Part shown: positions 1 to 64,000 of the stretch, in pieces | Layout: the number at the start of each line of letters is the position of its first letter | Numbering within the stretch: the stretch's first letter is position 1 | NCBI RefSeq assembly: GCF_013177315.1 | Contig: NZ_CP053661.1 | Location: forward strand, 2,170,001-2,234,000 | Length of the DNA stretch: 64,000 nt | Direction of reading: 5' to 3' | Origin: Thermoleptolyngbya sichuanensis A183 | Lineage (GTDB): Bacteria; Cyanobacteriota; Cyanobacteriia; Elainellales; Elainellaceae | Notes under the pieces: generated by a model | Told to the model about the DNA's origin: nothing | Database searches by the model: none | The model's input: only the letters and a program-made list of their open reading frames with translations | Made by a program: the position numbers and the translations under genes

Positions 1-34
1 ATGCTCTGGGGAAATGGTACGAACCAATCGTCGC

Positions 35-607
35 TTAGACCTCTTTGTAGACTTGCAGCAGCGTGCCAGAGATGTAGCCGTAGCCCAAGATGAACTGGCT
101 GCATTCGTGTTCGGCAGGGCCAATTTCGGCTGTGGCGGAAACCACATACAAACCGGGGGTGAGTCCTGCTTTTTTGGGCACTTCAGACAGCTTCACTTCG
201 TACTCATAGACATCCTTCTGGGTTGTAATTTCCGCTAGGAGGTCAATTTCCGTAGCCTTCCGGCCTTGGCCTTCAAAGTGGAAGTTCATCGAGATTTGGG
301 TGCCCAGGCACATCAGCAGCGATGATAGGGGGGTTCGGTTGAATACGATTTTCACGCTTGAAACGAACTCTTCATCAGCCGCGATGATGTACGGAGACTG
401 TCCAGGAGCGACGTAGGTGGGGGGCACAGGCAGATCGGCCGTCCCTTCTACACGCAGCTCAGACAGTTCAAACATCACTGGGCCCAGAATGCTACGGGAG
501 TAGGTTTCTGTTTCTGCGTATTGGGGAGGTTGGGCCCCGACCGGAGGCGCAACAGCCGCAGCAGCTTCAGCACGCATTGCTTTGGAGGGAGAACAAACAG
601 TAGCCAT
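35..607 (-). CDS. conserved hypothetical protein, 190 aa
   Basis: I do not recognise the family beyond its look as a cyanobacterial conserved protein. The N-terminal 40 residues are low-complexity (Ala/Pro-rich) and probably disordered; the rest is a mixed beta-type domain with no transmembrane segment and no signal peptide, so it is probably cytoplasmic. The start is supported by a GAGGAA ribosome-binding site 9 bases upstream of the ATG. It is transcribed away from the TPR gene at 939 with about 330 bases between them. Regular codon use and a long open frame support a real gene; the function is unknown. Confidence 0.75.
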   Translation of the reverse strand: MATVCSPSKAMRAEAAAAVAPPVGAQPPQYAETETYSRSILGPVMFELSELRVEGTADLPVPPTYVAPGQSPYIIAADEEFVSSVKIVFNRTPLSSLLMCLGTQISMNFHFEGQGRKATEIDLLAEITTQKDVYEYEVKLSEVPKKAGLTPGLYVVSATAEIGPAEHECSQFILGYGYISGTLLQVYKEV

Positions 608-938
608 AATTAAAGTTCCTCAACAGGTTGATAGTGTGTGGTTGAAAGCCTTGGCAGATAAACGTTCTGACGTTTTTCCTTGGCTTACTCAACTGAAACC
701 AATATGGCACTGACGGTTGGGCGATACAGTCCCCTGGCAAGGTACTTTTTTGGGTGTGCAGTTTGGAGTGCAGTTTCAGGCGTGTAATTTTGAACGAGAT
801 TTCGTAAGCTTTCGAGAGGTTTCGAGGGGGCTACTGTTTTCAATCCAGCCGAAATCGGCTAATTATTAACGAGTGTTGATCTGCGTTGACGAAAGTCAAC
901 GAGCGTGGATTAGCTTGCAGTCTGTTCCAGATTGAACT
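608..938. other. divergent intergenic region
   Basis: This stretch separates two divergent genes and must hold both promoters. I see no RNA gene, strong terminator or convincing ORF. An AT-rich segment lies around 840-875, next to the start of the rightward gene. Confidence 0.5.
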
Positions 939-2081
939 GTGATTAGCTTTAAAACTTCTAACTCTGTGGCGGCGATCGCCAGCTTTTTTCTCTCTCTGCC
1001 TGTCGCTGGTTTGGTCAACCCTCCTCTGGCCATCGCCCAGATTGAAAATTCTGGCACTACGGCCCGACAACTGACTCCTCAGCAGCGACTAGAGCAAAGT
1101 CGGCGGGTAAATGAACTCGTACGGCAGGGGCGCGACCTGATGCGATCGCGCAATTTTAGCGAGGCGATCGCCATCTACGAGCAGGCCGCAGCACTAGAAC
1201 CAAACAACGCCCGCATCCACTCTGCGATTGGCTTCGCTCATGCCCAGGAGCGTAACTATGCGGCAGCCGTGTCGGCCTATCGTCGGGCGATCGAGCTAGA
1301 TGGCAACAACGCCAACTTTCACTACGCGCTTGGCTTTTGTCTGGCCAACCTGGGGGACAACGCAGGGGCCGCTGAATCCTATCGTCGAGCCGTCGCGCTG
1401 GATTCTAATAACCTAGACGCGAATTTGGGTCTGGGCGTGGTTTTAACTCGCCTGCAAGACTATGACGGAGCGCTAGCCGCCTATCGACGAGCCGCGACGC
1501 TGCGCGGCGCAAACAGTGCCCGCATTTATGAATCGATGGGTGAGGTACTGCTGCTGGCTGCCCGCTATCGAGATGCCGCAGAGATGCTGCAACAAGCCGC
1601 CGATTTGGCTCCTAGGCGGGCTGAGGTACAGGCCAATTTGGGAGTGGCACTGGTCAACTCAGGACGGGTGCAGGATGGGCTGAATGCACTGCGTCGAGCC
1701 GCCGAGCTAGAACCTCGAAATGCTGATATTTATCTGCAAATCGGGGACTTGTATCGCGCCCAAGGCAATATGCAAGAGGCGATCGCCTTTTATCAACGGG
1801 CAACTTTTGCCGAGCCGAATTCAGTCGATGCCCATTCGACCTTGGGCAACTTGCTGTTGGAACAGGGGAATTATCTCCAGGCAATCATTACATTTCGGCG
1901 GCTAACAGAACTGGAGCCAGAAAGTGGAGATGCGTTTTATAGGCTTGGCGTGGCGCTAAAGGAGCGCGATCGCCGGAACGAGGCCCTTGCCGCCTTTCGC
2001 AGTGCCCTCCAGCTTTACGAGCAGCAGGGCAACGCAGAGGGCGCGGCACAAGCCGAATCTATGATCAAAAAGCTGGATTGA
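939..2081 (+). CDS. exported TPR-repeat protein, 380 aa
   Basis: The protein begins with a hydrophobic export signal ending near residue 33 (Pro-Leu-Ala-Ile-Ala-Gln), then about nine consecutive tetratricopeptide repeats from about residue 55 to 370. The repeats show the usual pattern of small and aromatic residues with Pro at the helix-B end (for example EPNN, DGNN, EPRN). Such proteins are scaffolds for protein-protein contacts; the signal places this one in the periplasm or thylakoid lumen. The start is a GTG at 939. The gene is monocistronic and followed by a rho-independent terminator. No partner can be inferred from the neighbours. Confidence 0.85.
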   Translation: MISFKTSNSVAAIASFFLSLPVAGLVNPPLAIAQIENSGTTARQLTPQQRLEQSRRVNELVRQGRDLMRSRNFSEAIAIYEQAAALEPNNARIHSAIGFAHAQERNYAAAVSAYRRAIELDGNNANFHYALGFCLANLGDNAGAAESYRRAVALDSNNLDANLGLGVVLTRLQDYDGALAAYRRAATLRGANSARIYESMGEVLLLAARYRDAAEMLQQAADLAPRRAEVQANLGVALVNSGRVQDGLNALRRAAELEPRNADIYLQIGDLYRAQGNMQEAIAFYQRATFAEPNSVDAHSTLGNLLLEQGNYLQAIITFRRLTELEPESGDAFYRLGVALKERDRRNEALAAFRSALQLYEQQGNAEGAAQAESMIKKLD

Positions 2082-2178
2082 CGCGGCGCAACGTTCTTAG
2101 TGTAAAACTTAGTCGAGTTGTCAAGCCAGACTACCTTCTCATTGCCCTGGTCACACAACAAATTAAACCTTTAATCAG

Positions 2179-2211
2179 AAAGGGTGGGACGCAGTGCGCC
2201 TCACCCTTTTT
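2179..2211 (+). terminator. rho-independent terminator of the TPR gene
   Basis: An 8-bp stem AAAGGGTG / CACCCTTT is closed over a 15-base loop and followed directly by T residues, 98 bases after the TPR stop codon. Confidence 0.75.
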
Positions 2212-2293
2212 AACTCGTTAAGCTTAACTCGCTAAGCTCTGAATTTATCCAAGACGATGGACTGAACACCTTTGATAAATACCCAGTTTTGCC

Positions 2294-2617
2294 TCAAGAC
2301 ACCGCGCCCGATAGCACGGTCTGATCAAACGCTTCCCGATTCGGAAATACTTCAAACACCTGATCCATACTGGTCAGCTCAAACAAAATCTTAACTTGTT
2401 CGCCAATCGAGCAGAAAGACAGCCGCTTACCAGCAGCCCGCACCTTTTTGTGGGCGCTTGCCAAAGCACCCAGCCCAGAACTATCCATAAACGTCACTTT
2501 CTCTAAGTCCACCAAAATGACGGAAGCGCCGGTTTCCAGAGCCTCACCAATTTGCTGATGGAAGGCATCTACCTGGGTGCCATCTAGAATGCCAGAAAGC
2601 TCAATAACTTTAATCAT
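2294..2617 (-). CDS. STAS-domain anti-sigma factor antagonist
   Basis: This 107-residue protein is a single STAS domain of the SpoIIAA/RsbV type, the usual length for the family. The diagnostic phosphorylation loop MDSSGLGAL sits at residues 44-52, with Ser47 aligned to the serine phosphorylated by HPK/RsbW-type kinases. Such proteins work in partner-switching: dephosphorylated antagonist binds an anti-sigma kinase or output regulator. No kinase or PP2C phosphatase gene is adjacent, so its partners must be encoded elsewhere. It stands alone, with intergenic regions on both sides. Confidence 0.9.
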   Translation of the reverse strand: MIKVIELSGILDGTQVDAFHQQIGEALETGASVILVDLEKVTFMDSSGLGALASAHKKVRAAGKRLSFCSIGEQVKILFELTSMDQVFEVFPNREAFDQTVLSGAVS

Positions 2618-2981
2618 GTTTCCAGTTTGACAAGGGTTTAAGGATTGAGGCGTGCGGCTGCCAGGATGTTAACCAAAATGCACATAGCCTCTGCACGTTC
2701 TATGAAGATGCAGAGCCAGGGCATTAAATTTTGGTGAACCCACGCTGCAACCCCAGCATATGCAATGGGTGAGCGCGCAGACCCATACGGAGAATACGGA
2801 TCTATGGCTACGCGGCTTATTAAGCACTCCTCTAAACTGGCATAGCTGTGAACGAATTGCCACTAAGTTAGATACAGTCCCCTACGTGTTGCTACCAAAA
2901 TGATTTTTTAGTGACGGTCAAATGCTTGATGGACAAGGCGATCGCTAAAATTAAAGAGTTGGTGAATAGACCTTCAAATTT
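2618..2981. other. intergenic region without a recognised gene
   Basis: Divergent promoters of the STAS gene (left) and the lipoprotein gene (right) must lie here. A small open frame on the minus strand has atypical composition and no ribosome-binding site. I see nothing else. Confidence 0.45.
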
Positions 2982-3437
2982 ATGATGTTCAAGGATGTGG
3001 TGTGGACGATTGACGCAGGTTGGAAGCGGTGGCTCAGGGCGATCGCCCTGCTTTTTTTGGTCGGCTTATTAACCGGGTGCAGCGCAACGGCTGCCTCTGG
3101 CCCAGAGTCTTCCAGCGTACACACCACCACCCGTCAGGACTCCTCTCATCTCCCATCATCCCCCTCTCGCTCCTTTGGAACATCCACACCGCTCCCGGCA
3201 GAAGTCGCAGCCCGCATCAAGACCACGCTAGCGGAGAAAACGGGTCTTTCAACAGCGCAAATGACGCTGAGCAACGTCAGCCCCCAAACCTGGAATAATG
3301 CTTGCCTGGGTGCCGCAGAACCTGACGAGGTTTGTGCTGAGGTCATGACTCCTGGCTATAGGGTCACAGTTTCCACACCTCAAGGGAAATATCACGTCCA
3401 CACCGATCAATCTGGCAGCAGGGTGCGGGTTGAATGA
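2982..3437 (+). CDS. putative lipoprotein, 151 aa
   Basis: Residues 18-33 form a hydrophobic signal ending in the lipobox LLTGC, with lipidated Cys33 predicted. A Ser/Thr/Pro-rich linker follows to about residue 75, then a compact C-terminal domain. That domain contains the W-N-N-A-C-L-G and C-A-E-V-M-T-P-G-Y-R-V-T blocks seen in small cyanobacterial secreted proteins of unknown function; the two Cys could form a disulfide. Two ATG codons are adjacent at the start. Likely anchored in the cell envelope; the biological role is unknown. Confidence 0.75.
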   Translation: MMFKDVVWTIDAGWKRWLRAIALLFLVGLLTGCSATAASGPESSSVHTTTRQDSSHLPSSPSRSFGTSTPLPAEVAARIKTTLAEKTGLSTAQMTLSNVSPQTWNNACLGAAEPDEVCAEVMTPGYRVTVSTPQGKYHVHTDQSGSRVRVE

Positions 3438-3492
3438 ATCTGACCTGGGAGATATGCAGAGCAGAGATATACATAGCAAGGTGCATGAGCAG

Positions 3493-3528
3493 CAAGGTGC
3501 ATGAGCCAAACGCAGCCCATGCACCTTG
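3493..3528. terminator. hairpin between convergent genes, likely terminator
   Basis: A perfect 11-bp inverted repeat CAAGGTGCATG / CATGCACCTTG with a 14-base loop lies between the convergent lipoprotein and anti-sigma genes. A further direct copy of AAGGTGCATGAG begins at 3479. T-rich sequence follows on the plus strand. Confidence 0.5.
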
Positions 3529-3570
3529 TTATAGATTTATTTGCTATAGATTTATTTTGCTGGAGCCTCT

Positions 3571-4206
3571 TTAGGGCGTGATAGGCTGCCCGCCGTTAGA
3601 CGGTGCAACAGGAACCACGTCGGGAACGGGAACGGCCGTCGTCCTCGGAGGCACAGCACTCGGATAGGCAATGTCGGGAATGTCAATGACTGGACGATCC
3701 AGCGCGATCATCAGTTGAGAATCGGACTGGGAAATCACGTTGACATGCGGGGAAAGATAGCTCGGAGCCACCACCGTCGTCACTGCGCCTGCAAACAGCG
3801 CTGCTGCCGCCGCCATGCCGCCCCAGGCCACAGTACGCTTTGGCTTACGCTCCAGCCGCTTCATCACCTGGCTGACCGTCTGTTCGACGGGGCGCTCGGC
3901 AGGAACAGGGAGGGTGCGTAGCCCATGCAACCCTTGACGCAGCTTGAGGAGGCGAGCATAAAGCTGTTGTGCAGAAGCGTCGCTGGCAAGCCATGCCTCA
4001 ATCTGGCGGCGATCGCTCGCAGAGACTTCGCCATCTAGATAGGCGCTCAATAACTCAAAGCGATCGCGCTTCAAATGGTCAATCGGCTCTACAGGTGAAC
4101 GATGCGCCCATTCTGGGGGCAGACCGCTCCCAGAGGCAGGGCGAGAGGCACGCTGCCGGGGAGTTTTACCGTCGTTAATATCAGGCATCATGGTCAAATC
4201 AATCAA
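3571..4206 (-). CDS. anti-sigma factor, membrane-anchored, partner of SigG
   Basis: The cytoplasmic N-terminus has the anti-sigma signature around residues 48-75 (RFELLSAYLDGEVSASDRRQ), followed by an amphipathic linker. One transmembrane segment lies at about 125-148, and a Pro-rich extracytoplasmic tail follows. This matches RseA/ChrR-like regulators that hold an ECF sigma factor at the membrane. The gene lies downstream of, and in the same direction as, the SigG-type sigma gene, 259 bases away. The zinc-binding HxxxCxxC of ZAS domains is absent. Met6 or Met7 could be the true start. Confidence 0.85.
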   Translation of the reverse strand: MIDLTMMPDINDGKTPRQRASRPASGSGLPPEWAHRSPVEPIDHLKRDRFELLSAYLDGEVSASDRRQIEAWLASDASAQQLYARLLKLRQGLHGLRTLPVPAERPVEQTVSQVMKRLERKPKRTVAWGGMAAAAALFAGAVTTVVAPSYLSPHVNVISQSDSQLMIALDRPVIDIPDIAYPSAVPPRTTAVPVPDVVPVAPSNGGQPITP

Positions 4207-4465
4207 GGACTCAGAATCGAGAGCAAACCGCTAAACCGATGAGTCAATGCACAGGGCTAGTGTGCAAAGGTTATGCACAATCGCGAGAGGATAGAGTTCC
4301 AACATTGAGTTCAGACCTTACTCAGATCATAAGGGGAATCATAAGGGAAATATAGTAAAACCAGCCTCAGCCTCTAGTTGCACACACTACATGCCGAACC
4401 AGAACTTCGACGCGATCGCCCATTGTTTCCCTCAATCCTCCACAACACGGGTGGAGAGATATCCC

Positions 4466-5170
4466 TCAGCTGTCCAGATAGGTCTGGAGCTGATACTGAA
4501 GCCGCTGACGCGCTCTGGCAATTCTAGACTTCACCGTGCCCAGAGACACACCCGTAATTTCAGCGATTTCTTCGTAGGCCATGCCTTCAATTTCCCTCAG
4601 CACGATTGTGGTGCGGAAGACTTCTGGCAAATCGGCGATCGCTGCCCGCAATTGGTCATAGAACTCGCGTGTAACCAAATCTTCGGAGGGCCCTGGCCCG
4701 TCCGACGCAAGCTCCCAATCCATCTCGCCATCGTCTAGCGTGCGCGGTGCGTCTAGCGAGAGAGGGCTATCGACCCGCTTCCGCTTCCGCAGTTCGTCAT
4801 AAAACAGGTTGGTGGCAATTCGGCTGAGCCAGCCCCGAAACTTTTCTGGCTCTTGCAACCGACTAACGTTGCGATAGACCCGAATCCACACCTCCTGCGC
4901 CAAATCGGCCCGGTCTGACCAGTCGGGCGCAAGGTGATACAACACCTTGTCCACATGAGACTGATAGCGCCGAATTAATTCCGCAAACGCCGTCTTGCTT
5001 GGCCGTAGCCCTGCCTGACATTGCAGAATCAAATCGTAGTTCGACAGAGACTCTGCCGGAACCTTGGCCTGGGGCGCAGATGCCCCAACGGCAGACCAGG
5101 ACGCAGACATAGACTCGCTCATGGGCAACGCTTGGCTTTGGGAGATGACACTTCTAGATGACGCTTGCAT
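4466..5170 (-). CDS. sigG: group 3/ECF RNA polymerase sigma factor SigG
   Basis: Sigma region 2 is clear (DLAQEVWIRVYRNV, then FRGWLSRIATNLFYDELRKR) and region 4 has the helix-turn-helix YEEIAEITGVSLGTVKSRIARA. Both closely match cyanobacterial SigG, an ECF-like factor for envelope and outer-membrane stress. The reading frame is open back to 5293. I prefer the Met codon at 5170 because the residues upstream look non-conserved; 5122 is also possible. The downstream anti-sigma gene is its likely controller, so the pair is probably one stress-response unit released by proteolysis or conformational change. Confidence 0.88.
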   Translation of the reverse strand: MQASSRSVISQSQALPMSESMSASWSAVGASAPQAKVPAESLSNYDLILQCQAGLRPSKTAFAELIRRYQSHVDKVLYHLAPDWSDRADLAQEVWIRVYRNVSRLQEPEKFRGWLSRIATNLFYDELRKRKRVDSPLSLDAPRTLDDGEMDWELASDGPGPSEDLVTREFYDQLRAAIADLPEVFRTTIVLREIEGMAYEEIAEITGVSLGTVKSRIARARQRLQYQLQTYLDS

Positions 5171-5784
5171 ATCGGTGATGTTCCTACCGGAGTTGCAAAA
5201 GTTGCTTTGGCTTGGGTCAGGAGTGCAGGGTTCCACAGGCAAAGCGGTGTAAAGGGCAGCGATCGCACTGGCTTCAAAGTCCTTGTATAGCAACGACTGT
5301 CGCCTTCGCAGCCTAAATCTACCGCGATCGCCCCTGGCACAATTGGCCAGATGGACGGATTTTCAATCTGCACAACCCTGGGGCCCAATTCGCATTTCTT
5401 TTTCATCCGCACCGCTGTTTGTCAAAACCGGATCATTTTAGAGATAACGGCTTCTCTCCATTCCGCCAAACAACATCCCCCTGGAAATCGCCCCACGCCC
5501 GATAAATCGGTGAATTGGCAATCCAAAATCCAAAATTCAAAATCACCCCCAGTCCCTTCATTTCAAAGGCCCAGCTTCAGGGTTGGAGATTTTTCCTTGG
5601 GCATCGGCAACCATAGGACAGCGCCCCCCGCTGTCCCAAGGTTTAGGCGACATTCACTTCTCAGCAAAGATACCAACCATGCAGTATCAATTGCTGCGAG
5701 ACAGCATGATAGAAACTTTCAGAGGGAATTTTCTATGTGTCGCCCATCTGACTCTTTTTAATAGCGCTAATAGCTCTAATAGCG
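5171..5784. other. intergenic region without a recognised gene
   Basis: This holds the upstream region of sigG and the downstream region of the rhodanese gene, which is also on the minus strand. Open frames here are low-complexity. A short AAATCCAAAATTCAAAAT tract typical of cyanobacterial spacers lies near 5521-5550. No RNA gene or promoter was recognised. Confidence 0.4.
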
Positions 5785-6123
5785 TTAATAGCGGGGAATG
5801 GTGGGGTCAACGGCAATCGCATAGGCTTCGATTCCACCCGTTAGATTTTTGACATTCTGAAAGCCCTGCGACAGCAGCCAGCCGCACATCTGCGCCGACC
5901 GCATCCCGTGGTGACACATAACGATGGTTTCTGCCTCCGGATCTAAGCGGCTGTGGATATCGGTTGACCATTCGCCATACTGACTCAGCGGCAGGTTGAT
6001 GAAGCCGTCTACCTGGGCGATCGCCAGTTCCTCCGGTTCGCGCACGTCCACCAGTTGCAGCCGCGCTCCCTGCGCCAGCCGTTCGGCAAGTTCCGTTGGG
6101 TGGATATGAGGCAGTTGAGACAT
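5785..6123 (-). CDS. rhodanese-like sulfurtransferase domain protein
   Basis: A single 112-residue rhodanese domain, the size of GlpE/PspE-type proteins. The active-site loop CHHGMRS places the persulfide-forming cysteine at residue 70; the LVDVREPEE block at about 24-32 is the domain's N-terminal signature. It probably transfers sulfane sulfur in the cytoplasm. The frame is open upstream to 6249, but the Met at 6123 starts exactly where the domain homology begins. It is divergent from the GNAT gene, with 46 bases between the start codons, so the two promoters must overlap. Confidence 0.88.
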   Translation of the reverse strand: MSQLPHIHPTELAERLAQGARLQLVDVREPEELAIAQVDGFINLPLSQYGEWSTDIHSRLDPEAETIVMCHHGMRSAQMCGWLLSQGFQNVKNLTGGIEAYAIAVDPTIPRY

Positions 6124-6169
6124 CGAGTGCATCGTAGGATAAAGCAGTTTTGCAAAGGGGAATGACTGC

Positions 6170-6754
6170 ATGATCCCACAAACACCGACCGACTCGCCGC
6201 TAGACAACCTGCACATTCGCCCTGCCACTGAGGCCGACGTACCTGGCATCTTGACAATCTATAACGACGCGATCCTGCACACGACTGCGGTTTACGACTA
6301 CGAGCCACATACGCTGGAAATGCGTCAGTCCTGGTTTGCCGCCCGCCAAACAGAGGGCTATCCCATTCTCGTTGCCGTTAATGCCGCAGCCGCATCAGCC
6401 GCAACCGATGATGCCGCAACCGATGATGCCGCAACCGATGATGCCGAGATTCTGGGCTACGCTGCCCTCGGTCCCTTCCGCGCCTGGGCCGCCTATCGCT
6501 ACACCGCCGAAAGCTCAGTCTACGTCGCAGCCCCTGCCCGCGGTCTCGGCATTGGTCAGCGCCTCCTTGCGCCCCTCATCGAAGCGGCCAAAGCTCGCAG
6601 TCTGCACACCCTAATTGCGGGAATTGATGCCGACAACGCCGCCAGCCTGCGCCTGCACCAGCGCTTTGGCTATGCAGAAGTCGGGCATCTGCGACAGGTG
6701 GGCTACAAGTTCGATCGCTGGCTAGATTTGAAGTTTTTGCAGTTGTTGCTATGA
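6170..6754 (+). CDS. GNAT family N-acetyltransferase (PAT/phosphinothricin type)
   Basis: Starts with IRPATEADVPGILTIYNDAI, the N-terminal signature of the phosphinothricin/methionine-sulfoximine acetyltransferase branch. The acetyl-CoA pyrophosphate-binding loop RGLGIG is at 124-129. The C-terminal FGYAEVGHLRQVGYKFDRW block completes the fold. It would acetylate a small amine using acetyl-CoA; the substrate cannot be read from sequence. Unusual feature: an insert after residue 70 contains three exact ATDDA repeats, encoded by a 15-bp tandem repeat, in a loop that is normally short. Confidence 0.85.
   Translation: MIPQTPTDSPLDNLHIRPATEADVPGILTIYNDAILHTTAVYDYEPHTLEMRQSWFAARQTEGYPILVAVNAAAASAATDDAATDDAATDDAEILGYAALGPFRAWAAYRYTAESSVYVAAPARGLGIGQRLLAPLIEAAKARSLHTLIAGIDADNAASLRLHQRFGYAEVGHLRQVGYKFDRWLDLKFLQLLL
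6401..6445 (+). repeat. in-frame 15-bp tandem repeat, 3 exact copies
   Basis: The unit GCAACCGATGATGCC is repeated three times without change inside the GNAT gene. It adds ATDDA repeats in a surface loop, so copy-number change would not shift the frame. Confidence 0.95.
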
Positions 6755-6835
6755 CTGGCGCTTCAACCCGGCATCACTTCAGCACAGTATCACTGCAACC
6801 CGGTGTCACTTACCCGGCATCACTTCAGCACGGCA

Positions 6836-9800
6836 TCACTCTACCGCGCCCAGCATCCGCAGGGTGGCCCGCTGTGCGTCGGTGAGTCCTGTGACTTGGG
6901 CGATCGCCATTCCTTCGTAGGGTCGCGGCACGCGCAGCACCCAGGAAGCTTCGGGTTGCCGCAGGTGCGAGGCTGGCGGACAAGCGCTTAAGGACGTGCC
7001 TTCCCCGCAACACCCCTGATCCTCAAATCCCAACTCCCAGAGGCGGATTGTTTCATCCTGCCCGCAGCTTGCCAGGGTGTTGCCATCGGGGCTGTAGGCC
7101 AGGAAGCGCACCCAGCGGTGGTGTCCGTGGAGCGTGTGCAGGCAGGTGGCAGCACCAGAATCCCAGAGCTTGAGGGTGGTGTCGGTGCTGCAACTGGCGA
7201 AGTGGTTGCCGCTGGGGTGAAAGGCGATCGCCAGCACGGGCCCCCGGTGCGCCTTGAGGGTGGCAACACAGACTCCATCCTGCACACGCCAGAGCTTGAT
7301 CACGCCGTCGGCGCTGCCGCTCGCCAGGAGTTGTCCATCGGGGCTGAGGGCGATCGCCCGAATCCAGCTCGTGTGCCCCGTTAGCGTTTGCAAACAGCTT
7401 CCATTCTCTACATGCCACAGGCGCAGGGTCTGATCCTGGCTGCCGCTGGCCAGCAGGCGACCGTCGACACTCAGCGCCAGACACCATACGCCGCCCTCGT
7501 GGACAGCCAGCGTGCGACGACACAACCCTATTGGGGCATCCCAGAGCTTGATTGTGCCGTCAAGACTGCCGCTAAGCAGCGTTTCCCCAGTGGGGCTGTA
7601 CAGCACCGAAATCACTGCGTCGCGGTGTCCCTCCAGGGTTTGCAGCAGGCGTTGCGTCTGAACATTCCACACCTTGATGCTGTGGTCTTCGCTGCCGCTG
7701 GCTAGGAGGGGCTGCTTTGGGTGAAACGCCACCGACCAAATCCAGCGCGTGTGGCCCTGCAAGCTGCCGAGGAGTTGTCCCGACTGCCGATCCCACAACC
7801 GCAGGGTGCGATCTTGGCTGCCGCTGGCAAGAATGCGCCCATCAGGAGAAAACGCCACCGACCACACGCCGTTGCTGTAGCCCTGGAGCGTCCGCAAACA
7901 CAGACCCCGCCCGTCCCACAGGCGCACAGACTGGTCTTCGCTGCCGCTGGCGAGAATGCCGCTGTCTGGACTGAAGGCGATCGCCGCAATCCAGCTTCGA
8001 TGCCCAGTCAGCACACGCCGACAATCGCCCTGACGATAGTCCCATAGGCGCAGACTGCCGTCATCGCTGCCGCTGGCGAGGGTGCGCCCATCGGGGCTAA
8101 AGGCGATCGCCCGCACGGGTTGCCGAGAGCCTTGCAGGGGGGGGTGCGTGGTCGGGATTACAGCCCTCGAAGATCCGGCCGATTCCACCGTCCACAAGCA
8201 CACCGTGCCGTCGTCATTGCCGCTGGCAAGGGTGTGGCCGTCGGGTGAAAACGCCACTGACCAGACCCAGGGTAGCGCCCCTGTTGCAGGGGGATCTGGA
8301 TGCTTCAGGGTGGCAAGGCACGCACCGCTGCTGACATTCCACAGGCGCACCGTTCCGTCGTAGCTGGCGCTGGCCAGCAGAAAGGCAGAAGATTTGGATA
8401 CACACTTCGCGGTCGGCCCCTGCCGCAGCGGGGCAGGCGAAAAGGCAACGGAGCGAACTTCATGGGTATGGCCCGCCAGAGAATGCAGCAGGGTTCCCGA
8501 TCGCACATTCCAGACGCGCACCCAGTGGTCTTCGCTGCCCGTCGCCAGGTATTGTCCATCCGGCGAAAACGCCACCGAAAAGACGCGATCGCTATATCCG
8601 GGCAGCGTTTTCAGGCAGGCCCCGGTTTGCAAATCCCACAGGTGAACGCTGCGGTTGGCGCTGCTAGCGAGGGTGCGTCCGTCCGGCGAAAACGCCACCG
8701 ACCAGACCCAGCCTTCATCAACCCGCAAGCTGAGCAGTTGTTTCCCATCTGACACTTGCCAGAGGTGGATTTCGTGGTTTATATCGCCCGTGGCCAGCAG
8801 CTTGCCATCGGGACTGAAGGCGATCGCCAAAATTTGGCTAAAGGTTTCGGTAAAGCCCGATCGCACCAGATTCGCCCCGGTGAAATTCACCCGATGCAGA
8901 TTCACACCGCGCAGATACGCATTCCACACGGCGAGTTCCGAAAAGTCCCAACCCGTCAGGTCTGTACCCAGTTGCACTAACAGGTTCAGCAGGGTTCCTG
9001 CCGTATAGCCAGACCGAGCTTGAGACGTGCAGCGGAGGTGCTGGAGGTGCGATCGCACTCGTTCTTCTAGCTGGGTCTGGGTCTGGTTTTCCAGCAGGCG
9101 CTTTGCCAGGGGCGCAAGGATCATGCGAGTCTGCGTTTCGCGGATGTAATCCTTTGCCTGGGGCTGGAGGACTGCGTGGGTATGCAGCAGGTTGCTTGAA
9201 ATCACAGAAGGGCCACTCGCACATTCAGCTTGAGCAGCACCAACGTGACCAATCTCCTGCTGAAGCCGTTCAATAAGTTGTTCCGTCACATACTCCATCA
9301 CGGCAGGCTGGAGCGTGAACCTTGCCTGCGATTTTTCAGTGAGACGGGGTGCGGTTTTCTCAATCAAACAGCGCCGCTCCAGGGAACAAATCGCCTCCAG
9401 CAGCGCCCCCAGCGCCACAGGCGGCACCAGCCACGATCGCAGGTTGGAGAGGGTTACAGGCTTGCGGGCGATTGCCAGCCAGTCCATCACCTGTTGCTCC
9501 AGCAGCGAGAGGCGGTTTACCTGCTGCGCCAATAGATCGCGGATATCGCCAAAGACCGAGGTTCCTGTTTCCAGACAGTCCAGAAAGTCTGTAAGTTGCC
9601 CGTCGAAGAGATCCTGAATCACCGAGGCAACCATTTGCAGCGCCAGAGGATTGCCCGCATAGTGGCTTACCAGCGTTTGCCATTCGGCATCCGTGCCGCT
9701 AAATTCGCCCTTCAGCGCAAAGAGTTCCTGCCCAATGTTTGGCGGCAAGCCCGACAGCCGCAGCGAGCGAATCGGGAGATGCGACCCTTCACGCACCGCT

Positions 9801-10810
9801 AGGTTTCCCGGCTTTTCGCGGCTGGTGAGGAGGACGGTACTCTGGTGTTCTGCTTCGCCCAGGGCTTGCAGGAGTTGACCATAGCCCTCGTAGCCAGGTA
9901 AGTAGCCGCCGCCGCGATCGCCCTGGCGCATCACCGTTTCGCCGTTATCCAGAACGATCAGACAGCGGTGCTGCCGCAAATAGTCCAGCAGGCGACGGAT
10001 GCGCCCATCCAGCGAGTCGGGCAGGTCGGCATCCCGGCGATGGGAGAGAACCTGAATGAGATCTGCCAGCAGTTCCAGGACAGGCGGCGCATTGCGGAGC
10101 GATCGCCAGAGGGTGAACTGAAACGGTGCATCGCATCTGCCCGGTTCAGCGGTTTGCCGCTCCGATAGCCGTTTTGCCAGCTTGACGGACAGCGTGGTTT
10201 TGCCGATGCCCCCCATGCCCAAAATCAGGATCAGCCGACAGCGATCGCCCAAAATCCAGTCTGCGACCTGCTGCAACTCGGCATCGCGACCATAAAAGGC
10301 AGGCAGATCGACCGCATCGCCCCAGTCGGCCACGGGCGCAGGGAGGGAAGCAGCCGCGGGAACGGGAGGGGCGATCGCCACGCGGGTTTCGGGCAAGGTG
10401 GCGACCGGAGCAGACAACAGCAGAGCAGAATTTCTCAGCAGCGTCTCTCGATTTGCGCTGGGTTCGGCACGCTGCTCCAGCACAGCCGGCGGCTCTGAAA
10501 TTATGGGTTCTAAAGCAACGGGTTCTAATCGCTCTGGGTCTGAACCCGTGGCTTTGACCCGTGGAGCCTGCCGCTTCAGCACGACCTGCAAATTGTGCTT
10601 GGTGACCTTTTCCTGGAACGTATCCGACAGCAGTTGCCAGAGTTGGGAACCCGTCTGTTTCACATAGCCCAACTCATAGCCATAGCGACGAGCAATTTCT
10701 AGATAAGATTGCTCCTCCCATGCCTGACAAAATACCGCACGTTGCAGCTTGCTGAGGCGATTGTCCCGCAGGGCGAACTCAACTATGGCTAGGGCTTCTT
10801 CGGAGTTCAT
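6836..10810 (-). CDS. STAND-type NTPase: HTH-like N-terminus, NB-ARC, 14 WD40 repeats
   Basis: Residues 1-80 match the helical N-terminal domain common on cyanobacterial vMAP/WD40 proteins (LSKLQRAVFCQAWEEQSYLEIARRYG). A disordered Pro-rich linker follows. The NB-ARC domain begins near 165 with Walker A GMGGIGKTTL at 198-207 and a Walker B-like LIVLDN near 275. A few pentapeptide-like repeats occur near 625-655. Fourteen WD40 blades follow, each ending in an LW or VW dipeptide, enough for two seven-bladed propellers. STAND proteins oligomerise on ligand binding to signal or trigger defence. No effector domain such as protease, TIR or nuclease is visible, so the output is unknown. Blade 4 carries a long insert. 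Confidence 0.93.
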   Translation of the reverse strand: MNSEEALAIVEFALRDNRLSKLQRAVFCQAWEEQSYLEIARRYGYELGYVKQTGSQLWQLLSDTFQEKVTKHNLQVVLKRQAPRVKATGSDPERLEPVALEPIISEPPAVLEQRAEPSANRETLLRNSALLLSAPVATLPETRVAIAPPVPAAASLPAPVADWGDAVDLPAFYGRDAELQQVADWILGDRCRLILILGMGGIGKTTLSVKLAKRLSERQTAEPGRCDAPFQFTLWRSLRNAPPVLELLADLIQVLSHRRDADLPDSLDGRIRRLLDYLRQHRCLIVLDNGETVMRQGDRGGGYLPGYEGYGQLLQALGEAEHQSTVLLTSREKPGNLAVREGSHLPIRSLRLSGLPPNIGQELFALKGEFSGTDAEWQTLVSHYAGNPLALQMVASVIQDLFDGQLTDFLDCLETGTSVFGDIRDLLAQQVNRLSLLEQQVMDWLAIARKPVTLSNLRSWLVPPVALGALLEAICSLERRCLIEKTAPRLTEKSQARFTLQPAVMEYVTEQLIERLQQEIGHVGAAQAECASGPSVISSNLLHTHAVLQPQAKDYIRETQTRMILAPLAKRLLENQTQTQLEERVRSHLQHLRCTSQARSGYTAGTLLNLLVQLGTDLTGWDFSELAVWNAYLRGVNLHRVNFTGANLVRSGFTETFSQILAIAFSPDGKLLATGDINHEIHLWQVSDGKQLLSLRVDEGWVWSVAFSPDGRTLASSANRSVHLWDLQTGACLKTLPGYSDRVFSVAFSPDGQYLATGSEDHWVRVWNVRSGTLLHSLAGHTHEVRSVAFSPAPLRQGPTAKCVSKSSAFLLASASYDGTVRLWNVSSGACLATLKHPDPPATGALPWVWSVAFSPDGHTLASGNDDGTVCLWTVESAGSSRAVIPTTHPPLQGSRQPVRAIAFSPDGRTLASGSDDGSLRLWDYRQGDCRRVLTGHRSWIAAIAFSPDSGILASGSEDQSVRLWDGRGLCLRTLQGYSNGVWSVAFSPDGRILASGSQDRTLRLWDRQSGQLLGSLQGHTRWIWSVAFHPKQPLLASGSEDHSIKVWNVQTQRLLQTLEGHRDAVISVLYSPTGETLLSGSLDGTIKLWDAPIGLCRRTLAVHEGGVWCLALSVDGRLLASGSQDQTLRLWHVENGSCLQTLTGHTSWIRAIALSPDGQLLASGSADGVIKLWRVQDGVCVATLKAHRGPVLAIAFHPSGNHFASCSTDTTLKLWDSGAATCLHTLHGHHRWVRFLAYSPDGNTLASCGQDETIRLWELGFEDQGCCGEGTSLSACPPASHLRQPEASWVLRVPRPYEGMAIAQVTGLTDAQRATLRMLGAVE

Positions 10811-10835
10811 AACTGTTTACAAAAAAGACTCAAAC

Positions 10836-10922
10836 AGGACTTACCTTGCGATAAGTTTTCTGGGTTTTGGACGCTTGCTTGCGGGCTGCGCGCGAGAGAA
10901 AGCGTCCAACTGCGTAAGTCCT
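10836..10922 (+). repeat. palindromic MITE-like element, copy 1 (AGGACTTAC family)
   Basis: An 87-bp element bounded by AGGACTTAC and GTAAGTCCT with an internal hairpin GGACGCTT / AAGCGTCC. Related copies lie at 40411-40500 and 44629-44730. Ends are conserved while the internal stems differ in sequence but keep pairing. Confidence 0.8.
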
Positions 10923-11290
10923 ATCGAAATTGCCCGCTATCAGGGCGATCGCGCTCATTGCTCCCCATTGCGGCTCCCCACTGCGGCTCCCCACTGCGTA
11001 TCAGCGATGCTAACGGTTTGGGCGATCGCCCTTTGTAGCCCAAGGCACATTCTGTTTGACTCAGATCGAACCTTTTGCGAACCTTTCCCACACCTTTTAG
11101 AACCCCGTTTCCGGCGCGGCTTTGATAGGCTTTGGTCTAACTTCTAATCGCCCCAGTCAGGACGGCTTCAGGGTTTTTCGAGCCGCCGCAATCTGGGGAT
11201 TCAGAGTTTCAAGAGTTTCGAGATTTTTGAGATTGGGATTTCACCGCAGAGGTTTCGTCACCAGGTTTTGTCGCTAAGGGAGCTAGCACT
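10923..11290. other. intergenic region upstream of the ABC importer cluster
   Basis: No gene recognised. The stretch contains the short repeat GCTCCCCATTGCGG / GGCTCCCCACTGCG near 10961-11000. It must include the promoter of the BMP-type transporter genes; I did not find a convincing GTA-N8-TAC NtcA box. Confidence 0.4.
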
Positions 11291-12505
11291 GTGAGCAAAG
11301 AGATGGGCAGGAAACGAATTTTGAACGTGTCTCGTCGGCAGGTGATTCGAGGGCTGCTGGCCACCAGCGCTTTTGGTCTCACGGCGAAGTTGGGAACAGC
11401 GTGCAGTCCTTCTGGCACAGGCGGAACAGATGCCGCCGCCGAAGGAGGCGCATCAGGCAGCGGCGACCCGCTCACCATCGGCTTTATCTACGTCGGGCCG
11501 AAGGACGACTACGGCTACAACCAGGCCCACGCCGAGGGCGCAGCGGGCATGGCAGCCAAGTTCAACTGGGTGAAGCTGGTGGAAGAGGCAAACGTGCCCG
11601 AAACCACCGCCGTTGCCGAATCCATGCGGAGCATGATCGACATCGACGGCGCAAAAGCCATCTTCCCCACCTCGTTCGGCTACTTTGACCCGCACATCCT
11701 GAAGCTGGCGGAAGAATATCCCGATGTCCAATTTTTCCACGCGGGCGGACTGTACCAGGAAGGCAAAACGCCAAAAAATATTGGCAGCTACTTTGGCTAT
11801 ATCGACGAGGCGCAATACGTTGCGGGCATCGTCGCAGCCCTCACGTCCAAGAGCGGCAAGCTGGGCTTTGTGGCCGCGAAACCAATCCCCCAGGTGCTTC
11901 GCAACGTCAACAGCTATACCCTTGGCGCTCGCAGCGTCCGCCCCGATGCCACAACTCAGGTTCTCTTCACCGGAAACTGGGCGGAGCCGATCAAAGAGGC
12001 AGAAGCCACCAACAGCATGGTGGATCAGGGCATTGATGTTGTCACCTGCCATGTGGACAGTCCGAAGGTGGTGATGGAAACAGCGGAACGGCGCGGCATT
12101 TTTTGCACAGGCTATCATGCCAACCAAGCGGCCCTGGCTCCTAAGGGCTACCTCACCGGAGCCGAGTGGGACTGGACGAATATCTACTCCAAAATTGCCG
12201 AAGACATCTACGCGGGCAAGTCGCTGCAAGACGGCACAATTGACCACATCCTGCGCGGCGGCTTGAAGGACGGCTTCTGTAAGGTATCGGACTACGGCCC
12301 GGCAGTCAGCGCCGAAGCCAAGGCCGCTGCGGACGCAGCCAAAGCCACGCTGATGGACGGCAGCCTCGTCATCTATTCCGGCGAAGTGAAGGACAACAAG
12401 GGCGGTGTGGTGGTCGGGGCGAACGAAAAGCTGGAGCAAAAAGATCCCAAGCTGGAGCAGATGGATTATCTGGTAGAAGGCGTAATCGGGTCGGTGGGAG
12501 GCTAG
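11291..12505 (+). CDS. BMP-family ABC transporter substrate-binding protein
   Basis: A 404-residue periplasmic binding protein of the basic membrane protein (Med/BMP, PnrA-like) family, which bind nucleosides and related heterocycles. The N-terminus has a twin-arginine-like motif SRRQVIRGLLA (15-25), suggesting Tat export, and a Cys at 38 that could be lipidated. Mature-domain landmarks are IGFIYVGPKDDYGYNQAH near residue 60 and the C-terminal GVVVGANE block. GTG start. It lies 6 bases before the first permease gene and is the first gene of the importer operon. Purine-, pyrimidine- or biuret-like ligands are plausible from the neighbouring hydrolases; this is inference. Confidence 0.9.
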   Translation: MSKEMGRKRILNVSRRQVIRGLLATSAFGLTAKLGTACSPSGTGGTDAAAEGGASGSGDPLTIGFIYVGPKDDYGYNQAHAEGAAGMAAKFNWVKLVEEANVPETTAVAESMRSMIDIDGAKAIFPTSFGYFDPHILKLAEEYPDVQFFHAGGLYQEGKTPKNIGSYFGYIDEAQYVAGIVAALTSKSGKLGFVAAKPIPQVLRNVNSYTLGARSVRPDATTQVLFTGNWAEPIKEAEATNSMVDQGIDVVTCHVDSPKVVMETAERRGIFCTGYHANQAALAPKGYLTGAEWDWTNIYSKIAEDIYAGKSLQDGTIDHILRGGLKDGFCKVSDYGPAVSAEAKAAADAAKATLMDGSLVIYSGEVKDNKGGVVVGANEKLEQKDPKLEQMDYLVEGVIGSVGG

Positions 12506-12511
12506 AGAACA

Positions 12512-13630
12512 ATGGCGCTTTCACAAACCTGGCGCAGGACGCTGGAATCTCTCTGTCTGTCGTTTGGGGCCATTCTGGCCGGAATCTTGCTGTTTGGAAT
12601 TTTTTGTGCGCTGGTGGGGACGAACCCCTTCGCGGTGTATGCCTCGATCTGGAAGGCTGCCTTTGGCAAGTGGAGCACCTTCCAAAATACGCTGGTGCGG
12701 GCGGCTCCGCTGATGCTGTCGGCCCTGTGTACGGCGCTGCCCGCCCGACTGGGGTTGGTGATCATTGGTAACGAAGGCGCACTGGTGGTTGGTGGACTGG
12801 CAGCCGTTTCGATGGGTCTCGCTATGGGAACGGCTTTCCCTCCTTTGATGGTGCAGATCGCAATGGCGATCGCCGGGATGGTGATGGGTGGCATCTGGAT
12901 CGGCGCGGCGGGATGGCTGCGGCACTATCGCGGCGTGAATGAGACGATTAGCAGCCTGCTGTTGAACTACGTGGCGATCGCCCTGCTGAATCACCTCGTT
13001 GGCGGCCCCATGCGCGATCCCAGTTCGCTCAATAAGCCATCGACCTTCCCGCTGGCGGAGATTAATATGCTGGGCGACATTCCTGGCACGCGGGTTCACT
13101 GGGGCTTGCTGTATGGGCTGATCGCCTGCGTCATCGCCTATTTCCTGATGCAGCGCACCACCTTTGGCTTCGCCGCCCGCACCGCTGGTGGCAACATCCG
13201 CGCCGCCAAAATTGCGGGGCTACCCGTTGGCAGGCTGACGGTGATGATCTGCTTTCTGGCAGGTTCCTGCGCGGGTTTGGCGGGCATGGTGGAGGTGGCC
13301 GCTGTGCAGGGTTCTGCCAATGAATCGCTGAATGTTGGCTACGGCTACGGTGGCATCCTCGTCGCCTTTGCCGCCCGCCACAACCCCCTCGCCGCTGTGC
13401 TGATCTCCCTGCTCGTCGGCGGCATCCTCGCCAGCGGCGGCATCCTCCAGCGGGCCCACGGACTGCCCGATGCCACCGTGCTGATCTTCCAGGGACTCGT
13501 CTTCTTGATGGTGCTCTATAGCGACTCGCTCTACGGCAAGTTCGGCCTCTTCAAAGAAAAGCCCATCGTTATCGAACCCCCCGCGCCGCCGCCGCCGAGT
13601 CCGGGGCAGGAACCAGTTATGACGGTGTGA
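12512..13630 (+). CDS. ABC transporter permease 1 (BMP/nucleoside importer)
   Basis: A 372-residue polytopic membrane protein of the BPD_transp_2 (branched-chain/ribose-type) family, matching the larger permease of nucleoside-type importers such as YufP. About nine hydrophobic segments are visible. The GNEGALVVGGLAAVSMG block and GGNIRAAKIAGLPVGRLTVMI near 220-240 are typical; the latter contacts the ATPase. The tail is Pro-rich. It starts 6 bases after the binding-protein stop codon. A 361-base gap separates it from permease 2, so a second promoter may lie there. Confidence 0.9.
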   Translation: MALSQTWRRTLESLCLSFGAILAGILLFGIFCALVGTNPFAVYASIWKAAFGKWSTFQNTLVRAAPLMLSALCTALPARLGLVIIGNEGALVVGGLAAVSMGLAMGTAFPPLMVQIAMAIAGMVMGGIWIGAAGWLRHYRGVNETISSLLLNYVAIALLNHLVGGPMRDPSSLNKPSTFPLAEINMLGDIPGTRVHWGLLYGLIACVIAYFLMQRTTFGFAARTAGGNIRAAKIAGLPVGRLTVMICFLAGSCAGLAGMVEVAAVQGSANESLNVGYGYGGILVAFAARHNPLAAVLISLLVGGILASGGILQRAHGLPDATVLIFQGLVFLMVLYSDSLYGKFGLFKEKPIVIEPPAPPPPSPGQEPVMTV

Positions 13631-13991
13631 TGAGGAAGGATGAAGGCAGAAGGATGAGGCATGAATGGGTGCTTTATTGAGCAAAGTAGGTTCATCTCTG
13701 TATCACTCTAACGTTCCTTATTCGTTCCTACCATTCGTCTTCCAAGCATCTCTTCCTTGATTTCACAAGCAGAAGTGTTGAATCTTGATGGTAAAACTTT
13801 ACAAAAAGCACTCTCAAGAGGCGGATTATTGAGAATGGAAGCAATAAGTAGGTCATTACAGGCAGAATTATAGATCTTTTGTACTGGATTCAGCTATGAA
13901 CTTGCCCTGCTAACATTGCGTTCAACACTTCTGTTTCACAAGGTCATTTCACCCACTAGAAATCTCTGATTCATCCCTCATCATTACCCCT
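13631..13991. other. gap inside the importer cluster
   Basis: This 361-base stretch between the two permease genes is more AT-rich than its flanks and has no convincing ORF. It may hold a promoter for permease 2 and downstream genes. No repeat or terminator with a T-run was recognised. Confidence 0.4.
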
Positions 13992-14924
13992 ATGTCAGAA
14001 CCCTCACAAGCAATTGGCTGGCTTGGTGTTCCCCTAGCAATCATTGCGGGAACCATGCGCGGCGGCACACCCTTTCTGTTCGTTAGCCTGGGCGAGTGCC
14101 TGACGGAAAAGAGCGGCAAAATCAACCTGGGTCTGGAAGGGACGCTGCTGACGGGCGCGATGGCTGCCTATGCGATTTCTTATCTTACCGGGTCGCCGTG
14201 GCTGGGTGTAATTGCGGCGGGTATCGCCGGAGCCGCCCTCGGCGCAATTCACGGCTGGCTATCGCAGCAGTTTCGCGTCAATGATGTGGCGGTGGGCATC
14301 GCCATGATTATTTTTGGCAGCGGTGTGGCGTTCTTTTTTGGCAAGCCTTTTATTCAGCCCAAGGCTCCCCAACTGCCGACGATTGACCTGGGTAACTGGA
14401 GCCAGGTTCCCGCCCTGCAAGCCGCGCTGCAAATCAGTCCGCTGTTTTTAATAGGGCTGGCGATCGCCCCTCTGATGGCCTGGTTTTTCCGTTCCACCCG
14501 CTGGGGACTCTTCGTCCGCGCCGTAGGCGACAGCCCCGAAGCCGCTCGTGCAATGGGCGTGTCGATTTTCAAAGTGCGGATGCTCAGCGTCATTGCCGGA
14601 AGTTTCCTAGCGGGCATCGGCGGCGCGGCCCTGTCGCTGTATTATCCCGGCCTATGGACAGAGCGTATCTCCAGTGGTCAGGGATTGATGGCAGTGGCGC
14701 TAGTCATCTTTGCCCGCTGGAACCCGATTATGTGCCTCTGGGCATCGCTGCTTTTCGGCGGCGCACAGGCCCTCGGCCCCGCCCTGCAATCCGTTGGCAT
14801 TAAGGAAGGCTATTACTTGTTCAACGCTGCGCCCTACGTGCTGACGCTGCTGATCATGATTTTTACCTGCTCGCCCAAGCGCACGCTCAACGGCGTTCCC
14901 GGTGCGCTTGGAACCGATAGCTGA
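13992..14924 (+). CDS. ABC transporter permease 2 (BMP/nucleoside importer)
   Basis: A 310-residue BPD_transp_2 permease matching the smaller YufQ-like subunit. The N-terminal GTMRGGTPFLFVSLGECLTEK and KINLGLEGTLL blocks are diagnostic for this subunit of nucleoside-type importers. Eight or so membrane segments follow. The VGDSPEAARAMGVSIFKVRML coupling helix near 177-197 docks to the ATP-binding protein. It sits just upstream of the biuret-hydrolase-like gene with 15 bases between the genes, so transport and hydrolysis are probably co-expressed. Confidence 0.9.
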   Translation: MSEPSQAIGWLGVPLAIIAGTMRGGTPFLFVSLGECLTEKSGKINLGLEGTLLTGAMAAYAISYLTGSPWLGVIAAGIAGAALGAIHGWLSQQFRVNDVAVGIAMIIFGSGVAFFFGKPFIQPKAPQLPTIDLGNWSQVPALQAALQISPLFLIGLAIAPLMAWFFRSTRWGLFVRAVGDSPEAARAMGVSIFKVRMLSVIAGSFLAGIGGAALSLYYPGLWTERISSGQGLMAVALVIFARWNPIMCLWASLLFGGAQALGPALQSVGIKEGYYLFNAAPYVLTLLIMIFTCSPKRTLNGVPGALGTDS

Positions 14925-14939
14925 TTCAGGAGGTTGATG

Positions 14940-15623
14940 ATGGGACGATTTGTAGAGGCCGATCCCTATCCCTACCCATTTAACGGCGAACTGCATCCCG
15001 GCAATACGGCTGTGCTGGTAATTGATATGCAGATCGACTTTTGTGGCCCAGGCGGCTATGTAGACAAGATGGGCTATGACCTGTCGCTGACTCGTGCGCC
15101 GATCGAGCCAATTCAGTCCGTGCTGGCGGCCGCACGGGCGCAGGGCTATCACGTCATGCACACCCGCGAGGGACATCGCCCTGACCTGTCGGATTTGCCA
15201 GAAAACAAACAGTGGCGATCGCGCCAAATTGGGGCAGGCATTGGCGATCCGGGGCCCTGCGGCAAGATTCTGGTGCGCGGCGAACCCGGCTGGGAAATCA
15301 TCCCCGAACTGGCCCCACTACCTGGCGAAGTGGTAATCGACAAACCCGGCAAGGGTTCCTTCTACGCAACCGATCTAGATCTTGTGCTACAGCGCAATCG
15401 TATTCAAAATATCATCCTTGTCGGAGTCACCACTGATGTCTGTGTGCATACCACCATGCGGGATGCAAACGATCGCGGCTATGAGTGTCTGCTTCTCTCG
15501 GACTGTACTGCTGCAACGGATTATGGCAATCATCTGGCCGCCCTCAAGATGATCAAAATGCAGGGCGGCGTGTTCGGCGCAGTATCCGATTCACGTTCCT
15601 TCATCGAGGCGATCGCTCCATAA
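14940..15623 (+). CDS. biuH: isochorismatase-fold amidohydrolase, probable biuret hydrolase
   Basis: The Asp-Lys-Cys triad is visible: IDMQIDF, then [12 protein letters not shown], then [12 protein letters not shown] with the nucleophilic cysteine. Long blocks ([63 protein letters not shown]) agree with biuret amidohydrolase BiuH of Rhizobium as I recall it. That enzyme converts biuret to allophanate and ammonia. No alignment was run. AGGAGG at 14928-14933 supports the ATG at 14940; ATG 14937 and TTG 14934 are in frame. It is encoded between transporter permease and ATPase genes. No allophanate hydrolase is in the window. Confidence 0.78.
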
Positions 15624-15753
15624 CGTCTGAATCATCAGCAGATTCATCAGTAGATTCATTGGTAGATTCATTAATCAATACATTTGCTCTGCATATCGCA
15701 TCTCAAACAGCCCTATCTTCGACCTTGGTTAACCTCTAACTCCATCACCCCTC

Positions 15754-17301
15754 ATGACTTCCATCGCCACAACCAGCCCAACCCTCCAAGTCGAGCGTCC
15801 ACCCGATCTCCAGGTCACAGGCATGTCCAAGCACTTTGGCACACTCATCGCGCTGGATAACGTATCGCTGCACCTAAAACCTGGCAGCTTTCACGCGCTG
15901 CTGGGCGAAAACGGCGCGGGCAAAAGCACCCTGGTCAAGTGCATCATGGGCTTTTATTCCCCCACCTCTGGGGCCGTGCTGATCGACAGCAACCCGGTAA
16001 AAATCGCCAATCCCCGCGATGCACACCACTACGGCATCGGCATGGTGTATCAGCATTTCACCTCCGTTCCTGCCATGACGGTCGCCGAAAACCTGGTTCT
16101 GTCTCGCTACGAAAGCAAGGCGCTAATCAACTGGAAGGATGAACTAGAGGAGCTTCAAGCCTTTATGGATGCTTCGCCCTTCCGCGTGCCGATCGACGTG
16201 CCGATCGCCCAACTTGCCGCCGGACAAAAACAAAAACTGGAAATTCTCAAGCAGCTTTACCTGAAGAGCCGCATCCTGATTCTAGATGAGCCGACTTCGG
16301 TGCTGACCCCTGCCGAGGCGGACGAAGTCCTGGGTCTGCTGCGCGAACAGGTCACCGATGGCAAGCTGAGCGTGCTGATGATTTCGCACAAATTCCGTGA
16401 GGTGATGGCCTTTACCGACGAGATTACAGTCCTACGCAAGGGCAAGTTTGCAGGCAGCGGCCTGGTGAAGGATCTGACCGTGCCAGAGATGGCAGAAATG
16501 ATGATGGGCGAGAAAAAAGAGCCAACACCTGTTAACAAAGTTGACGACTTGGAAAAAGTCTCTGTGCTGGAAGTGCGGGATCTGCACGCCAACAAAGACA
16601 ACGGCGTAGAGGCCGTTTCAGGCATAAACTTAACCGTTCATAGCGGCGAGATCGTCGGCATTGCAGGCATTTCGGGGAACGGTCAGCGGGAACTAGTAGA
16701 AGTGCTGGCAGGACAGCGCGAACCCACGTCTGGCAAGATTTGGGTCAACGGTGAACCCTACAGCGCGACCCGTGCTGAAATGTTCAAACACAAGGTTTTT
16801 GCCTTGCCGGAGGAACCTCTAAAGAACGCCTGCGTTCCACATATGAGCGTCGCGGAAAACATGGCTCTGCGAACGTTCGATCGCCCACCCCAGGCAAAAG
16901 GAATCATGCTGATCTTGAACGCGATTAGGAACATGGCAGTGGGGCTGATTCACCAGTTTTCCGTCAAAACGCCATCACCCGAAACGCCCGTCGGCAATCT
17001 CTCTGGCGGAAACGTGCAGCGTGTGGTTTTGGCACGAGAATTGTCTGCCGATCACATCAAGCTGCTAATTGCGGCAAACCCCTGCTTTGGTCTGGATTTT
17101 AACGCGGTGGACTTCATCCACACTCAGATCGTAGATGCCCGAAACCGTGGCGTGGCGGTGCTGCTGGTCAGTGAGGATCTGGATGAACTGCTGAAATTGA
17201 GCGATCGCCTCATCGTCATCAGCGGCGGCAAGTTTGTATACGACAGTCCAACGAGTGAAGCAGACTTTGGGGCGATCGGCACCAGCATGGCCGGCCATTA
17301 G
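15754..17301 (+). CDS. ABC transporter ATP-binding protein with two ATPase domains
   Basis: A 515-residue duplicated ATPase of the sugar/nucleoside importer type (RbsA/YufO-like). Domain 1 has intact Walker [10 protein letters not shown] near residue 54, signature-like [12 protein letters not shown] and Walker [10 protein letters not shown]. Domain 2 has a degenerate Walker A ([10 protein letters not shown]) but a good signature [12 protein letters not shown]. In its Walker B position the usual DEPT is replaced by ANPCFGLD, as is common in this family, so only the first site is likely catalytic. It completes the importer with the two permeases and the BMP protein. Confidence 0.93.
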
Positions 17302-17353
17302 CCACGCATCCAAAATTCAAAACCCAAAACCGACCTGCCGGAGAACACCAGTC

Positions 17354-18055
17354 ATGGATCTAACCATCACAGCGCTTCCTTACGAATACACCCTGCCAGA
17401 CGACCTGAGCAAACTGGCACTGGTCATCATCGACATGCAGCGTGACTTTATGGAACCAGGCGGCTTTGGCGATGCGCTAGGTAATGACGTAACGCGACTC
17501 CAGGCAATCGTTCCAGCGCTGAAGGAACTGCTGGCAGCGTTTCGGACACTGGGTTTGCCTGTAATCCACACGATCGAGTGCCATCAGCCCGATCTATCCG
17601 ACTGCCCGCCTGCCAAGCTCAATCGGGGCAAAGGCTCACTGAAAATTGGCGACGAGGGCCCGATGGGGCGAATTCTCGTGCTGGGGGAACCGGGAAACGG
17701 CATTATTCCCGATTTGGCTCCGCTGCCGGGTGAAATCGTCATCTCTAAGCCAGGAAAAGGCGCATTTTACGCGACACCGCTGGGCGCAATTTTGGCAGAG
17801 CGCGGCATCACCCACTTATTGATGACGGGCGTGACCACTGAGGTGTGCGTGCAGACGACGATGCGCGAAGCCAACGATCGCGGCTATGAATGCCTGATGG
17901 TGGAAGATTGCACCGAGAGCTATTTTCCAGAATTTAAGCAGGCGACTCTGGAAATGGTGCGGGCGCAGGGCGGCATCGTCGGCTGGACGGCTCCCTCAGC
18001 AAACGTGCTGGACACATTCGCCGCATTCCGAGCGTCAGAGGCTTCTCCTGTCTGA
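17354..18055 (+). CDS. isochorismatase-fold cysteine hydrolase 2
   Basis: A 233-residue paralogue of the biuret-hydrolase-like gene at 14940. The triad is [20 protein letters not shown] and [12 protein letters not shown] (nucleophile Cys). It shares the [17 protein letters not shown] and [11 protein letters not shown] blocks, but the HTREGHRP region differs ([12 protein letters not shown]) and the C-terminus diverges after DCTES. It therefore probably hydrolyses a related but different amide. The start is the ATG at 17354, which opens the conserved domain; the frame is open upstream to 17234. It is 52 bases after the ATPase stop, and a strong terminator follows, closing the operon. Confidence 0.85.
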
Positions 18056-18097
18056 GCTACCGCTTCACCCTAAATCGGGCAGAGAACCTCTGCATGG

Positions 18098-18130
18098 CCG
18101 CCTGTGAATTCAGCCCCGCAGGCGGTTTTT
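18098..18130 (+). terminator. terminator of the importer/hydrolase operon
   Basis: Stem CCGCCTG / CAGGCGG with a 14-base loop followed by TTTTTCTTTT, 43 bases after the second hydrolase stop codon. Confidence 0.8.
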
Positions 18131-18144
18131 CTTTTCGGCTGGCG

Positions 18145-18180
18145 CGTCGGTTCGCACGTCGGTTCGCACGTCGGTTCGCA
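18145..18180. repeat. 12-bp tandem repeat, 3 exact copies
   Basis: Unit CGTCGGTTCGCA occurs three times without a mismatch, immediately between the operon terminator and the asnS stop codon. Confidence 0.95.
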
Positions 18181-18194
18181 GACCCGCTTGCTGC

Positions 18195-19583
18195 CTAAAA
18201 TTCAGCGCTGAGCGGCGTTCGGGGGAAGGGGATGACATCGCGGATATTTTGCATTCCCGTCATGAATTGCACCAGACGCTCGAACCCAAGCCCAAAGCCC
18301 GCATGGGGCACCGTGCCAAACCGTCGTAGATCGAGATACCACCAGAGATCTTCGATGGGCATTCCTAAGTCTTGAATGCGTTTTTCCAAGACATCCAGGC
18401 GTTCCTCGCGCTGTGATCCACCGATGATTTCTCCAATACGTGGCGCAAGCACATCCATTGCGCGAACCGTTTTCTCATCGTCGTTCAGCCGCATGTAAAA
18501 AGCCTTGATCTCGACTGGATAATCTGTGACGATCAGCGGTTTCTTAAACAATTCCTCTGCTAGGTAACGCTCATGTTCCGATTGCAAGTCCAGTCCCCAG
18601 GAAACAGGGTACTCAAAGGTGCGATCGCTCTTTTCCAGAAGGGCGATCGCCTCTGTGTAGGTGATCCGTGCAAACTCGCTGTTAATAATATTCTCGGCCG
18701 TTTCCAGCACTGTGTTTTCAATGCGCTCATTAAAGAACGCCATATCTTCTGGGCATGTCTCTAGCACATGCTTGAACACGGACTTCAGGAAGGACTCGGC
18801 CAGTTCCATATTGCCCAGCAAATCGCAAAACGCCATCTCTGGCTCAATCATCCAGAACTCCGCCAAATGGCGTGACGTGTTGGAATTTTCGGCGCGAAAC
18901 GTGGGGCCAAAAGTATAGACATTGGAAAACGCCATCGCCATGATTTCCGCCTCTAGCTGGCCGGAGACAGTGAGATAGGCGCGTTTGCCAAAGAAATCTT
19001 GCCCAAAATCAACCTCGCCTTCTTTCGTCTTGGGCGGATTTTTCAAATCCAGATTCGTGACGGTGAATAACTCTCCCGCGCCCTCACAGTCGCTCGCGGT
19101 GATAATCGGCGTATGCACCCAGAGAAACCCCCGCTCTTGGAAAAAATGATGCACCGCCTGAGCAGCAGCGTTGCGGACGCGGAAAACTGCGCCGAGAGTA
19201 TTGGTGCGCGATCGCAGGTGGGCAATCGTCCGCAAAAACTCAAACGAGTGCCGCTTCTTTTGCAGCGGGTAGGTTTCCGGGTCTGCCTCGCCGTAGACCG
19301 TAACCGATTCCGCCCGCAGCTCAATCCGCTGCCCCTTGGCAGGCGACTCCACCAGCACACCGGAAATTTCCACCGCTGCACCCGTGTTGATGCGGGCGAT
19401 CGCCTCGGCATATCCCGGCATGTCTTGATTTGCCACCACTTGCAGCCCCGCCATCGAGGAGCCATCGTTCACCTCGATAAAGGTGAACTCCTTTTGTTCA
19501 CGTTTCGTCCGCACCCAGCCGCGCACGCTCACGGCATCGTTGGGCTGGCCCTGGCGGAGGAGGTCAAGAATGCGGTTCGGCAT
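18195..19583 (-). CDS. asnS: asparaginyl-tRNA synthetase
   Basis: Full-length class IIb aminoacyl-tRNA synthetase, 462 residues, the usual size. The N-terminal OB-fold anticodon-binding domain ([23 protein letters not shown]) is followed by class II motif 2 ([21 protein letters not shown]) and motif 3 ([16 protein letters not shown]). The [11 protein letters not shown] sequence points to Asn rather than Asp specificity. It charges tRNA-Asn with asparagine in the cytoplasm. It is transcribed alone, convergent with the importer operon on its left and divergent from the accessory island on its right. Confidence 0.97.
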
Positions 19584-19847
19584 ATTTCAAAGATCAGGGG
19601 TCAGGAGATGGGAGTGAGAGCCGGAAAGCCCTTCATTAAAAATAGCGGGTTTGGGGCGATCGCTCCCACTCTTTCACCACGTTTATCGCCTAATCCCACC
19701 TTCCTAACCCAAAAAAGACCATTTGCTACAGAGCAGCAGCTTCGTAGCACTGCATAAAACTTGTGGGATTGCCCCTCTGACAATTGCAATCCCAACACCG
19801 ACACTTCTGGGCGATCGCCCTTCATCTCCCAACACCTGCACCTTTGG

Positions 19848-20079
19848 GCGATCGCCCTCATCTGGCAGCACCGACATCTTTCGGCGATCGCCCCCCGGAT
19901 ACCTTTTGGGGCATTACACACTGGCCTGAGTCTGTCGCTACTCCACCTCTGCGGCTGACCCGAAAGCGGCTGGGAGTGTACGGCTTGACCCAGATCTCGA
20001 AGAACTGAACCTTCGCAATTTGGGGGGCGAATCGCTGACCCCACCGGAAGCTGACAGAACCAAGGCGCTGAGGGCTAAC
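19848..20079. repeat. long direct repeat, copy 1 (left side of the island)
   Basis: About 232 bp repeated at 23690-23993 with roughly 90 percent visible identity in the aligned parts. Both copies begin in a HIP1-containing CGATCGCCCTCATCTGGCAG segment and end exactly at GGCTAAC. Past that motif, copy 1 runs into an attC-like palindrome while copy 2 runs into unrelated sequence. No convincing ORF. Confidence 0.9.
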
Positions 20080-20158
20080 GGTGAAGTTGTGCGGCAGCAG
20101 ATAATCTTGAACTCTCACCAATAACCTCTGTACCGTCCGCACCAACGCAGTGTTTGAC
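20073..20158. repeat. attC-like imperfect palindrome 1
   Basis: Left arm GGCTAACGGTGAAGTTGTGC and right arm GCACCAACGCAGTGTTTGAC form an imperfect inverted repeat closed over about 45 bases. The terminal CTAAC/GTTTG boxes, and the GTGAAGT and ACGCAGTG inner blocks, are shared with the palindrome at 22598-22682. The layout resembles integron attC sites, but the outer boxes fit the RYYYAAC/GTTRRRY consensus only partly. Confidence 0.6.
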
Positions 20159-20212
20159 AGCTGACGCCAACCTTAGACAAAACGTCGAGATAAGAACATT
20201 TGTTCACAACAC

Positions 20213-20241
20213 TTGCAAGCATGCTACCATCCAAGTAGCAT
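20213..20241 (+). promoter_or_regulatory. candidate promoter with overlapping operator for the methyltransferase
   Basis: A -35-like TTGCAA (20213-20218) and a -10-like TAGCAT (20236-20241) are separated by 17 bases. The perfect inverted repeat ATGCTAC (20221-20227) / GTAGCAT (20235-20241) covers the spacer and the -10. Its position fits an operator bound by the methyltransferase's own N-terminal HTH. Prediction from sequence only. Confidence 0.5.
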
Positions 20242-20273
20242 GGGTACCTAGTTTTAGTTTCGCTCCCGAAAGC

Positions 20274-21701
20274 ATGGCTACTCAATACCTCTCTGTAAAA
20301 GAAACCTCTGAAATCTTAAACTGCTCGGAGCAATATGTGCGTCAGCTACTCAGGTATGGCGAGATCAGCGGGGAGAGGATTAGTAGTCGGTGGATTGTGG
20401 CATCAGAGTCTGTTCAGAACTACCGTATTAAAGGAGAAGATGTTAGCTTAAAAGTCCCTGATCATGGGCGACGCTCGTTCAGCAAACCTGAGCTAAAAGC
20501 CTTGAGTTTTTTTTCTGGTTGCATGGGTTTGGACTTGGGACTAGAAAAAGAAGGTATTCAGGTGCTACTTGCTTGTGAAATTGATGCAGCCGCTCGAAAA
20601 ACAATTGAGATCAATCGACCCGATATGGCATTGATTGGGGATATTCGGGATTACTCAGCTACAGAAATTCGAGAAAAAGCAGGACTTAGTTCAACCGATG
20701 AGATTGATGTCATCGTTGGCGGACCACCGTGCCAAGCCTTTAGCAGTGCGGGAAAGCGCCAAGGATTTAATGATGAACGAGGTAATGTTTTCTTGACATT
20801 TATTGATTTAATTACTGAGCTTAAACCGAGATTTGCAGTCATTGAAAATGTTCGAGGATTATTATCTGCTCCGTTGAAGCATAGACCTCACGAAATGCGA
20901 GGAAAAAATTTCCCACCCTTGTCTCAGGATGAGCAAAGAGGTGGTGCCTTGCTGTTTATTACTCAACGGCTCAGAGAGGCTGGGTACAGTATTTCCTTTA
21001 ATTTGTACAATGCTGCTAATTTTGGATCACCACAGCAGCGGGAAAGGGTTGTCATTGCTTGTAGTCGTGATGGAGAAAAACTTCCCTACCTCACACCTAC
21101 TCATTCAGAAAAGGGTCTATATGGGCTGCCAACCTGGAAAAGTTTACGAGAAGCCTTAGAAGGTCTTCCCAAAGATGGACATCATTTTGTCAAGTTTCCT
21201 GAAAAACGGCTTAAGTATTACAGGCTCCTGAAACCTGGACAATACTGGCGGGACTTACCAGAAGAGTTACATCAAGAGGCGCTAGGAGCTTCTTATCATG
21301 CAGGAGGGGGAAAAACAGGTTTTTATCGTAGGCTAGCGTGGGATAAACCTGCCCCTACCTTAGTCACTCATCCAGCAATGCCTGCAACGGATCTAGCCCA
21401 TCCAGAAGAGGATAGACCCCTTAGTATTGAAGAATATAAGCGTATTCAAGAATTTCCAGACGATTGGATTATTGCAGGTACCTTACTTGAGCAATATCGG
21501 CAAGTTGGCAATGCTGTACCCTGCTCTCTAGGAAGAGCGATCGCTAGGATGTTGCTATCTCATCTAAGGGGTGAACAGCTTATTACATATCCAGATTTTC
21601 CGTATTCTCGCTATCATAAAACCGATGATGTCAGTTGGATGAAGAATATGGGTTGTTTTGAAGAATCCTCAGCAAAACAACTATCCCTCAACTTAGTTTG
21701 A
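20274..21701 (+). CDS. type II DNA cytosine-5 methyltransferase with N-terminal HTH
   Basis: A 475-residue C5-cytosine methyltransferase. Motif I FFSGCMGLDLG (79-89), motif IV GGPPCQAFSS with catalytic Cys153, motif VI ENVRG (191-195), motif VIII QQRERV and motif X QVGNAVP are all intact. Residues 1-55 form an excisionase/MerR-like winged HTH (LSVKETSEILNCSEQYVRQLLRYGEI), so it may also repress its own promoter. It protects host DNA from the convergent nuclease at 21693, overlapping by 9 bases. The gene is AT-rich with codon use unlike its neighbours, consistent with transfer. The frame is open to 20154, but the ATG at 20274 opens the HTH. Confidence 0.93.
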   Translation: MATQYLSVKETSEILNCSEQYVRQLLRYGEISGERISSRWIVASESVQNYRIKGEDVSLKVPDHGRRSFSKPELKALSFFSGCMGLDLGLEKEGIQVLLACEIDAAARKTIEINRPDMALIGDIRDYSATEIREKAGLSSTDEIDVIVGGPPCQAFSSAGKRQGFNDERGNVFLTFIDLITELKPRFAVIENVRGLLSAPLKHRPHEMRGKNFPPLSQDEQRGGALLFITQRLREAGYSISFNLYNAANFGSPQQRERVVIACSRDGEKLPYLTPTHSEKGLYGLPTWKSLREALEGLPKDGHHFVKFPEKRLKYYRLLKPGQYWRDLPEELHQEALGASYHAGGGKTGFYRRLAWDKPAPTLVTHPAMPATDLAHPEEDRPLSIEEYKRIQEFPDDWIIAGTLLEQYRQVGNAVPCSLGRAIARMLLSHLRGEQLITYPDFPYSRYHKTDDVSWMKNMGCFEESSAKQLSLNLV

Positions 21702-22445
21702 TGAATCTGACAAATCCTTCCAAGGATTGTTTATCTCAATGGCTAAGGCATCTGGATTGCGGGTTAGAACCTGCTGGACAAAGATAACGAAGTTTTCTTC
21801 TGAAAAGCGATTCGTATTGTACTTGTCGTTGAAATAAGACCATCGATACGAGCCTGTTCTGGCATCAACCCGATACCATTTCTCAATGGGCTGATTAATT
21901 CTTACTCTAGAAGATGAACTGTTTTCCGAGTTGCTACGATTTTTGACCTGTAAGAGAGAGCCATCGACATTACAAAAATCTACGTGCCGAACAGATTCTC
22001 CCCAACAACAATACCAACCATAATCAGCAAGTTGCTCAGCCAGAAACTCCTCCAGTAGTAATCCTTGAATATTTTCAGCAGACATTGATAGCCTATGGGC
22101 ATATTTGATTTGCTCAAGATGTTCCGTTGTTAGTCCTATCAACCGAGCGTTTATAATTATACTGACAATTGGATCGGCAACTGTGCCTGAGAGTTGTGAG
22201 ATTCGCCTTGAAATTCGATTTTCATAACTATCGTTATACTTTTTCAACCAAGCTTTGGCTAACGTTTCTGGTGTATTAGCTTTTAGGGTTGGGGAAAGTC
22301 CTGGATTTCTGTAGCACGCTGTGAGAATTGTTCGGTGCGCTTCAAGCAATAGCTGATTCTCTTGAGAGAATGCATCTTCAAAAATCTTTAAAAAGTCTCC
22401 TTCAGAACTTGAAGTGCTGATAATGCTATCGAAGTTAACAGACAT
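21693..22445 (-). CDS. type II restriction endonuclease, SinI-like
   Basis: A 250-residue protein. The block SLLQVKNRSNSENSSSSRVR (163-182) and LSMSAENIQGLLLEEFLAEQL (119-139) match the SinI restriction endonuclease family as I recall it. SinI cuts GGWCC sequences. A PD-(D/E)xK-like core can be placed at Asp156, Gln166 and Lys168, with Gln in place of the usual acidic residue. It is tail-to-tail with the cognate methyltransferase, the gene ends overlapping by 9 bases. Composition is AT-rich like its partner. Intact length suggests activity; the recognition site is inferred. Confidence 0.8.
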   Translation of the reverse strand: MSVNFDSIISTSSSEGDFLKIFEDAFSQENQLLLEAHRTILTACYRNPGLSPTLKANTPETLAKAWLKKYNDSYENRISRRISQLSGTVADPIVSIIINARLIGLTTEHLEQIKYAHRLSMSAENIQGLLLEEFLAEQLADYGWYCCWGESVRHVDFCNVDGSLLQVKNRSNSENSSSSRVRINQPIEKWYRVDARTGSYRWSYFNDKYNTNRFSEENFVIFVQQVLTRNPDALAIEINNPWKDLSDSSN

Positions 22446-22597
22446 CTAATATTTTTCCTCTGAACATACAAATCATGCAACAGAAATGTCCACAATTGTA
22501 CGTCACAGTGATTTTCCTGGATTTGCTCCTCAAAGCTTAAACGGTTGTCCTCGAACAGGCAAGGTATCGGCTACTGCCTCAGCCGAGGGTTAAAGCC

Positions 22598-22682
22598 GTC
22601 TAACGGTGAAGTGCAGCGGCGGCAGATAGGCTTGACTTAGCACCGGCAGCTTTCGCCCGTCCGCTGCCACGCAGTGTTAGCC
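22598..22682. repeat. attC-like imperfect palindrome 2
   Basis: Outer boxes GTCTAAC (22598-22604) and GTTAGCC (22676-22682) flank arms containing GTGAAGTGCAGCGG and CCGCTGCCACGCAGTG, an imperfect inverted repeat over 85 bp. GTCTAAC fits the integron RYYYAAC box. It lies directly downstream (on the map) of the restriction-modification pair and 10 bases before the XisI stop codon. Confidence 0.65.
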
Positions 22683-22692
22683 TGCGCCACTA

Positions 22693-23037
22693 CTACGACG
22701 CTACAGCAAACTCCGTATACTGTCTCATCTTAGGCTCATGGAATGCCAGTACAATATCCTCTTTGGGAACACCTTCACGAATTAAATCAGTCGCAATACC
22801 GTTTTCAGTCCAATCCTCTTCGATCCAGAATTTACCATCCCGAATCCGAACATAGACCGTCATCCCAGTAATACGTTCCCCATTCTGCCAACCAAGGTTC
22901 ATCCAGATATAGTGGGCTTTAGCCTCATCTACAATCAAAAACGTTTCAATGTCTGGGTTAGGGTGACGTTTACTCAGCTCCACGTATTCAGTCAAAATGC
23001 GCTTAATTAACTTTGGATACTTCGTTAATTTATCCAT
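22693..23037 (-). CDS. xisI: XisI-family protein (fdxN element excision controlling factor)
   Basis: A 114-residue member of the XisI family, full length. Landmarks are the N-terminal ILTEYVELSKRHPNPDIET, the central DEAKAHYIWMNLGWQNGERI and the C-terminal EDIVLAFHEPKMRQYTEFAV. In Anabaena, XisH and XisI are needed with XisF recombinase for excision of the fdxN element. In other cyanobacteria they are abundant XisH-XisI pairs outside such elements and of uncertain role. Here it overlaps a truncated XisH gene by 13 bases. It sits between two attC-like palindromes, as a cassette would. AT-rich relative to the chromosome. Confidence 0.9.
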   Translation of the reverse strand: MDKLTKYPKLIKRILTEYVELSKRHPNPDIETFLIVDEAKAHYIWMNLGWQNGERITGMTVYVRIRDGKFWIEEDWTENGIATDLIREGVPKEDIVLAFHEPKMRQYTEFAVAS

Positions 23038-23285
23038 TGCAAAATTTCCTCCGTTTCTATATCTACAACAATGACGGGAAGTCGATGTTTATTGAGAATG
23101 AGTTGAGTCACATCCTGAGCAAAAAAGGTATTGTATGCAACTTTGTTGACGGCAACGTACAACTTACGGTCTGGGGCTATTTCCTCTAAAAGATAGCGGT
23201 ATATGTCATACTGACCGAGAGCCCTGGTTGCCTGACACAAGTCCCGAAAGCCCAGAAAATTCGTTGTCTTGGGATCGAAGCCCAT
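23025..23285 (-). pseudogene. truncated XisH-family gene
   Basis: The 86 predicted residues match only the C-terminal part of XisH (ALGQYDIYRYLLEE, KLYVAVNKVAYNTFF, LPVIVVDIETEEILQW). XisH is normally about 135-140 residues. The missing N-terminus carries the Asp and Glu-Val-Lys of its PD-(D/E)xK nuclease-like core. Reading upstream of the ATG gives unrelated residues and then a stop, so the loss is real and not a start-codon choice. The 3-prime end still overlaps xisI, showing they were an operon. Probably a remnant; a short protein could still be made from the ATG at 23285. Confidence 0.8.
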
Positions 23286-23597
23286 AGCTCCTGAGTTGGA
23301 GCCGGAGGGCTTGGTCAGAGGAGCTTTTGGGCCAGCGTCCCCTACAAGAAATCAGGGGTTTCCAGAGATGTGTCAGGCAGTCAGGTTTTCAGCACTTTCA
23401 CCTACAGCAATTGTACCCACCAGCTTTAAATTGATGCACATTTAGAGATCTTGTACACCTCAGCTTTATCTTGTCATCCCTAACTGTAGCCGTACTAGCA
23501 GTTTTGAGATGTAACCTTACCACGCTGTTTTCTTGCCTACTGTGTTCTGGCTACTAACGGGTATGCTTTTGGTTGTGGCCTTATTGTTGACTCAGCA
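23286..23597. other. AT-rich stretch without a recognised gene
   Basis: Lies between the truncated xisH start and the third attC-like palindrome. It contains no ORF of note and no match to the lost xisH N-terminus in any frame I could read. Probably cassette-internal spacer or decayed DNA. Confidence 0.4.
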
Positions 23598-23685
23598 GGC
23601 TAACGTTCCCAATCACCCGCCGCAGACAATCTCGGACTCCAACCGATAACTGATTGGCGGCCGGTGTGCATTGGGGTTGTTAGCA
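23598..23685. repeat. attC-like imperfect palindrome 3
   Basis: Outer boxes GGCTAAC (23598-23604) and GTTAGCA (23679-23685). Inner arms TTCCCAATCACCCGCCG and CGGCCGGTGTGCATTGGGG pair imperfectly. Inner sequence differs from palindromes 1 and 2 while the CTAAC/GTTAG ends persist, as expected of recombination sites recognised by structure. Confidence 0.6.
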
Positions 23686-23689
23686 CTGA

Positions 23690-23993
23690 GCGATCGCCCT
23701 CATCTGGCAGTACCGACATCTTTGGGCGATCGCCCCCCGGATACCTTTTGGGGCATTGCACACTGACCGAAGTCTATCGCTACTCCACCGTGCCTTTACC
23801 GTCAAGTATATACCCGCCAGTTCTAATCGCACACCGACCGAAGTCTATCGCTACTCCACCTCTGCGGCCGACCCGAAAGCGGCTGGGAGTGTGCAGCTTG
23901 ACCCAGACCTCGAAGAACTGAACCTTCGCAATTTGGGGGGCGAATCGCTGACCCCCACCGGAAGCTGACAGAACCAGGGCGCTGAGGGCTAAC
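23690..23993. repeat. long direct repeat, copy 2 (right side of the island)
   Basis: Second copy of the 19848-20079 repeat. It differs by an internal 72-bp duplication: the segment CGAAGTCTATCGCTACTCC appears twice, near 23768 and 23840. It ends at GGCTAAC (23987-23993), the same point where copy 1 enters palindrome 1. A predicted minus-strand ORF here has no recognisable similarity. Confidence 0.9.
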
Positions 23994-24000
23994 AATATTA

Positions 24001-24143
24001 TTAGACGGAAAGTTTCTGGATAACTGCCCATCTGGGGGTGTTATACGGAAACCGTCGGGCTAATTCCGGATGTTGGGGAATTAAACCGAAACTTGCCGTA
24101 TAATATCCGCCCCAGGGCAATTAAACCGACATTTTCCGTATGT
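24001..24143. repeat. array of four degenerate 23-bp palindromic sites, exact 40-bp period
   Basis: Sites start at 24001, 24041, 24081 and 24121. Each is a variant of a partial palindrome of the form TTATACGGAAA-N-TTTCCGTATAA; the first two read in one sense and the last two in the other. Spacers are exactly 17 bases and unrelated in sequence. The regular period and symmetry suggest DNA-binding or recombination sites. Confidence 0.75.
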
Positions 24144-24374
24144 TTTCAGAATCACGGCAAAGACCGTGAGGAATTTATACCCGTACACTGAATCGGGGTG
24201 GACGGGGGGAAAGAGTCCGTTGGATGGGTGAGTGCAGAAGAGGGCTTTGGGGGTGTTTGGACGGGTTGAGTTTTGGAGTGGGGATTTTGGATTTTGGATT
24301 GAGGGGATGCCCCTGTTTGACTGACAAAACAGGTTAAAGCTGGAACGAAAGCCAGGAGGGAAGCAGAGCTTGAT

Positions 24375-24660
24375 TTACGCCGCCTCAATCAACGGCTTGT
24401 ACAGGCGATGGACGTTCAGACGACTGTTGTGCAGCCAGCGGCTTAGCCGTCGTTGTTTGCTTTGTGCCTGCACTCCTCGACAGGGGACATAGGGCAAGCC
24501 ACCGCGTCAGGTTGACCTCTCCGCGCTGGAGTAAGGCGATGACCATCCACAGGCAGGTCGTCAGATGCCCACGATGCGCTCAGGGTACCGATTGACCCAG
24601 CCAAGTGTTCAAGGCATTGTAGAGAGGGGAGTTCACAACATCTATGCTTTTGAGTGGTAT
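24375..24660 (-). pseudogene. transposase remnant (IS4-like N-terminal part, frameshifted)
   Basis: Reading the minus strand, frame 1 gives LYNALNTWLGQSVP, a stop, then HRGHLTTCLWMVIALLQRG and NLTRWL. A frameshift leads to YVPCRGVQAQSKQRRLSRW and NSRLNVHRLYKPLIEAA followed by a stop. This order matches the N-terminal region of a DDE transposase common in cyanobacteria. Only about 85 codons remain, with at least one stop and one frameshift, and no catalytic domain. I cannot see its terminal repeats. It marks past IS insertion at the island's right edge. Confidence 0.7.
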
Positions 24661-24810
24661 CTAAGCTTAGAACGCTGGCTCCCCTCTCTCTCCTCAGTTC
24701 TCTGAAACTACAGCACCACAAGCTGTTCAGCAGCTTATAGACAACTTTTGTCAGTCAACCAGGGGGATGCCCTGCTAAAATCCAAAACCCAAAATCCTCC
24801 TTATCTGTTC

Positions 24811-25107
24811 TTACTCGTTTGCGCTAGGGTTGCTGCAGATTTCACGATGGAGGTAGCGCAGCACTTCACCGGGGCGACCGTCGAGGACGATGCCGTGGGG
24901 TGGGAAATCCAGGGCGTGCGTCCACTCGAAGCGTTCGGCATAGCGCAGCAGGTGGAGCCGGTCAATCGCCATCTGTGCGTCTTCGGGCAGGCCGATGATG
25001 CAGTGGCGCAGGCGGCGACGGTGGGGCAGTTCGCAGGTGAGCGGGGGCAGCGAAAACTGGGTCGCCTCCGAGAATGGGGACGACCAGGTGTATTGAATTG
25101 TCAGCAT
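24811..25107 (-). CDS. small conserved hypothetical protein, 98 aa
   Basis: I cannot assign a named family. The composition is natural (Arg-rich RRRLRHCIIGLPEDAQMAIDR, then RPGEVLRYLHRE) with no membrane segment. A GGAGG ribosome-binding site lies 9 bases before the ATG, within a small GTTTCC-TGGA-GGAAAC hairpin that might modulate translation. A longer plus-strand frame over the same DNA (24748-25305) has unnatural composition, so I take this one as the gene. It sits between a transposase remnant and the cupin gene. Confidence 0.6.
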   Translation of the reverse strand: MLTIQYTWSSPFSEATQFSLPPLTCELPHRRRLRHCIIGLPEDAQMAIDRLHLLRYAERFEWTHALDFPPHGIVLDGRPGEVLRYLHREICSNPSANE

Positions 25108-25460
25108 TTGGGGTTTCCTCCAGGAAACGAGGTAGGGAAACCCCGAAAAGATGGCCGCCCAAACGACGCAAAGCAGGTTTCAAGGCGGCCATACAATAGG
25201 CAAAGCCCTGAGACAGCTCACTCTGTCCTGGGGTCAGGCGTTGGTAGGTGCGCCAACATCTACCAATGCCGTAAACGACGAACCGGCCAAATTTTCGGGG
25301 AGTGAAGCAAGCTGCGTCTTGGAAAAATTACAGCTTGATGGACGATTGTAGTGGATACCCCTGATCGGCGCAAGCAAAATTTTGCTACGGAGTGTGAAGG
25401 GGTTTGTCGCTGCTTGGGAGGCAAGATTTCCCTGCCAAGGCTCGCACCGCAATGTCGGCC
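25108..25460. other. intergenic region without a recognised gene
   Basis: Lies between the small 98-aa gene and the cupin stop codon. A short GCGCAAGCAAAATTTTGCTACG palindrome-like segment is near 25369-25390. No gene, RNA or terminator was identified. Confidence 0.4.
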
Positions 25461-25916
25461 CTAGCCTACCCGCAGCCCGTCTGATCGGCGCAGCACCGCC
25501 AGGTCTTCCTCGTCTAGTTCTGCGGGGATGCCGCTGCGAATCAGTTCGGCAAAGTCTTCATTGGGCACCATGATGCAGAGTGCATACAGCCGCCCTGGCC
25601 CGGTGTTTTCAATTTCATGCGTGCCCGTTGCGGGAACCAGAATGCTGTCTCCTGCTGAAATATCGACCGTCTTGCCGTCGCAAGTGGCTCGCCCCTGGCC
25701 CTTCAATACAAAAAACATTTCCACAGCAAGCTGATGCCGATTGGGTGGCGTTTTTCCGCCCACGTCAAAAATTTCCACGCAATAGGTCAGCGACATATTT
25801 GCGCTGATGGGGTCAAATACGATCGCCAGTCGATTTGTATCCTGTGGACTAATGCGAAACGCCTGATAGTCCTTGGGCGTTCTGATCACTGGAATGACGC
25901 AGGTTTCGGTAGTCAT
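25461..25916 (-). CDS. cupin-domain protein
   Basis: A 151-residue single-domain cupin. Motif 1 is around RHQLAVEMFFVLKGQGRATCDG and motif 2 is DSILVPATGTHEIENTGPGRLYALCI. Motif 2 keeps its His, while motif 1 has the H-x-(n)-E pattern, so metal binding is plausible. The start at 25916 opens the domain; the frame is open upstream to 26024. It is 56 bases downstream of the RutB-like hydrolase gene on the same strand, so they are probably co-transcribed. The function may be a small-molecule isomerase, hydrolase or sensor in the same pathway. Confidence 0.85.
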   Translation of the reverse strand: MTTETCVIPVIRTPKDYQAFRISPQDTNRLAIVFDPISANMSLTYCVEIFDVGGKTPPNRHQLAVEMFFVLKGQGRATCDGKTVDISAGDSILVPATGTHEIENTGPGRLYALCIMVPNEDFAELIRSGIPAELDEEDLAVLRRSDGLRVG

Positions 25917-25972
25917 GGGGGAGGGAAGAGGGAAAAAGGAAAGAATTTCGTTTTTCGTTTTTGCTCCATCAC

Positions 25973-26728
25973 TCACTTCATGGCATCCAGAATTGCGTGA
26001 GAGTGAGTAACAAAACCGAAGCACTGATTCACGTTGTAGACCGTGGCTTGCCAGCAGTATTCAGGCGACGTGGTGGCTGTGCAATCGCTAACCAAAATGC
26101 AATCGTAGCCAAGAAAGTTGGCATCTTGCAGCGTGGCCATGACGCACTGATCGGCGTTGACTCCGCCAAAGAACAGGGTCGTCCGCCCCAGGTTTCGCAA
26201 AATGCTGTCGAGCGGCGTGTCCCAAAAGCCGCTCATGCGATACTTATCGACTTTGATATCTTGCGGCAGTTGTTCCAGTTCGTCTACGACGGCGGCGGCC
26301 CAGCTATCTTTTTGCAGGACGGGTGCGCCGTTTTTGGGCAGGGGGTCGCCCAGACCCACGCCATCGCCGGAACTGTTGTAAACGTGGCGCAGTCCGGCGC
26401 TGATGTTGAGCAGGTCGGGTCGGTTGCCCCAGTTGATCCAGAGGATAGGCACGTCCAACCCACGCAGCACGGGTAGTAGGCCTTGCAGCGGGCCGATGGG
26501 GGCGCGGGCGGGGGTTACGTCTACGCCGATGTGTGCTAGCCAGCCGTCGGGATGGCAAAAGTCGTTTTGCATGTCGATGACCAGCATGGCCGCTTTTGCC
26601 AGATCGACCCGCAGCGTTTTGGTGTCTGCTTTGAGCGAGATCGGGCGGGGGGGGAGCGGCGGGCGCGTCAGGTCAGCATTGTGGGCATCGACAAGCCAAG
26701 CGTTGGGCGGCGTGCCAAGCGATCGCAT
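25973..26728 (-). CDS. isochorismatase-fold amidohydrolase 3, RutB-like
   Basis: A 251-residue enzyme with triad IDMQNDF, VDKYRMSGFWDTPLDSILR and GGVNADQCVMATLQDANF (Cys nucleophile). The KYRMSGFWDTPLDSILRNLG block strongly recalls RutB, the ureidoacrylate amidohydrolase of pyrimidine degradation. It is less like the two hydrolases at 15 and 17 kb. The N-terminal 40 residues form an extra segment. The next gene towards 27 kb encodes a RidA protein, and in the Rut pathway RutC belongs to that family. No RutA flavin oxygenase is in the window, so a true Rut pathway is not proven. Confidence 0.85.
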   Translation of the reverse strand: MRSLGTPPNAWLVDAHNADLTRPPLPPRPISLKADTKTLRVDLAKAAMLVIDMQNDFCHPDGWLAHIGVDVTPARAPIGPLQGLLPVLRGLDVPILWINWGNRPDLLNISAGLRHVYNSSGDGVGLGDPLPKNGAPVLQKDSWAAAVVDELEQLPQDIKVDKYRMSGFWDTPLDSILRNLGRTTLFFGGVNADQCVMATLQDANFLGYDCILVSDCTATTSPEYCWQATVYNVNQCFGFVTHSHAILDAMK

Positions 26729-26981
26729 AGGAAACCTCGTCCAAAGTTGTTATGACAAGCCAGTATCGACTAGTCCTACGATAAAAGGCGATCGCCTTCA
26801 GTATTCACCGACACTTCTGCGATTGGCAGATTTGCACCACAAAGCTTAATGTGCCACGCTGATTTTAGATTTCTAGATTGCCAGTTTCAGATTGGGATTG
26901 GGAATTTTGCACTGCGAAACCAGGGACAGGCTCTCTTGGCTTTGTTCCCAGAGCCAATCCCTGATCCTCAGCCCCTAAAGC

Positions 26982-27365
26982 CTACTCTCCGCAGTAGGCA
27001 ATCAAATCAATTTCGACATCGCCAAAATCTGCCAGCGCCGACACGCCGACCGTGGTGCGTCCTGGCAGCCGTCCTGATTCAAAGTACGACTTGTAGATAT
27101 CGTTAACTGCGTCGTAGAAGCGAAAATCGGTGACAAAAATCCGCGCCATCACCACCTGACTAAAGCTGCTACCCGAAGCCTCCAGCACCATCTTCAGATT
27201 TTCCATCACCCGCACTGCTTGCTCCTCAATGGGGCCACGCACGACCTCGCCAGTTTTGGGGTCTTCCGCGAGTTGCCCCGTCACAAACAGAAAATCTCCT
27301 GCCCGTACCGCATGGCAATAGGGCGCAACACAGGGTAGACCGTCGAGGGTGATGTACTGAAGCAT
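26982..27365 (-). CDS. RidA-family protein (imine/enamine deaminase)
   Basis: A 127-residue YjgF/YER057c/UK114 protein, the standard length. The conserved GDFLFVTGQLAEDPKTGEV, RVMENLKMVLEASGSSF and GRTTVGVSALADFGDVEIDLIAY blocks are present, but the last lacks the usual Arg of RxxxxxxxLP...E in canonical form, so substrate may differ. RidA proteins trimerise and hydrolyse reactive enamines or aminoacrylates. Its neighbours make a RutC-like role in clearing a reactive amide intermediate plausible. It is transcribed leftward, 253 bases ahead of the RutB-like gene. Confidence 0.9.
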   Translation of the reverse strand: MLQYITLDGLPCVAPYCHAVRAGDFLFVTGQLAEDPKTGEVVRGPIEEQAVRVMENLKMVLEASGSSFSQVVMARIFVTDFRFYDAVNDIYKSYFESGRLPGRTTVGVSALADFGDVEIDLIAYCGE

Positions 27366-27796
27366 AGTTGGGAACAGGTAGATGAAAAGACAAACAGAAT
27401 GTAGTTTTGTAGGCAGTAATTCAGAGAATTCATTAAATCTGACTTAAATCCGACTTAAATCTGACCTGAATCTAGTTTTAATCACCAATTACTCAAAGCA
27501 CTGGATATTTTGAACGGTTTATACCCATTTGCAACTTGAAAGTTGGAACTTAAAAGTAACTGTATTCCCCTACAAACATCCGGTCACTCTATCGCAAAAC
27601 GAGCATCCCTTGAAATAGGTACTTTACGGAACTCGCGTGCGGATAGCAGTCAAGAAATGTCATAATCCTGCTGTGCAGGGACAGCATTTTTGAAACGTCT
27701 TGGATGCTTTTGTGAATGCTATTTCAACGCCATTTGTGATACCCCCCAGGAGGGTTGCGGCAGTTTGCTAATTGTGCTGTTAGGCTTTAAGGGCTG
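27366..27796. other. intergenic region without a recognised gene
   Basis: AT-rich spacer upstream of the RidA gene, containing three near repeats of the form AAATCTGACTTAAATCCGAC around 27435-27475. Otherwise I see nothing; the MITE at 27797 follows. Confidence 0.4.
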
Positions 27797-27954
27797 TTAG
27801 AGGATGTTTGAAAAGTCCTACTGTTTGTAGCAAAGCGTGCAAGATCCCCCTTAAAAAGGGGGACTTTGAGGCGGTTTCCCCCCTTTTAAGGGGTTCTAGG
27901 GGGGAGCTCTGAGTGCTTAACATTACAGGCGATACCTTTTCAAACACCCTCTTA
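27797..27954. mobile_element. MITE, GAGGNTGTTTGAAAAG family, copy 1
   Basis: Terminal inverted repeats GAGGATGTTTGAAAAG (27800-27815) and CTTTTCAAACACCCTC (27936-27951) are flanked by 3-bp direct repeats TTA. A TNA duplication fits IS5-family transposition. The interior is 120 bp of CCCCCTTAAAAAGGGGG-type palindromes with no ORF. A second copy in opposite orientation lies at 49418-49584. Confidence 0.85.
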
Positions 27955-28020
27955 GGCTTTAGCTTTGCAAAGCACACCCTAAGGCAAGCGCAAGGGGCGC
28001 ATCCTAGTTCTGTAAGTTTG

Positions 28021-28113
28021 CCCTCATCCCCCAGTCCCTTCTCCCAAAAACGGAGAAGGGGAGCCGGATTGGAAGTCCCTCTCCCGCTTTAGGAGAGGGA
28101 TTTAGGGTGAGGG
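28021..28113. repeat. palindromic intergenic repeat (CCCTCATCCCC type)
   Basis: Nested inverted repeats: CCCTCATCCCC with GGGTGAGGG, CCTTCTCC with GGAGAAGG, and CCCTCTCC with GGAGAGGG. Elements of this sequence type are widely dispersed in cyanobacterial intergenic DNA. It lies 64 bases upstream of the amidohydrolase start. Confidence 0.7.
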
Positions 28114-28177
28114 TTACAAAAGTGGGATGCACCCAGCGCAAGGATTTTGTTATAGAGCGATTCTGAGGGTTAAACCA

Positions 28178-29587
28178 TTGACAGGCTATACGATTCGGCA
28201 GGCATGGATTGCAAGTGAAACGGGCTATGACACGGTAGATGTGCAAATTGAGGGCGGGAGAATTGCGAATATTGCTCCCCAGCTTGACCCTGTGGGAATC
28301 GTTGTGGATGGACGCGACAAGCTCCTGTTGCCAGGGTTTGTCAATGCCCATACCCACTCCTCGGAACTGTGGCAGCGGGGGGCAATTTTGCCTTATCCCT
28401 TGGAGCTATGGCTGGCGGAACTCTACGACTTTGCGCCCGCCGATCCAGAGCAAGTCTACCTGAGCGCCATTGGTACGGCGGTGGAAACCCTGCTCTCTGG
28501 GGGCACCACCGTTGTCGATCATCTGACCATCATGCCGGGTCAAGAACTGGAAACCATTGGCGCGGCGGTGAAGGGCTATCGCGAAGCGGGCATTCGCGCA
28601 TTTGTTGCGCCGCTGATTCAGGATCAGTCGCTGCCCTCTAGCATTCCTACGGGAGGAACTGTCCAGGTCTACGAGCCGTATGCCCGCACAGCCCAAGAAA
28701 CGCTAGAGATGATGAGCGAGGCGATCGCCCAGTTTCATCGTCCCGATGACGGTATCTATATTGTGATGGCTCCGACCGGGCCCCAGCTTTGCTCTGACGA
28801 ACTGTTTGCTGGGTGCAATGAACTGAGCGATCGCCACGGACTCTGCCGCCACACCCACCTGCTAGAGAGCAAAGCCCAGAAGCTGCTGGCAGAAGAAAAA
28901 TACGGCTGTACGGCAGTGGAATATCTGAAACGGCTGGAGTTCTTGGGGCCACGCACCTCCCTGGCCCACTGCGTCTGGCTCAACGACCACGACATCCAGC
29001 TTCTCGCCGCCACACAATCCACCGTTGTCCACAATCCCCTCAGCAACCTGCGCCTGGGGAGCGGCATTGCGCCAATCTTGAAATATCGGCAGGCCGGGGT
29101 GAACGTTACTTTTGGCTGCGACGGCTCCGCCAGCAACGACTCCCAGGACTTGCTCGAAGCAATCAAAATCGGCTCCATCTTGCACAACGTCACCGACTTT
29201 GACTATCGCCACTGGATTACACCCCGTCAGGCCGTCAGCATGGCCGCCTTGGGCGGCGCAACCGGGCTGGGAATGCAAGACCAGATCGGCTCCCTGGACG
29301 TAGGAAAGCTGGCAGATTTGGTGCTGTATGACCTCACCAGTCTGTCGCTGTTGCCGCGCACCGACCCCATCGGGCTGCTGGTGCTGGGTCGCCCGGTGCA
29401 GGCTGTTCATAGCGCCTGGGTGGGCGGCCGCCAGGTAATTGCTGACGGCAACATGACGACGGTCAATGTCCACCAGCTTCGTCAGGAACTCTTTGCCCGG
29501 AGCCAGTGGGCTGTCGATCGGCAGTCCCCAACGCGGGATGCGCTGGAGGCACGGTATCGCAGCGTAATGGGATTGCAGGGGGACTGA
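28178..29587 (+). CDS. metal-dependent amidohydrolase / deaminase (cytosine/guanine/triazine deaminase type)
   Basis: Amidohydrolase superfamily subtype III. Metal-ligand motifs are visible in order: NAHTHSS (HxH), RHTHLLES, LAHCVWL and FGCDGSASNDSQDL (Asp). The order and lengths match the AtzB/TrzA/8-oxoguanine and SAH deaminase group, which hydrolyse exocyclic amines of purines, pyrimidines or triazines. I favour a TTG start at 28178, preceded by GAGGG eight bases upstream; the frame also has ATG at 28127, giving 17 extra unnatural residues. It fits functionally with the RidA, RutB-like and biuret-hydrolase-like genes. The substrate is unknown. Confidence 0.88.
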   Translation: MTGYTIRQAWIASETGYDTVDVQIEGGRIANIAPQLDPVGIVVDGRDKLLLPGFVNAHTHSSELWQRGAILPYPLELWLAELYDFAPADPEQVYLSAIGTAVETLLSGGTTVVDHLTIMPGQELETIGAAVKGYREAGIRAFVAPLIQDQSLPSSIPTGGTVQVYEPYARTAQETLEMMSEAIAQFHRPDDGIYIVMAPTGPQLCSDELFAGCNELSDRHGLCRHTHLLESKAQKLLAEEKYGCTAVEYLKRLEFLGPRTSLAHCVWLNDHDIQLLAATQSTVVHNPLSNLRLGSGIAPILKYRQAGVNVTFGCDGSASNDSQDLLEAIKIGSILHNVTDFDYRHWITPRQAVSMAALGGATGLGMQDQIGSLDVGKLADLVLYDLTSLSLLPRTDPIGLLVLGRPVQAVHSAWVGGRQVIADGNMTTVNVHQLRQELFARSQWAVDRQSPTRDALEARYRSVMGLQGD

Positions 29588-29754
29588 GCGCAGGGTGATG
29601 GCGGGACAGTGATGGCGGGATGAGACAGGCTGATAGACCCTGCTTCGACCCTCCATCACGCCCGCCCGCCGATCACAGAACTTGACACGTCATCCCACGC
29701 TTGTTGCGCTAAAGTTTCTGAATCGGAGTTTGTGCAACATCCTGGGATTTCGTC

Positions 29755-30657
29755 ATGCTAGGCTTTTTCACCAAATCGGATTATCTGCTGCGAGAGACGC
29801 TGCTGGGGCTACGGCGGGGCGGCTGGATGAACTGGGCCGCTATCAGCACCATGACCGTGTTGCTGTTCCTATTTGGCATCAGCTTGCAGGCATCCTGGCA
29901 ACTGGAAGGGTTGCTCAATCAGTTTGGCAGCCAGCTTCAGGTGTCTGTATTCCTCCAGTCGGGAGTTCAGGCCAGCACGCTTGCGCCCCAGGTGCAGGCA
30001 ATGCCAGAGGTGGCAGAGGTGGTGGCTGTGTCTAAGGAGGAAGCCTGGGAGCAGTTGGTGAAGGAGTTGGGCATCTCCGATATTCGCGGCGCGACGCAGC
30101 AGCTAAATGGCAACCCGCTGGTGGACGAGCTAAAGGTGCGGGCGCGGAGTTCTGAGAGTGTGGCAGCCTTGGCGCAGCGGCTAGAGAAAACGCCGGGGGT
30201 GGATGCAGTGCAGTATGTCGATGAGGCAGTGCGCCGGATTGCTCAACTGCATCAGGGCTTGGGCTGGATCAGCGCGGGAATTATTACTGTGCTGACGCTG
30301 ACGGCGATCGCCGTTCTAACCACTACGATTCGTCTGATTGTCATGGCTCGCCGCCGCGAGATTGAGGTCATGCAGTTAGTTGGGGCAACGTCTGCCTGGA
30401 TCTATCTGCCGTTTATTTTGCAGGGCCTAGCGTTTGGCGTGGTGGGGGCGATCGCCTCCTGGGGACTCATTTCAGGCGTTCAGGGCTTTATCCATGAACT
30501 GCTCAGCCAACAGGCAGACTTTATTCAGTTTTTGACCGAAGGACTCCGCCTCAGCCCAGAAAAAGCGCTTATCTTGCCGCTAGCATTGCTGGCTCTGGGC
30601 AGCTCCGTTGGACTGCTCGGCAGCCTGTTTGCGGTGCGCCGTTTCGCCACCCGCTAA
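29755..30657 (+). CDS. ftsX: cell division permease-like protein FtsX
   Basis: A 300-residue FtsX. The cytoplasmic N-terminus (LLRETLLGLRRGGWMNWAAISTMTVLLFLFG) runs into TM1, followed by the periplasmic loop with NPLVDELKVRARSSE. Three further membrane segments lie near 175-195, 225-250 and 275-295, and the MARRREIEVMQLVGATSAWI coupling block is near 196-216. It works with ATPase FtsE to couple the divisome to septal peptidoglycan hydrolases. No ftsE is adjacent, which is common in cyanobacteria. Full length and intact. Confidence 0.93.
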   Translation: MLGFFTKSDYLLRETLLGLRRGGWMNWAAISTMTVLLFLFGISLQASWQLEGLLNQFGSQLQVSVFLQSGVQASTLAPQVQAMPEVAEVVAVSKEEAWEQLVKELGISDIRGATQQLNGNPLVDELKVRARSSESVAALAQRLEKTPGVDAVQYVDEAVRRIAQLHQGLGWISAGIITVLTLTAIAVLTTTIRLIVMARRREIEVMQLVGATSAWIYLPFILQGLAFGVVGAIASWGLISGVQGFIHELLSQQADFIQFLTEGLRLSPEKALILPLALLALGSSVGLLGSLFAVRRFATR

Positions 30658-30883
30658 GCACCCTTCCGCGTCTAGCCGCTACGGTTATCCCAAATCTACT
30701 ATCCCAAATCCGTCTACGAAGCAATCCAGATTCCCGTATCGCCTGAAGCAGCAATTGCCACACAGGCTCAAACTAGCGACGGATTTTTGTTTTTGAACGG
30801 GCTTTATGATTGCTTCAGGATGACGGCTTCAGGCTAGAATGCTATGTGGGTCATGACTTAACACTTAAATTTTCGAGGTCACC

Positions 30884-31303
30884 ATGAAGTTGATTGCTCA
30901 AATTTCACGGAGTCTAAGTCTTGCCCTCTTCGCGCTTGTGCTGATGGTTGGTAGCTTTGTAGCAGTGGTATCTCCCGCTGCGGCTGAAACCTTCACCGTC
31001 AAGATGGGAGCCGATAGCGGCTTGCTCCAGTTTGAGCCTGCCAATATCACCGTTCATCCTGGCGATACCGTGAAGTGGGTGAATAACAAGCTCCCTCCCC
31101 ATAACATTCTGTTTGATGAGAAGCAAGTTCCCGGCGCTAGCAAAGATTTGGCCGATAAACTAAGCCACAATCAGCTAATGTTCTCTCCTGGCGAGTCCTA
31201 CGAGATTACTTTCTCTAGCGACTTCCCTGCCGGAACCTACACCTATTATTGCGCTCCTCACCGGGGGGCTGGCATGGTGGGCAAGATCACGGTTGAAGGC
31301 TAG
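30884..31303 (+). CDS. petE: plastocyanin precursor
   Basis: A 139-residue precursor with a 34-residue signal peptide ending SPAAA before ETFTVKMG. The type 1 copper ligands are His73 (PPHN), Cys123, His126 and Met131 in [11 protein letters not shown]. The soluble lumenal copper protein carries electrons from cytochrome b6f to photosystem I, and the window also encodes PsaD. It stands alone, so it has its own promoter, with copper control likely from family knowledge but no site identified here. Confidence 0.97.
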
Positions 31304-31606
31304 TTCCCTTCCCGTAGCTTCAACCCGTAGCTCCAAAATGTGTGGCGCTTGACGCACGTCTACACATGGCTTGCTTTAGTCAAAGTCTAGTCAAACTTGA
31401 TTCAGAATTAGGGCTTGTGAGTCCAGCTTGGTTGATGGTTGTCATCGACCTTTCTTGGGGCACAAGCCTTAATTGTTCTTTAACTGTTGGAGAGAATACT
31501 CCGGCAAGTTTTGATGCACCTTAAGCAATATCGTTCGCAATAGATATTCCCCCCTGAGCGTCCCTATAGTAGAGTACTCGGTGTAAGTTAGCCGGAAAAA
31601 TTCCCT
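31304..31606. other. intergenic region without a recognised gene
   Basis: Separates petE from the rhomboid gene on the same strand. Small open frames here lack ribosome-binding sites. I see no strong terminator after petE. Confidence 0.4.
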
Positions 31607-32320
31607 GTGGTTCCCTTAAACGACGAAAATCCAACCCGAATCACCCCCTATGTCACCTACGGGTTGATTATTGCGAACGTTCTGGTCTTTTTGTATGAGA
31701 TTTCGCTGTCGCAGCCAGAGCTAGAGCGGTTTCTACAAACTTGGGCAGTGGTGCCTCGCCAGCTTACGGCAAGTTTTGGAGGTGGCGCAGGGGTGGAATC
31801 TCTTACCCCGGTTCCAGAATGGGTGACGCTGTTTACCTCCCAGTTTCTCCACGGCGGCTTTTTGCACCTGGCGGGCAATATGCTCTACTTGTGGATCTTC
31901 GGTAATAACATTGAAGACAAGCTGGGGCATGGCAAGTTCTTGATTTTTTATCTGGCCTGCGGGGCGCTGGCGGCGTTGTGCCAATGGTTTGTTGCGTCGG
32001 GATCAGAGATTCCCTCGCTGGGCGCGAGTGGGGCGATCGCCGGAGTGATGGGAGCATACATCTTGAGATTTCCTAAGGCGCGAATTCTAACGCTGGTGCC
32101 CCTAGGGATTATCTTGATTCCCTTCCGAATCCCGGCACTGCTGTTCCTGGGCTTTTGGTTTGTGATGCAGGCGTTCTCTGGTCTGGCCAGCCTAAGTGTG
32201 ACCACGGCGGCGGAAACGGGCGGCATTGCCTACTGGGCCCACGCGGGCGGCTTTGTTTTTGGCATGATTTTGGGGCCGCTGCTGGGGCTGTTTAGTGATG
32301 GCACTCGCGAGTTTCGTTGA
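31607..32320 (+). CDS. rhomboid-family intramembrane serine protease
   Basis: A 237-residue membrane protein starting at a GTG. The catalytic serine is Ser141 in GASGAIAG and the catalytic His is His212 in AHAGGFVFG. The HLAGNMLYLWIFG segment (87-99) provides the conserved His/Asn of the oxyanion region. Six or seven hydrophobic segments are present, the expected fold. It cleaves membrane-embedded substrates, which cannot be predicted. It has no linked partner gene. Confidence 0.93.
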   Translation: MVPLNDENPTRITPYVTYGLIIANVLVFLYEISLSQPELERFLQTWAVVPRQLTASFGGGAGVESLTPVPEWVTLFTSQFLHGGFLHLAGNMLYLWIFGNNIEDKLGHGKFLIFYLACGALAALCQWFVASGSEIPSLGASGAIAGVMGAYILRFPKARILTLVPLGIILIPFRIPALLFLGFWFVMQAFSGLASLSVTTAAETGGIAYWAHAGGFVFGMILGPLLGLFSDGTREFR

Positions 32321-32641
32321 GGCGCGTGTGGGTCGAGCTAGGATAGAGGGAGAAGAGGGAAGAGGGAAGAGCGAAGAACGAAGAGCGAAGAACGAAGAGG
32401 GGAGAGTGAGGTTTTTGGGGGTGCTTGGTCGCCTGATTGAAGTTCGGAGATCCGGCTATGTATTTGGAGCGGGCGATCGCTATACTGCATGAAAGTACCT
32501 TTACGAAGGTGCTGTCTTAGAATTGCGGGGGATTGGGTGACGGCAGATTCGTGGCGTACTTGGCGATTCCCGGTTTTCCTGTAGAAGAAACTAGACCATA
32601 TTCTTTAGACCATACTCCTTAGACAAGTCCAGACAAGTCCT
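32321..32641. other. intergenic region with purine-rich short repeats
   Basis: Contains a run of 7-bp units GAAGAGC/GAAGAAC/GAAGAGG at about 32340-32405, a low-complexity tract common in cyanobacterial spacers. No gene was recognised; a short plus-strand frame across the repeat is not credible. Two near-identical ATAGACCATA/TTAGACCATA segments lie just before the next gene. Confidence 0.5.
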
Positions 32642-33277
32642 ATGACCTCTTACGCAACTGCTTCTGCCAGAGCCGATTTAAGCGAACTGCGCCGACTGAA
32701 ATCGCTGCTGCCGCCTGAGTTGCGGAGCTGGGTAACGATCGAAGCGTCGCCTGGAGTCAATCCGCCGCTGATCACTAGCGAGGAGATTGGCAAAGATCAG
32801 GTCGAGGTTCAAGTCGATCTGGCGAAGTGGGATGCGCTGGCGCTAGATCAGCGGAACCTGCTGTTCTGGCATGAGGTGGCCCGCATCCAAAACGACACTA
32901 TTCCTAAGGATGGCTGGGAAATGGCGGCTTTGGCCATCGGCCTGGGTGGTGCGGTCGGCGAGCTGTGGGTTCAAGATGGGCTGCTGTTGCTGCTGGCGCT
33001 AGGGCTGTGCGGCGTGTCGGGCTGGCGGCTCTATGCCCGCAACAATGGCGAGAAGACGCTGCGAGAGGCAATTGAAGCGGATGAAAAGGCGATCGCCCTG
33101 GCGACGCGCTTTGGCTATTCTCTGCCCAATGCCTACAAGAGCCTAGGCAGTGCGCTCAAGATTTTGGTGGAGCAAAGCAAGAACAAAAAGGAGCGCCGTC
33201 GCTATGAACTGCGTCTAGACGCGCTGAAGAAGAGTGCTGCTAAGGCAAAAGCTCGCTCGAAGGGAGAAGCGTATTAA
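32642..33277 (+). CDS. DUF3318 family protein
   Basis: A 211-residue protein of the cyanobacterial DUF3318 family. The N-terminus SELRRLKSLLPPELRSWVTIE and the central LDQRNLLFWHEVARIQNDT are the family's markers. Two close hydrophobic segments at about 95-130 form a hairpin, and the C-terminus is a Lys/Arg-rich helix. The HEVARIQ block resembles a HExxH-like site but lacks the second His, so protease function is unlikely. It is probably membrane-associated. The function is unknown. Confidence 0.88.
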   Translation: MTSYATASARADLSELRRLKSLLPPELRSWVTIEASPGVNPPLITSEEIGKDQVEVQVDLAKWDALALDQRNLLFWHEVARIQNDTIPKDGWEMAALAIGLGGAVGELWVQDGLLLLLALGLCGVSGWRLYARNNGEKTLREAIEADEKAIALATRFGYSLPNAYKSLGSALKILVEQSKNKKERRRYELRLDALKKSAAKAKARSKGEAY

Positions 33278-33351
33278 GGACTTGCGACGCTTGACGGCTT
33301 CAGTTTGACCCGCTTTAGGTTGACCCGTAAGAAACTTGTTAAAAAACTTGT

Positions 33352-33392
33352 AAAAGATGCGATCGCCTTTCATGAGTGCGATCGCATCTTTT
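33352..33392 (+). terminator. terminator with HIP1 octamer in both arms
   Basis: Perfect 15-bp stem AAAAGATGCGATCGC / GCGATCGCATCTTTT with an 11-base loop, 75 bases after the DUF3318 stop and followed by TTTTCGCTTTCT. Each arm contains GCGATCGC. It could work in both directions for the convergent DoxX gene. Confidence 0.8.
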
Positions 33393-33467
33393 CGCTTTCT
33401 CTGTTCGGGCAGACCTTTCTGGCAGAACTTTCTGACGTACTTAACGTCTGAGTGCTTAACGGCAGCC

Positions 33468-34007
33468 TTATTTTCCAGAGGCCGTTTCAGAAAGCTGGTA
33501 CGCATTTTCTAGGTCTGCAATGGACTTGGCCGGAGTGCCGCCCCACATTGCCGTCAGCCAGCCCGACAGCAACGCATCCACCGAAAACAGCCCCGCACCG
33601 TTGATAGTGAAGAACAGGAACACGGCTGCATAGAGCGTCGAGAGTTCCAGGTAGGGAATGCTTAGGCCTGCCACCTTGACATGGTGATACATGGCAACCA
33701 GCATCGTCGAGAACAGACCGAGCGCAGCAGGGCGAGTGAACAGGCCCAAGGCCACCAGCGGCGATGCCAGCAGTTCGGTGTAGGCGGCAAGGTAGCTGAA
33801 GAAAATCGGGAATGGCAGCCCAATCACCTTGACATAGGCTTCTGCGAAGCTGGGAATGTCGGACAGCTTATCGAGTCCGTTATGGATCATCACCACACCA
33901 GCAATCACACGAAGCACTGTCCAGGCAAGTTGTGAGGGATAGTTCGGCGTGAGGTTTGGACGAAGGACGGCGGACAATAGCCCGGTGGCACGCTGGATTA
34001 TATTCAT
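33468..34007 (-). CDS. DoxX-family membrane protein
   Basis: A 179-residue DoxX/DoxD-like protein with four transmembrane segments. The conserved LRVIAGVVMIHNGLDKL near residues 31-48 and FFSYLAAYTELLASPLVALGLFTRPAAL near 88-116 are typical. Family members are small quinone-linked or redox-associated membrane proteins, mostly uncharacterised. It is convergent with DUF3318. There is no linked redox gene. Confidence 0.85.
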   Translation of the reverse strand: MNIIQRATGLLSAVLRPNLTPNYPSQLAWTVLRVIAGVVMIHNGLDKLSDIPSFAEAYVKVIGLPFPIFFSYLAAYTELLASPLVALGLFTRPAALGLFSTMLVAMYHHVKVAGLSIPYLELSTLYAAVFLFFTINGAGLFSVDALLSGWLTAMWGGTPAKSIADLENAYQLSETASGK

Positions 34008-34237
34008 AGGGGGTGCGACTGGAGGTAAACGAGATTAAAGCGGATACATATCTTCATTAAGTAATATAACGAAAATTAATAGTCAAGACCAGTTCCCAAA
34101 TGCAAATTCTCGGTGAGATTTCCCCACCTCGAATCTGCATCTTGCATGAACTCTATTCCAATGCGGCATTGCAATGCGGCCCTACTGAACGGCAGACTGA
34201 CTCAACGGCGGCCCTACTGAACGGCAGCCCTTAAGCT

Positions 34238-35998
34238 TCAAGCACCCAGCCCAAATTCCAGCCCTTTGGCACAGTCACGGCCCTGACGTTTTGCATCTTG
34301 TAAGGCTTTCTCGGCGCGTTGCAGCACGCTGCGGGCGTTGCGATCGCCCCTGGGATCTTGCTGCGCCACACCAAAACTAACGGTGACCGAAACCGGCCCC
34401 GCCGATGTGTCAAACGGGTGGCCATGAATCGCATTCAGCAGACGCTCGGCCACGTCTAGCGCGGCGGTCAGCGAGGTGCGCGGCAGGATAATGGCAAATT
34501 CTTCGCCGCCGTAGCGATAGGCCAGCGTGCCCTGGCGCAACTGGCGACGCAGGCGCTGAGCAAGCTGGCTCAAAATTTGGTCGCCGACGCTGTAGCCATA
34601 GGTCTCGTTAATCAGCTTGAAATAGTCGATATCGCAAATGATCAGGCTAAAGGGCGGCTGCACCGTCCACAGCGCTGGCCGACTCAATTGTTGAAGCTCC
34701 TGATCAAAGGCTTCGGCGTTGAGCAACTGCGTCAGCGAATCGCGCAGGGGCGTTTGGGGAACCATGACTTGCAGCCGCAGCGCCGCAGTTTGCCGATGGG
34801 AATCGTGGTGGTGCTGGGCGCTGGCGAGGGCGATCGCCGTATGGTCGCCCACCTGCCGCACGGTTTGCACCTCGTCCAGCGCATACCACCGGACTTTGAA
34901 GTAATCCAGCAGGCAGATGGCCCCAAAGAAATCGGACTGGATCAGGATTGGGATCAGCAGCGCAGACGTTGCGCCCATCTGTTGCAGCCAGTGTTGCAGA
35001 CTGCTGGAGGAGGCATCGGGGCGCACGGTCAAGTAAGACGCTCCGCCGTCTAGGAAGGTGTCGATTACGGGCTGCCAGACCTCGCTGCGCTCCAGATGTT
35101 CTAGCGCAGGCAACACCACTTGCGATCGCTCCCAGTGAGCCACTGGCGCAACGCCTGTCGCCTGGAGCCGCATCACCAAGCAGCGATCGCCCATTAGCCC
35201 CTGTCCCAACTCAGCAGCAATTTGCTGCAAAATGTCATCTGTTTCCAAACCAGAATTCAGCAGATGGGCAATCCGGCCCATCAGGGCGATCTGTCGCTGC
35301 GATCGCTCAAACTTTTCTCGCCACAGCAGCGAACTGTATGTCAACCCAAGCTCATTGGCCAGCCGCTTGATCAAGCTAACGTCGTGAGCCGTCCAGCCCT
35401 TCAGTGGATTGACATCGGCAGAGTCTCCCAGCGGTGGGGCGATCGCAGCAGTGCTGCTCAGGTCTGCGTCTTGGGCTGGGTCAGACAGGATCGAGTCTTG
35501 GGGCGATCGCCGGACTTGCAGCAGCAGTTGCAGATTGCCGCGAGTCCCGCTGTAGGTTTCTGGGGTGAATCCATCCACATCAAACGCCTGCGCCAAAATG
35601 GGCACGATCAGGTCGCCTGTCTCTAGCTGGGTCAGCCGGGGCGCGTCGAGTTGGTCAATCAGCCATGCTGGAAAGTTCCTCGGCACATAGCAGGCGATCG
35701 CCCCCTCATCCTGCGCGGGCTGCTCAGTGTCAGAATCAGCATCACAATCGGCGGGATGAGGGGCAGCAGGCTCTACCCCAGCAGGCTGAACCTCCACATC
35801 ATGGAGCATGGCCCCTGCCCCCGGTGAACCATACACGCGAGACTCACCCGGTTCGCCCTCTAGAGATGTCCACAGTAAACACTCGACATGGAAGTAGGAG
35901 GCAATCGCCTGAACGGCCCTTCGCAGCAGCAAATCGGTGGGGCTTGGGGGAGCGATCGCCCGCTCCTCAATGCTGACCAGTTGTTTTAAGGGTTTCAC
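34238..35998 (-). CDS. diguanylate cyclase with GAF domain
   Basis: A 586-residue cytoplasmic protein. The first 220 residues have no clear fold and carry acidic linkers. A GAF domain spans about 225-400 (SLIKRLANELGLTYSS, then ALLIPILIQSDFFGAICLLD), with the DEVQTVRQVGDHTAIAL helix at its end. A C-terminal GGDEF domain at about 425-580 has active-site YRYGGEEFAIILP and the ICDIDYFKLINETYGYSVGDQIL segment. It should make cyclic di-GMP. The upstream RxxD inhibitory site is not obvious. The GAF domain lacks the usual chromophore Cys motif, so the signal is unclear. Confidence 0.92.
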   Translation of the reverse strand: MKPLKQLVSIEERAIAPPSPTDLLLRRAVQAIASYFHVECLLWTSLEGEPGESRVYGSPGAGAMLHDVEVQPAGVEPAAPHPADCDADSDTEQPAQDEGAIACYVPRNFPAWLIDQLDAPRLTQLETGDLIVPILAQAFDVDGFTPETYSGTRGNLQLLLQVRRSPQDSILSDPAQDADLSSTAAIAPPLGDSADVNPLKGWTAHDVSLIKRLANELGLTYSSLLWREKFERSQRQIALMGRIAHLLNSGLETDDILQQIAAELGQGLMGDRCLVMRLQATGVAPVAHWERSQVVLPALEHLERSEVWQPVIDTFLDGGASYLTVRPDASSSSLQHWLQQMGATSALLIPILIQSDFFGAICLLDYFKVRWYALDEVQTVRQVGDHTAIALASAQHHHDSHRQTAALRLQVMVPQTPLRDSLTQLLNAEAFDQELQQLSRPALWTVQPPFSLIICDIDYFKLINETYGYSVGDQILSQLAQRLRRQLRQGTLAYRYGGEEFAIILPRTSLTAALDVAERLLNAIHGHPFDTSAGPVSVTVSFGVAQQDPRGDRNARSVLQRAEKALQDAKRQGRDCAKGLEFGLGA

Positions 35999-36268
35999 TT
36001 TTTCACCAAACGGCCTGCGCCGCTCAAAGCGCAGAGGACAGAAAAAACGCCCAAACTCAAACCCGAAACCTCAAACTGCGCTCAAACACTCGCTCAAAAG
36101 TCCACTGAGCTAGATACCTGGCTAATCGCAAACCTAGAACCGACATAGCAATCGCTTGCCATAGCAGCCTAGCCCCAATCGCAACCCTCTAACATCCTCC
36201 AATGAGAGGGTATCAGTATCCTCCCAAGGGATACACGCCTGTAAGTAAAGCTAAATGCGCTGTTCCAA

Positions 36269-36523
36269 CTATTCGTCTTTGAGCGTCGGATCTTGTTTGC
36301 TCTTTGGTTTCATATTGTTTAGCGAAACGGCCGCCGCTTGCGACAAAATTTTGTGAATTTCATCTGGTGTGAGATCACGCGGCGGCGGCGCAGATTTTTG
36401 CGGATGTGCGGCGGTCTGGCGCGGCTTGTCCGACCAGCCACATTTCATGCAAACTTGACGACCCGAGGACTTCAGCGGCGGCCCCAACCGATGCTGGCAT
36501 TTTGGGCAATTGTCGAGTGGCAT
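36269..36523 (-). CDS. small zinc-ribbon protein, 84 aa
   Basis: Two CxxC pairs (CPKC near residue 6 and CMKC near 26) form a probable zinc ribbon within LDNCPKCQHRLGPPLKSSGR. The rest is Pro-rich, then a Lys-rich tail. The ATG at 36523 begins just before the zinc ribbon; the frame extends to a TTG at 36544. Conserved-hypothetical type; nucleic-acid or protein binding is possible. Confidence 0.75.
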   Translation of the reverse strand: MPLDNCPKCQHRLGPPLKSSGRQVCMKCGWSDKPRQTAAHPQKSAPPPRDLTPDEIHKILSQAAAVSLNNMKPKSKQDPTLKDE

Positions 36524-36727
36524 AGGCAATTGGCAACAAATCAACGAAACACGTCAGTCAGAGCAACCAGGTTAACGGCAAGGTCAAACCATCCTGTCCC
36601 CTCCGTCTGCTAAGACTATCCTTGCTTAAATCATAGAATAGCCTCCCGACGCGGCAGGCTGCTTGAAATTTAGAATGCCCCAATACCCCATAACCCACTG
36701 CCCCCATAAAACCCATAAAAGGAGAAG

Positions 36728-36763
36728 GCTCGTCTCAGTTGGCTAGGAGCCGCAAGACGAGCC
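36728..36763 (-). terminator. probable minus-strand terminator
   Basis: Nine-bp stem GGCTCGTCT / AGACGAGCC with an internal GGCT/AGCC pairing. On the minus strand it is followed by TTCTCCTTTT. It is downstream of the 61-aa gene at 37178-36993 in the direction of transcription. Confidence 0.6.
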
Positions 36764-36817
36764 TCACACTTGTAGTTTTCACACGGATCTCAAAACAATT
36801 GAATAGTTAGGATTGAT

Positions 36818-36868
36818 CTTGGGATTCGTTCTTGGGATTCGTTCTTGGGATTCGTTCTTGGGATTCGC
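36818..36868. repeat. 13-bp tandem repeat, four copies
   Basis: Unit CTTGGGATTCGTT repeats from 36818 with exact 13-bp spacing; the fourth copy ends in CTTGGGATTCG. It is intergenic. Copy-number variation between strains is likely. Confidence 0.95.
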
Positions 36869-36992
36869 TGTTGAACACACCTGCTGAGGATTGCGTTTGA
36901 GAAAGGATTGAGAGAACGCCGTTTCGCCTTCTCTCAGTTCACCTTCTCTCAGGCAAGCTTTGGGCAAGCCTTGCTCAATCAACCCAGAGAAC

Positions 36993-37178
36993 TTATTGCT
37001 CGGCGCTGCCTACCAATTCCAGGCTGTCGGGATCTACGTAGTGACAAGTCGCGTCATCCACGCAGATCAGTGCCCAACCCGATTGGTCAATCCCCATGAA
37101 CTTGTATTGACCTTCCTGGATGAAAAAGCCCTTGTGATTGCGAGTATCCGGCTTTACTTCGACATTGTCATGCGACAT
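36993..37178 (-). CDS. small conserved hypothetical protein, 61 aa
   Basis: An AAGGAG ribosome-binding site lies 9 bases before the ATG at 37178, supporting this start; the frame is open to 37226. The residues (HKGFFIQEGQYKFMGIDQSG, then ALICVDDATCHYVDPDSLEL) suggest a compact beta domain. There is no membrane segment. I do not recognise a named family. Confidence 0.7.
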   Translation of the reverse strand: MSHDNVEVKPDTRNHKGFFIQEGQYKFMGIDQSGWALICVDDATCHYVDPDSLELVGSAEQ

Positions 37179-37360
37179 AGCTGCCAACTCCTTGAATATG
37201 AATATGCTTTGTAGGCGATAAGTCATAGCCGAAACTTATCACCGATTTCATGAAATCTTATCATCCGTCTTGCTGAATCATAGTTAAAAGTCTTGAGGAA
37301 AGATTGCGTCTTCTAAATAATTAAATGATTGTGTAAGTGCCCCAATCCAAAACAGCAAAA

Positions 37361-37410
37361 CCTCCATTCTCTATCGGGTTGAGCAATATTAACCCGGCAG
37401 AAAATGGAGG
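37361..37410 (-). terminator. terminator of the TPR gene at 37445
   Basis: Stem CCTCCATT / AATGGAGG with an inner CGGGTT / AACCCG pairing. On the minus strand it is followed by TTTTGCTGTTTTGG, 35 bases past the stop codon of the TPR gene. Confidence 0.75.
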
Positions 37411-37444
37411 CAGTACAGCAGTTCAAACTATTAAGCGTTGTAAC

Positions 37445-37870
37445 TCAGCCCTCGAACAACCACGACTGGACGCGCTTTAGGCTCTTCCATTCGGGGCGGC
37501 GGCTTAACCCTTCTTTAAAGTTGCCTTCGACTTCTTCTTTGAGTTCGGGGGCGATCGCCACGATTTGCCCTGCGATTTCCACATGCTCTCGCACGCCCTT
37601 GCTGGCGGTTTCCAGCATGGCGATCGCCAGATTAACTCGCGCCTGTGGGTCTTGGGGGTTTAGCTTGACGGCTTTTTGAGCAGCCTTCTGGGCAGGCGTG
37701 GGCTTGCTGTCCAGCAGGTATAGCCACGAGAGGCAGGTCCAAGCGGCGCTACTCTTGGGCGAGCGATCGCACACTTCCTTAAACAGCGGAATCAGAGCTT
37801 CTGGGCTTTCACCGGCCTGATAGCGCTGCACCCCCTGCTCAAACAATTCTTCGACGGTCAGTTCGGTCAT
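37445..37870 (-). CDS. TPR-repeat protein, 141 aa
   Basis: Two or three TPR-like helix pairs, for example EGVQRYQAG..EALIPLFKEVCDRSP and WTCLSWLYLLD..AQKAAQKAVKLNP. No signal or membrane segment, so it is cytoplasmic. The length and sequence style are typical of conserved cyanobacterial TPR adaptors. It lies between two terminators, so it is a single-gene unit. Confidence 0.82.
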   Translation of the reverse strand: MTELTVEELFEQGVQRYQAGESPEALIPLFKEVCDRSPKSSAAWTCLSWLYLLDSKPTPAQKAAQKAVKLNPQDPQARVNLAIAMLETASKGVREHVEIAGQIVAIAPELKEEVEGNFKEGLSRRPEWKSLKRVQSWLFEG

Positions 37871-37920
37871 GGTTCAACGGATAGTTTCTAAGCAGATGGA
37901 CACAAATAAACATAAAACAA

Positions 37921-37959
37921 AAGCCCTGAGTCACCCACGCAGCGGGCAGCGCAGGGCTT
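37921..37959 (-). terminator. terminator of the IscA/SufA-type gene
   Basis: Eight-bp stem AAGCCCTG / CAGGGCTT with a 23-base loop. On the minus strand it is followed by TTTGTTTTATG. It lies 27 bases past the stop codon of the Fe-S assembly gene. Confidence 0.75.
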
Positions 37960-37986
37960 AAGATCTGGTCTTTTTGGACTAACTAC

Positions 37987-38343
37987 TTAGGAGAACGACT
38001 TCCCACAGCCGCAGGTTTGATTGGCGTTGGGATTGGTGAACTGGAAGCCGCCGCCAATCATCGCGTCGCTATAGTCCAGCACCAGTCCGTAGAGATACAG
38101 CATACTCTTGGGGTCGCAAACGACCTTAAACCCGTCATAGTCAAACACTTCGTCGGTGGGCTGGATGTTGTTGGGATCTTCAAAATCCATCATGTAGGAC
38201 ATGCCAGAGCAGCCGCCCTGACGCACGCCCACCCGCAGACAAAGATCCTTGCCCTGCTTTTCGCGCAGTTGCAGCACATGCTGAAGCGCTGCGTCGGTCA
38301 TCAAGATACCGCGCTGTTGGGATTGTGGTGCTTGAGTGGTCAT
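37987..38343 (-). CDS. A-type iron-sulfur cluster carrier (IscA/SufA)
   Basis: A 118-residue HesB/IscA/SufA protein. The three conserved cysteines are Cys45 (GGCSG), Cys111 and Cys113 (CGCGKSF). It carries Fe-S clusters or iron to apo-proteins such as photosystem I and ferredoxin. The ATG at 38343 opens the domain; the frame upstream to 38427 has no similarity. The MMDFEDP and [13 protein letters not shown] blocks are cyanobacterial SufA-like. Confidence 0.93.
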
Positions 38344-38640
38344 GGGCTTGAAGCTCTCCTTGGCGGGGTAAGTGAACTGCTCAAACGTTTCCAGAAAGAC
38401 TTGAGGAAAGACACGCAAACGGCTCACAGGTGGGTTTTAGCGCTGCGAGCGTGAATTTATGCTAACAAAACCTGGGTTCTTCGGTCTGCCGAATCATCTA
38501 GGATTAGTATCATTTAGCATCTAGATATGCTGCATATGCCGTTGAGCAGGCTTTCAATAGCCAAGTTCTCAAAGACGGTGTATTCAGTTTGCAGAATCGC
38601 TTTATCTACCCAGCCCCACTGGGCTTGCTCTGGTTAGACT

Positions 38641-40347
38641 ATGACACCATTGACTCCATCCACTCGGCGACGGCTGCAAAAATTGCCCCAGCTTTCTAGC
38701 GTGTGGGAGGGCGATCGCCGGACGCTGATGCCAGAGATTGCCGAAACCCTTGATGCCGACGATATGCAAGGGGACTGCATTCTTTGGGTGGATGGGGTGG
38801 AAGAAGTCGTGCGGGCAATGGATGTTGTCCCCAACGAAACTGGCTCGGAAGCCATCGTGCGAACCCTGCTGCGAGCGATGGAAAATCCCCACAGCGGTAG
38901 CGCTCGACCCGGAAGACCCCAGCGCATTTTGGTGCGCGATCGCGAGCTTCAGTTTTTTCTGCGCGGCGTGCTGCAAGGCCTAGATATCGCCGTGGAATAT
39001 GTCGCTGAGTTGCCGATTATCGACGAAATCTTCTACGGCTTGCAGGATGCCGCCCGCCAGCGCCCGCCGTCGCTGCCCCCGGACTATGCCCGTGCTGTGC
39101 TAAGAGCAGCAGCAGAAATCTGGCAGGATGCCCCGTGGGAAAACCTAGATGAGGAGAAGATTTTTGCGGTCGAGCTAAACTACGGCGATGTGGGCGCGCT
39201 CTACATTTCCATCTTGGGGCTGATGGGCATGGAGTTTGGCGTGTTGATGTATCGCTCTATTGAATCGCTCAAACAGTTTCGCCAGCAGGTGCTTGCTGCC
39301 GAAGATTCGCCCCGAGACTTGCAGCAGGCCTTTTTGCAGCAGGACTGCCTTTTTCTAACCTTTGACCCAACAGACGAGGATTTTTTGGACAACGGGGATG
39401 ACCCCGAGTTGCACCCGGAAGAGCTGGCAGAGTTGCGCCTGGAAGCGTTGGGGGAGATGAGCGAAATGATTCCGACCTTCGGCAATCTGCACCCGCTGGA
39501 GGGAATGCGGTCGGTGCTGTACGACGAAGAGGCGATCGCCGTTTTGCTCACCCTCCAAGCACTCCACAAGTTTTTTGGGCAGCACCTCGATCGACTCAGC
39601 CCAGAAACCTTTCCGGCGTTGACCAAGAGCTATCGTCTGCCCGATCCCAAAAATCCCAAAGCAAAAGTATCCGTCAAAGTGTCTACCTTGCCCGATCTAG
39701 CCGCAGAACTGGCGGAAATGTCGGGCAGTGACCCTTCCGACTATATGAACTATCTCAACTCGCTAGGGGTCTTGGAGGATGATTCGGAGCCAGTGCCCAT
39801 CTTGCTAGACGACCTAGTGCCCAAAGATGCGATGTACAGTCTGGGGGCAATCCCAACTACGCTGATTGAAACCCTGCGCCTGAGGGTGTCCCATCACCAG
39901 CCTGGCCCCGCCCCACTCCCTGCCAAAGCCAGCGAGTTTCCCGTTATCATGATCCAAACTTCGCGCCCCAAGGCAAATGAACTGCTGGCGGAAATTCAAG
40001 CGTTTGGCGGCGTGAAAGGCATTTCCTTCAACCCTGGCGAAGACCCCTCCAGCCAGAGCCGCTACGACCTCGCCATTTTGCACACCAACGACGGCAAGAT
40101 GCATTTGCTGGGCGAGTTTCGCGATAGAGACCCGGTTCACCTCGCAGCGCGGCGCAAGTGGGATCAGCGCTGCAAAAAGACCAAGGGACAGTGTGGGCTG
40201 GTCGTGGCAATGGGGCTGACAGGCAAGTCTCGCGGCAACCCGGCTTTGCAACACATGCTGGGCTTTTTTGAAGCGCGATCGCTCTCCTCCGAAGAAGTTG
40301 GGCTGGGGACGCTCCAGCTTCTACCAGGACCATTTGACGAGCTTTAG
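38641..40347 (+). CDS. conserved cyanobacterial protein (DUF6930-like), 568 aa
   Basis: A large cytoplasmic protein with no membrane segments. The N-terminal half has the WEGDRRTLMPEIAETL and RPQRILVRDRELQFFL blocks, and the C-terminal half contains MIQTSRPKANELLAEIQAFG and LGEFRDRDPVHLAARRKWDQRCKKTKGQCG. I recall this arrangement from cyanobacterial proteins labelled DUF6930. Function is unknown; the C-terminal His/Cys/Arg-rich tail could bind metal or nucleic acid. It is upstream of psaD on the same strand but 332 bases away. Confidence 0.8.
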   Translation: MTPLTPSTRRRLQKLPQLSSVWEGDRRTLMPEIAETLDADDMQGDCILWVDGVEEVVRAMDVVPNETGSEAIVRTLLRAMENPHSGSARPGRPQRILVRDRELQFFLRGVLQGLDIAVEYVAELPIIDEIFYGLQDAARQRPPSLPPDYARAVLRAAAEIWQDAPWENLDEEKIFAVELNYGDVGALYISILGLMGMEFGVLMYRSIESLKQFRQQVLAAEDSPRDLQQAFLQQDCLFLTFDPTDEDFLDNGDDPELHPEELAELRLEALGEMSEMIPTFGNLHPLEGMRSVLYDEEAIAVLLTLQALHKFFGQHLDRLSPETFPALTKSYRLPDPKNPKAKVSVKVSTLPDLAAELAEMSGSDPSDYMNYLNSLGVLEDDSEPVPILLDDLVPKDAMYSLGAIPTTLIETLRLRVSHHQPGPAPLPAKASEFPVIMIQTSRPKANELLAEIQAFGGVKGISFNPGEDPSSQSRYDLAILHTNDGKMHLLGEFRDRDPVHLAARRKWDQRCKKTKGQCGLVVAMGLTGKSRGNPALQHMLGFFEARSLSSEEVGLGTLQLLPGPFDEL

Positions 40348-40410
40348 CCCACGCAACCCTACCCAAGCCCGCCAAACTTTAGCCCGCCAAGTCTGTGGCT
40401 CAACAGGAGC

Positions 40411-40500
40411 AGGACTTACGCACTTGCGATAGGTTTTCTGGGTTTTGGACGATTTTTTGCGGGCTGTGCCCGCAAAAAATCGTCCAACTGCGTCAGTCCT
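40411..40500. repeat. palindromic MITE-like element, copy 2 (AGGACTTAC family)
   Basis: A 90-bp element starting AGGACTTACGCA and ending TGCGTCAGTCCT, with a perfect 18-bp internal stem GGACGATTTTTTGCGGGC / GCCCGCAAAAAATCGTCC closed by a 3-base loop. It lies between the DUF6930-like gene and psaD. Confidence 0.85.
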
Positions 40501-40679
40501 AAGGAGATCAACAGGCTTGACAGGCGTGCCCCTGTTGCCCCTAAATGTCCACCTGTGGATGGGGGCATCGCCTCGGAATCCCTTCTGCCTAAAGAACTGT
40601 AACAGTTCCTCAAGAATTTGATTCGGGGGTTCAAACCCAGTGATAGGATGCGTAAAAACTGTTCAGGGAAATACTTTTC

Positions 40680-41108
40680 ATGACAGAGACGCTTACTGGA
40701 CAAACGCCCAAATTCGGCGGCAGCACCGGCGGCCTGCTGAGCAAAGCTGATACTGAAGAAAAATACGCCATCACGTGGACCAGCCCCAAAGAGCAGGTCT
40801 TTGAAATGCCCACGGGCGGCGCGGCCATTATGAACCAGGGTGAAAACCTGCTCTATCTGGCCCGCAAGGAGCAGTGCCTCGCGCTAGGTGGACAACTTCG
40901 CACGAAGTTCAAGCCCAGGATCGAGGACTACAAGATCTATCGTGTTTATCCCAACGGTGAGATCCAGTACCTCCATCCGGCCGATGGTGTGTTCCCCGAA
41001 AAGGTGAACCAAGGCCGCCAGCAGGTGGGTACGGTGATGCGGAACATTGGCAGCAACCCCGACCCTGCCACGGTCAAGTTCAGCGGACGGAATACCTTCG
41101 ATCCCTAG
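40680..41108 (+). CDS. psaD: photosystem I subunit II, PsaD
   Basis: A 142-residue stromal/cytoplasmic-side subunit that docks ferredoxin on photosystem I. Diagnostic blocks are [54 protein letters not shown] and the C-terminal [10 protein letters not shown]. Positively charged residues in the [19 protein letters not shown] stretch form the ferredoxin dock. It is followed by a terminator, then trpE, a gene order found in several cyanobacteria. Confidence 0.98.
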
Positions 41109-41190
41109 GCGATCGCCCTTGGTCTGTCCTCATTTCTGGTCTAAACTTCTTGGTTTAATTTCTGTCTAATCTCTATAGGTTTTCGCGACG

Positions 41191-41219
41191 GGGCAGGCTC
41201 AGGTCTGCCCTCTTTTTTT
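41191..41219 (+). terminator. psaD terminator
   Basis: Stem GGGCAG / CTGCCC with an 8-base loop, followed by TCTTTTTTT, 83 bases after the psaD stop codon. Confidence 0.75.
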
Positions 41220-41352
41220 GCGGGTTTCCTCTTAGAATGGGGGGTCAGAGGTTAGGGAGTGGTCGGCAGGGGGAAGTTCCGCCTTCACCCCCATACTTGC
41301 CCTCTCACCGGCTTCTAATCTCCTCACCCAACCCCTTATCACTCCTTTCCCA

Positions 41353-42903
41353 ATGATCCTCCCTGATTTTCAGCACTTCACCGAACTCGCCGCTCAGGGC
41401 AACTTTGTCCCGGTGTATCAGGAGTGGGTCGCCGATCTGGATACGCCCGTGTCGGCGTGGTTTAAGGTGTGTGCGGGGCAGCCCTACAGCTTCTTGCTAG
41501 AGTCGGTGGAAGGGGGCGATCGCGTCGGGCGCTATAGCTTTGTGGGCTGCGACCCGCAGTGGGTGCTGGAGGCGCGGGGGTCTCGTACTGTGCAAACCCA
41601 TCGAGATGGCGCTCAGGTTGTCTTTGAGGGCGATCCGTTTGAAGCGCTGTCGGCCTGTCTGGAACCCTATCACCCAGTGACGCTGCCGCAGCTTCCGCCG
41701 GGCATTGGCGGGTTGTTTGGCTTTTGGGGCTACGAGCTAATCCACTGGATCGAGCCACGGGTGCCTGTGTTTGCTGCCCAGGAAGACGACACGCCGGACG
41801 GGCTGTGGATGCAGATCGATCACCTGCTGGTGTTTGACCAAGTGCAGCGCAAGATTTGGGCGATCGCCTATGCCGATTTGCGCGACCCGGCCACTGATTT
41901 GCAAGCGGCCTATGAGCAGGCGGGCGATCGCGTCCGGCAGATGGTAGAAAAGCTGCAACTGCCGCTGGCAGGCAAAGACACGATTTTGGAATGGACCCCA
42001 CCGAGAAAAGACGCTGGCGCAAAGGCAGACGCAGGATCTTTGCCGCCCGACTACCGCAGCAACACGACGAAGGAGCAATTCTGCGCCAATGTGGTCAAAG
42101 CAAAGGACTACATCCGCGCGGGAGACATCTTCCAGGTGGTGATTTCCCAGCGGCTTTCGACGCAGTATCGTGGCGATTCCTTCTCGCTCTATCGCTCGCT
42201 GCGGCTGATCAACCCTTCGCCCTACATGGCCTATTTCCACTTCCCCACCTGGCAAATTATTGGTTCTAGCCCAGAGGTCATGGTGAAGGCAGAAAACGGC
42301 GAGGGTGGAAGAATTGCCACGGTGCGCCCCATCGCAGGAACCCGGCCGCGCGGCAAAACTCCCGCCGAAGATCATGCGTTTGCCGAAGATCTGCTGCAAG
42401 ACCCGAAGGAAATTGCCGAACACGTCATGCTAGTAGACCTGGGGCGCAACGATCTGGGGCGCGTGTGCAGTAGCGGCACAGTGCGCGTGGATGAACTCAT
42501 GGTGATCGAGCGCTATTCCCACGTCATGCATATCGTCAGCAACGTGGTAGGCTGCCTCGCGCCCGGAAAAACCGCGTGGGAACTGCTGAAGGCTTGCTTT
42601 CCGGCGGGCACCGTCAGCGGCGCACCCAAGATTCGCGCAATGGAAATTATCCATGAACTGGAGGGCAACCGTCGCGGGGTCTACTCCGGAGCCTACGGCT
42701 ATTATGACTTTGAGGGGCAACTGAATACGGCGATCGCCATCCGCACAATGGTTGTTCGCAATCAGCCCGACGGCTCCTCGACCGTCAGCGTGCAGGCAGG
42801 CGCAGGCCTCGTCGCCGACTCTGACCCCGAAAAGGAATATCAAGAAACCCTGAACAAGGCGCGGGGAATGCTAGAGGCAATCCGCTGCTTGCGACAGGGC
42901 TAG
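41353..42903 (+). CDS. trpE: anthranilate synthase component I
   Basis: A 516-residue TrpE. The N-terminal regulatory domain has FLLESVEGGDRVGRYSFVG, with the LLES motif that binds feedback tryptophan. The C-terminal chorismate-utilising domain has IFQVVISQRLS, IAGTRPRG, DPKEIAEHVMLVDLGRNDLGRV and FPAGTVSGAPKIRAMEIIHELE. With TrpG it makes anthranilate from chorismate and glutamine. No trpG is adjacent. The domain order and full length support a working enzyme. Confidence 0.96.
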   Translation: MILPDFQHFTELAAQGNFVPVYQEWVADLDTPVSAWFKVCAGQPYSFLLESVEGGDRVGRYSFVGCDPQWVLEARGSRTVQTHRDGAQVVFEGDPFEALSACLEPYHPVTLPQLPPGIGGLFGFWGYELIHWIEPRVPVFAAQEDDTPDGLWMQIDHLLVFDQVQRKIWAIAYADLRDPATDLQAAYEQAGDRVRQMVEKLQLPLAGKDTILEWTPPRKDAGAKADAGSLPPDYRSNTTKEQFCANVVKAKDYIRAGDIFQVVISQRLSTQYRGDSFSLYRSLRLINPSPYMAYFHFPTWQIIGSSPEVMVKAENGEGGRIATVRPIAGTRPRGKTPAEDHAFAEDLLQDPKEIAEHVMLVDLGRNDLGRVCSSGTVRVDELMVIERYSHVMHIVSNVVGCLAPGKTAWELLKACFPAGTVSGAPKIRAMEIIHELEGNRRGVYSGAYGYYDFEGQLNTAIAIRTMVVRNQPDGSSTVSVQAGAGLVADSDPEKEYQETLNKARGMLEAIRCLRQG

Positions 42904-42927
42904 GCAATCGAGATTGGGTCAGTCCTG

Positions 42928-44493
42928 CTAGTTAATCCCTTGCGCCTGGGTGCTGATGGGTTCAGCAACAGGGGCGGCCAAGGGTGTGGGCAGCGCGACG
43001 GGCTGCGCGGTGGCGGGGGCAAGCTGTTTGGCGGCTTGCTGCACCAGGGTTTGCAAAAAGTCCGTGCGCTGGTTGTTTTGAAACACGGCCTTGATGGCCT
43101 GAATCAGGCGATCGCGCTTCAGGGCAAATTCGCCCGCCGGGGCCGCCGTGGAACTTTGCTCTTCAAAGTAGGCGACTAAGCTGAGGCCAGCGACGCGGGT
43201 CAGATACGCCGCACTCACGCCTTGCAGCGCCCCGCCTACAGCAAAGGTGGCCAGATGGCTCTTCAGCAGGGGGGCGATCGCCTGGGTAGACACTTCTACC
43301 AGCCCTAGCTTCAGCATCACTTCGGCCATCGTGGTGGCGATCGCCTTCGCCTGCTCTGCCGAAAACGCCTGCTGATAGACCTTGCCCAAGTCCATCACCA
43401 TCTGTGCGTTAATCGCGCCCGTTGCCAGCAAATCTAGGCTGGGCATCGGCGTGGCAAAGGCGGCCGCGCCCGCAATCCACTGTGCCTGTTCGATCAAGGG
43501 CATCGCGCGATCGCGGCGCAACTGGTTCAGCGCTGCCAAAATCTCGGCCTTCAGCGCAGCGGCGCAACGCAGAACCGTGTTCAGCACCAACTGCGGCCCC
43601 GCCACTGAGACGATTCCCGTCAGCCGCTCAGTCAGCGCGGAGACATCGGGCGCAGGCTGCTCTAGCGTTTCCTGAATCGTGCCGTCGGCCTGGTGCTGAC
43701 GCACTTTTAATGGTGCAGGCGCAGCGGTAATGGCAACCACTTCCTGCACCGGAACCTGCCCCAGCAGCCGCTCCCGAATTTGCTGGAGAATCAGCGGGCG
43801 ATCGCCCGGTAGGTATTGATCCTGCTTGTTAAACGCCAGCACGATGCGCTGCTGCTGGCGCGACAGTTCCTTCAATACTTGAAATTCTGAATCCGTGATG
43901 TCGCCTGCTGTGACGAAGACCACCAGATCGGCCGCCGCAGCCAGGGCAACCTCTGATGCGGCATCTAGCTCATCAAACAGCGCGGGCGTATCGGTCAGCG
44001 TCACCGTTTGGGGCATATTGGGCAGCCAGTCGGCAGTGAGGCGCTCGGCAAGCGTGGTTTTGCCAACGGACTTGCCGCCGATCAGGGCAACATTCAGCGC
44101 GTCACGGTCTAGCTCGGTTTTGAGGAGGGCGAGGCGATCGCGCCAGTGTTGCGGAGCAATATCGCGCGGACCGGGTTGTAGCGACAGCGCAACGGTGCTG
44201 TCGGTCGGGCTGCTAGAGGTCGTTGCCGATTCTCGCTCTAGCTGATCCAGCAGCGGCTCCAGCGCCTTCAGCACTTGCTCAACGGTGGTGCGATCTAGCG
44301 GAGCCGTGGTGTCCAACTCTGGCGCGGGCTGCTGTTGTCTGAACCACCACAGGCCACCCCCCAGGGCGATCGCCCCCCAAACAATCGTTTCGCCCCAGTG
44401 CGCCCCGGTGGGATGCCCCAGTTGCAGCAACCAGGCACTCGCCGTCAGCCCCACACTCCCCACCACCAACGGTCGCCGAATCTTAGGAACCAT
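42928..44493 (-). CDS. membrane-associated GTPase with DUF697-like C-terminus
   Basis: A 521-residue protein. Two N-terminal hydrophobic segments (about 10-50) are followed by a GTPase domain with P-loop GGKSVGKTT near 138-146, switch region DTPALFDE near 170, and a G4-like NKQD motif near 222. The C-terminal half is hydrophobic helices (AVGGALQGVSAAYLTRVAGLSLVAYFEE) like the DUF697/YcjF family. Such proteins are widespread in cyanobacteria; proposed roles in membrane or metal homeostasis are unproven. It is convergent with trpE, with 24 bases between the stops. Confidence 0.85.
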   Translation of the reverse strand: MVPKIRRPLVVGSVGLTASAWLLQLGHPTGAHWGETIVWGAIALGGGLWWFRQQQPAPELDTTAPLDRTTVEQVLKALEPLLDQLERESATTSSSPTDSTVALSLQPGPRDIAPQHWRDRLALLKTELDRDALNVALIGGKSVGKTTLAERLTADWLPNMPQTVTLTDTPALFDELDAASEVALAAAADLVVFVTAGDITDSEFQVLKELSRQQQRIVLAFNKQDQYLPGDRPLILQQIRERLLGQVPVQEVVAITAAPAPLKVRQHQADGTIQETLEQPAPDVSALTERLTGIVSVAGPQLVLNTVLRCAAALKAEILAALNQLRRDRAMPLIEQAQWIAGAAAFATPMPSLDLLATGAINAQMVMDLGKVYQQAFSAEQAKAIATTMAEVMLKLGLVEVSTQAIAPLLKSHLATFAVGGALQGVSAAYLTRVAGLSLVAYFEEQSSTAAPAGEFALKRDRLIQAIKAVFQNNQRTDFLQTLVQQAAKQLAPATAQPVALPTPLAAPVAEPISTQAQGIN

Positions 44494-44628
44494 GCTCGTT
44501 TCACCGCTTTCGCATCACCTGTTCTATTCTACCGGGCTGGCTGAAGGCGCTGGGAGTGCGGAGTCCTCTACAAAACCAGGCAGTTTTCCCCTGAAAATCG
44601 CAAAAAGCAGGAAAATTGCGTCATGAAT

Positions 44629-44730
44629 AGGACTTACGCAGTTGGACAATTTCTCGCGGGCGCATCTCGCGGGCGCAGCCGTAAGAAATTGTCCAAACCC
44701 CAAGGAGCTGATCGCAAGTGCGGAAGTCCT
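44629..44730. repeat. palindromic MITE-like element, copy 3 (AGGACTTAC family, inverted)
   Basis: A 102-bp element beginning AGGACTTACGCA and ending CGGAAGTCCT, in reverse orientation to copies 1 and 2. The internal stem GGACAATTTCT / AGAAATTGTCC differs in sequence from the other copies but is again paired. Confidence 0.8.
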
Positions 44731-44839
44731 GATCAAAACAGATGATTATTTTTGCATCCGAAAAAGCATCCGAAAAAAAGAGAAGCCAGCTTTCACACTG
44801 ACTCCTCCTGACCTAGAAACCCATTACAGGGATCAAATT

Positions 44840-44916
<77 letters not shown>

Positions 44917-45173
44917 TTGCCTTTTCAAGTATAGCGAAAGATTGGCGGGTATGGCCAGGTTTTTCGGAAAACTCTTGAAAAACGCTTAGAAAACTTGCTG
45001 CAACGCTTGACTAACCTAGTCAGGGTGGGGCTTTTGTTGAACATTTGTTGAACAATGTGGGAGTGTAACGGAGAGGGCGATCGCACCTGATTCGACCGCA
45101 TCTAATTCGACCAGCCCACTCGTCTTGTTGGTTTTCACCTGTTGATGTTTATAAGCTAAGGAGGACAAAGGCA

Positions 45174-46556
45174 ATGACTCAAGCCGCCAACCCGACCTCC
45201 AGCAGCGAGCTGCGTGACATTGTTCGCGATCAGCTCCAACTACTGCTGGAGCAAAAAAACTACGAAGGCGCAAAAATGCTGCTGGTTCCGGTTCCTCCTG
45301 TCGATATTGCCGAAGCGATTCAGGGATTATCGAGGCCGATGCAAATGCTTGCGTTTCGCCTGTTGAGTAAATCAGAGGCGATCGCCGTTTATGAATATCT
45401 CGACAGCGATGTTCAGCAATCTCTTTTAGAAGAGTTTCGCGATCAAGAAGCGATCGACATCGTAGAGAGCATGGCTCCAGACGATCGGGCCAACCTGTTC
45501 GACGAAATGCCCGCAAACCTGGTGCGGCGGGTACTAGCCCAACTCGACCCCAGCGAACGCCAGGCCACCGCGCTGCTGCTGGGCTATAAACCCGACACTG
45601 CCGGCCGGGTGATGACCCCCGAATTTATTTCGGTGCGGGCAGATATGACCGTGAGCCAGGCCCAGGAGCGCATTCGGGAACTGGCCCGCGACAAGGAAGT
45701 CGCCTACTACGTCTATGTCACCGACCCAGTCAAGCGACTGCTGGGCACCGTATCCCTGCGCGATCTGATTCTGGCATCGCCAGATCAGCGGGTAGAAGAC
45801 GTGATGGAGCGTGATGTGATTTTTGCGCGGGCCGATGTAGACCAAGAGGAGGTGGCACGGCTGATTCAGCGCTATGACCTGCTGGCGCTGCCAATTGTGG
45901 ATCAGGAAGGCATTCTGCTAGGCGTGGTCACGGTTGATGACGTAATCGACATCTTGGAAGAGGAAGCGACCGAAGATATCTACGCCATCGGCGGCGTGCG
46001 GGCTGAGGGCGAGAGCTATTTCGACAGCGGTTTCTGGTCAATTTTGAAAAGGCGGGTGCCTTGGCTGCTGGTGTTGGTGGTGACGAACATCGCCACGGTG
46101 TTCATCATGTCGCAGTACGAAGAGGTGCTGGACAGCGTGGTAGAACTCGCCTTCTTCACGCCGCTGCTGATCGACACGGGCGGCAATATCGGGGCGCAGT
46201 CTTCAACCGTGCTGATTCGCGGGCTGAGTACCGACGAGCTGCGAAACAAGAAACCTGCACGGGTGATTTTGCGAGAACTGTTTGCTGGGGCCGCGCTGGG
46301 GATTGTGCTAGCAGTGCTGGTATTGGGCATTGCGATGGTGTTTGTGGGCAAGGTGGAGATTGGGCTGACCGTGGGACTGAGTTTGATTGCGATCGCCGCA
46401 CTGGCTGCCACTGTCGGCACGCTCCTGCCCTACCTGTTCCACAAAATGGGCTTTGACCCAGCATTTATGGCATCGCCGTTCATCACCACAGTTGCCGATA
46501 TCCTGGGGATTTTGATCTACCTCAACATTGCCAAGCTGTTGCTGAACATTGGCTAG
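45174..46556 (+). CDS. mgtE: magnesium transporter MgtE
   Basis: A 460-residue MgtE. The N-terminal superhelical domain (about 1-135) has the LLEEFRDQEAIDIVESMAPDDRANLFDEM signature. A CBS-domain pair (about 140-265) senses Mg2+. Five transmembrane segments follow in the C-terminal third, with the pore motif LIDTGGNIGAQSSTV near residue 330. It conducts Mg2+ into the cytoplasm and closes when internal Mg2+ is high. An AAGGAGGAC ribosome-binding site precedes the ATG. Confidence 0.96.
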   Translation: MTQAANPTSSSELRDIVRDQLQLLLEQKNYEGAKMLLVPVPPVDIAEAIQGLSRPMQMLAFRLLSKSEAIAVYEYLDSDVQQSLLEEFRDQEAIDIVESMAPDDRANLFDEMPANLVRRVLAQLDPSERQATALLLGYKPDTAGRVMTPEFISVRADMTVSQAQERIRELARDKEVAYYVYVTDPVKRLLGTVSLRDLILASPDQRVEDVMERDVIFARADVDQEEVARLIQRYDLLALPIVDQEGILLGVVTVDDVIDILEEEATEDIYAIGGVRAEGESYFDSGFWSILKRRVPWLLVLVVTNIATVFIMSQYEEVLDSVVELAFFTPLLIDTGGNIGAQSSTVLIRGLSTDELRNKKPARVILRELFAGAALGIVLAVLVLGIAMVFVGKVEIGLTVGLSLIAIAALAATVGTLLPYLFHKMGFDPAFMASPFITTVADILGILIYLNIAKLLLNIG

Positions 46557-46828
46557 CCATCTCCAGTTACCCCTTCGACTAGCCCTTTGACTAATACTCT
46601 GGCTAGATTGCTCTGGCTAGACTGTTTTGCCTTCGTCAAAAGTTCATATCCTCAAACACGGCAAACCAATCCGAGAATCATAGTATGATTGCTATCAACG
46701 GGTATTTGATGATTGAATTAAGTCTATAGTTTTGGCTCACGCCATACAGGACTGGTCGAGGCGATCGCCGAAGGGATTGGGCTACGGCGGGGCCTGGGGT
46801 CGGTCTTAGTTTGGGCAAGGAGGATGCT

Positions 46829-47176
46829 GTGTTAGAGGCCTTTGTGATCGCCACCATTCTGTGCGGGTTCTTTGGCATCGTCTTCAAAAAGAACCTCGTG
46901 ATGAAAATCATCTCGATGGACGTGATGAGTACGGGCGTAATTGCCTATTACGTGCTGATTGCTTCGCGAGAGGGCTTGAAAACGCCGATTCTGACCGAGG
47001 CACTGGACAACGCAGCAGGGATTGCCTATGCCGACCCCGTGCCCCAGGCCGTGATTTTGACTGCGATTGTGATTGGGTTCTCCATTCAAGCGCTGATGTT
47101 GGTCGGCATCATGAAACTGGCACGAGACAACCCCATCTTGGAGGCCAACGAGATTGAAAGGGAGAACACGCCATGA
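46829..47176 (+). CDS. mrpC: Mrp-type cation/proton antiporter subunit C
   Basis: A 115-residue NuoK-like subunit with three transmembrane helices (IATILCGFFGIVF, VMSTGVIAYYVLIAS and VILTAIVIGFSIQALMLVGIMKLA). The GTG start is fixed by AAGGAGG 5 bases upstream. It overlaps subunit D by ATGA (4 bases). It is the first gene of the Mrp operon, whose products form a multi-subunit Na+/H+ or K+/H+ antiporter in the membrane. Confidence 0.88.
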   Translation: MLEAFVIATILCGFFGIVFKKNLVMKIISMDVMSTGVIAYYVLIASREGLKTPILTEALDNAAGIAYADPVPQAVILTAIVIGFSIQALMLVGIMKLARDNPILEANEIERENTP

Positions 47177-48732
47177 CCAACTTCGTCGGCCTCCTAGAAG
47201 GGTTCAATGGGTGGATGAGCGGGTTTTCGTTTAGCAGCCCGATTGCCACAGATCTGAGCATTAGCAACACCACGATGAGTCGTTTGACCATTGGTTGGGT
47301 GGCATTGCCGCTGTTTGCTGGCTTTGCAGTGTACCTGATACCCCGTCTGGCCCGTCCTCTGGCGCTGGCGGCGGCACTCGCCTCGGCGGTTTATGCCACG
47401 CTGCTGTTTCTGCGCGAGGTGCCCCTCAGTTTGGGGCTGCTGGATCGGTTTGGCGTGACGCTGCTGCTCGATCCGCTAAGCGGCTTTTTCATTTTCACAA
47501 ATGCTCTGGTGACGGCGGCAGTGATTCTCTACTGCTGGGATACGGGCAAGTCGGCGTTTTTTTATACCCAGCTCACGATTTTGCACGGCAGTGTCAACGC
47601 AGCGTTTGCCTGTGCCGATTTTATGAGCCTCTACGTGGCGCTGGAGGTGATCAGCATTGCGGCATTTTTGCTGGTTGCCTATCCCCGGAGCGATTGCTCG
47701 ATTTGGGTGGGTCTGCGCTACCTCTTTGTCAGCAATACGGCGATGCTGTTTTATCTGATGGGGGCGGTGCTGGTCTACCAAGCGAATCACTCCTTTGCCT
47801 ATGTGGGGTTGAGCCGTGCGCCCTTGGAGGCGATCGCCCTGATTTTTCTAGGGTTGTTGGTCAAGGGCGGTGTGTTTGTTGCAGGGCTATGGCTGCCGCT
47901 CACTCATTCGGAATCGGAGTCGCCCGTGTCGGCGCTGCTGTCGGGTGTGGTAGTCAAGGCCGGCATCTATCCCCTGATGCGCTGCGCCCTGCTGCTGCCA
48001 GAAATTGATCCGATGGTGCGGGTGTTTGGCGTGGGGACGGCGCTGTTGGGCGTGGCCTATGCCGTCTTTGAAAAAGACACCAAGCGGCTGCTGGCATTTA
48101 GCACCATCTCACAGTTGGGCTTTGTGCTGGCGGCTCCGGAGGTGGGTGGCTTCTACGCGCTGACGCACGGAATGGTCAAGTCGTCCTTATTCCTGCTGGC
48201 AGGCAACCTGCCCAGTCGCAGTTTCAAAGAGCTACAGCAAGTGCCAATTCGCAGGTCGCTGTGGATTGCGCTGGCGATCGCCAGTTTCTCGATCTCTGGC
48301 TTTCCGCTGCTGTCGGGCTTTGGCGCAAAAGTGCTGACGATGAAGAGCCTACTGCCGTGGCAGGTTGTTGGCATGAATCTGGCAGCCGTCGGAACGGCGA
48401 TCGCCTTTGCAAAGTTTATCTTCCTGCCCCATCGCCAATTTCCACCAGACTCGCAGAGCCAGCCACTCAAGCCCGGATTTTGGGCGGCGATGCTGGTGCT
48501 GCTGGGTGGATTGGTGCTGGCTAACGCAGTCTACTACGAAGCATATACGGTCGAAAATGTCGTGAAGCCGCTGCTCATTATTGGAATTGCCTGGATTGCC
48601 CACAAGCTGATCTTCCGGCAAGCCAATGTCAAACTTCCCCGCACGGCTGAAAAGTTCGAGCATTTAATCGGCGGCATGAGCTTAATGTTAATCCTCGTCT
48701 TCTGGATGGTCTTTGCATGGGTGGCAAACTAG
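47173..48732 (+). CDS. mrpD: Mrp antiporter subunit D
   Basis: A 519-residue NuoL/M/N-type proton-translocating subunit with about 14 transmembrane helices. The LEVISIAAFLLVAY segment, the LVKGGVFVAGLWLPLTHSESESPVSALLSGVVVKAGIY segment with conserved Lys residues, and DTKRLLAFSTISQLGFVLAA are family signatures. It is the main ion-translocating unit here. It overlaps mrpC by 4 bases and mrpE by 16. Other cyanobacterial operons often have a second D gene; only one is found here. Confidence 0.93.
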   Translation: MTNFVGLLEGFNGWMSGFSFSSPIATDLSISNTTMSRLTIGWVALPLFAGFAVYLIPRLARPLALAAALASAVYATLLFLREVPLSLGLLDRFGVTLLLDPLSGFFIFTNALVTAAVILYCWDTGKSAFFYTQLTILHGSVNAAFACADFMSLYVALEVISIAAFLLVAYPRSDCSIWVGLRYLFVSNTAMLFYLMGAVLVYQANHSFAYVGLSRAPLEAIALIFLGLLVKGGVFVAGLWLPLTHSESESPVSALLSGVVVKAGIYPLMRCALLLPEIDPMVRVFGVGTALLGVAYAVFEKDTKRLLAFSTISQLGFVLAAPEVGGFYALTHGMVKSSLFLLAGNLPSRSFKELQQVPIRRSLWIALAIASFSISGFPLLSGFGAKVLTMKSLLPWQVVGMNLAAVGTAIAFAKFIFLPHRQFPPDSQSQPLKPGFWAAMLVLLGGLVLANAVYYEAYTVENVVKPLLIIGIAWIAHKLIFRQANVKLPRTAEKFEHLIGGMSLMLILVFWMVFAWVAN

Positions 48733-49115
48733 CTCGGCAGCTTATCTTACGGCTCACAATTTGGTTCTTGCTCACCGCAAATTTGAGCTTGGCAAATATC
48801 GTGATCGGCGTAACCGTGGCGCTGCTGTTGCCCCGGGGCGATACTGGCCGAAACGACCGCCTCAGCGAATGGCTGAGGGTGTTGTTCAAGGTGTTTGCCT
48901 CTATTCCTCAAGCCTATGCCGAAGCCCTTGAAATGATTCTCCGTCCCCACAAACGGGAGGAAATTGTTTTGCAGCATGTGCAGCCTCGGCGATCGCCCCA
49001 CTTGCTTTTTCTGGATATATTTCTGATCACGTTCACACCCAAAACTATTGTGCTGAAATATCACGAAGCGGGCTGGTTCGAAGTGCATCGCGTGACGCGA
49101 GGGGGGCCATCATGA
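48717..49115 (+). CDS. mrpE: Mrp antiporter subunit E
   Basis: A 132-residue MnhE/MrpE protein. The N-terminal hydrophobic pair is followed by LFKVFASIPQAYAEALEMILRP and a short cytoplasmic beta domain with TPKTIVLKYHEAGWFEVHRV. It overlaps the D gene by 16 bases and the F gene by 4, consistent with translational coupling. The role is assembly of the antiporter complex. Confidence 0.9.
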   Translation: MGGKLARQLILRLTIWFLLTANLSLANIVIGVTVALLLPRGDTGRNDRLSEWLRVLFKVFASIPQAYAEALEMILRPHKREEIVLQHVQPRRSPHLLFLDIFLITFTPKTIVLKYHEAGWFEVHRVTRGGPS

Positions 49116-49375
49116 AGCTCATTCTCCTGATCATGTTGGTGGCGTTGCTGATTCCACTTTATGAAGCATGGCAAGACGATAATATCTGGCAAAAAATGTT
49201 AGCTTTTGCCAGCATTGCCACCAAAACCTCAATCATGATTTTGATTGTGTCGATCTTGCAAGACGACTGGATGATCGGCGTAGTGGGTGTGCTGATTCTG
49301 AGTGTTGGCAATGCAGGCTTGATGCTGCTGGCTCACGTCATCAAACGGCTCAATGACCTGTCACAAACTCTCTAG
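49112..49375 (+). CDS. mrpF: Mrp antiporter subunit F-like
   Basis: An 87-residue protein with three transmembrane helices (LILLIMLVALLIPLYEA, MILIVSILQD and GVVGVLILSVGNAGLMLLAHVI). Position after E and size point to subunit F, although similarity to canonical MrpF is weak by eye. It overlaps mrpE by 4 bases. The next gene is 239 bases away because a MITE lies between. Confidence 0.75.
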   Translation: MKLILLIMLVALLIPLYEAWQDDNIWQKMLAFASIATKTSIMILIVSILQDDWMIGVVGVLILSVGNAGLMLLAHVIKRLNDLSQTL

Positions 49376-49417
49376 AAAACTAGAGGAAAACTTGTGTAGA
49401 TCTGTAGAACTTTTGTC

Positions 49418-49584
49418 TAAGAGGGTGTTTGAAAAGGTATCGCCTGTGATGTTAAGCACTCAGAGATCCCCCTAGCCCCCCTTAAAAAGGGGGAAACCGC
49501 CTTAAAGTTCCCCTTTTCAAGGGGGATTTAGAGAGATCTTGCACACTTTGCTACAAACAGTAGGACTTTTCAAACATCCTCTAA
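49418..49584. mobile_element. MITE, GAGGNTGTTTGAAAAG family, copy 2, inside the Mrp operon
   Basis: Terminal inverted repeats GAGGGTGTTTGAAAAG (49421-49436) and CTTTTCAAACATCCTC (49566-49581), flanked by TAA direct repeats at 49418-49420 and 49582-49584. The interior carries CCCCTTAAAAAGGGG and CCCCTTTTCAAGGGG-like palindromes. It is inverted relative to copy 1 and lies between mrpF and mrpG. Confidence 0.9.
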
Positions 49585-49614
49585 AACCGCCTTTCAACAG
49601 ATTAGAAACCCACC

Positions 49615-49989
49615 ATGATCACTATGCCAGTTGTGAATACCTTAATAGACCTTTTGAGTTATGGCTGCATCGCGCTGGGGCTGGTGTTTTGGTTTTGGGG
49701 AACCTGGCCGCTGGTGGGCGATCGCTCAGTTCTCTACAAACTGCACAGCCTCTCGATTGCCGACACCCTGGGATCTCTCAGCATCGTCTTCGGGCTACTG
49801 CTGAAAATTCCTCGCGAGTGGCCGCTGCTGCTGCTGGCTATCTTCTCATTGGCGCTGTGGAACACCATGCTAGGCTATGTGCTGGCCTATTGCGCCAGCG
49901 ACCTGCCTGCCAAAGAACGCTGGGGAGAGGCTGTAGAGCCGTTTAGCAGCATCACCAGTGAACCGCAGACTGACCAGGGGGACGTATGA
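49615..49989 (+). CDS. mrpG: Mrp antiporter subunit G-like
   Basis: A 124-residue membrane protein with three transmembrane helices (LIDLLSYGCIALGLVFWFWG, TLGSLSIVFGLLLKIP and LLLLAIFSLALWNTMLGYVLAY). The VLYKLHSLSIADTLG block is typical of MnhG/PhaG. Its start follows the MITE by 30 bases with no strong ribosome-binding site, so expression may depend on read-through or a promoter from the MITE. It overlaps the next gene by 4 bases. Confidence 0.85.
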   Translation: MITMPVVNTLIDLLSYGCIALGLVFWFWGTWPLVGDRSVLYKLHSLSIADTLGSLSIVFGLLLKIPREWPLLLLAIFSLALWNTMLGYVLAYCASDLPAKERWGEAVEPFSSITSEPQTDQGDV

Positions 49990-50645
49990 TGCCACACAGC
50001 ATATTCGGGCCACACGACGAATACGTGTACGCAATTACGGCGCTTCTGCCTCTGTCCGCTGCCATGCTGGTGTTTCAGGTGAATCCCTACCATGCGCTAG
50101 TGATTCGCGGCATCCTGGGCGCAGTGGCGGCGTTGGTATACACGCTGCTGGGCGCAGCAGACGTGGCACTGACGGAGGCAATGGTGGGCACGATGCTAGC
50201 GGTAACGCTTTACGCGGTAGCGGTGCGTTCCTCGATGGTGCTGCGGCTGGGCGTGCTAAAGGACGAAGCGATCGCCCTCAACCTGCTTTCCGAGGACGCT
50301 AGCCTGCCTTTGGGGCAATCCACGCCAGCAACCTCGGACTCTCCTCTCAAGTCGCTCATCAACGACCTCCGGCTAACGTTTGGTAAGTATCACCTGCGAC
50401 TGGAGCTAATTCCCTATCTCAGCCCAGAAGATTTGCAGCAGGCGCTCCTCGAAAAGGAGGTGCATCTCACCTGCACTCAGCTTGAGGCAGACGACCCCTC
50501 TACCCCACACGATGTAGCCGTGAAGGCGACTTACCAGACTGCCACGCGCCTCCGCCGCATCTACGACATCTTGCAAGCCGAGTTGCCCTCTTCCCCGGCG
50601 ATCGCCTACGTTGGCCCACCCACTCCCGGAGCAAAGCACCCATGA
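49986..50645 (+). CDS. Mrp antiporter DUF4040/MbhD-like subunit
   Basis: A 219-residue protein. The first 95 residues carry three helices with LVIRGILGAVAALVYTLLGAADVALTEAMVGTML, the signature of the DUF4040 domain equivalent to MbhD and to part of MrpA. The C-terminal 120 residues are soluble. In heterocystous cyanobacteria the gene at this place is called mrpA though it is much shorter than Bacillus MrpA. It overlaps both neighbours by 4 bases. Confidence 0.82.
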   Translation: MMPHSIFGPHDEYVYAITALLPLSAAMLVFQVNPYHALVIRGILGAVAALVYTLLGAADVALTEAMVGTMLAVTLYAVAVRSSMVLRLGVLKDEAIALNLLSEDASLPLGQSTPATSDSPLKSLINDLRLTFGKYHLRLELIPYLSPEDLQQALLEKEVHLTCTQLEADDPSTPHDVAVKATYQTATRLRRIYDILQAELPSSPAIAYVGPPTPGAKHP

Positions 50646-51304
50646 TCTGGATTTATCTGCTGGCAGGCGTTGCCATTTTTTTGAAAATCCTGCTGATGCC
50701 CCAGCCTGCCCCTAGTGAACTGGATTTCTCCATTGTTGAAGCTATCGTGCAAGATAGCGGCGTGCCCAACGCCGTCACGGGCATCATTTTTCGCAATCGG
50801 CTCTACGACACCATTTTTGAAGTCGTGGTGTTCACTATTGCCATCATGGGAGCCTACTTCTTGCTGGCAAACGAAAAGCCTTCGGCCAAGTTTCGCCGCT
50901 TTACAGACGAACCCTCCATCGTGCTGGCACGGCTGGGCGCAACAATCGCGGCGCTGGTGGGCATTGAACTGGCGATTCGCGGACACCTTAGCCCTGGCGG
51001 TGGCTTTGCGGCTGGCGTGGCAGGCGGCACGGCTATTGGACTGGTGGCGATCACATCCTCTTCCGAACTGATGCAGGGCATCTATCAGCGCTGGCACACC
51101 GCCCGCTGGGAAAAAGTCTCGGTGATGATTTTTATCGTGCTAGCCGTGATGACGCTGGTGGGCCTCGAACTGCCGCACGGCGAACTGGGCAGCCTAGTCA
51201 GCGGCGGCGTGATTCCCATTCTGAATATTTTGGTGGCGCTAAAGGTGGCGCTGGGTTCCTGGGCGGTGATCCTCGTGTTTATCCGCTATCGAGGGTTGCT
51301 GTAG
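50642..51304 (+). CDS. mrpB: Mrp antiporter subunit B
   Basis: A 220-residue MrpB/MnhB-type protein with six or so transmembrane helices. The GHLSPGGGFAAGVAGGTAIGL motif near 118-138 is the family hallmark, and an extra N-terminal segment VVVFTIAIMGAYFLLANE precedes it. It is the last gene of the operon and overlaps the DUF4040 gene by 4 bases. With subunits C-G it should form a complete membrane antiporter, though the large MrpA NuoL-like subunit is absent. Confidence 0.88.
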   Translation: MIWIYLLAGVAIFLKILLMPQPAPSELDFSIVEAIVQDSGVPNAVTGIIFRNRLYDTIFEVVVFTIAIMGAYFLLANEKPSAKFRRFTDEPSIVLARLGATIAALVGIELAIRGHLSPGGGFAAGVAGGTAIGLVAITSSSELMQGIYQRWHTARWEKVSVMIFIVLAVMTLVGLELPHGELGSLVSGGVIPILNILVALKVALGSWAVILVFIRYRGLL

Positions 51305-51555
51305 TCAAAGCGTAGGGCTGAACGCAGGGGATTCGCAGTCCAGCAAGATGAGCCTGACAACACACGCAGAGAGCCGATCCCAAGTTCAGAATCGACTCTC
51401 TGCCACAACTCTAGTCCGAATTTTTGGCTCAACCCCCACCCGTGACTCCTTCATTGCCGAAGCGCGGCTCGACACTGGCCACTTTGGGAAAGGGCGATCG
51501 CCCACTTTTGAGGAACACACTGGGTCAATGCAGACGATGCGGCTTCTGAGACCTT
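51305..51555. other. intergenic region after the Mrp operon
   Basis: No gene recognised; a short plus-strand frame at 51348-51557 has poor codon structure and no ribosome-binding site. GAGAGCCGATCCCAAGTT and ATCGACTCTCTGCC near 51370-51402 form an imperfect GAGAG-CGAT hairpin. Confidence 0.4.
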
Positions 51556-51619
51556 AGTCACCTGAAACCCCAGTCACCTGAAACCCCAGTCACCTGAAAC
51601 CCCAGTCACCTGAAACCTT
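51556..51619. repeat. 16-bp tandem repeat, four copies, ending at a stop codon
   Basis: Unit AGTCACCTGAAACCCC repeats at exact 16-bp spacing; the last copy ends AAACCTTA, where TTA is the complement of the YkvA-like gene's TAA stop. The array therefore directly abuts the coding end. Confidence 0.95.
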
Positions 51620-51914
51620 AATCGATGGAAACTGCTTGCACATCGACAGGCGTGTCCGCAGACGTAACCTGCTCAGAATCCACCACTTCTTTCTTGTTTT
51701 TCACGCGCTCGATTAGCAGTTGAGAAACTTCTGTGAACAGCAGCGTGATAATAATCGCATCATCAATTTGACCAATGACGGGAATGAAATCGGGCGCGAT
51801 ATCGAATGGCATAACGATATATGCAATCGTGCCTAAGATAATCCACCAGCGGTATTTGGGATTGCGAATGACATCGCGATACCAGTCGTAGAGGCTTTGC
51901 AGGGAGAACGCCAT
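51618..51914 (-). CDS. YkvA/DUF1232 family membrane protein
   Basis: A 98-residue protein. The DWYRDVIRNPKYRWWIILGTIAYIVMPFDIAPDFIPVIGQIDDAIII segment is the DUF1232 signature with its PxDxxPDxxPxxGxxDD core. One or two hydrophobic helices are followed by a variable acidic tail. The role is unknown; related proteins are linked to envelope or ion stress. It is a single-gene unit convergent with the Mrp operon. Confidence 0.88.
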   Translation of the reverse strand: MAFSLQSLYDWYRDVIRNPKYRWWIILGTIAYIVMPFDIAPDFIPVIGQIDDAIIITLLFTEVSQLLIERVKNKKEVVDSEQVTSADTPVDVQAVSID

Positions 51915-52188
51915 CGGGAATGTCCTTTACTCAACATCTTCATTCTGCGAGATTGTGCCTGCGCTGTAGAGTGGGAAAAACCGTCTGCGTTGGGATAGGA
52001 ACCCCACCCACCCTTGGTCTAGCTCTCCAGGAGGATGCGCTCCAGATTTCAGTATCTTATGCTACAAAATGAAAGTTTGTTCGATATGATTAGAGAAGAG
52101 CCAATTTTTCAGCCTGTTTGAACGCTGAAACGGCTGCCCCCCAAGGCACAAAAAAAGATTCGCACATGCCCTTGCTGTCCAAGTTGCC

Positions 52189-52194
52189 TATAAT
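52189..52194 (+). promoter_or_regulatory. candidate -10 box
   Basis: A perfect TATAAT about 70 bases upstream of the small ORF at 52264, within GTTGCCTATAATTTGG. No convincing -35 at 17 bases. If active, the transcript would begin near 52201 and carry the hairpin at 52231-52257. Confidence 0.45.
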
Positions 52195-52230
52195 TTGGCT
52201 GCATCAAGCATGGTGACAGGTTTGGATGTG

Positions 52231-52257
52231 CCTCCTGATCGTTGATTTACCAGGAGG
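52231..52257 (+). promoter_or_regulatory. hairpin sequestering the ribosome-binding site
   Basis: A perfect 7-bp stem CCTCCTG (52231-52237) / CAGGAGG (52251-52257) with a 13-base loop. The 3-prime arm is the AGGAGG ribosome-binding site, six bases from the ATG at 52264. The fold would block translation, so unfolding by heat, ligand or antisense RNA may regulate the small ORF. Confidence 0.6.
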
Positions 52258-52263
52258 TTCGCA

Positions 52264-52434
52264 ATGCGAAATCTAAAATCTGACTGCTCCAGTTTGCTTG
52301 CTTCTGATCCTTCACTTCGAGATCGCCTGCCCCTGACCGTGGGCGATCGCCATGAGCTAGGCTCCATCCGCCATCCTGCCTTGCCGCGCCATTTGCATCC
52401 CAACTATCAGCACTGGCAGTGGCTCAGCCGCTGA
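52264..52434 (+). CDS. possible small protein, 56 aa
   Basis: A 56-codon frame with an ideal AGGAGG ribosome-binding site and a TATAAT box upstream. The sequence starts MRNLKSDCSSLLASDPSLRD and ends LHPNYQHWQWLSR, with no similarity I recognise. It is Leu/Arg/His-rich, without a membrane segment. The strong translation signal argues for a gene, but codon use is not decisive, and the AGGAGG might instead be part of a structured RNA. Nothing similar is seen in the neighbours. Confidence 0.45.
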   Translation: MRNLKSDCSSLLASDPSLRDRLPLTVGDRHELGSIRHPALPRHLHPNYQHWQWLSR

Positions 52435-52488
52435 GCCTGATTCGCAAATCAGGACCGTAAGCTGAACAATGCTAGCGGGCGATCGCTC

Positions 52489-53226
52489 CTATTCCAGTCC
52501 TTCCAGTAGCTCCGTCGGGTCGATGCCGCGCTGCCGCAGTTGCTCCAGGAGTCTCTGGGTACGCTGGCGCTCGGCAGCGAGTTCTGCGGCCGCGTCTTGG
52601 AGCCGCTGTTCTGCTTGGGCTGCGCGTTCTTCGGGCGTGGGGTAGCGATCGCCCGCTTCAGAATACCAGTACAGCCATTCCCGCGTGATGCCCAGGTATG
52701 TGCCGCGATCGCGCCCCAGCCCCAGCCCAATTTCCGGCATCCACAGTGGATTGTCGCGCTGGAGCGTGTACACACCGTCTTGCAGGCGGTAGATTTCTAG
52801 CGGCGGTTTGCGGCGGCGGCGCGTGGAATAAACGGCGTAGTATTTCACGCCCATCTCAGCATAGAAGGCTTTTTTGCTGTTGTATTCGCCCCGATACCTG
52901 CGCGAGACAACCTCCAGCACCAGCACTGGAACGATGTTCTGCTCCTCCCACAGCACATAGCTAAGGCGCAATTCTTCGTCTACAATCCGCTCTACGCCCA
53001 GGCTCAAAAAGCCGTCGGGGACGATGGCTGGCTCCTCTGGGTCGTAGTAGATGCCCATGTCTACGCCAAAAAACCAGTCCTGCCGATCGGCCCAGATCTG
53101 GGCCAGGATTGCTTTCAACAAACCGGGCATCAGATCCTGGAGTTCGTTATCCACGGGCGTTTCGTCGGAGTCGGGCAGTTCTTCGGACGAGGGCAGACAG
53201 AGGCGCGGGTCGTAGAACTTGAGCAT
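52489..53226 (-). CDS. Uma2-family (DUF820) putative nuclease
   Basis: A 245-residue Uma2 protein. The PD-(D/E)xK-like core is visible as IVPDGFLSLG, VLVLEVVSRRYRGEYNSKKAFYAEMGVKYYAVY. A coiled-coil tail rich in Glu/Arg follows from about 200 (AEQRLQDAAAELAAERQRT). Such genes are highly expanded in cyanobacteria and many are of unknown role. It is divergent from the TPP riboswitch transcript. Confidence 0.87.
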   Translation of the reverse strand: MLKFYDPRLCLPSSEELPDSDETPVDNELQDLMPGLLKAILAQIWADRQDWFFGVDMGIYYDPEEPAIVPDGFLSLGVERIVDEELRLSYVLWEEQNIVPVLVLEVVSRRYRGEYNSKKAFYAEMGVKYYAVYSTRRRRKPPLEIYRLQDGVYTLQRDNPLWMPEIGLGLGRDRGTYLGITREWLYWYSEAGDRYPTPEERAAQAEQRLQDAAAELAAERQRTQRLLEQLRQRGIDPTELLEGLE

Positions 53227-53319
53227 GGCAGCCGGAGTGAGAGCAACAGCGCGAGGGGCTTGAGAGTCGGTGACTTGATTCTAGCGGCTGGGAAACAGTT
53301 GCTCAATGGTAGAATACTT

Positions 53320-53437
53320 CTCAAGCTAGGGGTGCTTGCCCTGTCTGAATCAAGACATGAATCAAGACAGAGCAGGCTGAGATTACACCCTTGGAACCTG
53401 AGACTGGGTTATGCCAGCGGAGGGAAGCGAGGCTTGC
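53320..53437 (+). promoter_or_regulatory. TPP (thiamine pyrophosphate) riboswitch, THI element
   Basis: The conserved blocks are present in order: CTAGGGGTGC, GGCTGAGATTACACCCTTGG, AACCTGA and TATGCCAGCGGAGGGAAGC. The P1 helix is CAAGC (53322-53326) / GCTTG (53432-53436). A long variable P3 arm is formed by GCCCTGTCT / AGACAGAGC. It is on the plus strand, in the orientation of the SSS transporter gene starting 332 bases downstream. Confidence 0.93.
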
Positions 53438-53768
53438 ATCGACGACATCCGAAGGGTTGGCAGAACTAGCAGAATAGGGAAGTGAAATTACGGAAGTGAA
53501 ATAGGTAGGGGCGATCGCCCTCTACCCTACCCCAAGCTGTCCTCCAATCTGTTCACGTCACCGTTCGCGATCGCGTCTTCAGCGTCAGTCCAGCCGATTC
53601 GCAAAAGCATCCGAGTTGCATTCACGAGGGCTTGCGTAAATCCTGGCAAAAACCTGTAAGGGCGGACTAGATTCAGCGACACTCGCTTGCGAACAAGCTG
53701 CGACAATCCCCAAGACCAAACCAGCCTCTAGCGACTTTACCGAACAATTCCCAGAGGAGGGTTTGAGC
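53438..53768 (+). other. long leader between the TPP riboswitch and the SSS gene
   Basis: No convincing ORF of its own. A self-complementary GTAGGGGCGATCGCCCTCTAC at about 53505-53525 could be a terminator or anti-terminator stem, but it lacks a T-run. A GGAGGG ribosome-binding site is just upstream of the ATG at 53769. Confidence 0.45.
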
Positions 53769-55259
53769 ATGTCGGTTCAATCTGTGGCGCTGTTGGTGAC
53801 GCTGGCAACGGCGGGCGGGTTTGCCCTGCTGGGGCTGGTGCGGGCCAGCCAGCAGACGATGAATTTGGAAGATTACATGGTCAGCCGAAATCGGTTTGGC
53901 CCGTGGATGTCCTTTGCCACCGTCGTTGCGTCGGCGCTGGGTGTGTGGATTTTGTTTAGCCCGCCCCAGGTGGGGGCCAGCAGCGGCATTGCGGGCATTG
54001 TGGGCTACTGTCTGGGGTCGGCGGCTCCCCTGGCGCTGTTCACCCAAATTGGCCCGCGCCTGCGCCGGATCTTGCCCCAGGGCCACTCCCTCAACGAGTT
54101 TGTGCTGTGTCGCTTCGGCAATGCGATGTATCTGCTGGCGCTGGGGGTGATTGTGTTTTATATGTTTATCTACCTGGCGGCGGAACTGACGGCGATCGCC
54201 AAAGCGGTGCAAATCCTGGCAGACGTGCCCCTCGGCTGGACGGCGCTGGTGGTTATTGCCGCAACGTTTCTCTACACCACCTACGGCGGCTTGGGCGCGA
54301 CCATCTTCACCGACGCGATTCAGTTTGCGGTGATGGTGCCGCTGCTGCTGGTCAGCTTTCTCGTAGCGCTGGCGGCAATGGGCGGCTGGGAAGCGGCACT
54401 GCAACCCGTGCGGCTGAATGCGCCCCAACTGCTCTCGCTGGGCAACGTGGACGGCATCAAGTTTGGCGCAACGCTGGTGCTGGCAATTGTCGCTGCTGAG
54501 GTGTTTAACCAGGCAAACTGGCAGCGGGTCTACGCCAGCCGCACCGACAAGACCGTACAGCAGGCGTTTCTGGGGTCCGCGGTGATTACGCTGCCGCTGT
54601 TGATGATAGCGGGGGCGCTGGGGCTGCTGGCGGCCAGTTTGGGCTTCACGGACGATCGCGCTTTCTTTTCTCTGTTGCAGCAGCTTGCTTTGCCGCTGTG
54701 GTTCACGGTGCTGGTGCTGGTGCTGGCGCTGGCGCTGGTGATGAGTACACTGTCGTCGCTGCTGAATGGCATTGCCAGCGTGTTTACCATTGACCTGATC
54801 CGCCTGTTTCCGCAAATGCAGACCAGCGGGCTGCTGCGGGCTTCGCGGCTGCTAACGGTGGCGGTGGGGCTGCCCGCGATCGCCATTGCGGCACGGGGCT
54901 TCGACGTGCTGTACCTATTTCTGCTGGCGGATCTGGTCTGCGCTGGGGCTGTGTTTCCGGTGATTTGGGGACTTTACTCCCGTCGTCTGACTGGGCAAAC
55001 TGCCTTTTTCAGCGCTCTCGCGGGCATTGGCGCAGGGGCCCTGTTCTTCCCCAAGCCCGATTTTTCACCCTGGAACGGCCTACCCTTTGCGGGCGACCTG
55101 CTGGTGAGCTTTGCCGTGGCGATCGCCGTTTCTGCTGGGATTGCTCTCGTCGGAAGTGCGATCGCCAACCGCCGCCAGCAATTTGACTTTGCCACCCTGG
55201 GCGATCGTAGCCGCGCCTACGCCGCTCCTGCACCCGATCAGATTAGCATCGGAAAGTAA
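53769..55259 (+). CDS. sodium:solute symporter family protein, candidate thiamine or precursor transporter
   Basis: A 496-residue SSS-family transporter with 12-13 transmembrane helices. The APLALFTQIGPRLRRILPQGHSLNEFVL and FLYTTYGGLGATIFTDAIQF segments are the family signatures, with sodium-site residues likely in helices 1 and 8. The ATG at 53769 follows GGAGGG. The TPP riboswitch upstream suggests repression by thiamine pyrophosphate and hence thiamine, HMP or related uptake. The ThiV group predicted in other bacteria is also SSS-type, and this may belong to it. Substrate not proven. Confidence 0.88.
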   Translation: MSVQSVALLVTLATAGGFALLGLVRASQQTMNLEDYMVSRNRFGPWMSFATVVASALGVWILFSPPQVGASSGIAGIVGYCLGSAAPLALFTQIGPRLRRILPQGHSLNEFVLCRFGNAMYLLALGVIVFYMFIYLAAELTAIAKAVQILADVPLGWTALVVIAATFLYTTYGGLGATIFTDAIQFAVMVPLLLVSFLVALAAMGGWEAALQPVRLNAPQLLSLGNVDGIKFGATLVLAIVAAEVFNQANWQRVYASRTDKTVQQAFLGSAVITLPLLMIAGALGLLAASLGFTDDRAFFSLLQQLALPLWFTVLVLVLALALVMSTLSSLLNGIASVFTIDLIRLFPQMQTSGLLRASRLLTVAVGLPAIAIAARGFDVLYLFLLADLVCAGAVFPVIWGLYSRRLTGQTAFFSALAGIGAGALFFPKPDFSPWNGLPFAGDLLVSFAVAIAVSAGIALVGSAIANRRQQFDFATLGDRSRAYAAPAPDQISIGK

Positions 55260-55275
55260 GCAGCGGGGCGACGGA

Positions 55276-55959
55276 ATGCCAACTCCAACCCTCGTCGCCG
55301 CCTTCCCCTCTCTCCCCTTCCCTAACATGGACTGGAACCTAATCATTGACCTCTGCATCGGCATCGGCCTCAGCGCGGCTGCTGGTTTTCGGCTGCTGGT
55401 TCCGTTTTTGGTGCTGAGCATGGCGGCGCTGTTTGGGCATTTCCCGGTTGCGCCCGATTTGCAGTGGGTAGACTCGTTCCCGGCGCTGCTCACGCTGGGC
55501 GTGGCGGTGCTGGTGGAGGTGATTGCCTACTTTGTGCCGTGGCTGGATACGCTGCTGGATTTGGTTGCGTTTCCCGCGTCGATTATTGCGGGGACGCTGC
55601 TGACGGCGGCGTTCTCCAGCGGGCTAGACCCGTTTTTGCGGTGGAGTTTGGCGATTTTGGCGGGGGGCGGCGCGGCGGGCGCAATGCGGGGGCTGTCGGG
55701 GTTTTCGCGGCAGTTGACCACAATCTTCACAGGCGGACTGGCGAATTTTTTGATTACGTCGCTGGAAATCCTGATTGCGGTGGTGCTGTCGGTGCTGGCG
55801 ATCGCCCTTCCTGGCGCAGCGATTGGCTTCCTCCTGGGTCTGTTGGGGCTATTGGGGCGGCTGTGGTTGCGAGTCCGAACTGGACTGCTGGGACAGCCCG
55901 TAGCGGAATCACCCGCGCCTGCCGCCGCTGCGCCACCCCCGCCATCTCCCCCTGTCTGA
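55276..55959 (+). CDS. DUF4126 family membrane protein
   Basis: A 227-residue protein with about six transmembrane helices. The MDWNLIIDLCIGIGLSAAAGFRLLVPFL start and the LDTLLDLVAFPASIIAGTLLTAAF block match DUF4126. The second Met at 55327 begins the domain proper, so that start is also possible. It is only 16 bases after the SSS stop, so they are likely co-transcribed and both could be under the TPP riboswitch. The function is unknown; a Pro/Ala-rich tail follows. Confidence 0.85.
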   Translation: MPTPTLVAAFPSLPFPNMDWNLIIDLCIGIGLSAAAGFRLLVPFLVLSMAALFGHFPVAPDLQWVDSFPALLTLGVAVLVEVIAYFVPWLDTLLDLVAFPASIIAGTLLTAAFSSGLDPFLRWSLAILAGGGAAGAMRGLSGFSRQLTTIFTGGLANFLITSLEILIAVVLSVLAIALPGAAIGFLLGLLGLLGRLWLRVRTGLLGQPVAESPAPAAAAPPPPSPPV

Positions 55960-56026
55960 ACTTCTACTGAGCTTCTACTTGAACTTCTACCTGAGCGTCT
56001 GCCTCAGCGTCCGCAGTTGCGCCAGC

Positions 56027-58843
56027 CTAGAACACCAGAATATTTGCTGCGGCGATCGCCACGCCTGCGGGTAGCTGAGCAATTTGCACCTGGGGAGCGC
56101 TGCCGCTGCCGTCGGGGTCAAAGAACAGGTTGCCCGTGCTGCGGTCATAAATGAAGCGATCGCCCTCTCGCACTGCCCGCGTGCCCTGGCGCAGGAGTGT
56201 TGTAGGCAGTGTTGTAGGCAATGTCCCTGCCAAATCTGCCAGACCAAACTCCGCAGCGGGAACCAGCAGCACATCCTCACCGGGGCGAAAGTCGATCAGC
56301 GTGTCCAGTCCGCCGCTGCGCGTGGTCGAGAGGTCAAAGGAATCGCGCCCTGTGCCGCCAGTCAGCGTGTCACGGCCCACGCCACCCACCAGCAGGTCGT
56401 TCCCCCCATCGCCGACTAGCACGTCATTTCCGGCTTCGCCTTTGAGCGTGTCATTACCACCCTCGCCGCGTAGGGTGTCGCCGCCGCCGCCCCAGAGCAG
56501 ATTATCGGCTCCATTGCCAATGATCAGATTGCTCAGCCCATTGCCGCGCCCCGTGAGGGCATCGCCGCGGAGGGTGAGGTTTTCTAAAGAATCGCCCAGC
56601 ACCCAGCTGATCAAGGCAATCACCGTATCAGCTCCCGCCCTGAGCAGTTCAATGACCCCATCGCCGAGGCTGGCTACGACATAGGTATCGTTGCCGCGAC
56701 CGCCCTCCAGCGTGTCGTTGCCGCTGCCCCCATCCAGCCAGTCATGCCCGTCGAAGCCGCGTATCCGGTCGTGGCCGCCCATGCCCGCCAGCGTGTTGCT
56801 GCGGAAATTGCCCAATATCCCGTTACGGAGCAAATTGCCAATGCCCTCTGGCGCTGTGCCCTTCAGCGTCAGGTTTTCTATATGGTCGGGTAGAGTGTAG
56901 CTGATGCTGGCCTCTACCGTGTCGATGCCGCCGTCGGCTCGCTCAATCACGCGATCGCCCACATGGTCTATCACGTAAGTATCGTTGCCCCTGCCGCCGA
57001 CTAGCTCATCGGCCCCAGGGCCCCCGTCGAGGCGATCGCCCCCGTCGTGCCCCATCAGCGTGTCATTGCCGGCGCCGCCCATCAGGGTGTCGCTGCCCGC
57101 GCCACCGATTAACCGATCGTTGCCATCGGTTCCCGCTAGGTTCAGCGGGTCAGACGGGCGGGGGGGATCTGGCGGCACAGCGCCCAAGTCTGGTTCTGCC
57201 CACCAGCGAGGATTGGCGCTCATGAAGGCTTGCAGGGCGGTGTACTTGGGCGCATCGGTCTGGTCGAGGCTTTCCATCATGCCCCAACTGCCCCATTTGC
57301 TGGGCCGGGCAATATCCACAAAATGGTTGAACAGCGTGCCGCCTGCCTCTTTCCAGCCGTCGAGCAGTTGTTGATAGAGTTCCGCCATTTCGGGGCGACG
57401 GTTGAGCGCGATGAAAAACTCGGTCAACTGCGCGTCGTTTTCGATGCCCGACGTGCCGACGATGTGCTGCCCGCCCTCGTAGGCGACGAGCTGCAAGTTG
57501 TGGCGCTGGGCGATGTCGGCGTGGTACTTGAATAGGGCGATCGTGTCTTTGACGGAATCTTTGCTGTCGCCCAGCAGACCGCCCTCGCGGAGGTGCTGAA
57601 AGGCTTTGGCAAAGCCGCCGTCGGGTTCCGAAAGCCAGGCGCGCACCGTGTCGGCGTGGGTGGGGCTGCCCAGGTTGTTGCCAAAGTAGCCTGTAACGGC
57701 GTAGGCATCGACGGCTTTCCAGGCGGGTTCGTTGCCCTCGGCAACCCAGGCGGGCGTGTTTAGCGCATAGGTTTCTAGCCCCTTCCAGCCCGTTTGCGTA
57801 GCCAGCACAGCGATGACGCGATCTTGCGCTGCAAGGCGATTGCCACCGCTCTTTTCTGCAAAGGTTTCCTTCCAGATTTTGGCGGTCTGCGCCGCCCTCA
57901 TGCCATACCACTGCATCCAGCCGCCCTGCACGTCTTTGCCCCAGCGGGCCTCGGCCTGCGCCTGGGCATAGTGCGCCTGGTCAAACTGCCAATTCCACAC
58001 CTCGTTGGAAAATTCCACATACACCCGCAGGTTGGGGTCGAGGTGGTCGCGAACGTAGGCGGCAAAGTTGGCAATGTATTCATCCGTTGCCTGGTGCGGC
58101 ATGTTGAACCAGGGCGATACCTGCATCTCATTTGCCAGGGCCACCATTGTTTCTACCGACGCGCCTTTCCAGGCCCAGCTTGCGTCGGTCGGTTTGGGGC
58201 GATCGCGCCATTCGCGCTGGGTGGAATCATTGGTCTCCATCCAGTCCATGAACCGCAGTGTGCCAAAGTTGCGAATCCGCTCCTGAAACGTGGGATTGAA
58301 GACTGAGCCTTGCGCCACCAGCGGCAGGTCGTCTTCGTGATAGACGCGGATGTTTCGCAGATAGTCGCCCGTTTTCTGCGGGTCGGTCGCGGTGATCGAG
58401 AGCAGAATGCCCGCGTCTTTGGCGGGATCAACCTGGATCACGTCGCGGCCGGGCCGGGACAGGTTCTCCAGTTTTGCGGCGTTAAAACCGTATTCCAGCG
58501 TGCCCTGCCCGTCATACATCACCACATAGCGGCCGGGGCGATAGGCTCCGGGGATGTCGCGCAGCAGCAGCGTGCTGAGCTTGGTGTACGTCGTGCCTTT
58601 GGCGGCAGTGGGCAGACGGGTGGGCCAGCCGTGGGCATCCAGATTTTGCACCGCCTCGCCGGTATTCCAGACCTGGCTGGTTTGCGGAATCCAGGCGCGG
58701 GCTGTTTTGAACAGGTCAAGAAACGGAAGCTGGGGCGAAAAGTCGTTGATGCTCGTCAGACCGATGCCGAGCGATCGCCCTGTGGGTTGCCCTATGGATC
58801 GCCCTGTGGTTAACCGCTGCTCATTCAAACGTGCCGTTGGCAT
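56027..58843 (-). CDS. putative glycoside hydrolase fused to RTX calcium-binding repeats
   Basis: A 938-residue secreted-type protein. Residues 1-570 form a TIM-barrel-like domain; [15 protein letters not shown] has the Asn-Glu pair of a clan GH-A-type acid/base, and [12 protein letters not shown] could hold the nucleophile Glu. The C-terminal half has many RTX nonapeptides of GGxGxDxL type ([19 protein letters not shown]), separated by [11 protein letters not shown]-type linkers. RTX ends are normally exported by a type I system, which is not in the window. The start at 58843 is preferred; the frame is open to 58948. Confidence 0.82.
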
Positions 58844-59497
58844 GAATGCAATCCTCCCAGACTGTCGTAAAGCTGGCTGCAAGCGGATGCGACAGGAGGC
58901 GGGTCTTGACCCATCACCCCTCCCACCCCGCTGACCCCTGAGAGCCAATCTCTAGTACTATCCCCCCTGCCGAAATCCGGGCAGACGACCGGAGAACTGC
59001 ATAAATTCGGCAAAATACCGGAGATGAGAACCCCTGACAATACAAAGTGTGCAGTGATGCTTTAGACAAAGACCTCCGAAAACTTTGGGAACTGGATTTT
59101 TCACCCAAAATGCTGGGGGCGATCGCCCAACCCCCTTCCAGGAAATGGTTTCAACACGCTGCGCGACACTTCAAGTAGGCTTTATACCTGCTAATCTCCG
59201 TGTCTGTAGGTTGCTAACCTCATCCGTGCTTTACCTTTTGAACCCGGTGAGCCTACAGAACCGCATTACTCTTTGGCGAAGGCATCCCATTTTCTGCGTC
59301 AAACCACGCAGACGAGGGCGATCGCCCAAATGCGGATTCGCCCGATTTCTCGAAAATTTCCTGGATGATTCGCAAAATCATCCCAGCTTGATGAAGCCAA
59401 GCCTACGAATTGCGCTCAGTCATAAAGATTACGGAGAGATGACGGAGGAGCCTGATGGGGGAAATGCGATCCCAAAATGCGACTTACAAACTCCGAA
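58844..59497. other. 650-base stretch without a recognised gene
   Basis: Between the RTX gene start and the pentapeptide gene stop. A plus-strand frame of 304 codons beginning at 59085 crosses into the opposite gene and has poor composition. Two similar HIP1-containing phrases (GGGGGCGATCGCCCAACC near 59114; GAGGGCGATCGCCCAAAT near 59315) and a CGGGCAGACGACCGG segment are present. No RNA gene was recognised. Confidence 0.4.
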
Positions 59498-60565
59498 TCA
59501 GGGCGCGGGCGTAGGCAAGGGAGTTTCAGCGGGCGCGGCTCCTGTTGGCGAAGCGCTGGCGGCAGGCGCTTCGGGAGTGGCTGGTGAATTGGGAGCAAAC
59601 GGATCGAGGGGAACGGGGCAATCATCGTGGGCGATCGCCCCATCGGGCATCGTTGTGCGGCAGAGCGTCGCGCCGTCTAGCTTTGCCCCGTTCAGGCTAG
59701 CTCCGGACAGGTTCGCATCGGTCAGGTTTGCGCCTGTCAGGTTCGATCGTCGCAGGTTCACCGATTGCAGGTTGGCGCGTTGCAGGTTTGCCCCTGGCAG
59801 TTGGGCCCGCCCCAGGTTGGCCCGCAGCAGACTGGCTCCCGCTAGGTTTGCCTCACTCAAGTTGGCAGCCGTTAGGTCGGTATCGTTGAGCGTAGTCTGT
59901 TGCAGCTTGGCGCGGCGCATGTCGGTGCGGGTCAGGTTTGCCCGCGACAAGTTGGCGTTGCGAAGCCTCGCATCCTTGAGCCGCGCATTGCCCAGATAAA
60001 CTCGCCGCAGATCGGCATTTCGCGCATCCACGCCCGTCAGGTTCGCTTCGCCCAGGTTTGCACCCACCAAGTAGGCTCGATTGAGCGTGGCTGCCTGCAG
60101 ATTTGCCCGACTAAAAATTGTTTCCCCCAGATAGGCCGCATTAAGCTGGGCCCGCTCTAGGTCTGCATCCCCTAGATAGGCCCGCCGCAGATCGGCTTCC
60201 TCCAGCCGCGCCTCTGCCAAAACTGCCCCACCTAACGTTGCATCGGTCAGGAGTGTCTTCCGCAGGTCGGCTCTGTCTAGGGCGGCTCCGGTCAGGTTGG
60301 CACTGCTCAAGTTTGCCCGCTTCAGGTCTGCTCCGCGCATCAGTACGTTTTGGAGGTTGGCATATTGCAGGTCTACTTCATCGAGTTCTGCATTATTCAG
60401 CCTGACGCGCTCCAAGTCGCAACTGACGCAGGCTTTCGTCCGCAAGAGCTGATTGACTCGCCCAGCTTTTGCGGCATTGCCCATACGAACCAATCCTACG
60501 GCGGTGGCCAGCGATCCCAAAAAGACGGCGATCGTGAGCAGCGCCATGACATCTTTTCGATCCAT
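59498..60565 (-). CDS. pentapeptide-repeat protein with N-terminal membrane anchor
   Basis: A 355-residue protein. The transmembrane segment MALLTIAVFLGSLATAVGLVRM at residues 7-28 is followed by CVSCDL and then a long run of A(N/D)LxX pentapeptides from about residue 55 to 315 (ANLQN, ADLRR, ANLSR and so on). This would form a right-handed quadrilateral beta helix. A Pro-rich tail ends the protein. Such repeats occur in thylakoid and membrane proteins of cyanobacteria, with mostly unknown function. The start at 60565 avoids an artificial extension to 60598. Confidence 0.88.
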   Translation of the reverse strand: MDRKDVMALLTIAVFLGSLATAVGLVRMGNAAKAGRVNQLLRTKACVSCDLERVRLNNAELDEVDLQYANLQNVLMRGADLKRANLSSANLTGAALDRADLRKTLLTDATLGGAVLAEARLEEADLRRAYLGDADLERAQLNAAYLGETIFSRANLQAATLNRAYLVGANLGEANLTGVDARNADLRRVYLGNARLKDARLRNANLSRANLTRTDMRRAKLQQTTLNDTDLTAANLSEANLAGASLLRANLGRAQLPGANLQRANLQSVNLRRSNLTGANLTDANLSGASLNGAKLDGATLCRTTMPDGAIAHDDCPVPLDPFAPNSPATPEAPAASASPTGAAPAETPLPTPAP

Positions 60566-60612
60566 AGCAGGAAAAAGAAGAGAAATCGGCTTTAGCACGG
60601 AACTCTAGAACC

Positions 60613-60839
60613 CTAGGCATTGTTTTAAAACTTTCTAGGTCGGTGATTGCCCTGAGTTGATCCCCCTAAATCCCCCTTGAAAAGGGGGATCTCCGGAGCG
60701 GTTTGGCCCAGTTCCCCCCTTGTTAAGGGAGGCTAAGGGGGGATCAAATTGATCCAGTTCCCCCCTTGTTAAGGGGGGCTAAGGGGGGATCGTTAAGGGG
60801 GGCTAAGGGGGGATCAAAGGGTTTTAAAACACGCTCTAG
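60613..60839. mobile_element. MITE-like element with GTTTTAAAAC ends
   Basis: Imperfect 19-bp terminal inverted repeats CTAGGCATTGTTTTAAAAC and GTTTTAAAACACGCTCTAG (15/19 matching). The interior has tandem or inverted CCCCCCTTGTTAAGGGGGG- and CTAAGGGGGGATC-type units. No ORF. It lies between the pentapeptide gene and the ParB-like gene. Confidence 0.7.
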
Positions 60840-60996
60840 CAAGTTGGCCAAACACCTCTAGCCTAACCGATGAGGAATCGCCCGCTTGCACCTATGGCGC
60901 GAATCATTCACGCTAGAACACGAACGGGGCAACTCATCCTATCCCCCCATCACCTCCCCTTATCACATCCTCCATCACACCACCCATTACAACACT

Positions 60997-62001
60997 ATGG
61001 CCGACTATCACGAGCGTCGCAGGCTGATTCGCGAAAGCTTGAAAATTCAGCCCCTCAGCCACGGACAGGTCTATACCTACACCGTGGGCGTGCGATCGCA
61101 GCCGGAGATTTCTCCCGAACGCTATGCGGAGTTGCGCTGGAGCCTGGAGAATCACAAGAGCAACCTGATCCCCATTGTGGTGCGCCGCACCGATAGCCTC
61201 GGCGATGAAAAGGAATACGAAGCGATTTACGGAGCCGATTGGGTTAAGGTCGCGGAGGAGATAGGCATTGAAATGCTGTGGGCGTGGGTGTTTGACCTGA
61301 GCGATGAAGAGGTGAAGACGACGCAAGCTGAATTCGCTATGTTGCTAGATGCTTCTCTGAACACTTCTCTAGAAACTTCTCTAGACACCTCCGCCGATAA
61401 CCCTGCCTCGCCCCTCCAGGCAGCGACCGCACCCGAAGAATCTGCCCCCATGCAGCCCAGTTCTGCGCCCCAGCCAATCGGCTCTGCGTCTGAAGGATCG
61501 GTGTCTGAAGGATTAGTGTCCGAGCTGATGTTGGAAACGTTGACGCGATCGCTCAGTTCTATGCTCGATCAAAAGCTGAATCAAACGCTGGATCGAAAGC
61601 TGGATCAAACGCTGTCTCGGCTGTCGAGTTTGGCGGGTGCAGGGAATGGGGGTGGAGGGGCGATCGCCCTCCTGGAAAATAAGCTAGATCTCTTGGAAAG
61701 ACGGCTCAACCATCTTACTGATGAAATTTCCAACCTTGCCCGGAGCGTAGAAAGCCTCAAGCACCGTCCTGCCACTTCGCGTTCTACTGCTAGTTCTACT
61801 AATAAAGTCGATTTCAGCGAACTTGCAGCTAGGCTCAAACAATTCCGCCAAGACCCCAGTTCTGTGCCCGCTGCCCAGCTAAAAGCCGACCTAGAGCAGG
61901 CGACAAAAGACCTTCTTCGCGCTTGGGCAAACGAATTGGGAATAAGAGCCCCTAAAAGAGAGAACAAAGCTCCCCTAATTGATCGCCTTTTGACTTTCTA
62001 A
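60997..62001 (+). CDS. ParB-N-like protein with coiled coil and SAP/Rho-like C-terminus
   Basis: A 334-residue protein. The N-terminus (VRSQPEISPERYAELRWSLENHKSNLIPIVVRRT, then YEAIYGADWVKVAEEIGIEMLWAWVFDLSDEE) matches the ParB/Sulfiredoxin N-terminal fold with an altered catalytic block. A Ser/Ala/Pro linker and a LDQKLNQTLDRKLDQTL-type coiled coil follow. The C-terminus DLLRAWANELGIRAPKRENKAPLIDRLL resembles a SAP or Rho-N DNA-binding helix pair. No parA, parS or plasmid gene is nearby. The start at 60997 opens the conserved region. Confidence 0.75.
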   Translation: MADYHERRRLIRESLKIQPLSHGQVYTYTVGVRSQPEISPERYAELRWSLENHKSNLIPIVVRRTDSLGDEKEYEAIYGADWVKVAEEIGIEMLWAWVFDLSDEEVKTTQAEFAMLLDASLNTSLETSLDTSADNPASPLQAATAPEESAPMQPSSAPQPIGSASEGSVSEGLVSELMLETLTRSLSSMLDQKLNQTLDRKLDQTLSRLSSLAGAGNGGGGAIALLENKLDLLERRLNHLTDEISNLARSVESLKHRPATSRSTASSTNKVDFSELAARLKQFRQDPSSVPAAQLKADLEQATKDLLRAWANELGIRAPKRENKAPLIDRLLTF

Positions 62002-62275
62002 GGTTAGGTGTAGGTTCGATATTTCGATGCTTTCCTGTCGTTTTTGTTGGCAGCATTGGATTTTCTTGTGCGATCGCCGATCTTTACGAAAATATCAGTC
62101 AGTTGTTCTGATGAATATTCTGACGAAGGTTCTGACGAAGGATGGCGGTGCTGCTGAACAATTCATGGCCTGTTGCTGCGTAGAACTGCTGCATAGAACT
62201 GCTGCACAGGACATCGATGACCCAGAGTACCAGGCGTGATTGGGCGTGATTGGGCGTGATTGGGCGATCGCGCAG

Positions 62276-63169
62276 TCACCCTTTAAACTGGAAATTGAAC
62301 TGGAGATAAATCAGCAGCAGCGTGATTAGCAGCAGCAGGGTCGCCGCCGCCGCCGCATAGCCAAAATCAAACTGGGCGAAGGCTTCGGTATAGACGTAAT
62401 AGACCAGCAGGTTCGTGGTATTCAGCGGGCCGCCGCCTGTGATCACGTAGGGCTGCTCGAAGCTGCGGAGCGTGAAGAGGGTCGTTGTGACGATTGCAAA
62501 AACCAGGGTGGGCCGCAGTCCCGGAAGTGTAATGTGCCAAAACTGCTGCCAGTCATTGGCTCCGTCTAGCTCGGCGGCTTCGTAGCGGCTTTGGGGAATG
62601 GTTTGCAGCCCCGCTAAAAAAACGACGAGGTTAAATCCAAGCTGCTTCCAAATGCTGAACAAAATTAGCACGGGCATGGCCCAAGTGGTGCTGCCTAGCC
62701 ACGGAATTGGGGTAATCCCCAGCCAGCCCAGCGCCGCATTGACGGGGCCATCGGTTTGGAATAGCCAGCGCCAGCCCAGACCCACGGCCACCAGAGACGT
62801 AATCGAAGGGATGAAATATGCCGCTCGCAGCCAGTCCCGAAACTTCACGGCTCGATTCAGCAACACAGCCAATCCAAGCGGCAAGACTAGGCTGGGCAGC
62901 ACTGTGGCCGCGGTGAAGTAGAGCGTATTTCCCAGCACTTGCCAAAAATCGGGCGTAGCCAGCAACCGTGTATAGTTTTGTAGCCCTACCCAGTGGATGC
63001 CGCTGCGGGTGAAGCTGCCCTGGGTCAGGCTGAGATAGGCGAGATAGGCAATCGGGAAAAATACAAAAACGCCCAAAAACGCCAGGGCTGGGGCGAGAAA
63101 CAGCCAGGCGGTGAGGGTATCCTGCGAAGGGCGATCGCCCCCACCGGGTCTTTGAAACCTTGGGGACAT
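62276..63169 (-). CDS. carbohydrate ABC transporter permease, MalF type
   Basis: A 297-residue permease with six transmembrane helices. The cytoplasmic EAA loop is YEAAELDGANDWQQFWHITLPGLRP near 215-240, docking an ATPase not present here. N-terminal LTAWLFLAPALAFLGVFVFFPIAYLAYLSLT is typical of sugar importers. The start overlaps the stop codon of the serine hydrolase (TGATG), so the two are translationally coupled. No MalG-like partner or binding protein is in the window, leaving the substrate unknown. Confidence 0.92.
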   Translation of the reverse strand: MSPRFQRPGGGDRPSQDTLTAWLFLAPALAFLGVFVFFPIAYLAYLSLTQGSFTRSGIHWVGLQNYTRLLATPDFWQVLGNTLYFTAATVLPSLVLPLGLAVLLNRAVKFRDWLRAAYFIPSITSLVAVGLGWRWLFQTDGPVNAALGWLGITPIPWLGSTTWAMPVLILFSIWKQLGFNLVVFLAGLQTIPQSRYEAAELDGANDWQQFWHITLPGLRPTLVFAIVTTTLFTLRSFEQPYVITGGGPLNTTNLLVYYVYTEAFAQFDFGYAAAAATLLLLITLLLIYLQFNFQFKG

Positions 63170-64000
63170 CAGAAGCCGTTGTGGTCTATTAAATGCTTCA
63201 CAATGCCAGAGATCACCTGCTTCACGGCGGGTTCGCTGGCGGTGTAGTTAATGGCGACCGAAATCACGTAGCGTTTGCCCTTGATGTTCACGCCGACGGT
63301 CGTGCCCAGCACGCTGGAGTTTTGCCCCGTTTTTTCGCCAATCCACACGGCGGGTCGCCGAATGGCCTCATAGCCCAATTCCCAATCGTACTGGTTTACC
63401 AGTCCTTCCAAAATCAGGTCTGCACCGGGAACTTCATTGTTATAGATGCTCACCATCATGTCAGTGAGTTCGTCCATGTTGATTTCGTTGGGCACGCCGC
63501 CGACATTATCCGTAGGACTGATGGAGTTTCCTGTGAGCTTGGTGCTGATGCGAGTGTACTGATAGCCGCGATCGCGCAGGGTTTGGTTAATTGCGTCCCA
63601 GCCCACGTAGTCGATCAGTTGATTCGTGGCGATGTTGCTGCTGTGGGTGATCGTTTGCAGCAGCACTTTGCGGATGGGATATTCAGTGCCGACCCAAATC
63701 TTGGCTGCGTCTTCGGTGTAGTTGCTAGGGTCGATGAAAATCGGCGTGTCGGGGTCGATCTTTTCGCGGGTCAGCTTGTCCATTGTGGCGATCGCCAGCG
63801 GCACTTTGATCAGGCTGGCGGGGCTGGCGGGTGGCTCTTTGCCCTGATAGCGGCGACATTCGCGCTCTAGCGAGCAGACCGTGACGTGAACCTGACTGCC
63901 CATGCCCGTACTGTCGGCGATCGCCTTCAGGAATCCAGAGCGGGCAGTATCGTATTCATAGGCGACCACGCTCAAGATGCCCTCATATTCCTTCAGCTTC
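63169..64000 (-). CDS. class A beta-lactamase-like serine hydrolase (partial)
   Basis: Serine hydrolase of the PBP/class A beta-lactamase fold, cut by the right window edge. The active-site SxxK is SLIK (in PASPASLIKVPLA), the SxN is SSN (THSSNIATNQ), and the KTG triad is in GEKTGQNS. The frame continues upstream of 63975 (KLKEYEGILSVVAYEYDT), so the true start lies outside. It may be a cell-wall enzyme or beta-lactamase relative; catalytic residues alone cannot distinguish them. It is translationally coupled with the permease gene. Confidence 0.85.
   Translation of the reverse strand, partial: KLKEYEGILSVVAYEYDTARSGFLKAIADSTGMGSQVHVTVCSLERECRRYQGKEPPASPASLIKVPLAIATMDKLTREKIDPDTPIFIDPSNYTEDAAKIWVGTEYPIRKVLLQTITHSSNIATNQLIDYVGWDAINQTLRDRGYQYTRISTKLTGNSISPTDNVGGVPNEINMDELTDMMVSIYNNEVPGADLILEGLVNQYDWELGYEAIRRPAVWIGEKTGQNSSVLGTTVGVNIKGKRYVISVAINYTASEPAVKQVISGIVKHLIDHNGF

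Follow-up and report, generated by a model that had tools for sequence, protein, structure and literature searches.

Cyanobacteria are listed among the phyla with sedentary chromosomal integrons (PMC2426708, PMC8618304), and an attC covariance model exists for the phylum (PMC8352920). Cyanobacterial integrons, the cyanobacterial attC model, CALINs, and the mobilisation of CALIN cassettes in trans have already been described (PMC2426708, PMC8618304, PMC8352920, PMC9668308, PMC12444791). CALINs are treated in PMC12444791 and PMC9668308, and the latter reports that they outnumber complete integrons among bacteria. Single scattered cassettes are also known, as SALINs or as insertions at attG (PMC9229058; Loot et al. 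2024, as cited in PMC12690207).

The island considered here lies within a 64-kb stretch of DNA, all of which was analysed and which is referred to as the window. With a probability of roughly 0.93, judged from sequence comparison, it is an integron cassette array whose integrase gene was deleted and whose attI was retained. Its three attC sites, where a CALIN requires at least two, share one orientation and lie within 4 kb, with no intact intI linked to them in the window. It differs from a CALIN in having an attI at its head together with a piece of intI; the CALIN descriptions, in the parts available, mention no retained attI. The attI architecture, the attC lengths of 85–88 nt, the cassette boundaries, and the orientation are those of the sedentary chromosomal integrons of Cyanobacteria, but here intI has been deleted, and arrays headed by attI occur at several separate chromosomal loci in a genome that has a single intI. 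Single cassettes scattered elsewhere in the genome, such as copies of a repeat cassette described below, recall SALINs and attG insertions, whereas the window array sits at attI and not at attG. The array is thus of a known kind, an integron cassette array and by definition a CALIN, and is apparently an undescribed variant of it: in the open-access literature searched, no description of intI-less, attI-headed arrays was found for Cyanobacteria or elsewhere.

The first-pass annotation of this DNA had pointed to three palindromes with CTAAC/GTTAG ends, and both the coordinates and the boxes are as it claimed. To examine them without circularity, a covariance model was built from 20 intI-linked attC sites, picked from arrays in the DNA upstream of 20 intI genes of other cyanobacteria, the host genome being excluded. 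All three palindromes match this model significantly in the 64-kb window: attC1 (20073–20158; 79.3 bits, E = 6.3e-18), attC2 (22598–22682; 78.7 bits, E = 9.2e-18), and attC3 (23598–23685; 48.4 bits, E = 4.7e-10). All lie on the minus strand, which is the functional orientation, and no further site was found in the window up to E = 10. The palindromes therefore match cyanobacterial attC sites closely, and the deviation from the cyanobacterial consensus that had been proposed for them is not borne out. Across the host genome the model finds 11 clear attC sites and a weaker one adjoining intI. Covariation supports the modelled hairpin: double-changed cells number 52, whereas shuffles average 12.5 and in 500 trials never reach the observed count, and slid versions of the hairpin show no covariation comparable to that of the true register.

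Folding energy is exceptional for attC3 (z of -4.4 and -4.8 against shuffles) and resembles that of shuffled sequences for attC1 and attC2 (z from 0.5 to -0.82). Because folding energy alone singles out only attC3, the covariance model is the right test for attC sites. A simple scan for the R''/R' pattern gave many false positives. Rfam returned no match, and BLAST against plasmids returned only attC-like fragments, methyltransferase genes, and one MITE-like piece. In the present context the R''/R' pairing is imperfect in attC1 and attC3. By the covariance model, all three are genuine recombination sites of the attC type.

IntI recombines folded attC with attI at the position G^TT. Crossover points at G^TT divide the island into segments 23992–23604, 23603–22604, 22603–20079, and 20078 to about 19807. 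Read along the minus strand, the order is attI, an ORF-less cassette, attC3, a xisHI cassette, attC2, a restriction-modification cassette, attC1, and a truncated ORF-less cassette. Cassette 1 (23604–23992, minus strand) is an ORF-less repeat cassette (RC) that contains a minisatellite with HIP1 and ends in attC3. Cassette 4 (19807–20078, minus strand) is a second RC copy, 82–93% identical, truncated in the minisatellite and devoid of an attC; it forms the distal end of the array, adjoining asnS (18195–19583). The shared repeat of about 230–300 bp (19845–20079 and 23687–23993), which had escaped the first-pass annotation, is itself a cassette. RC is treated as ORF-less since the longest frames differ between copies. 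It is likewise the cassette next to attI both at the intI locus and at the 276-kb site, and at least 12 full or partial copies occur in the genome. A scattered RC copy at 2254 kb starts at TTAGCC and has no attI-like flank. No clean empty site was found in the sole genome of the same genus, a draft in which the asnS and def-cupin flanks are unjoined, lying on different contigs with other neighbours.

Cassette 3 (20079–22603, minus strand; 2525 bp) holds a complete restriction-modification pair, as had been claimed, putatively of type II. A SinI-type restriction endonuclease (21693–22445, minus strand, the cassette sense; Pfam RE_SinI, 1.3e-36; PADLOC REase_II, 2.7e-46) converges on a C5-cytosine methyltransferase with an N-terminal HTH (20274–21701, plus strand; Pfam DNA_methylase, 6.5e-60; HTH_17, 2.3e-5). 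Both families are present; in a type II system the two enzymes would share one specificity. The pair is like known SinI-type systems in its C5 methyltransferase and RE_SinI-family endonuclease but differs in that the convergent genes are packaged as one mobile cassette, whose ends coincide with crossover points in relatives. In Calothrix sp. NIES-3974 a copy with 96.4% identity over 2548 nt begins and stops within a few bases of both crossover points, near G^TT, while the preceding attC and the following cassette are unrelated to those of the window. This level of identity indicates recent movement. Full-segment matches in Goleter (90.3%), REEB459 (87.1%), UBA999 (86.8%), and Shackletoniella (82.7%) end at or near the same points. 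Two of the relatives, at about 87% identity, are metagenome-assembled genomes.

Among named genomes, the SinI-type endonuclease was located at 22 cyanobacterial loci, nine of which carry same-strand attC sites beside the pair, with a weaker match in a tenth. The upstream joint GTTCGAC occurs in five loci, four of which carry GTCGAAC as the R'' box of the cassette itself. The box is the exact complement of the cassette start, as expected if TTCGAC travels with the cassette. The island thus offers a case of a complete restriction-modification system that moves from one distant cyanobacterium to another in one cassette.

Cassette 2 (22604–23603, minus strand) is an internally deleted xisH–xisI cassette with relatives in four genomes, G146, G003, G174, and G023. 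The earlier reading of its genes also holds: xisI (22693–23037, minus strand; Pfam XisI, 3.8e-43) is full length, and xisH (23025–23285, minus strand; Pfam XisH, 5.5e-18, profile positions 62–133) is reduced to its C-terminal part. The first 20 or so codons of the truncated frame are sequence of a MITE-like element of about 163 bp (23223–23385; terminal inverted repeats 23223–23256 and 23352–23385), of which a 99% copy lies at C1:1792997-1793155. In G146, G003, and G174 xisHI is 93–97% identical at the nucleotide level and is followed directly by an attC; in G146, where identity is 93.6% over 622 nt, homology stops at window position 22603. The G023 genes are 93% identical; upstream of them G023 retains another attC and, right after it, sequence that matches the 5' end of the cassette (23606–23385, 84%). 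In the window the MITE-like element stands in place of about 0.7 kb of ancestral cassette sequence, the 5' part of xisH among it, and G023 keeps the missing DNA. Comparison with these relatives thus explains the truncated xisH. Exchange of whole cassettes at G^TTRRRY is therefore seen both for the restriction-modification cassette (Calothrix and others) and for xisHI (G146, G003, and G023); these segments, cut at the boxes, recur in unrelated genomes, which is the pattern that the first-pass annotation had proposed to look for.

A feature that was previously overlooked is an attI without an integrase (23987–24140, minus strand), whose core (24054–23991) ends in G^TT, with the G at 23993. In other genera the DNA between intI and the first cassette has a common core, TTAGGCRGAAANNTTCNGTCTAATANNTAG^TT, after related repeats. 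A model built from 13 intI-adjacent attI sites of other genomes, the host genome again excluded, scores the window site at 50.4 bits (E = 7e-8 in the window), the best match genome-wide, with an equal score for a sister copy at 276 kb. Further inverted and direct copies of the predicted binding motif precede the core. Cassette 1 is joined to this attI at G^TT, as at the insertion point of a complete integron. Because attI heads the array, the island is an integrase-less integron and not a bare cluster of attC sites.

On the far side of attI from the cassettes lies a scar of intI (24160–24233, plus strand), the frameshifted last 25 or so codons (IYTRTLNRGGRG..), with 72% nucleotide identity to the 3' end of intI. 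Its local alignment score is 29, and shuffled sequences score at most 17; taken alone against the whole window, this short, frameshifted piece is not significant (E = 0.11). The identification rests on its position and on better preserved sister scars at 276 kb and 561 kb (IYTRTLNRGGREVRSPLDG), which match IntI C-termini at E values of about 1e-6 to 1e-7. A scar beside attI implies either that a complete integron was formerly present in the window or that the locus was copied from one where it was. Beyond the scar come a MITE/IS-like insertion (24302–24773) with 28-nt inverted ends (inverted repeat I2, 89%) and an interior repeated elsewhere, and then a multicopy flanking repeat of about 590 bp (24775–25360) containing a 98-residue ORF (24811–25107, minus strand). 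This repeat has about 14 significant matches in the genome, seven of them beside attI platforms or relics.

The claim that the window lacks an integrase is correct in that no intact intI adjoins the array and only the C-terminal scar is present, but the genome does encode one. Its single full-length IntI (C1:520818-521756; 480 bits, cut-off 265) lies 1.67 Mb from the array, in an intact open frame in which both the tyrosine-recombinase motifs and ALERKYP are preserved. The locus continues with a type A attI, RC, an attC, and an ABC-transporter ATPase gene, resembling ftsE in the reading of its ORF. Five intact attI sites have no integrase: three of type A, at 4044, 4631, and 5007 kb, and two of type B, at 276 kb and in the window. 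Matches at 561, 2252, and 2342 kb were judged to be relics interrupted by insertions and were not counted. The 590-bp repeat is common to most platforms beyond attI and occurs also downstream of intI, which suggests that some form of duplication spread the whole platform together. The 4044-kb and 5007-kb platforms, neither of which has intI, are colinear over 888 bp (82.8%) up to exactly G^TT, where unrelated first cassettes begin. At least one of the two must therefore have swapped its cassette once the intI-less arrangement they share was in place. The pair points to recombination in trans at some stage, by one integrase or another.

In the explanation that best fits these observations, the array's own intI was very probably deleted, with attI and the cassettes left in place. 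We infer that the cassettes entered by IntI-catalysed attI x attC recombination. This would have happened while intI was still in place or else later, in trans, through the IntI encoded 1.67 Mb away; capture in trans is suggested. The intI-less platform, comprising attI, scar, and flanking repeat, would later have been copied to other chromosomal sites. The earlier proposal of an attC cluster without integrase was sound as to the attC sites and the segments cut at their boxes, but incomplete, since an attI and an intI scar head the array and a full IntI is encoded elsewhere.

A tentative alternative, to which we give somewhat less than even odds, assigns the locus the same identity and differs on its present activity: a complete integron lost intI long ago, the array is now inert, and the remaining attI copies arose by segmental duplication and are just as dead. 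A fossil would accord with the window's intI scar, the truncated distal cassette, the IS and MITE insertions, and the decayed xisH, and also with the progressively shortened intI remnants beside attI in some other genomes. Weighing against complete inactivity are the recent movement implied by the 96.4% identity to the Calothrix cassette, the intact open frame of the resident intI, and the 4044-kb and 5007-kb platforms, which share an upstream arrangement without intI and yet carry different first cassettes exactly at G^TT. Segmental duplication, or homologous recombination between flanking repeats, with cassette differences arising by ordinary replacement, could account for the spread of the platforms, whose copies include the 590-bp repeat, and the window and 276-kb loci are indeed 98.7% identical across attI. 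It is improbable as the whole explanation, since it does not explain why the sequence changes abruptly at G^TT in several independent pairs of loci and genomes; the breakpoints scattered around G^TT that it would need are not seen in the compared pairs.

Insertion of the cassettes by IntI at a non-attI genomic site, the attG of Loot et al. 2024 (as cited in PMC12690207), is very improbable for the window. The 2254-kb RC copy suggests that such events may exist in this genome, but the window array is headed by an attI that an independent model recognises at 50.4 bits, followed by the intI scar. Hardest to credit is a different hairpin-based system, such as IS200/IS605-type ends, REP or MITE palindromes, or another recombinase. 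MITE and IS elements are indeed present within the island and beside it. Nevertheless, integrons are matched by the site model, by the orientation and the crossover position, by the attI and the scar of intI, and by the exchange of cassettes. The other structure-based recombination system envisaged by the first-pass annotation is not needed, as the attC model and the cassette exchange fit an integron.

The presence of attI and an intI scar in a CALIN illustrates one route by which such arrays may form, through loss of intI from a complete integron. With attI these arrays keep an insertion point, and could take up further cassettes were an integrase supplied in trans. More broadly, it is possible, though we hold the odds to be slightly under even, that the cyanobacterial attI is a dispersed landing platform uncoupled from intI, with many copies per genome heading live arrays, one resident or transient integrase serving them in trans, and intI-less platforms copied around the chromosome.

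Landing sites of this kind, without an integrase, are found in many other cyanobacteria. The integrase profile TIGR02249 exceeds its curated cut-off in 123 of 390 genomes of the class. The attI model gives 624 matches (E <= 1e-3) in 187 of the 390, an upper bound on true attI sites since the matches were not all inspected; 92 of the 187 have no integrase match at E <= 1e-60, so that the origin of such arrays can be studied in many lineages. From the strong attI matches without a nearby listed integrase, 20 in well-assembled genomes were chosen as a sample. For fifteen of them the surrounding 5 kb shows no trace of intI; at the other five, all that is left of it is an N-terminal piece of about 37–118 residues. 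Downstream attC sites on the same strand accompany 14 of the 20, and 37 of the 38 attC sites in these regions lie on the downstream side and on the correct strand. Where one genome has a pair of such orphan attI sites, the two agree as far as G^TT and diverge beyond it.

The two genes of the R-M pair (window 20274-22445) are convergent, with a 9-bp overlap of their 3' ends. The methyltransferase is oriented opposite to the cassette direction and presumably has its own promoter.

The ORF-less repeat cassette (window 23690-23992), which often stands directly after attI, contains a 36-37-bp minisatellite that includes HIP1. At least 12 copies, full or partial, are found, among them those at C1:276124, 520305, 570415, 2254468, 4083286, and 5004063 (C1 is the genome contig). 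In G146, a cyanobacterial genome that shares the xisHI cassette, a different ORF-less cassette, itself present many times over, occupies the same position. The copy at C1:2254468-2254697 begins TTAGCC and has neither attI nor attC ahead of it; it may be a natural insertion of the attG type, at a non-attI genomic site used by IntI.

The flanking repeat of ~590 bp (window 24775-25360) recurs at about 14 places across the A183 genome, among them C1:5295668, 5381174, 3331798, 2132752, 4226572, and 1279243, and in several copies in the sister genome G001. It encloses a conserved ORF of ~90-98 aa that belongs to no known family. Half of the copies adjoin attI platforms or interrupted attI relics.

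Further attI arrays without intI lie at C1:4631305-4636464 and C1:5006490-5007647 in A183, heavily interrupted by IS elements; a D12-type adenine methyltransferase and an HNH protein are carried there, along with unknown genes. In Calothrix sp. NIES-3974 (L216, 1166935-1177684), the intI beside an attI that heads an array containing the R-M cassette is reduced to its first 29 codons, and the sole full intI of that genome is at 3.44 Mb. In a single genome, G171, the integrase gene is missing at three attI sites (L285, L286, and L287); the first cassette after attI is the same one in all three, and is tandemly repeated in two.
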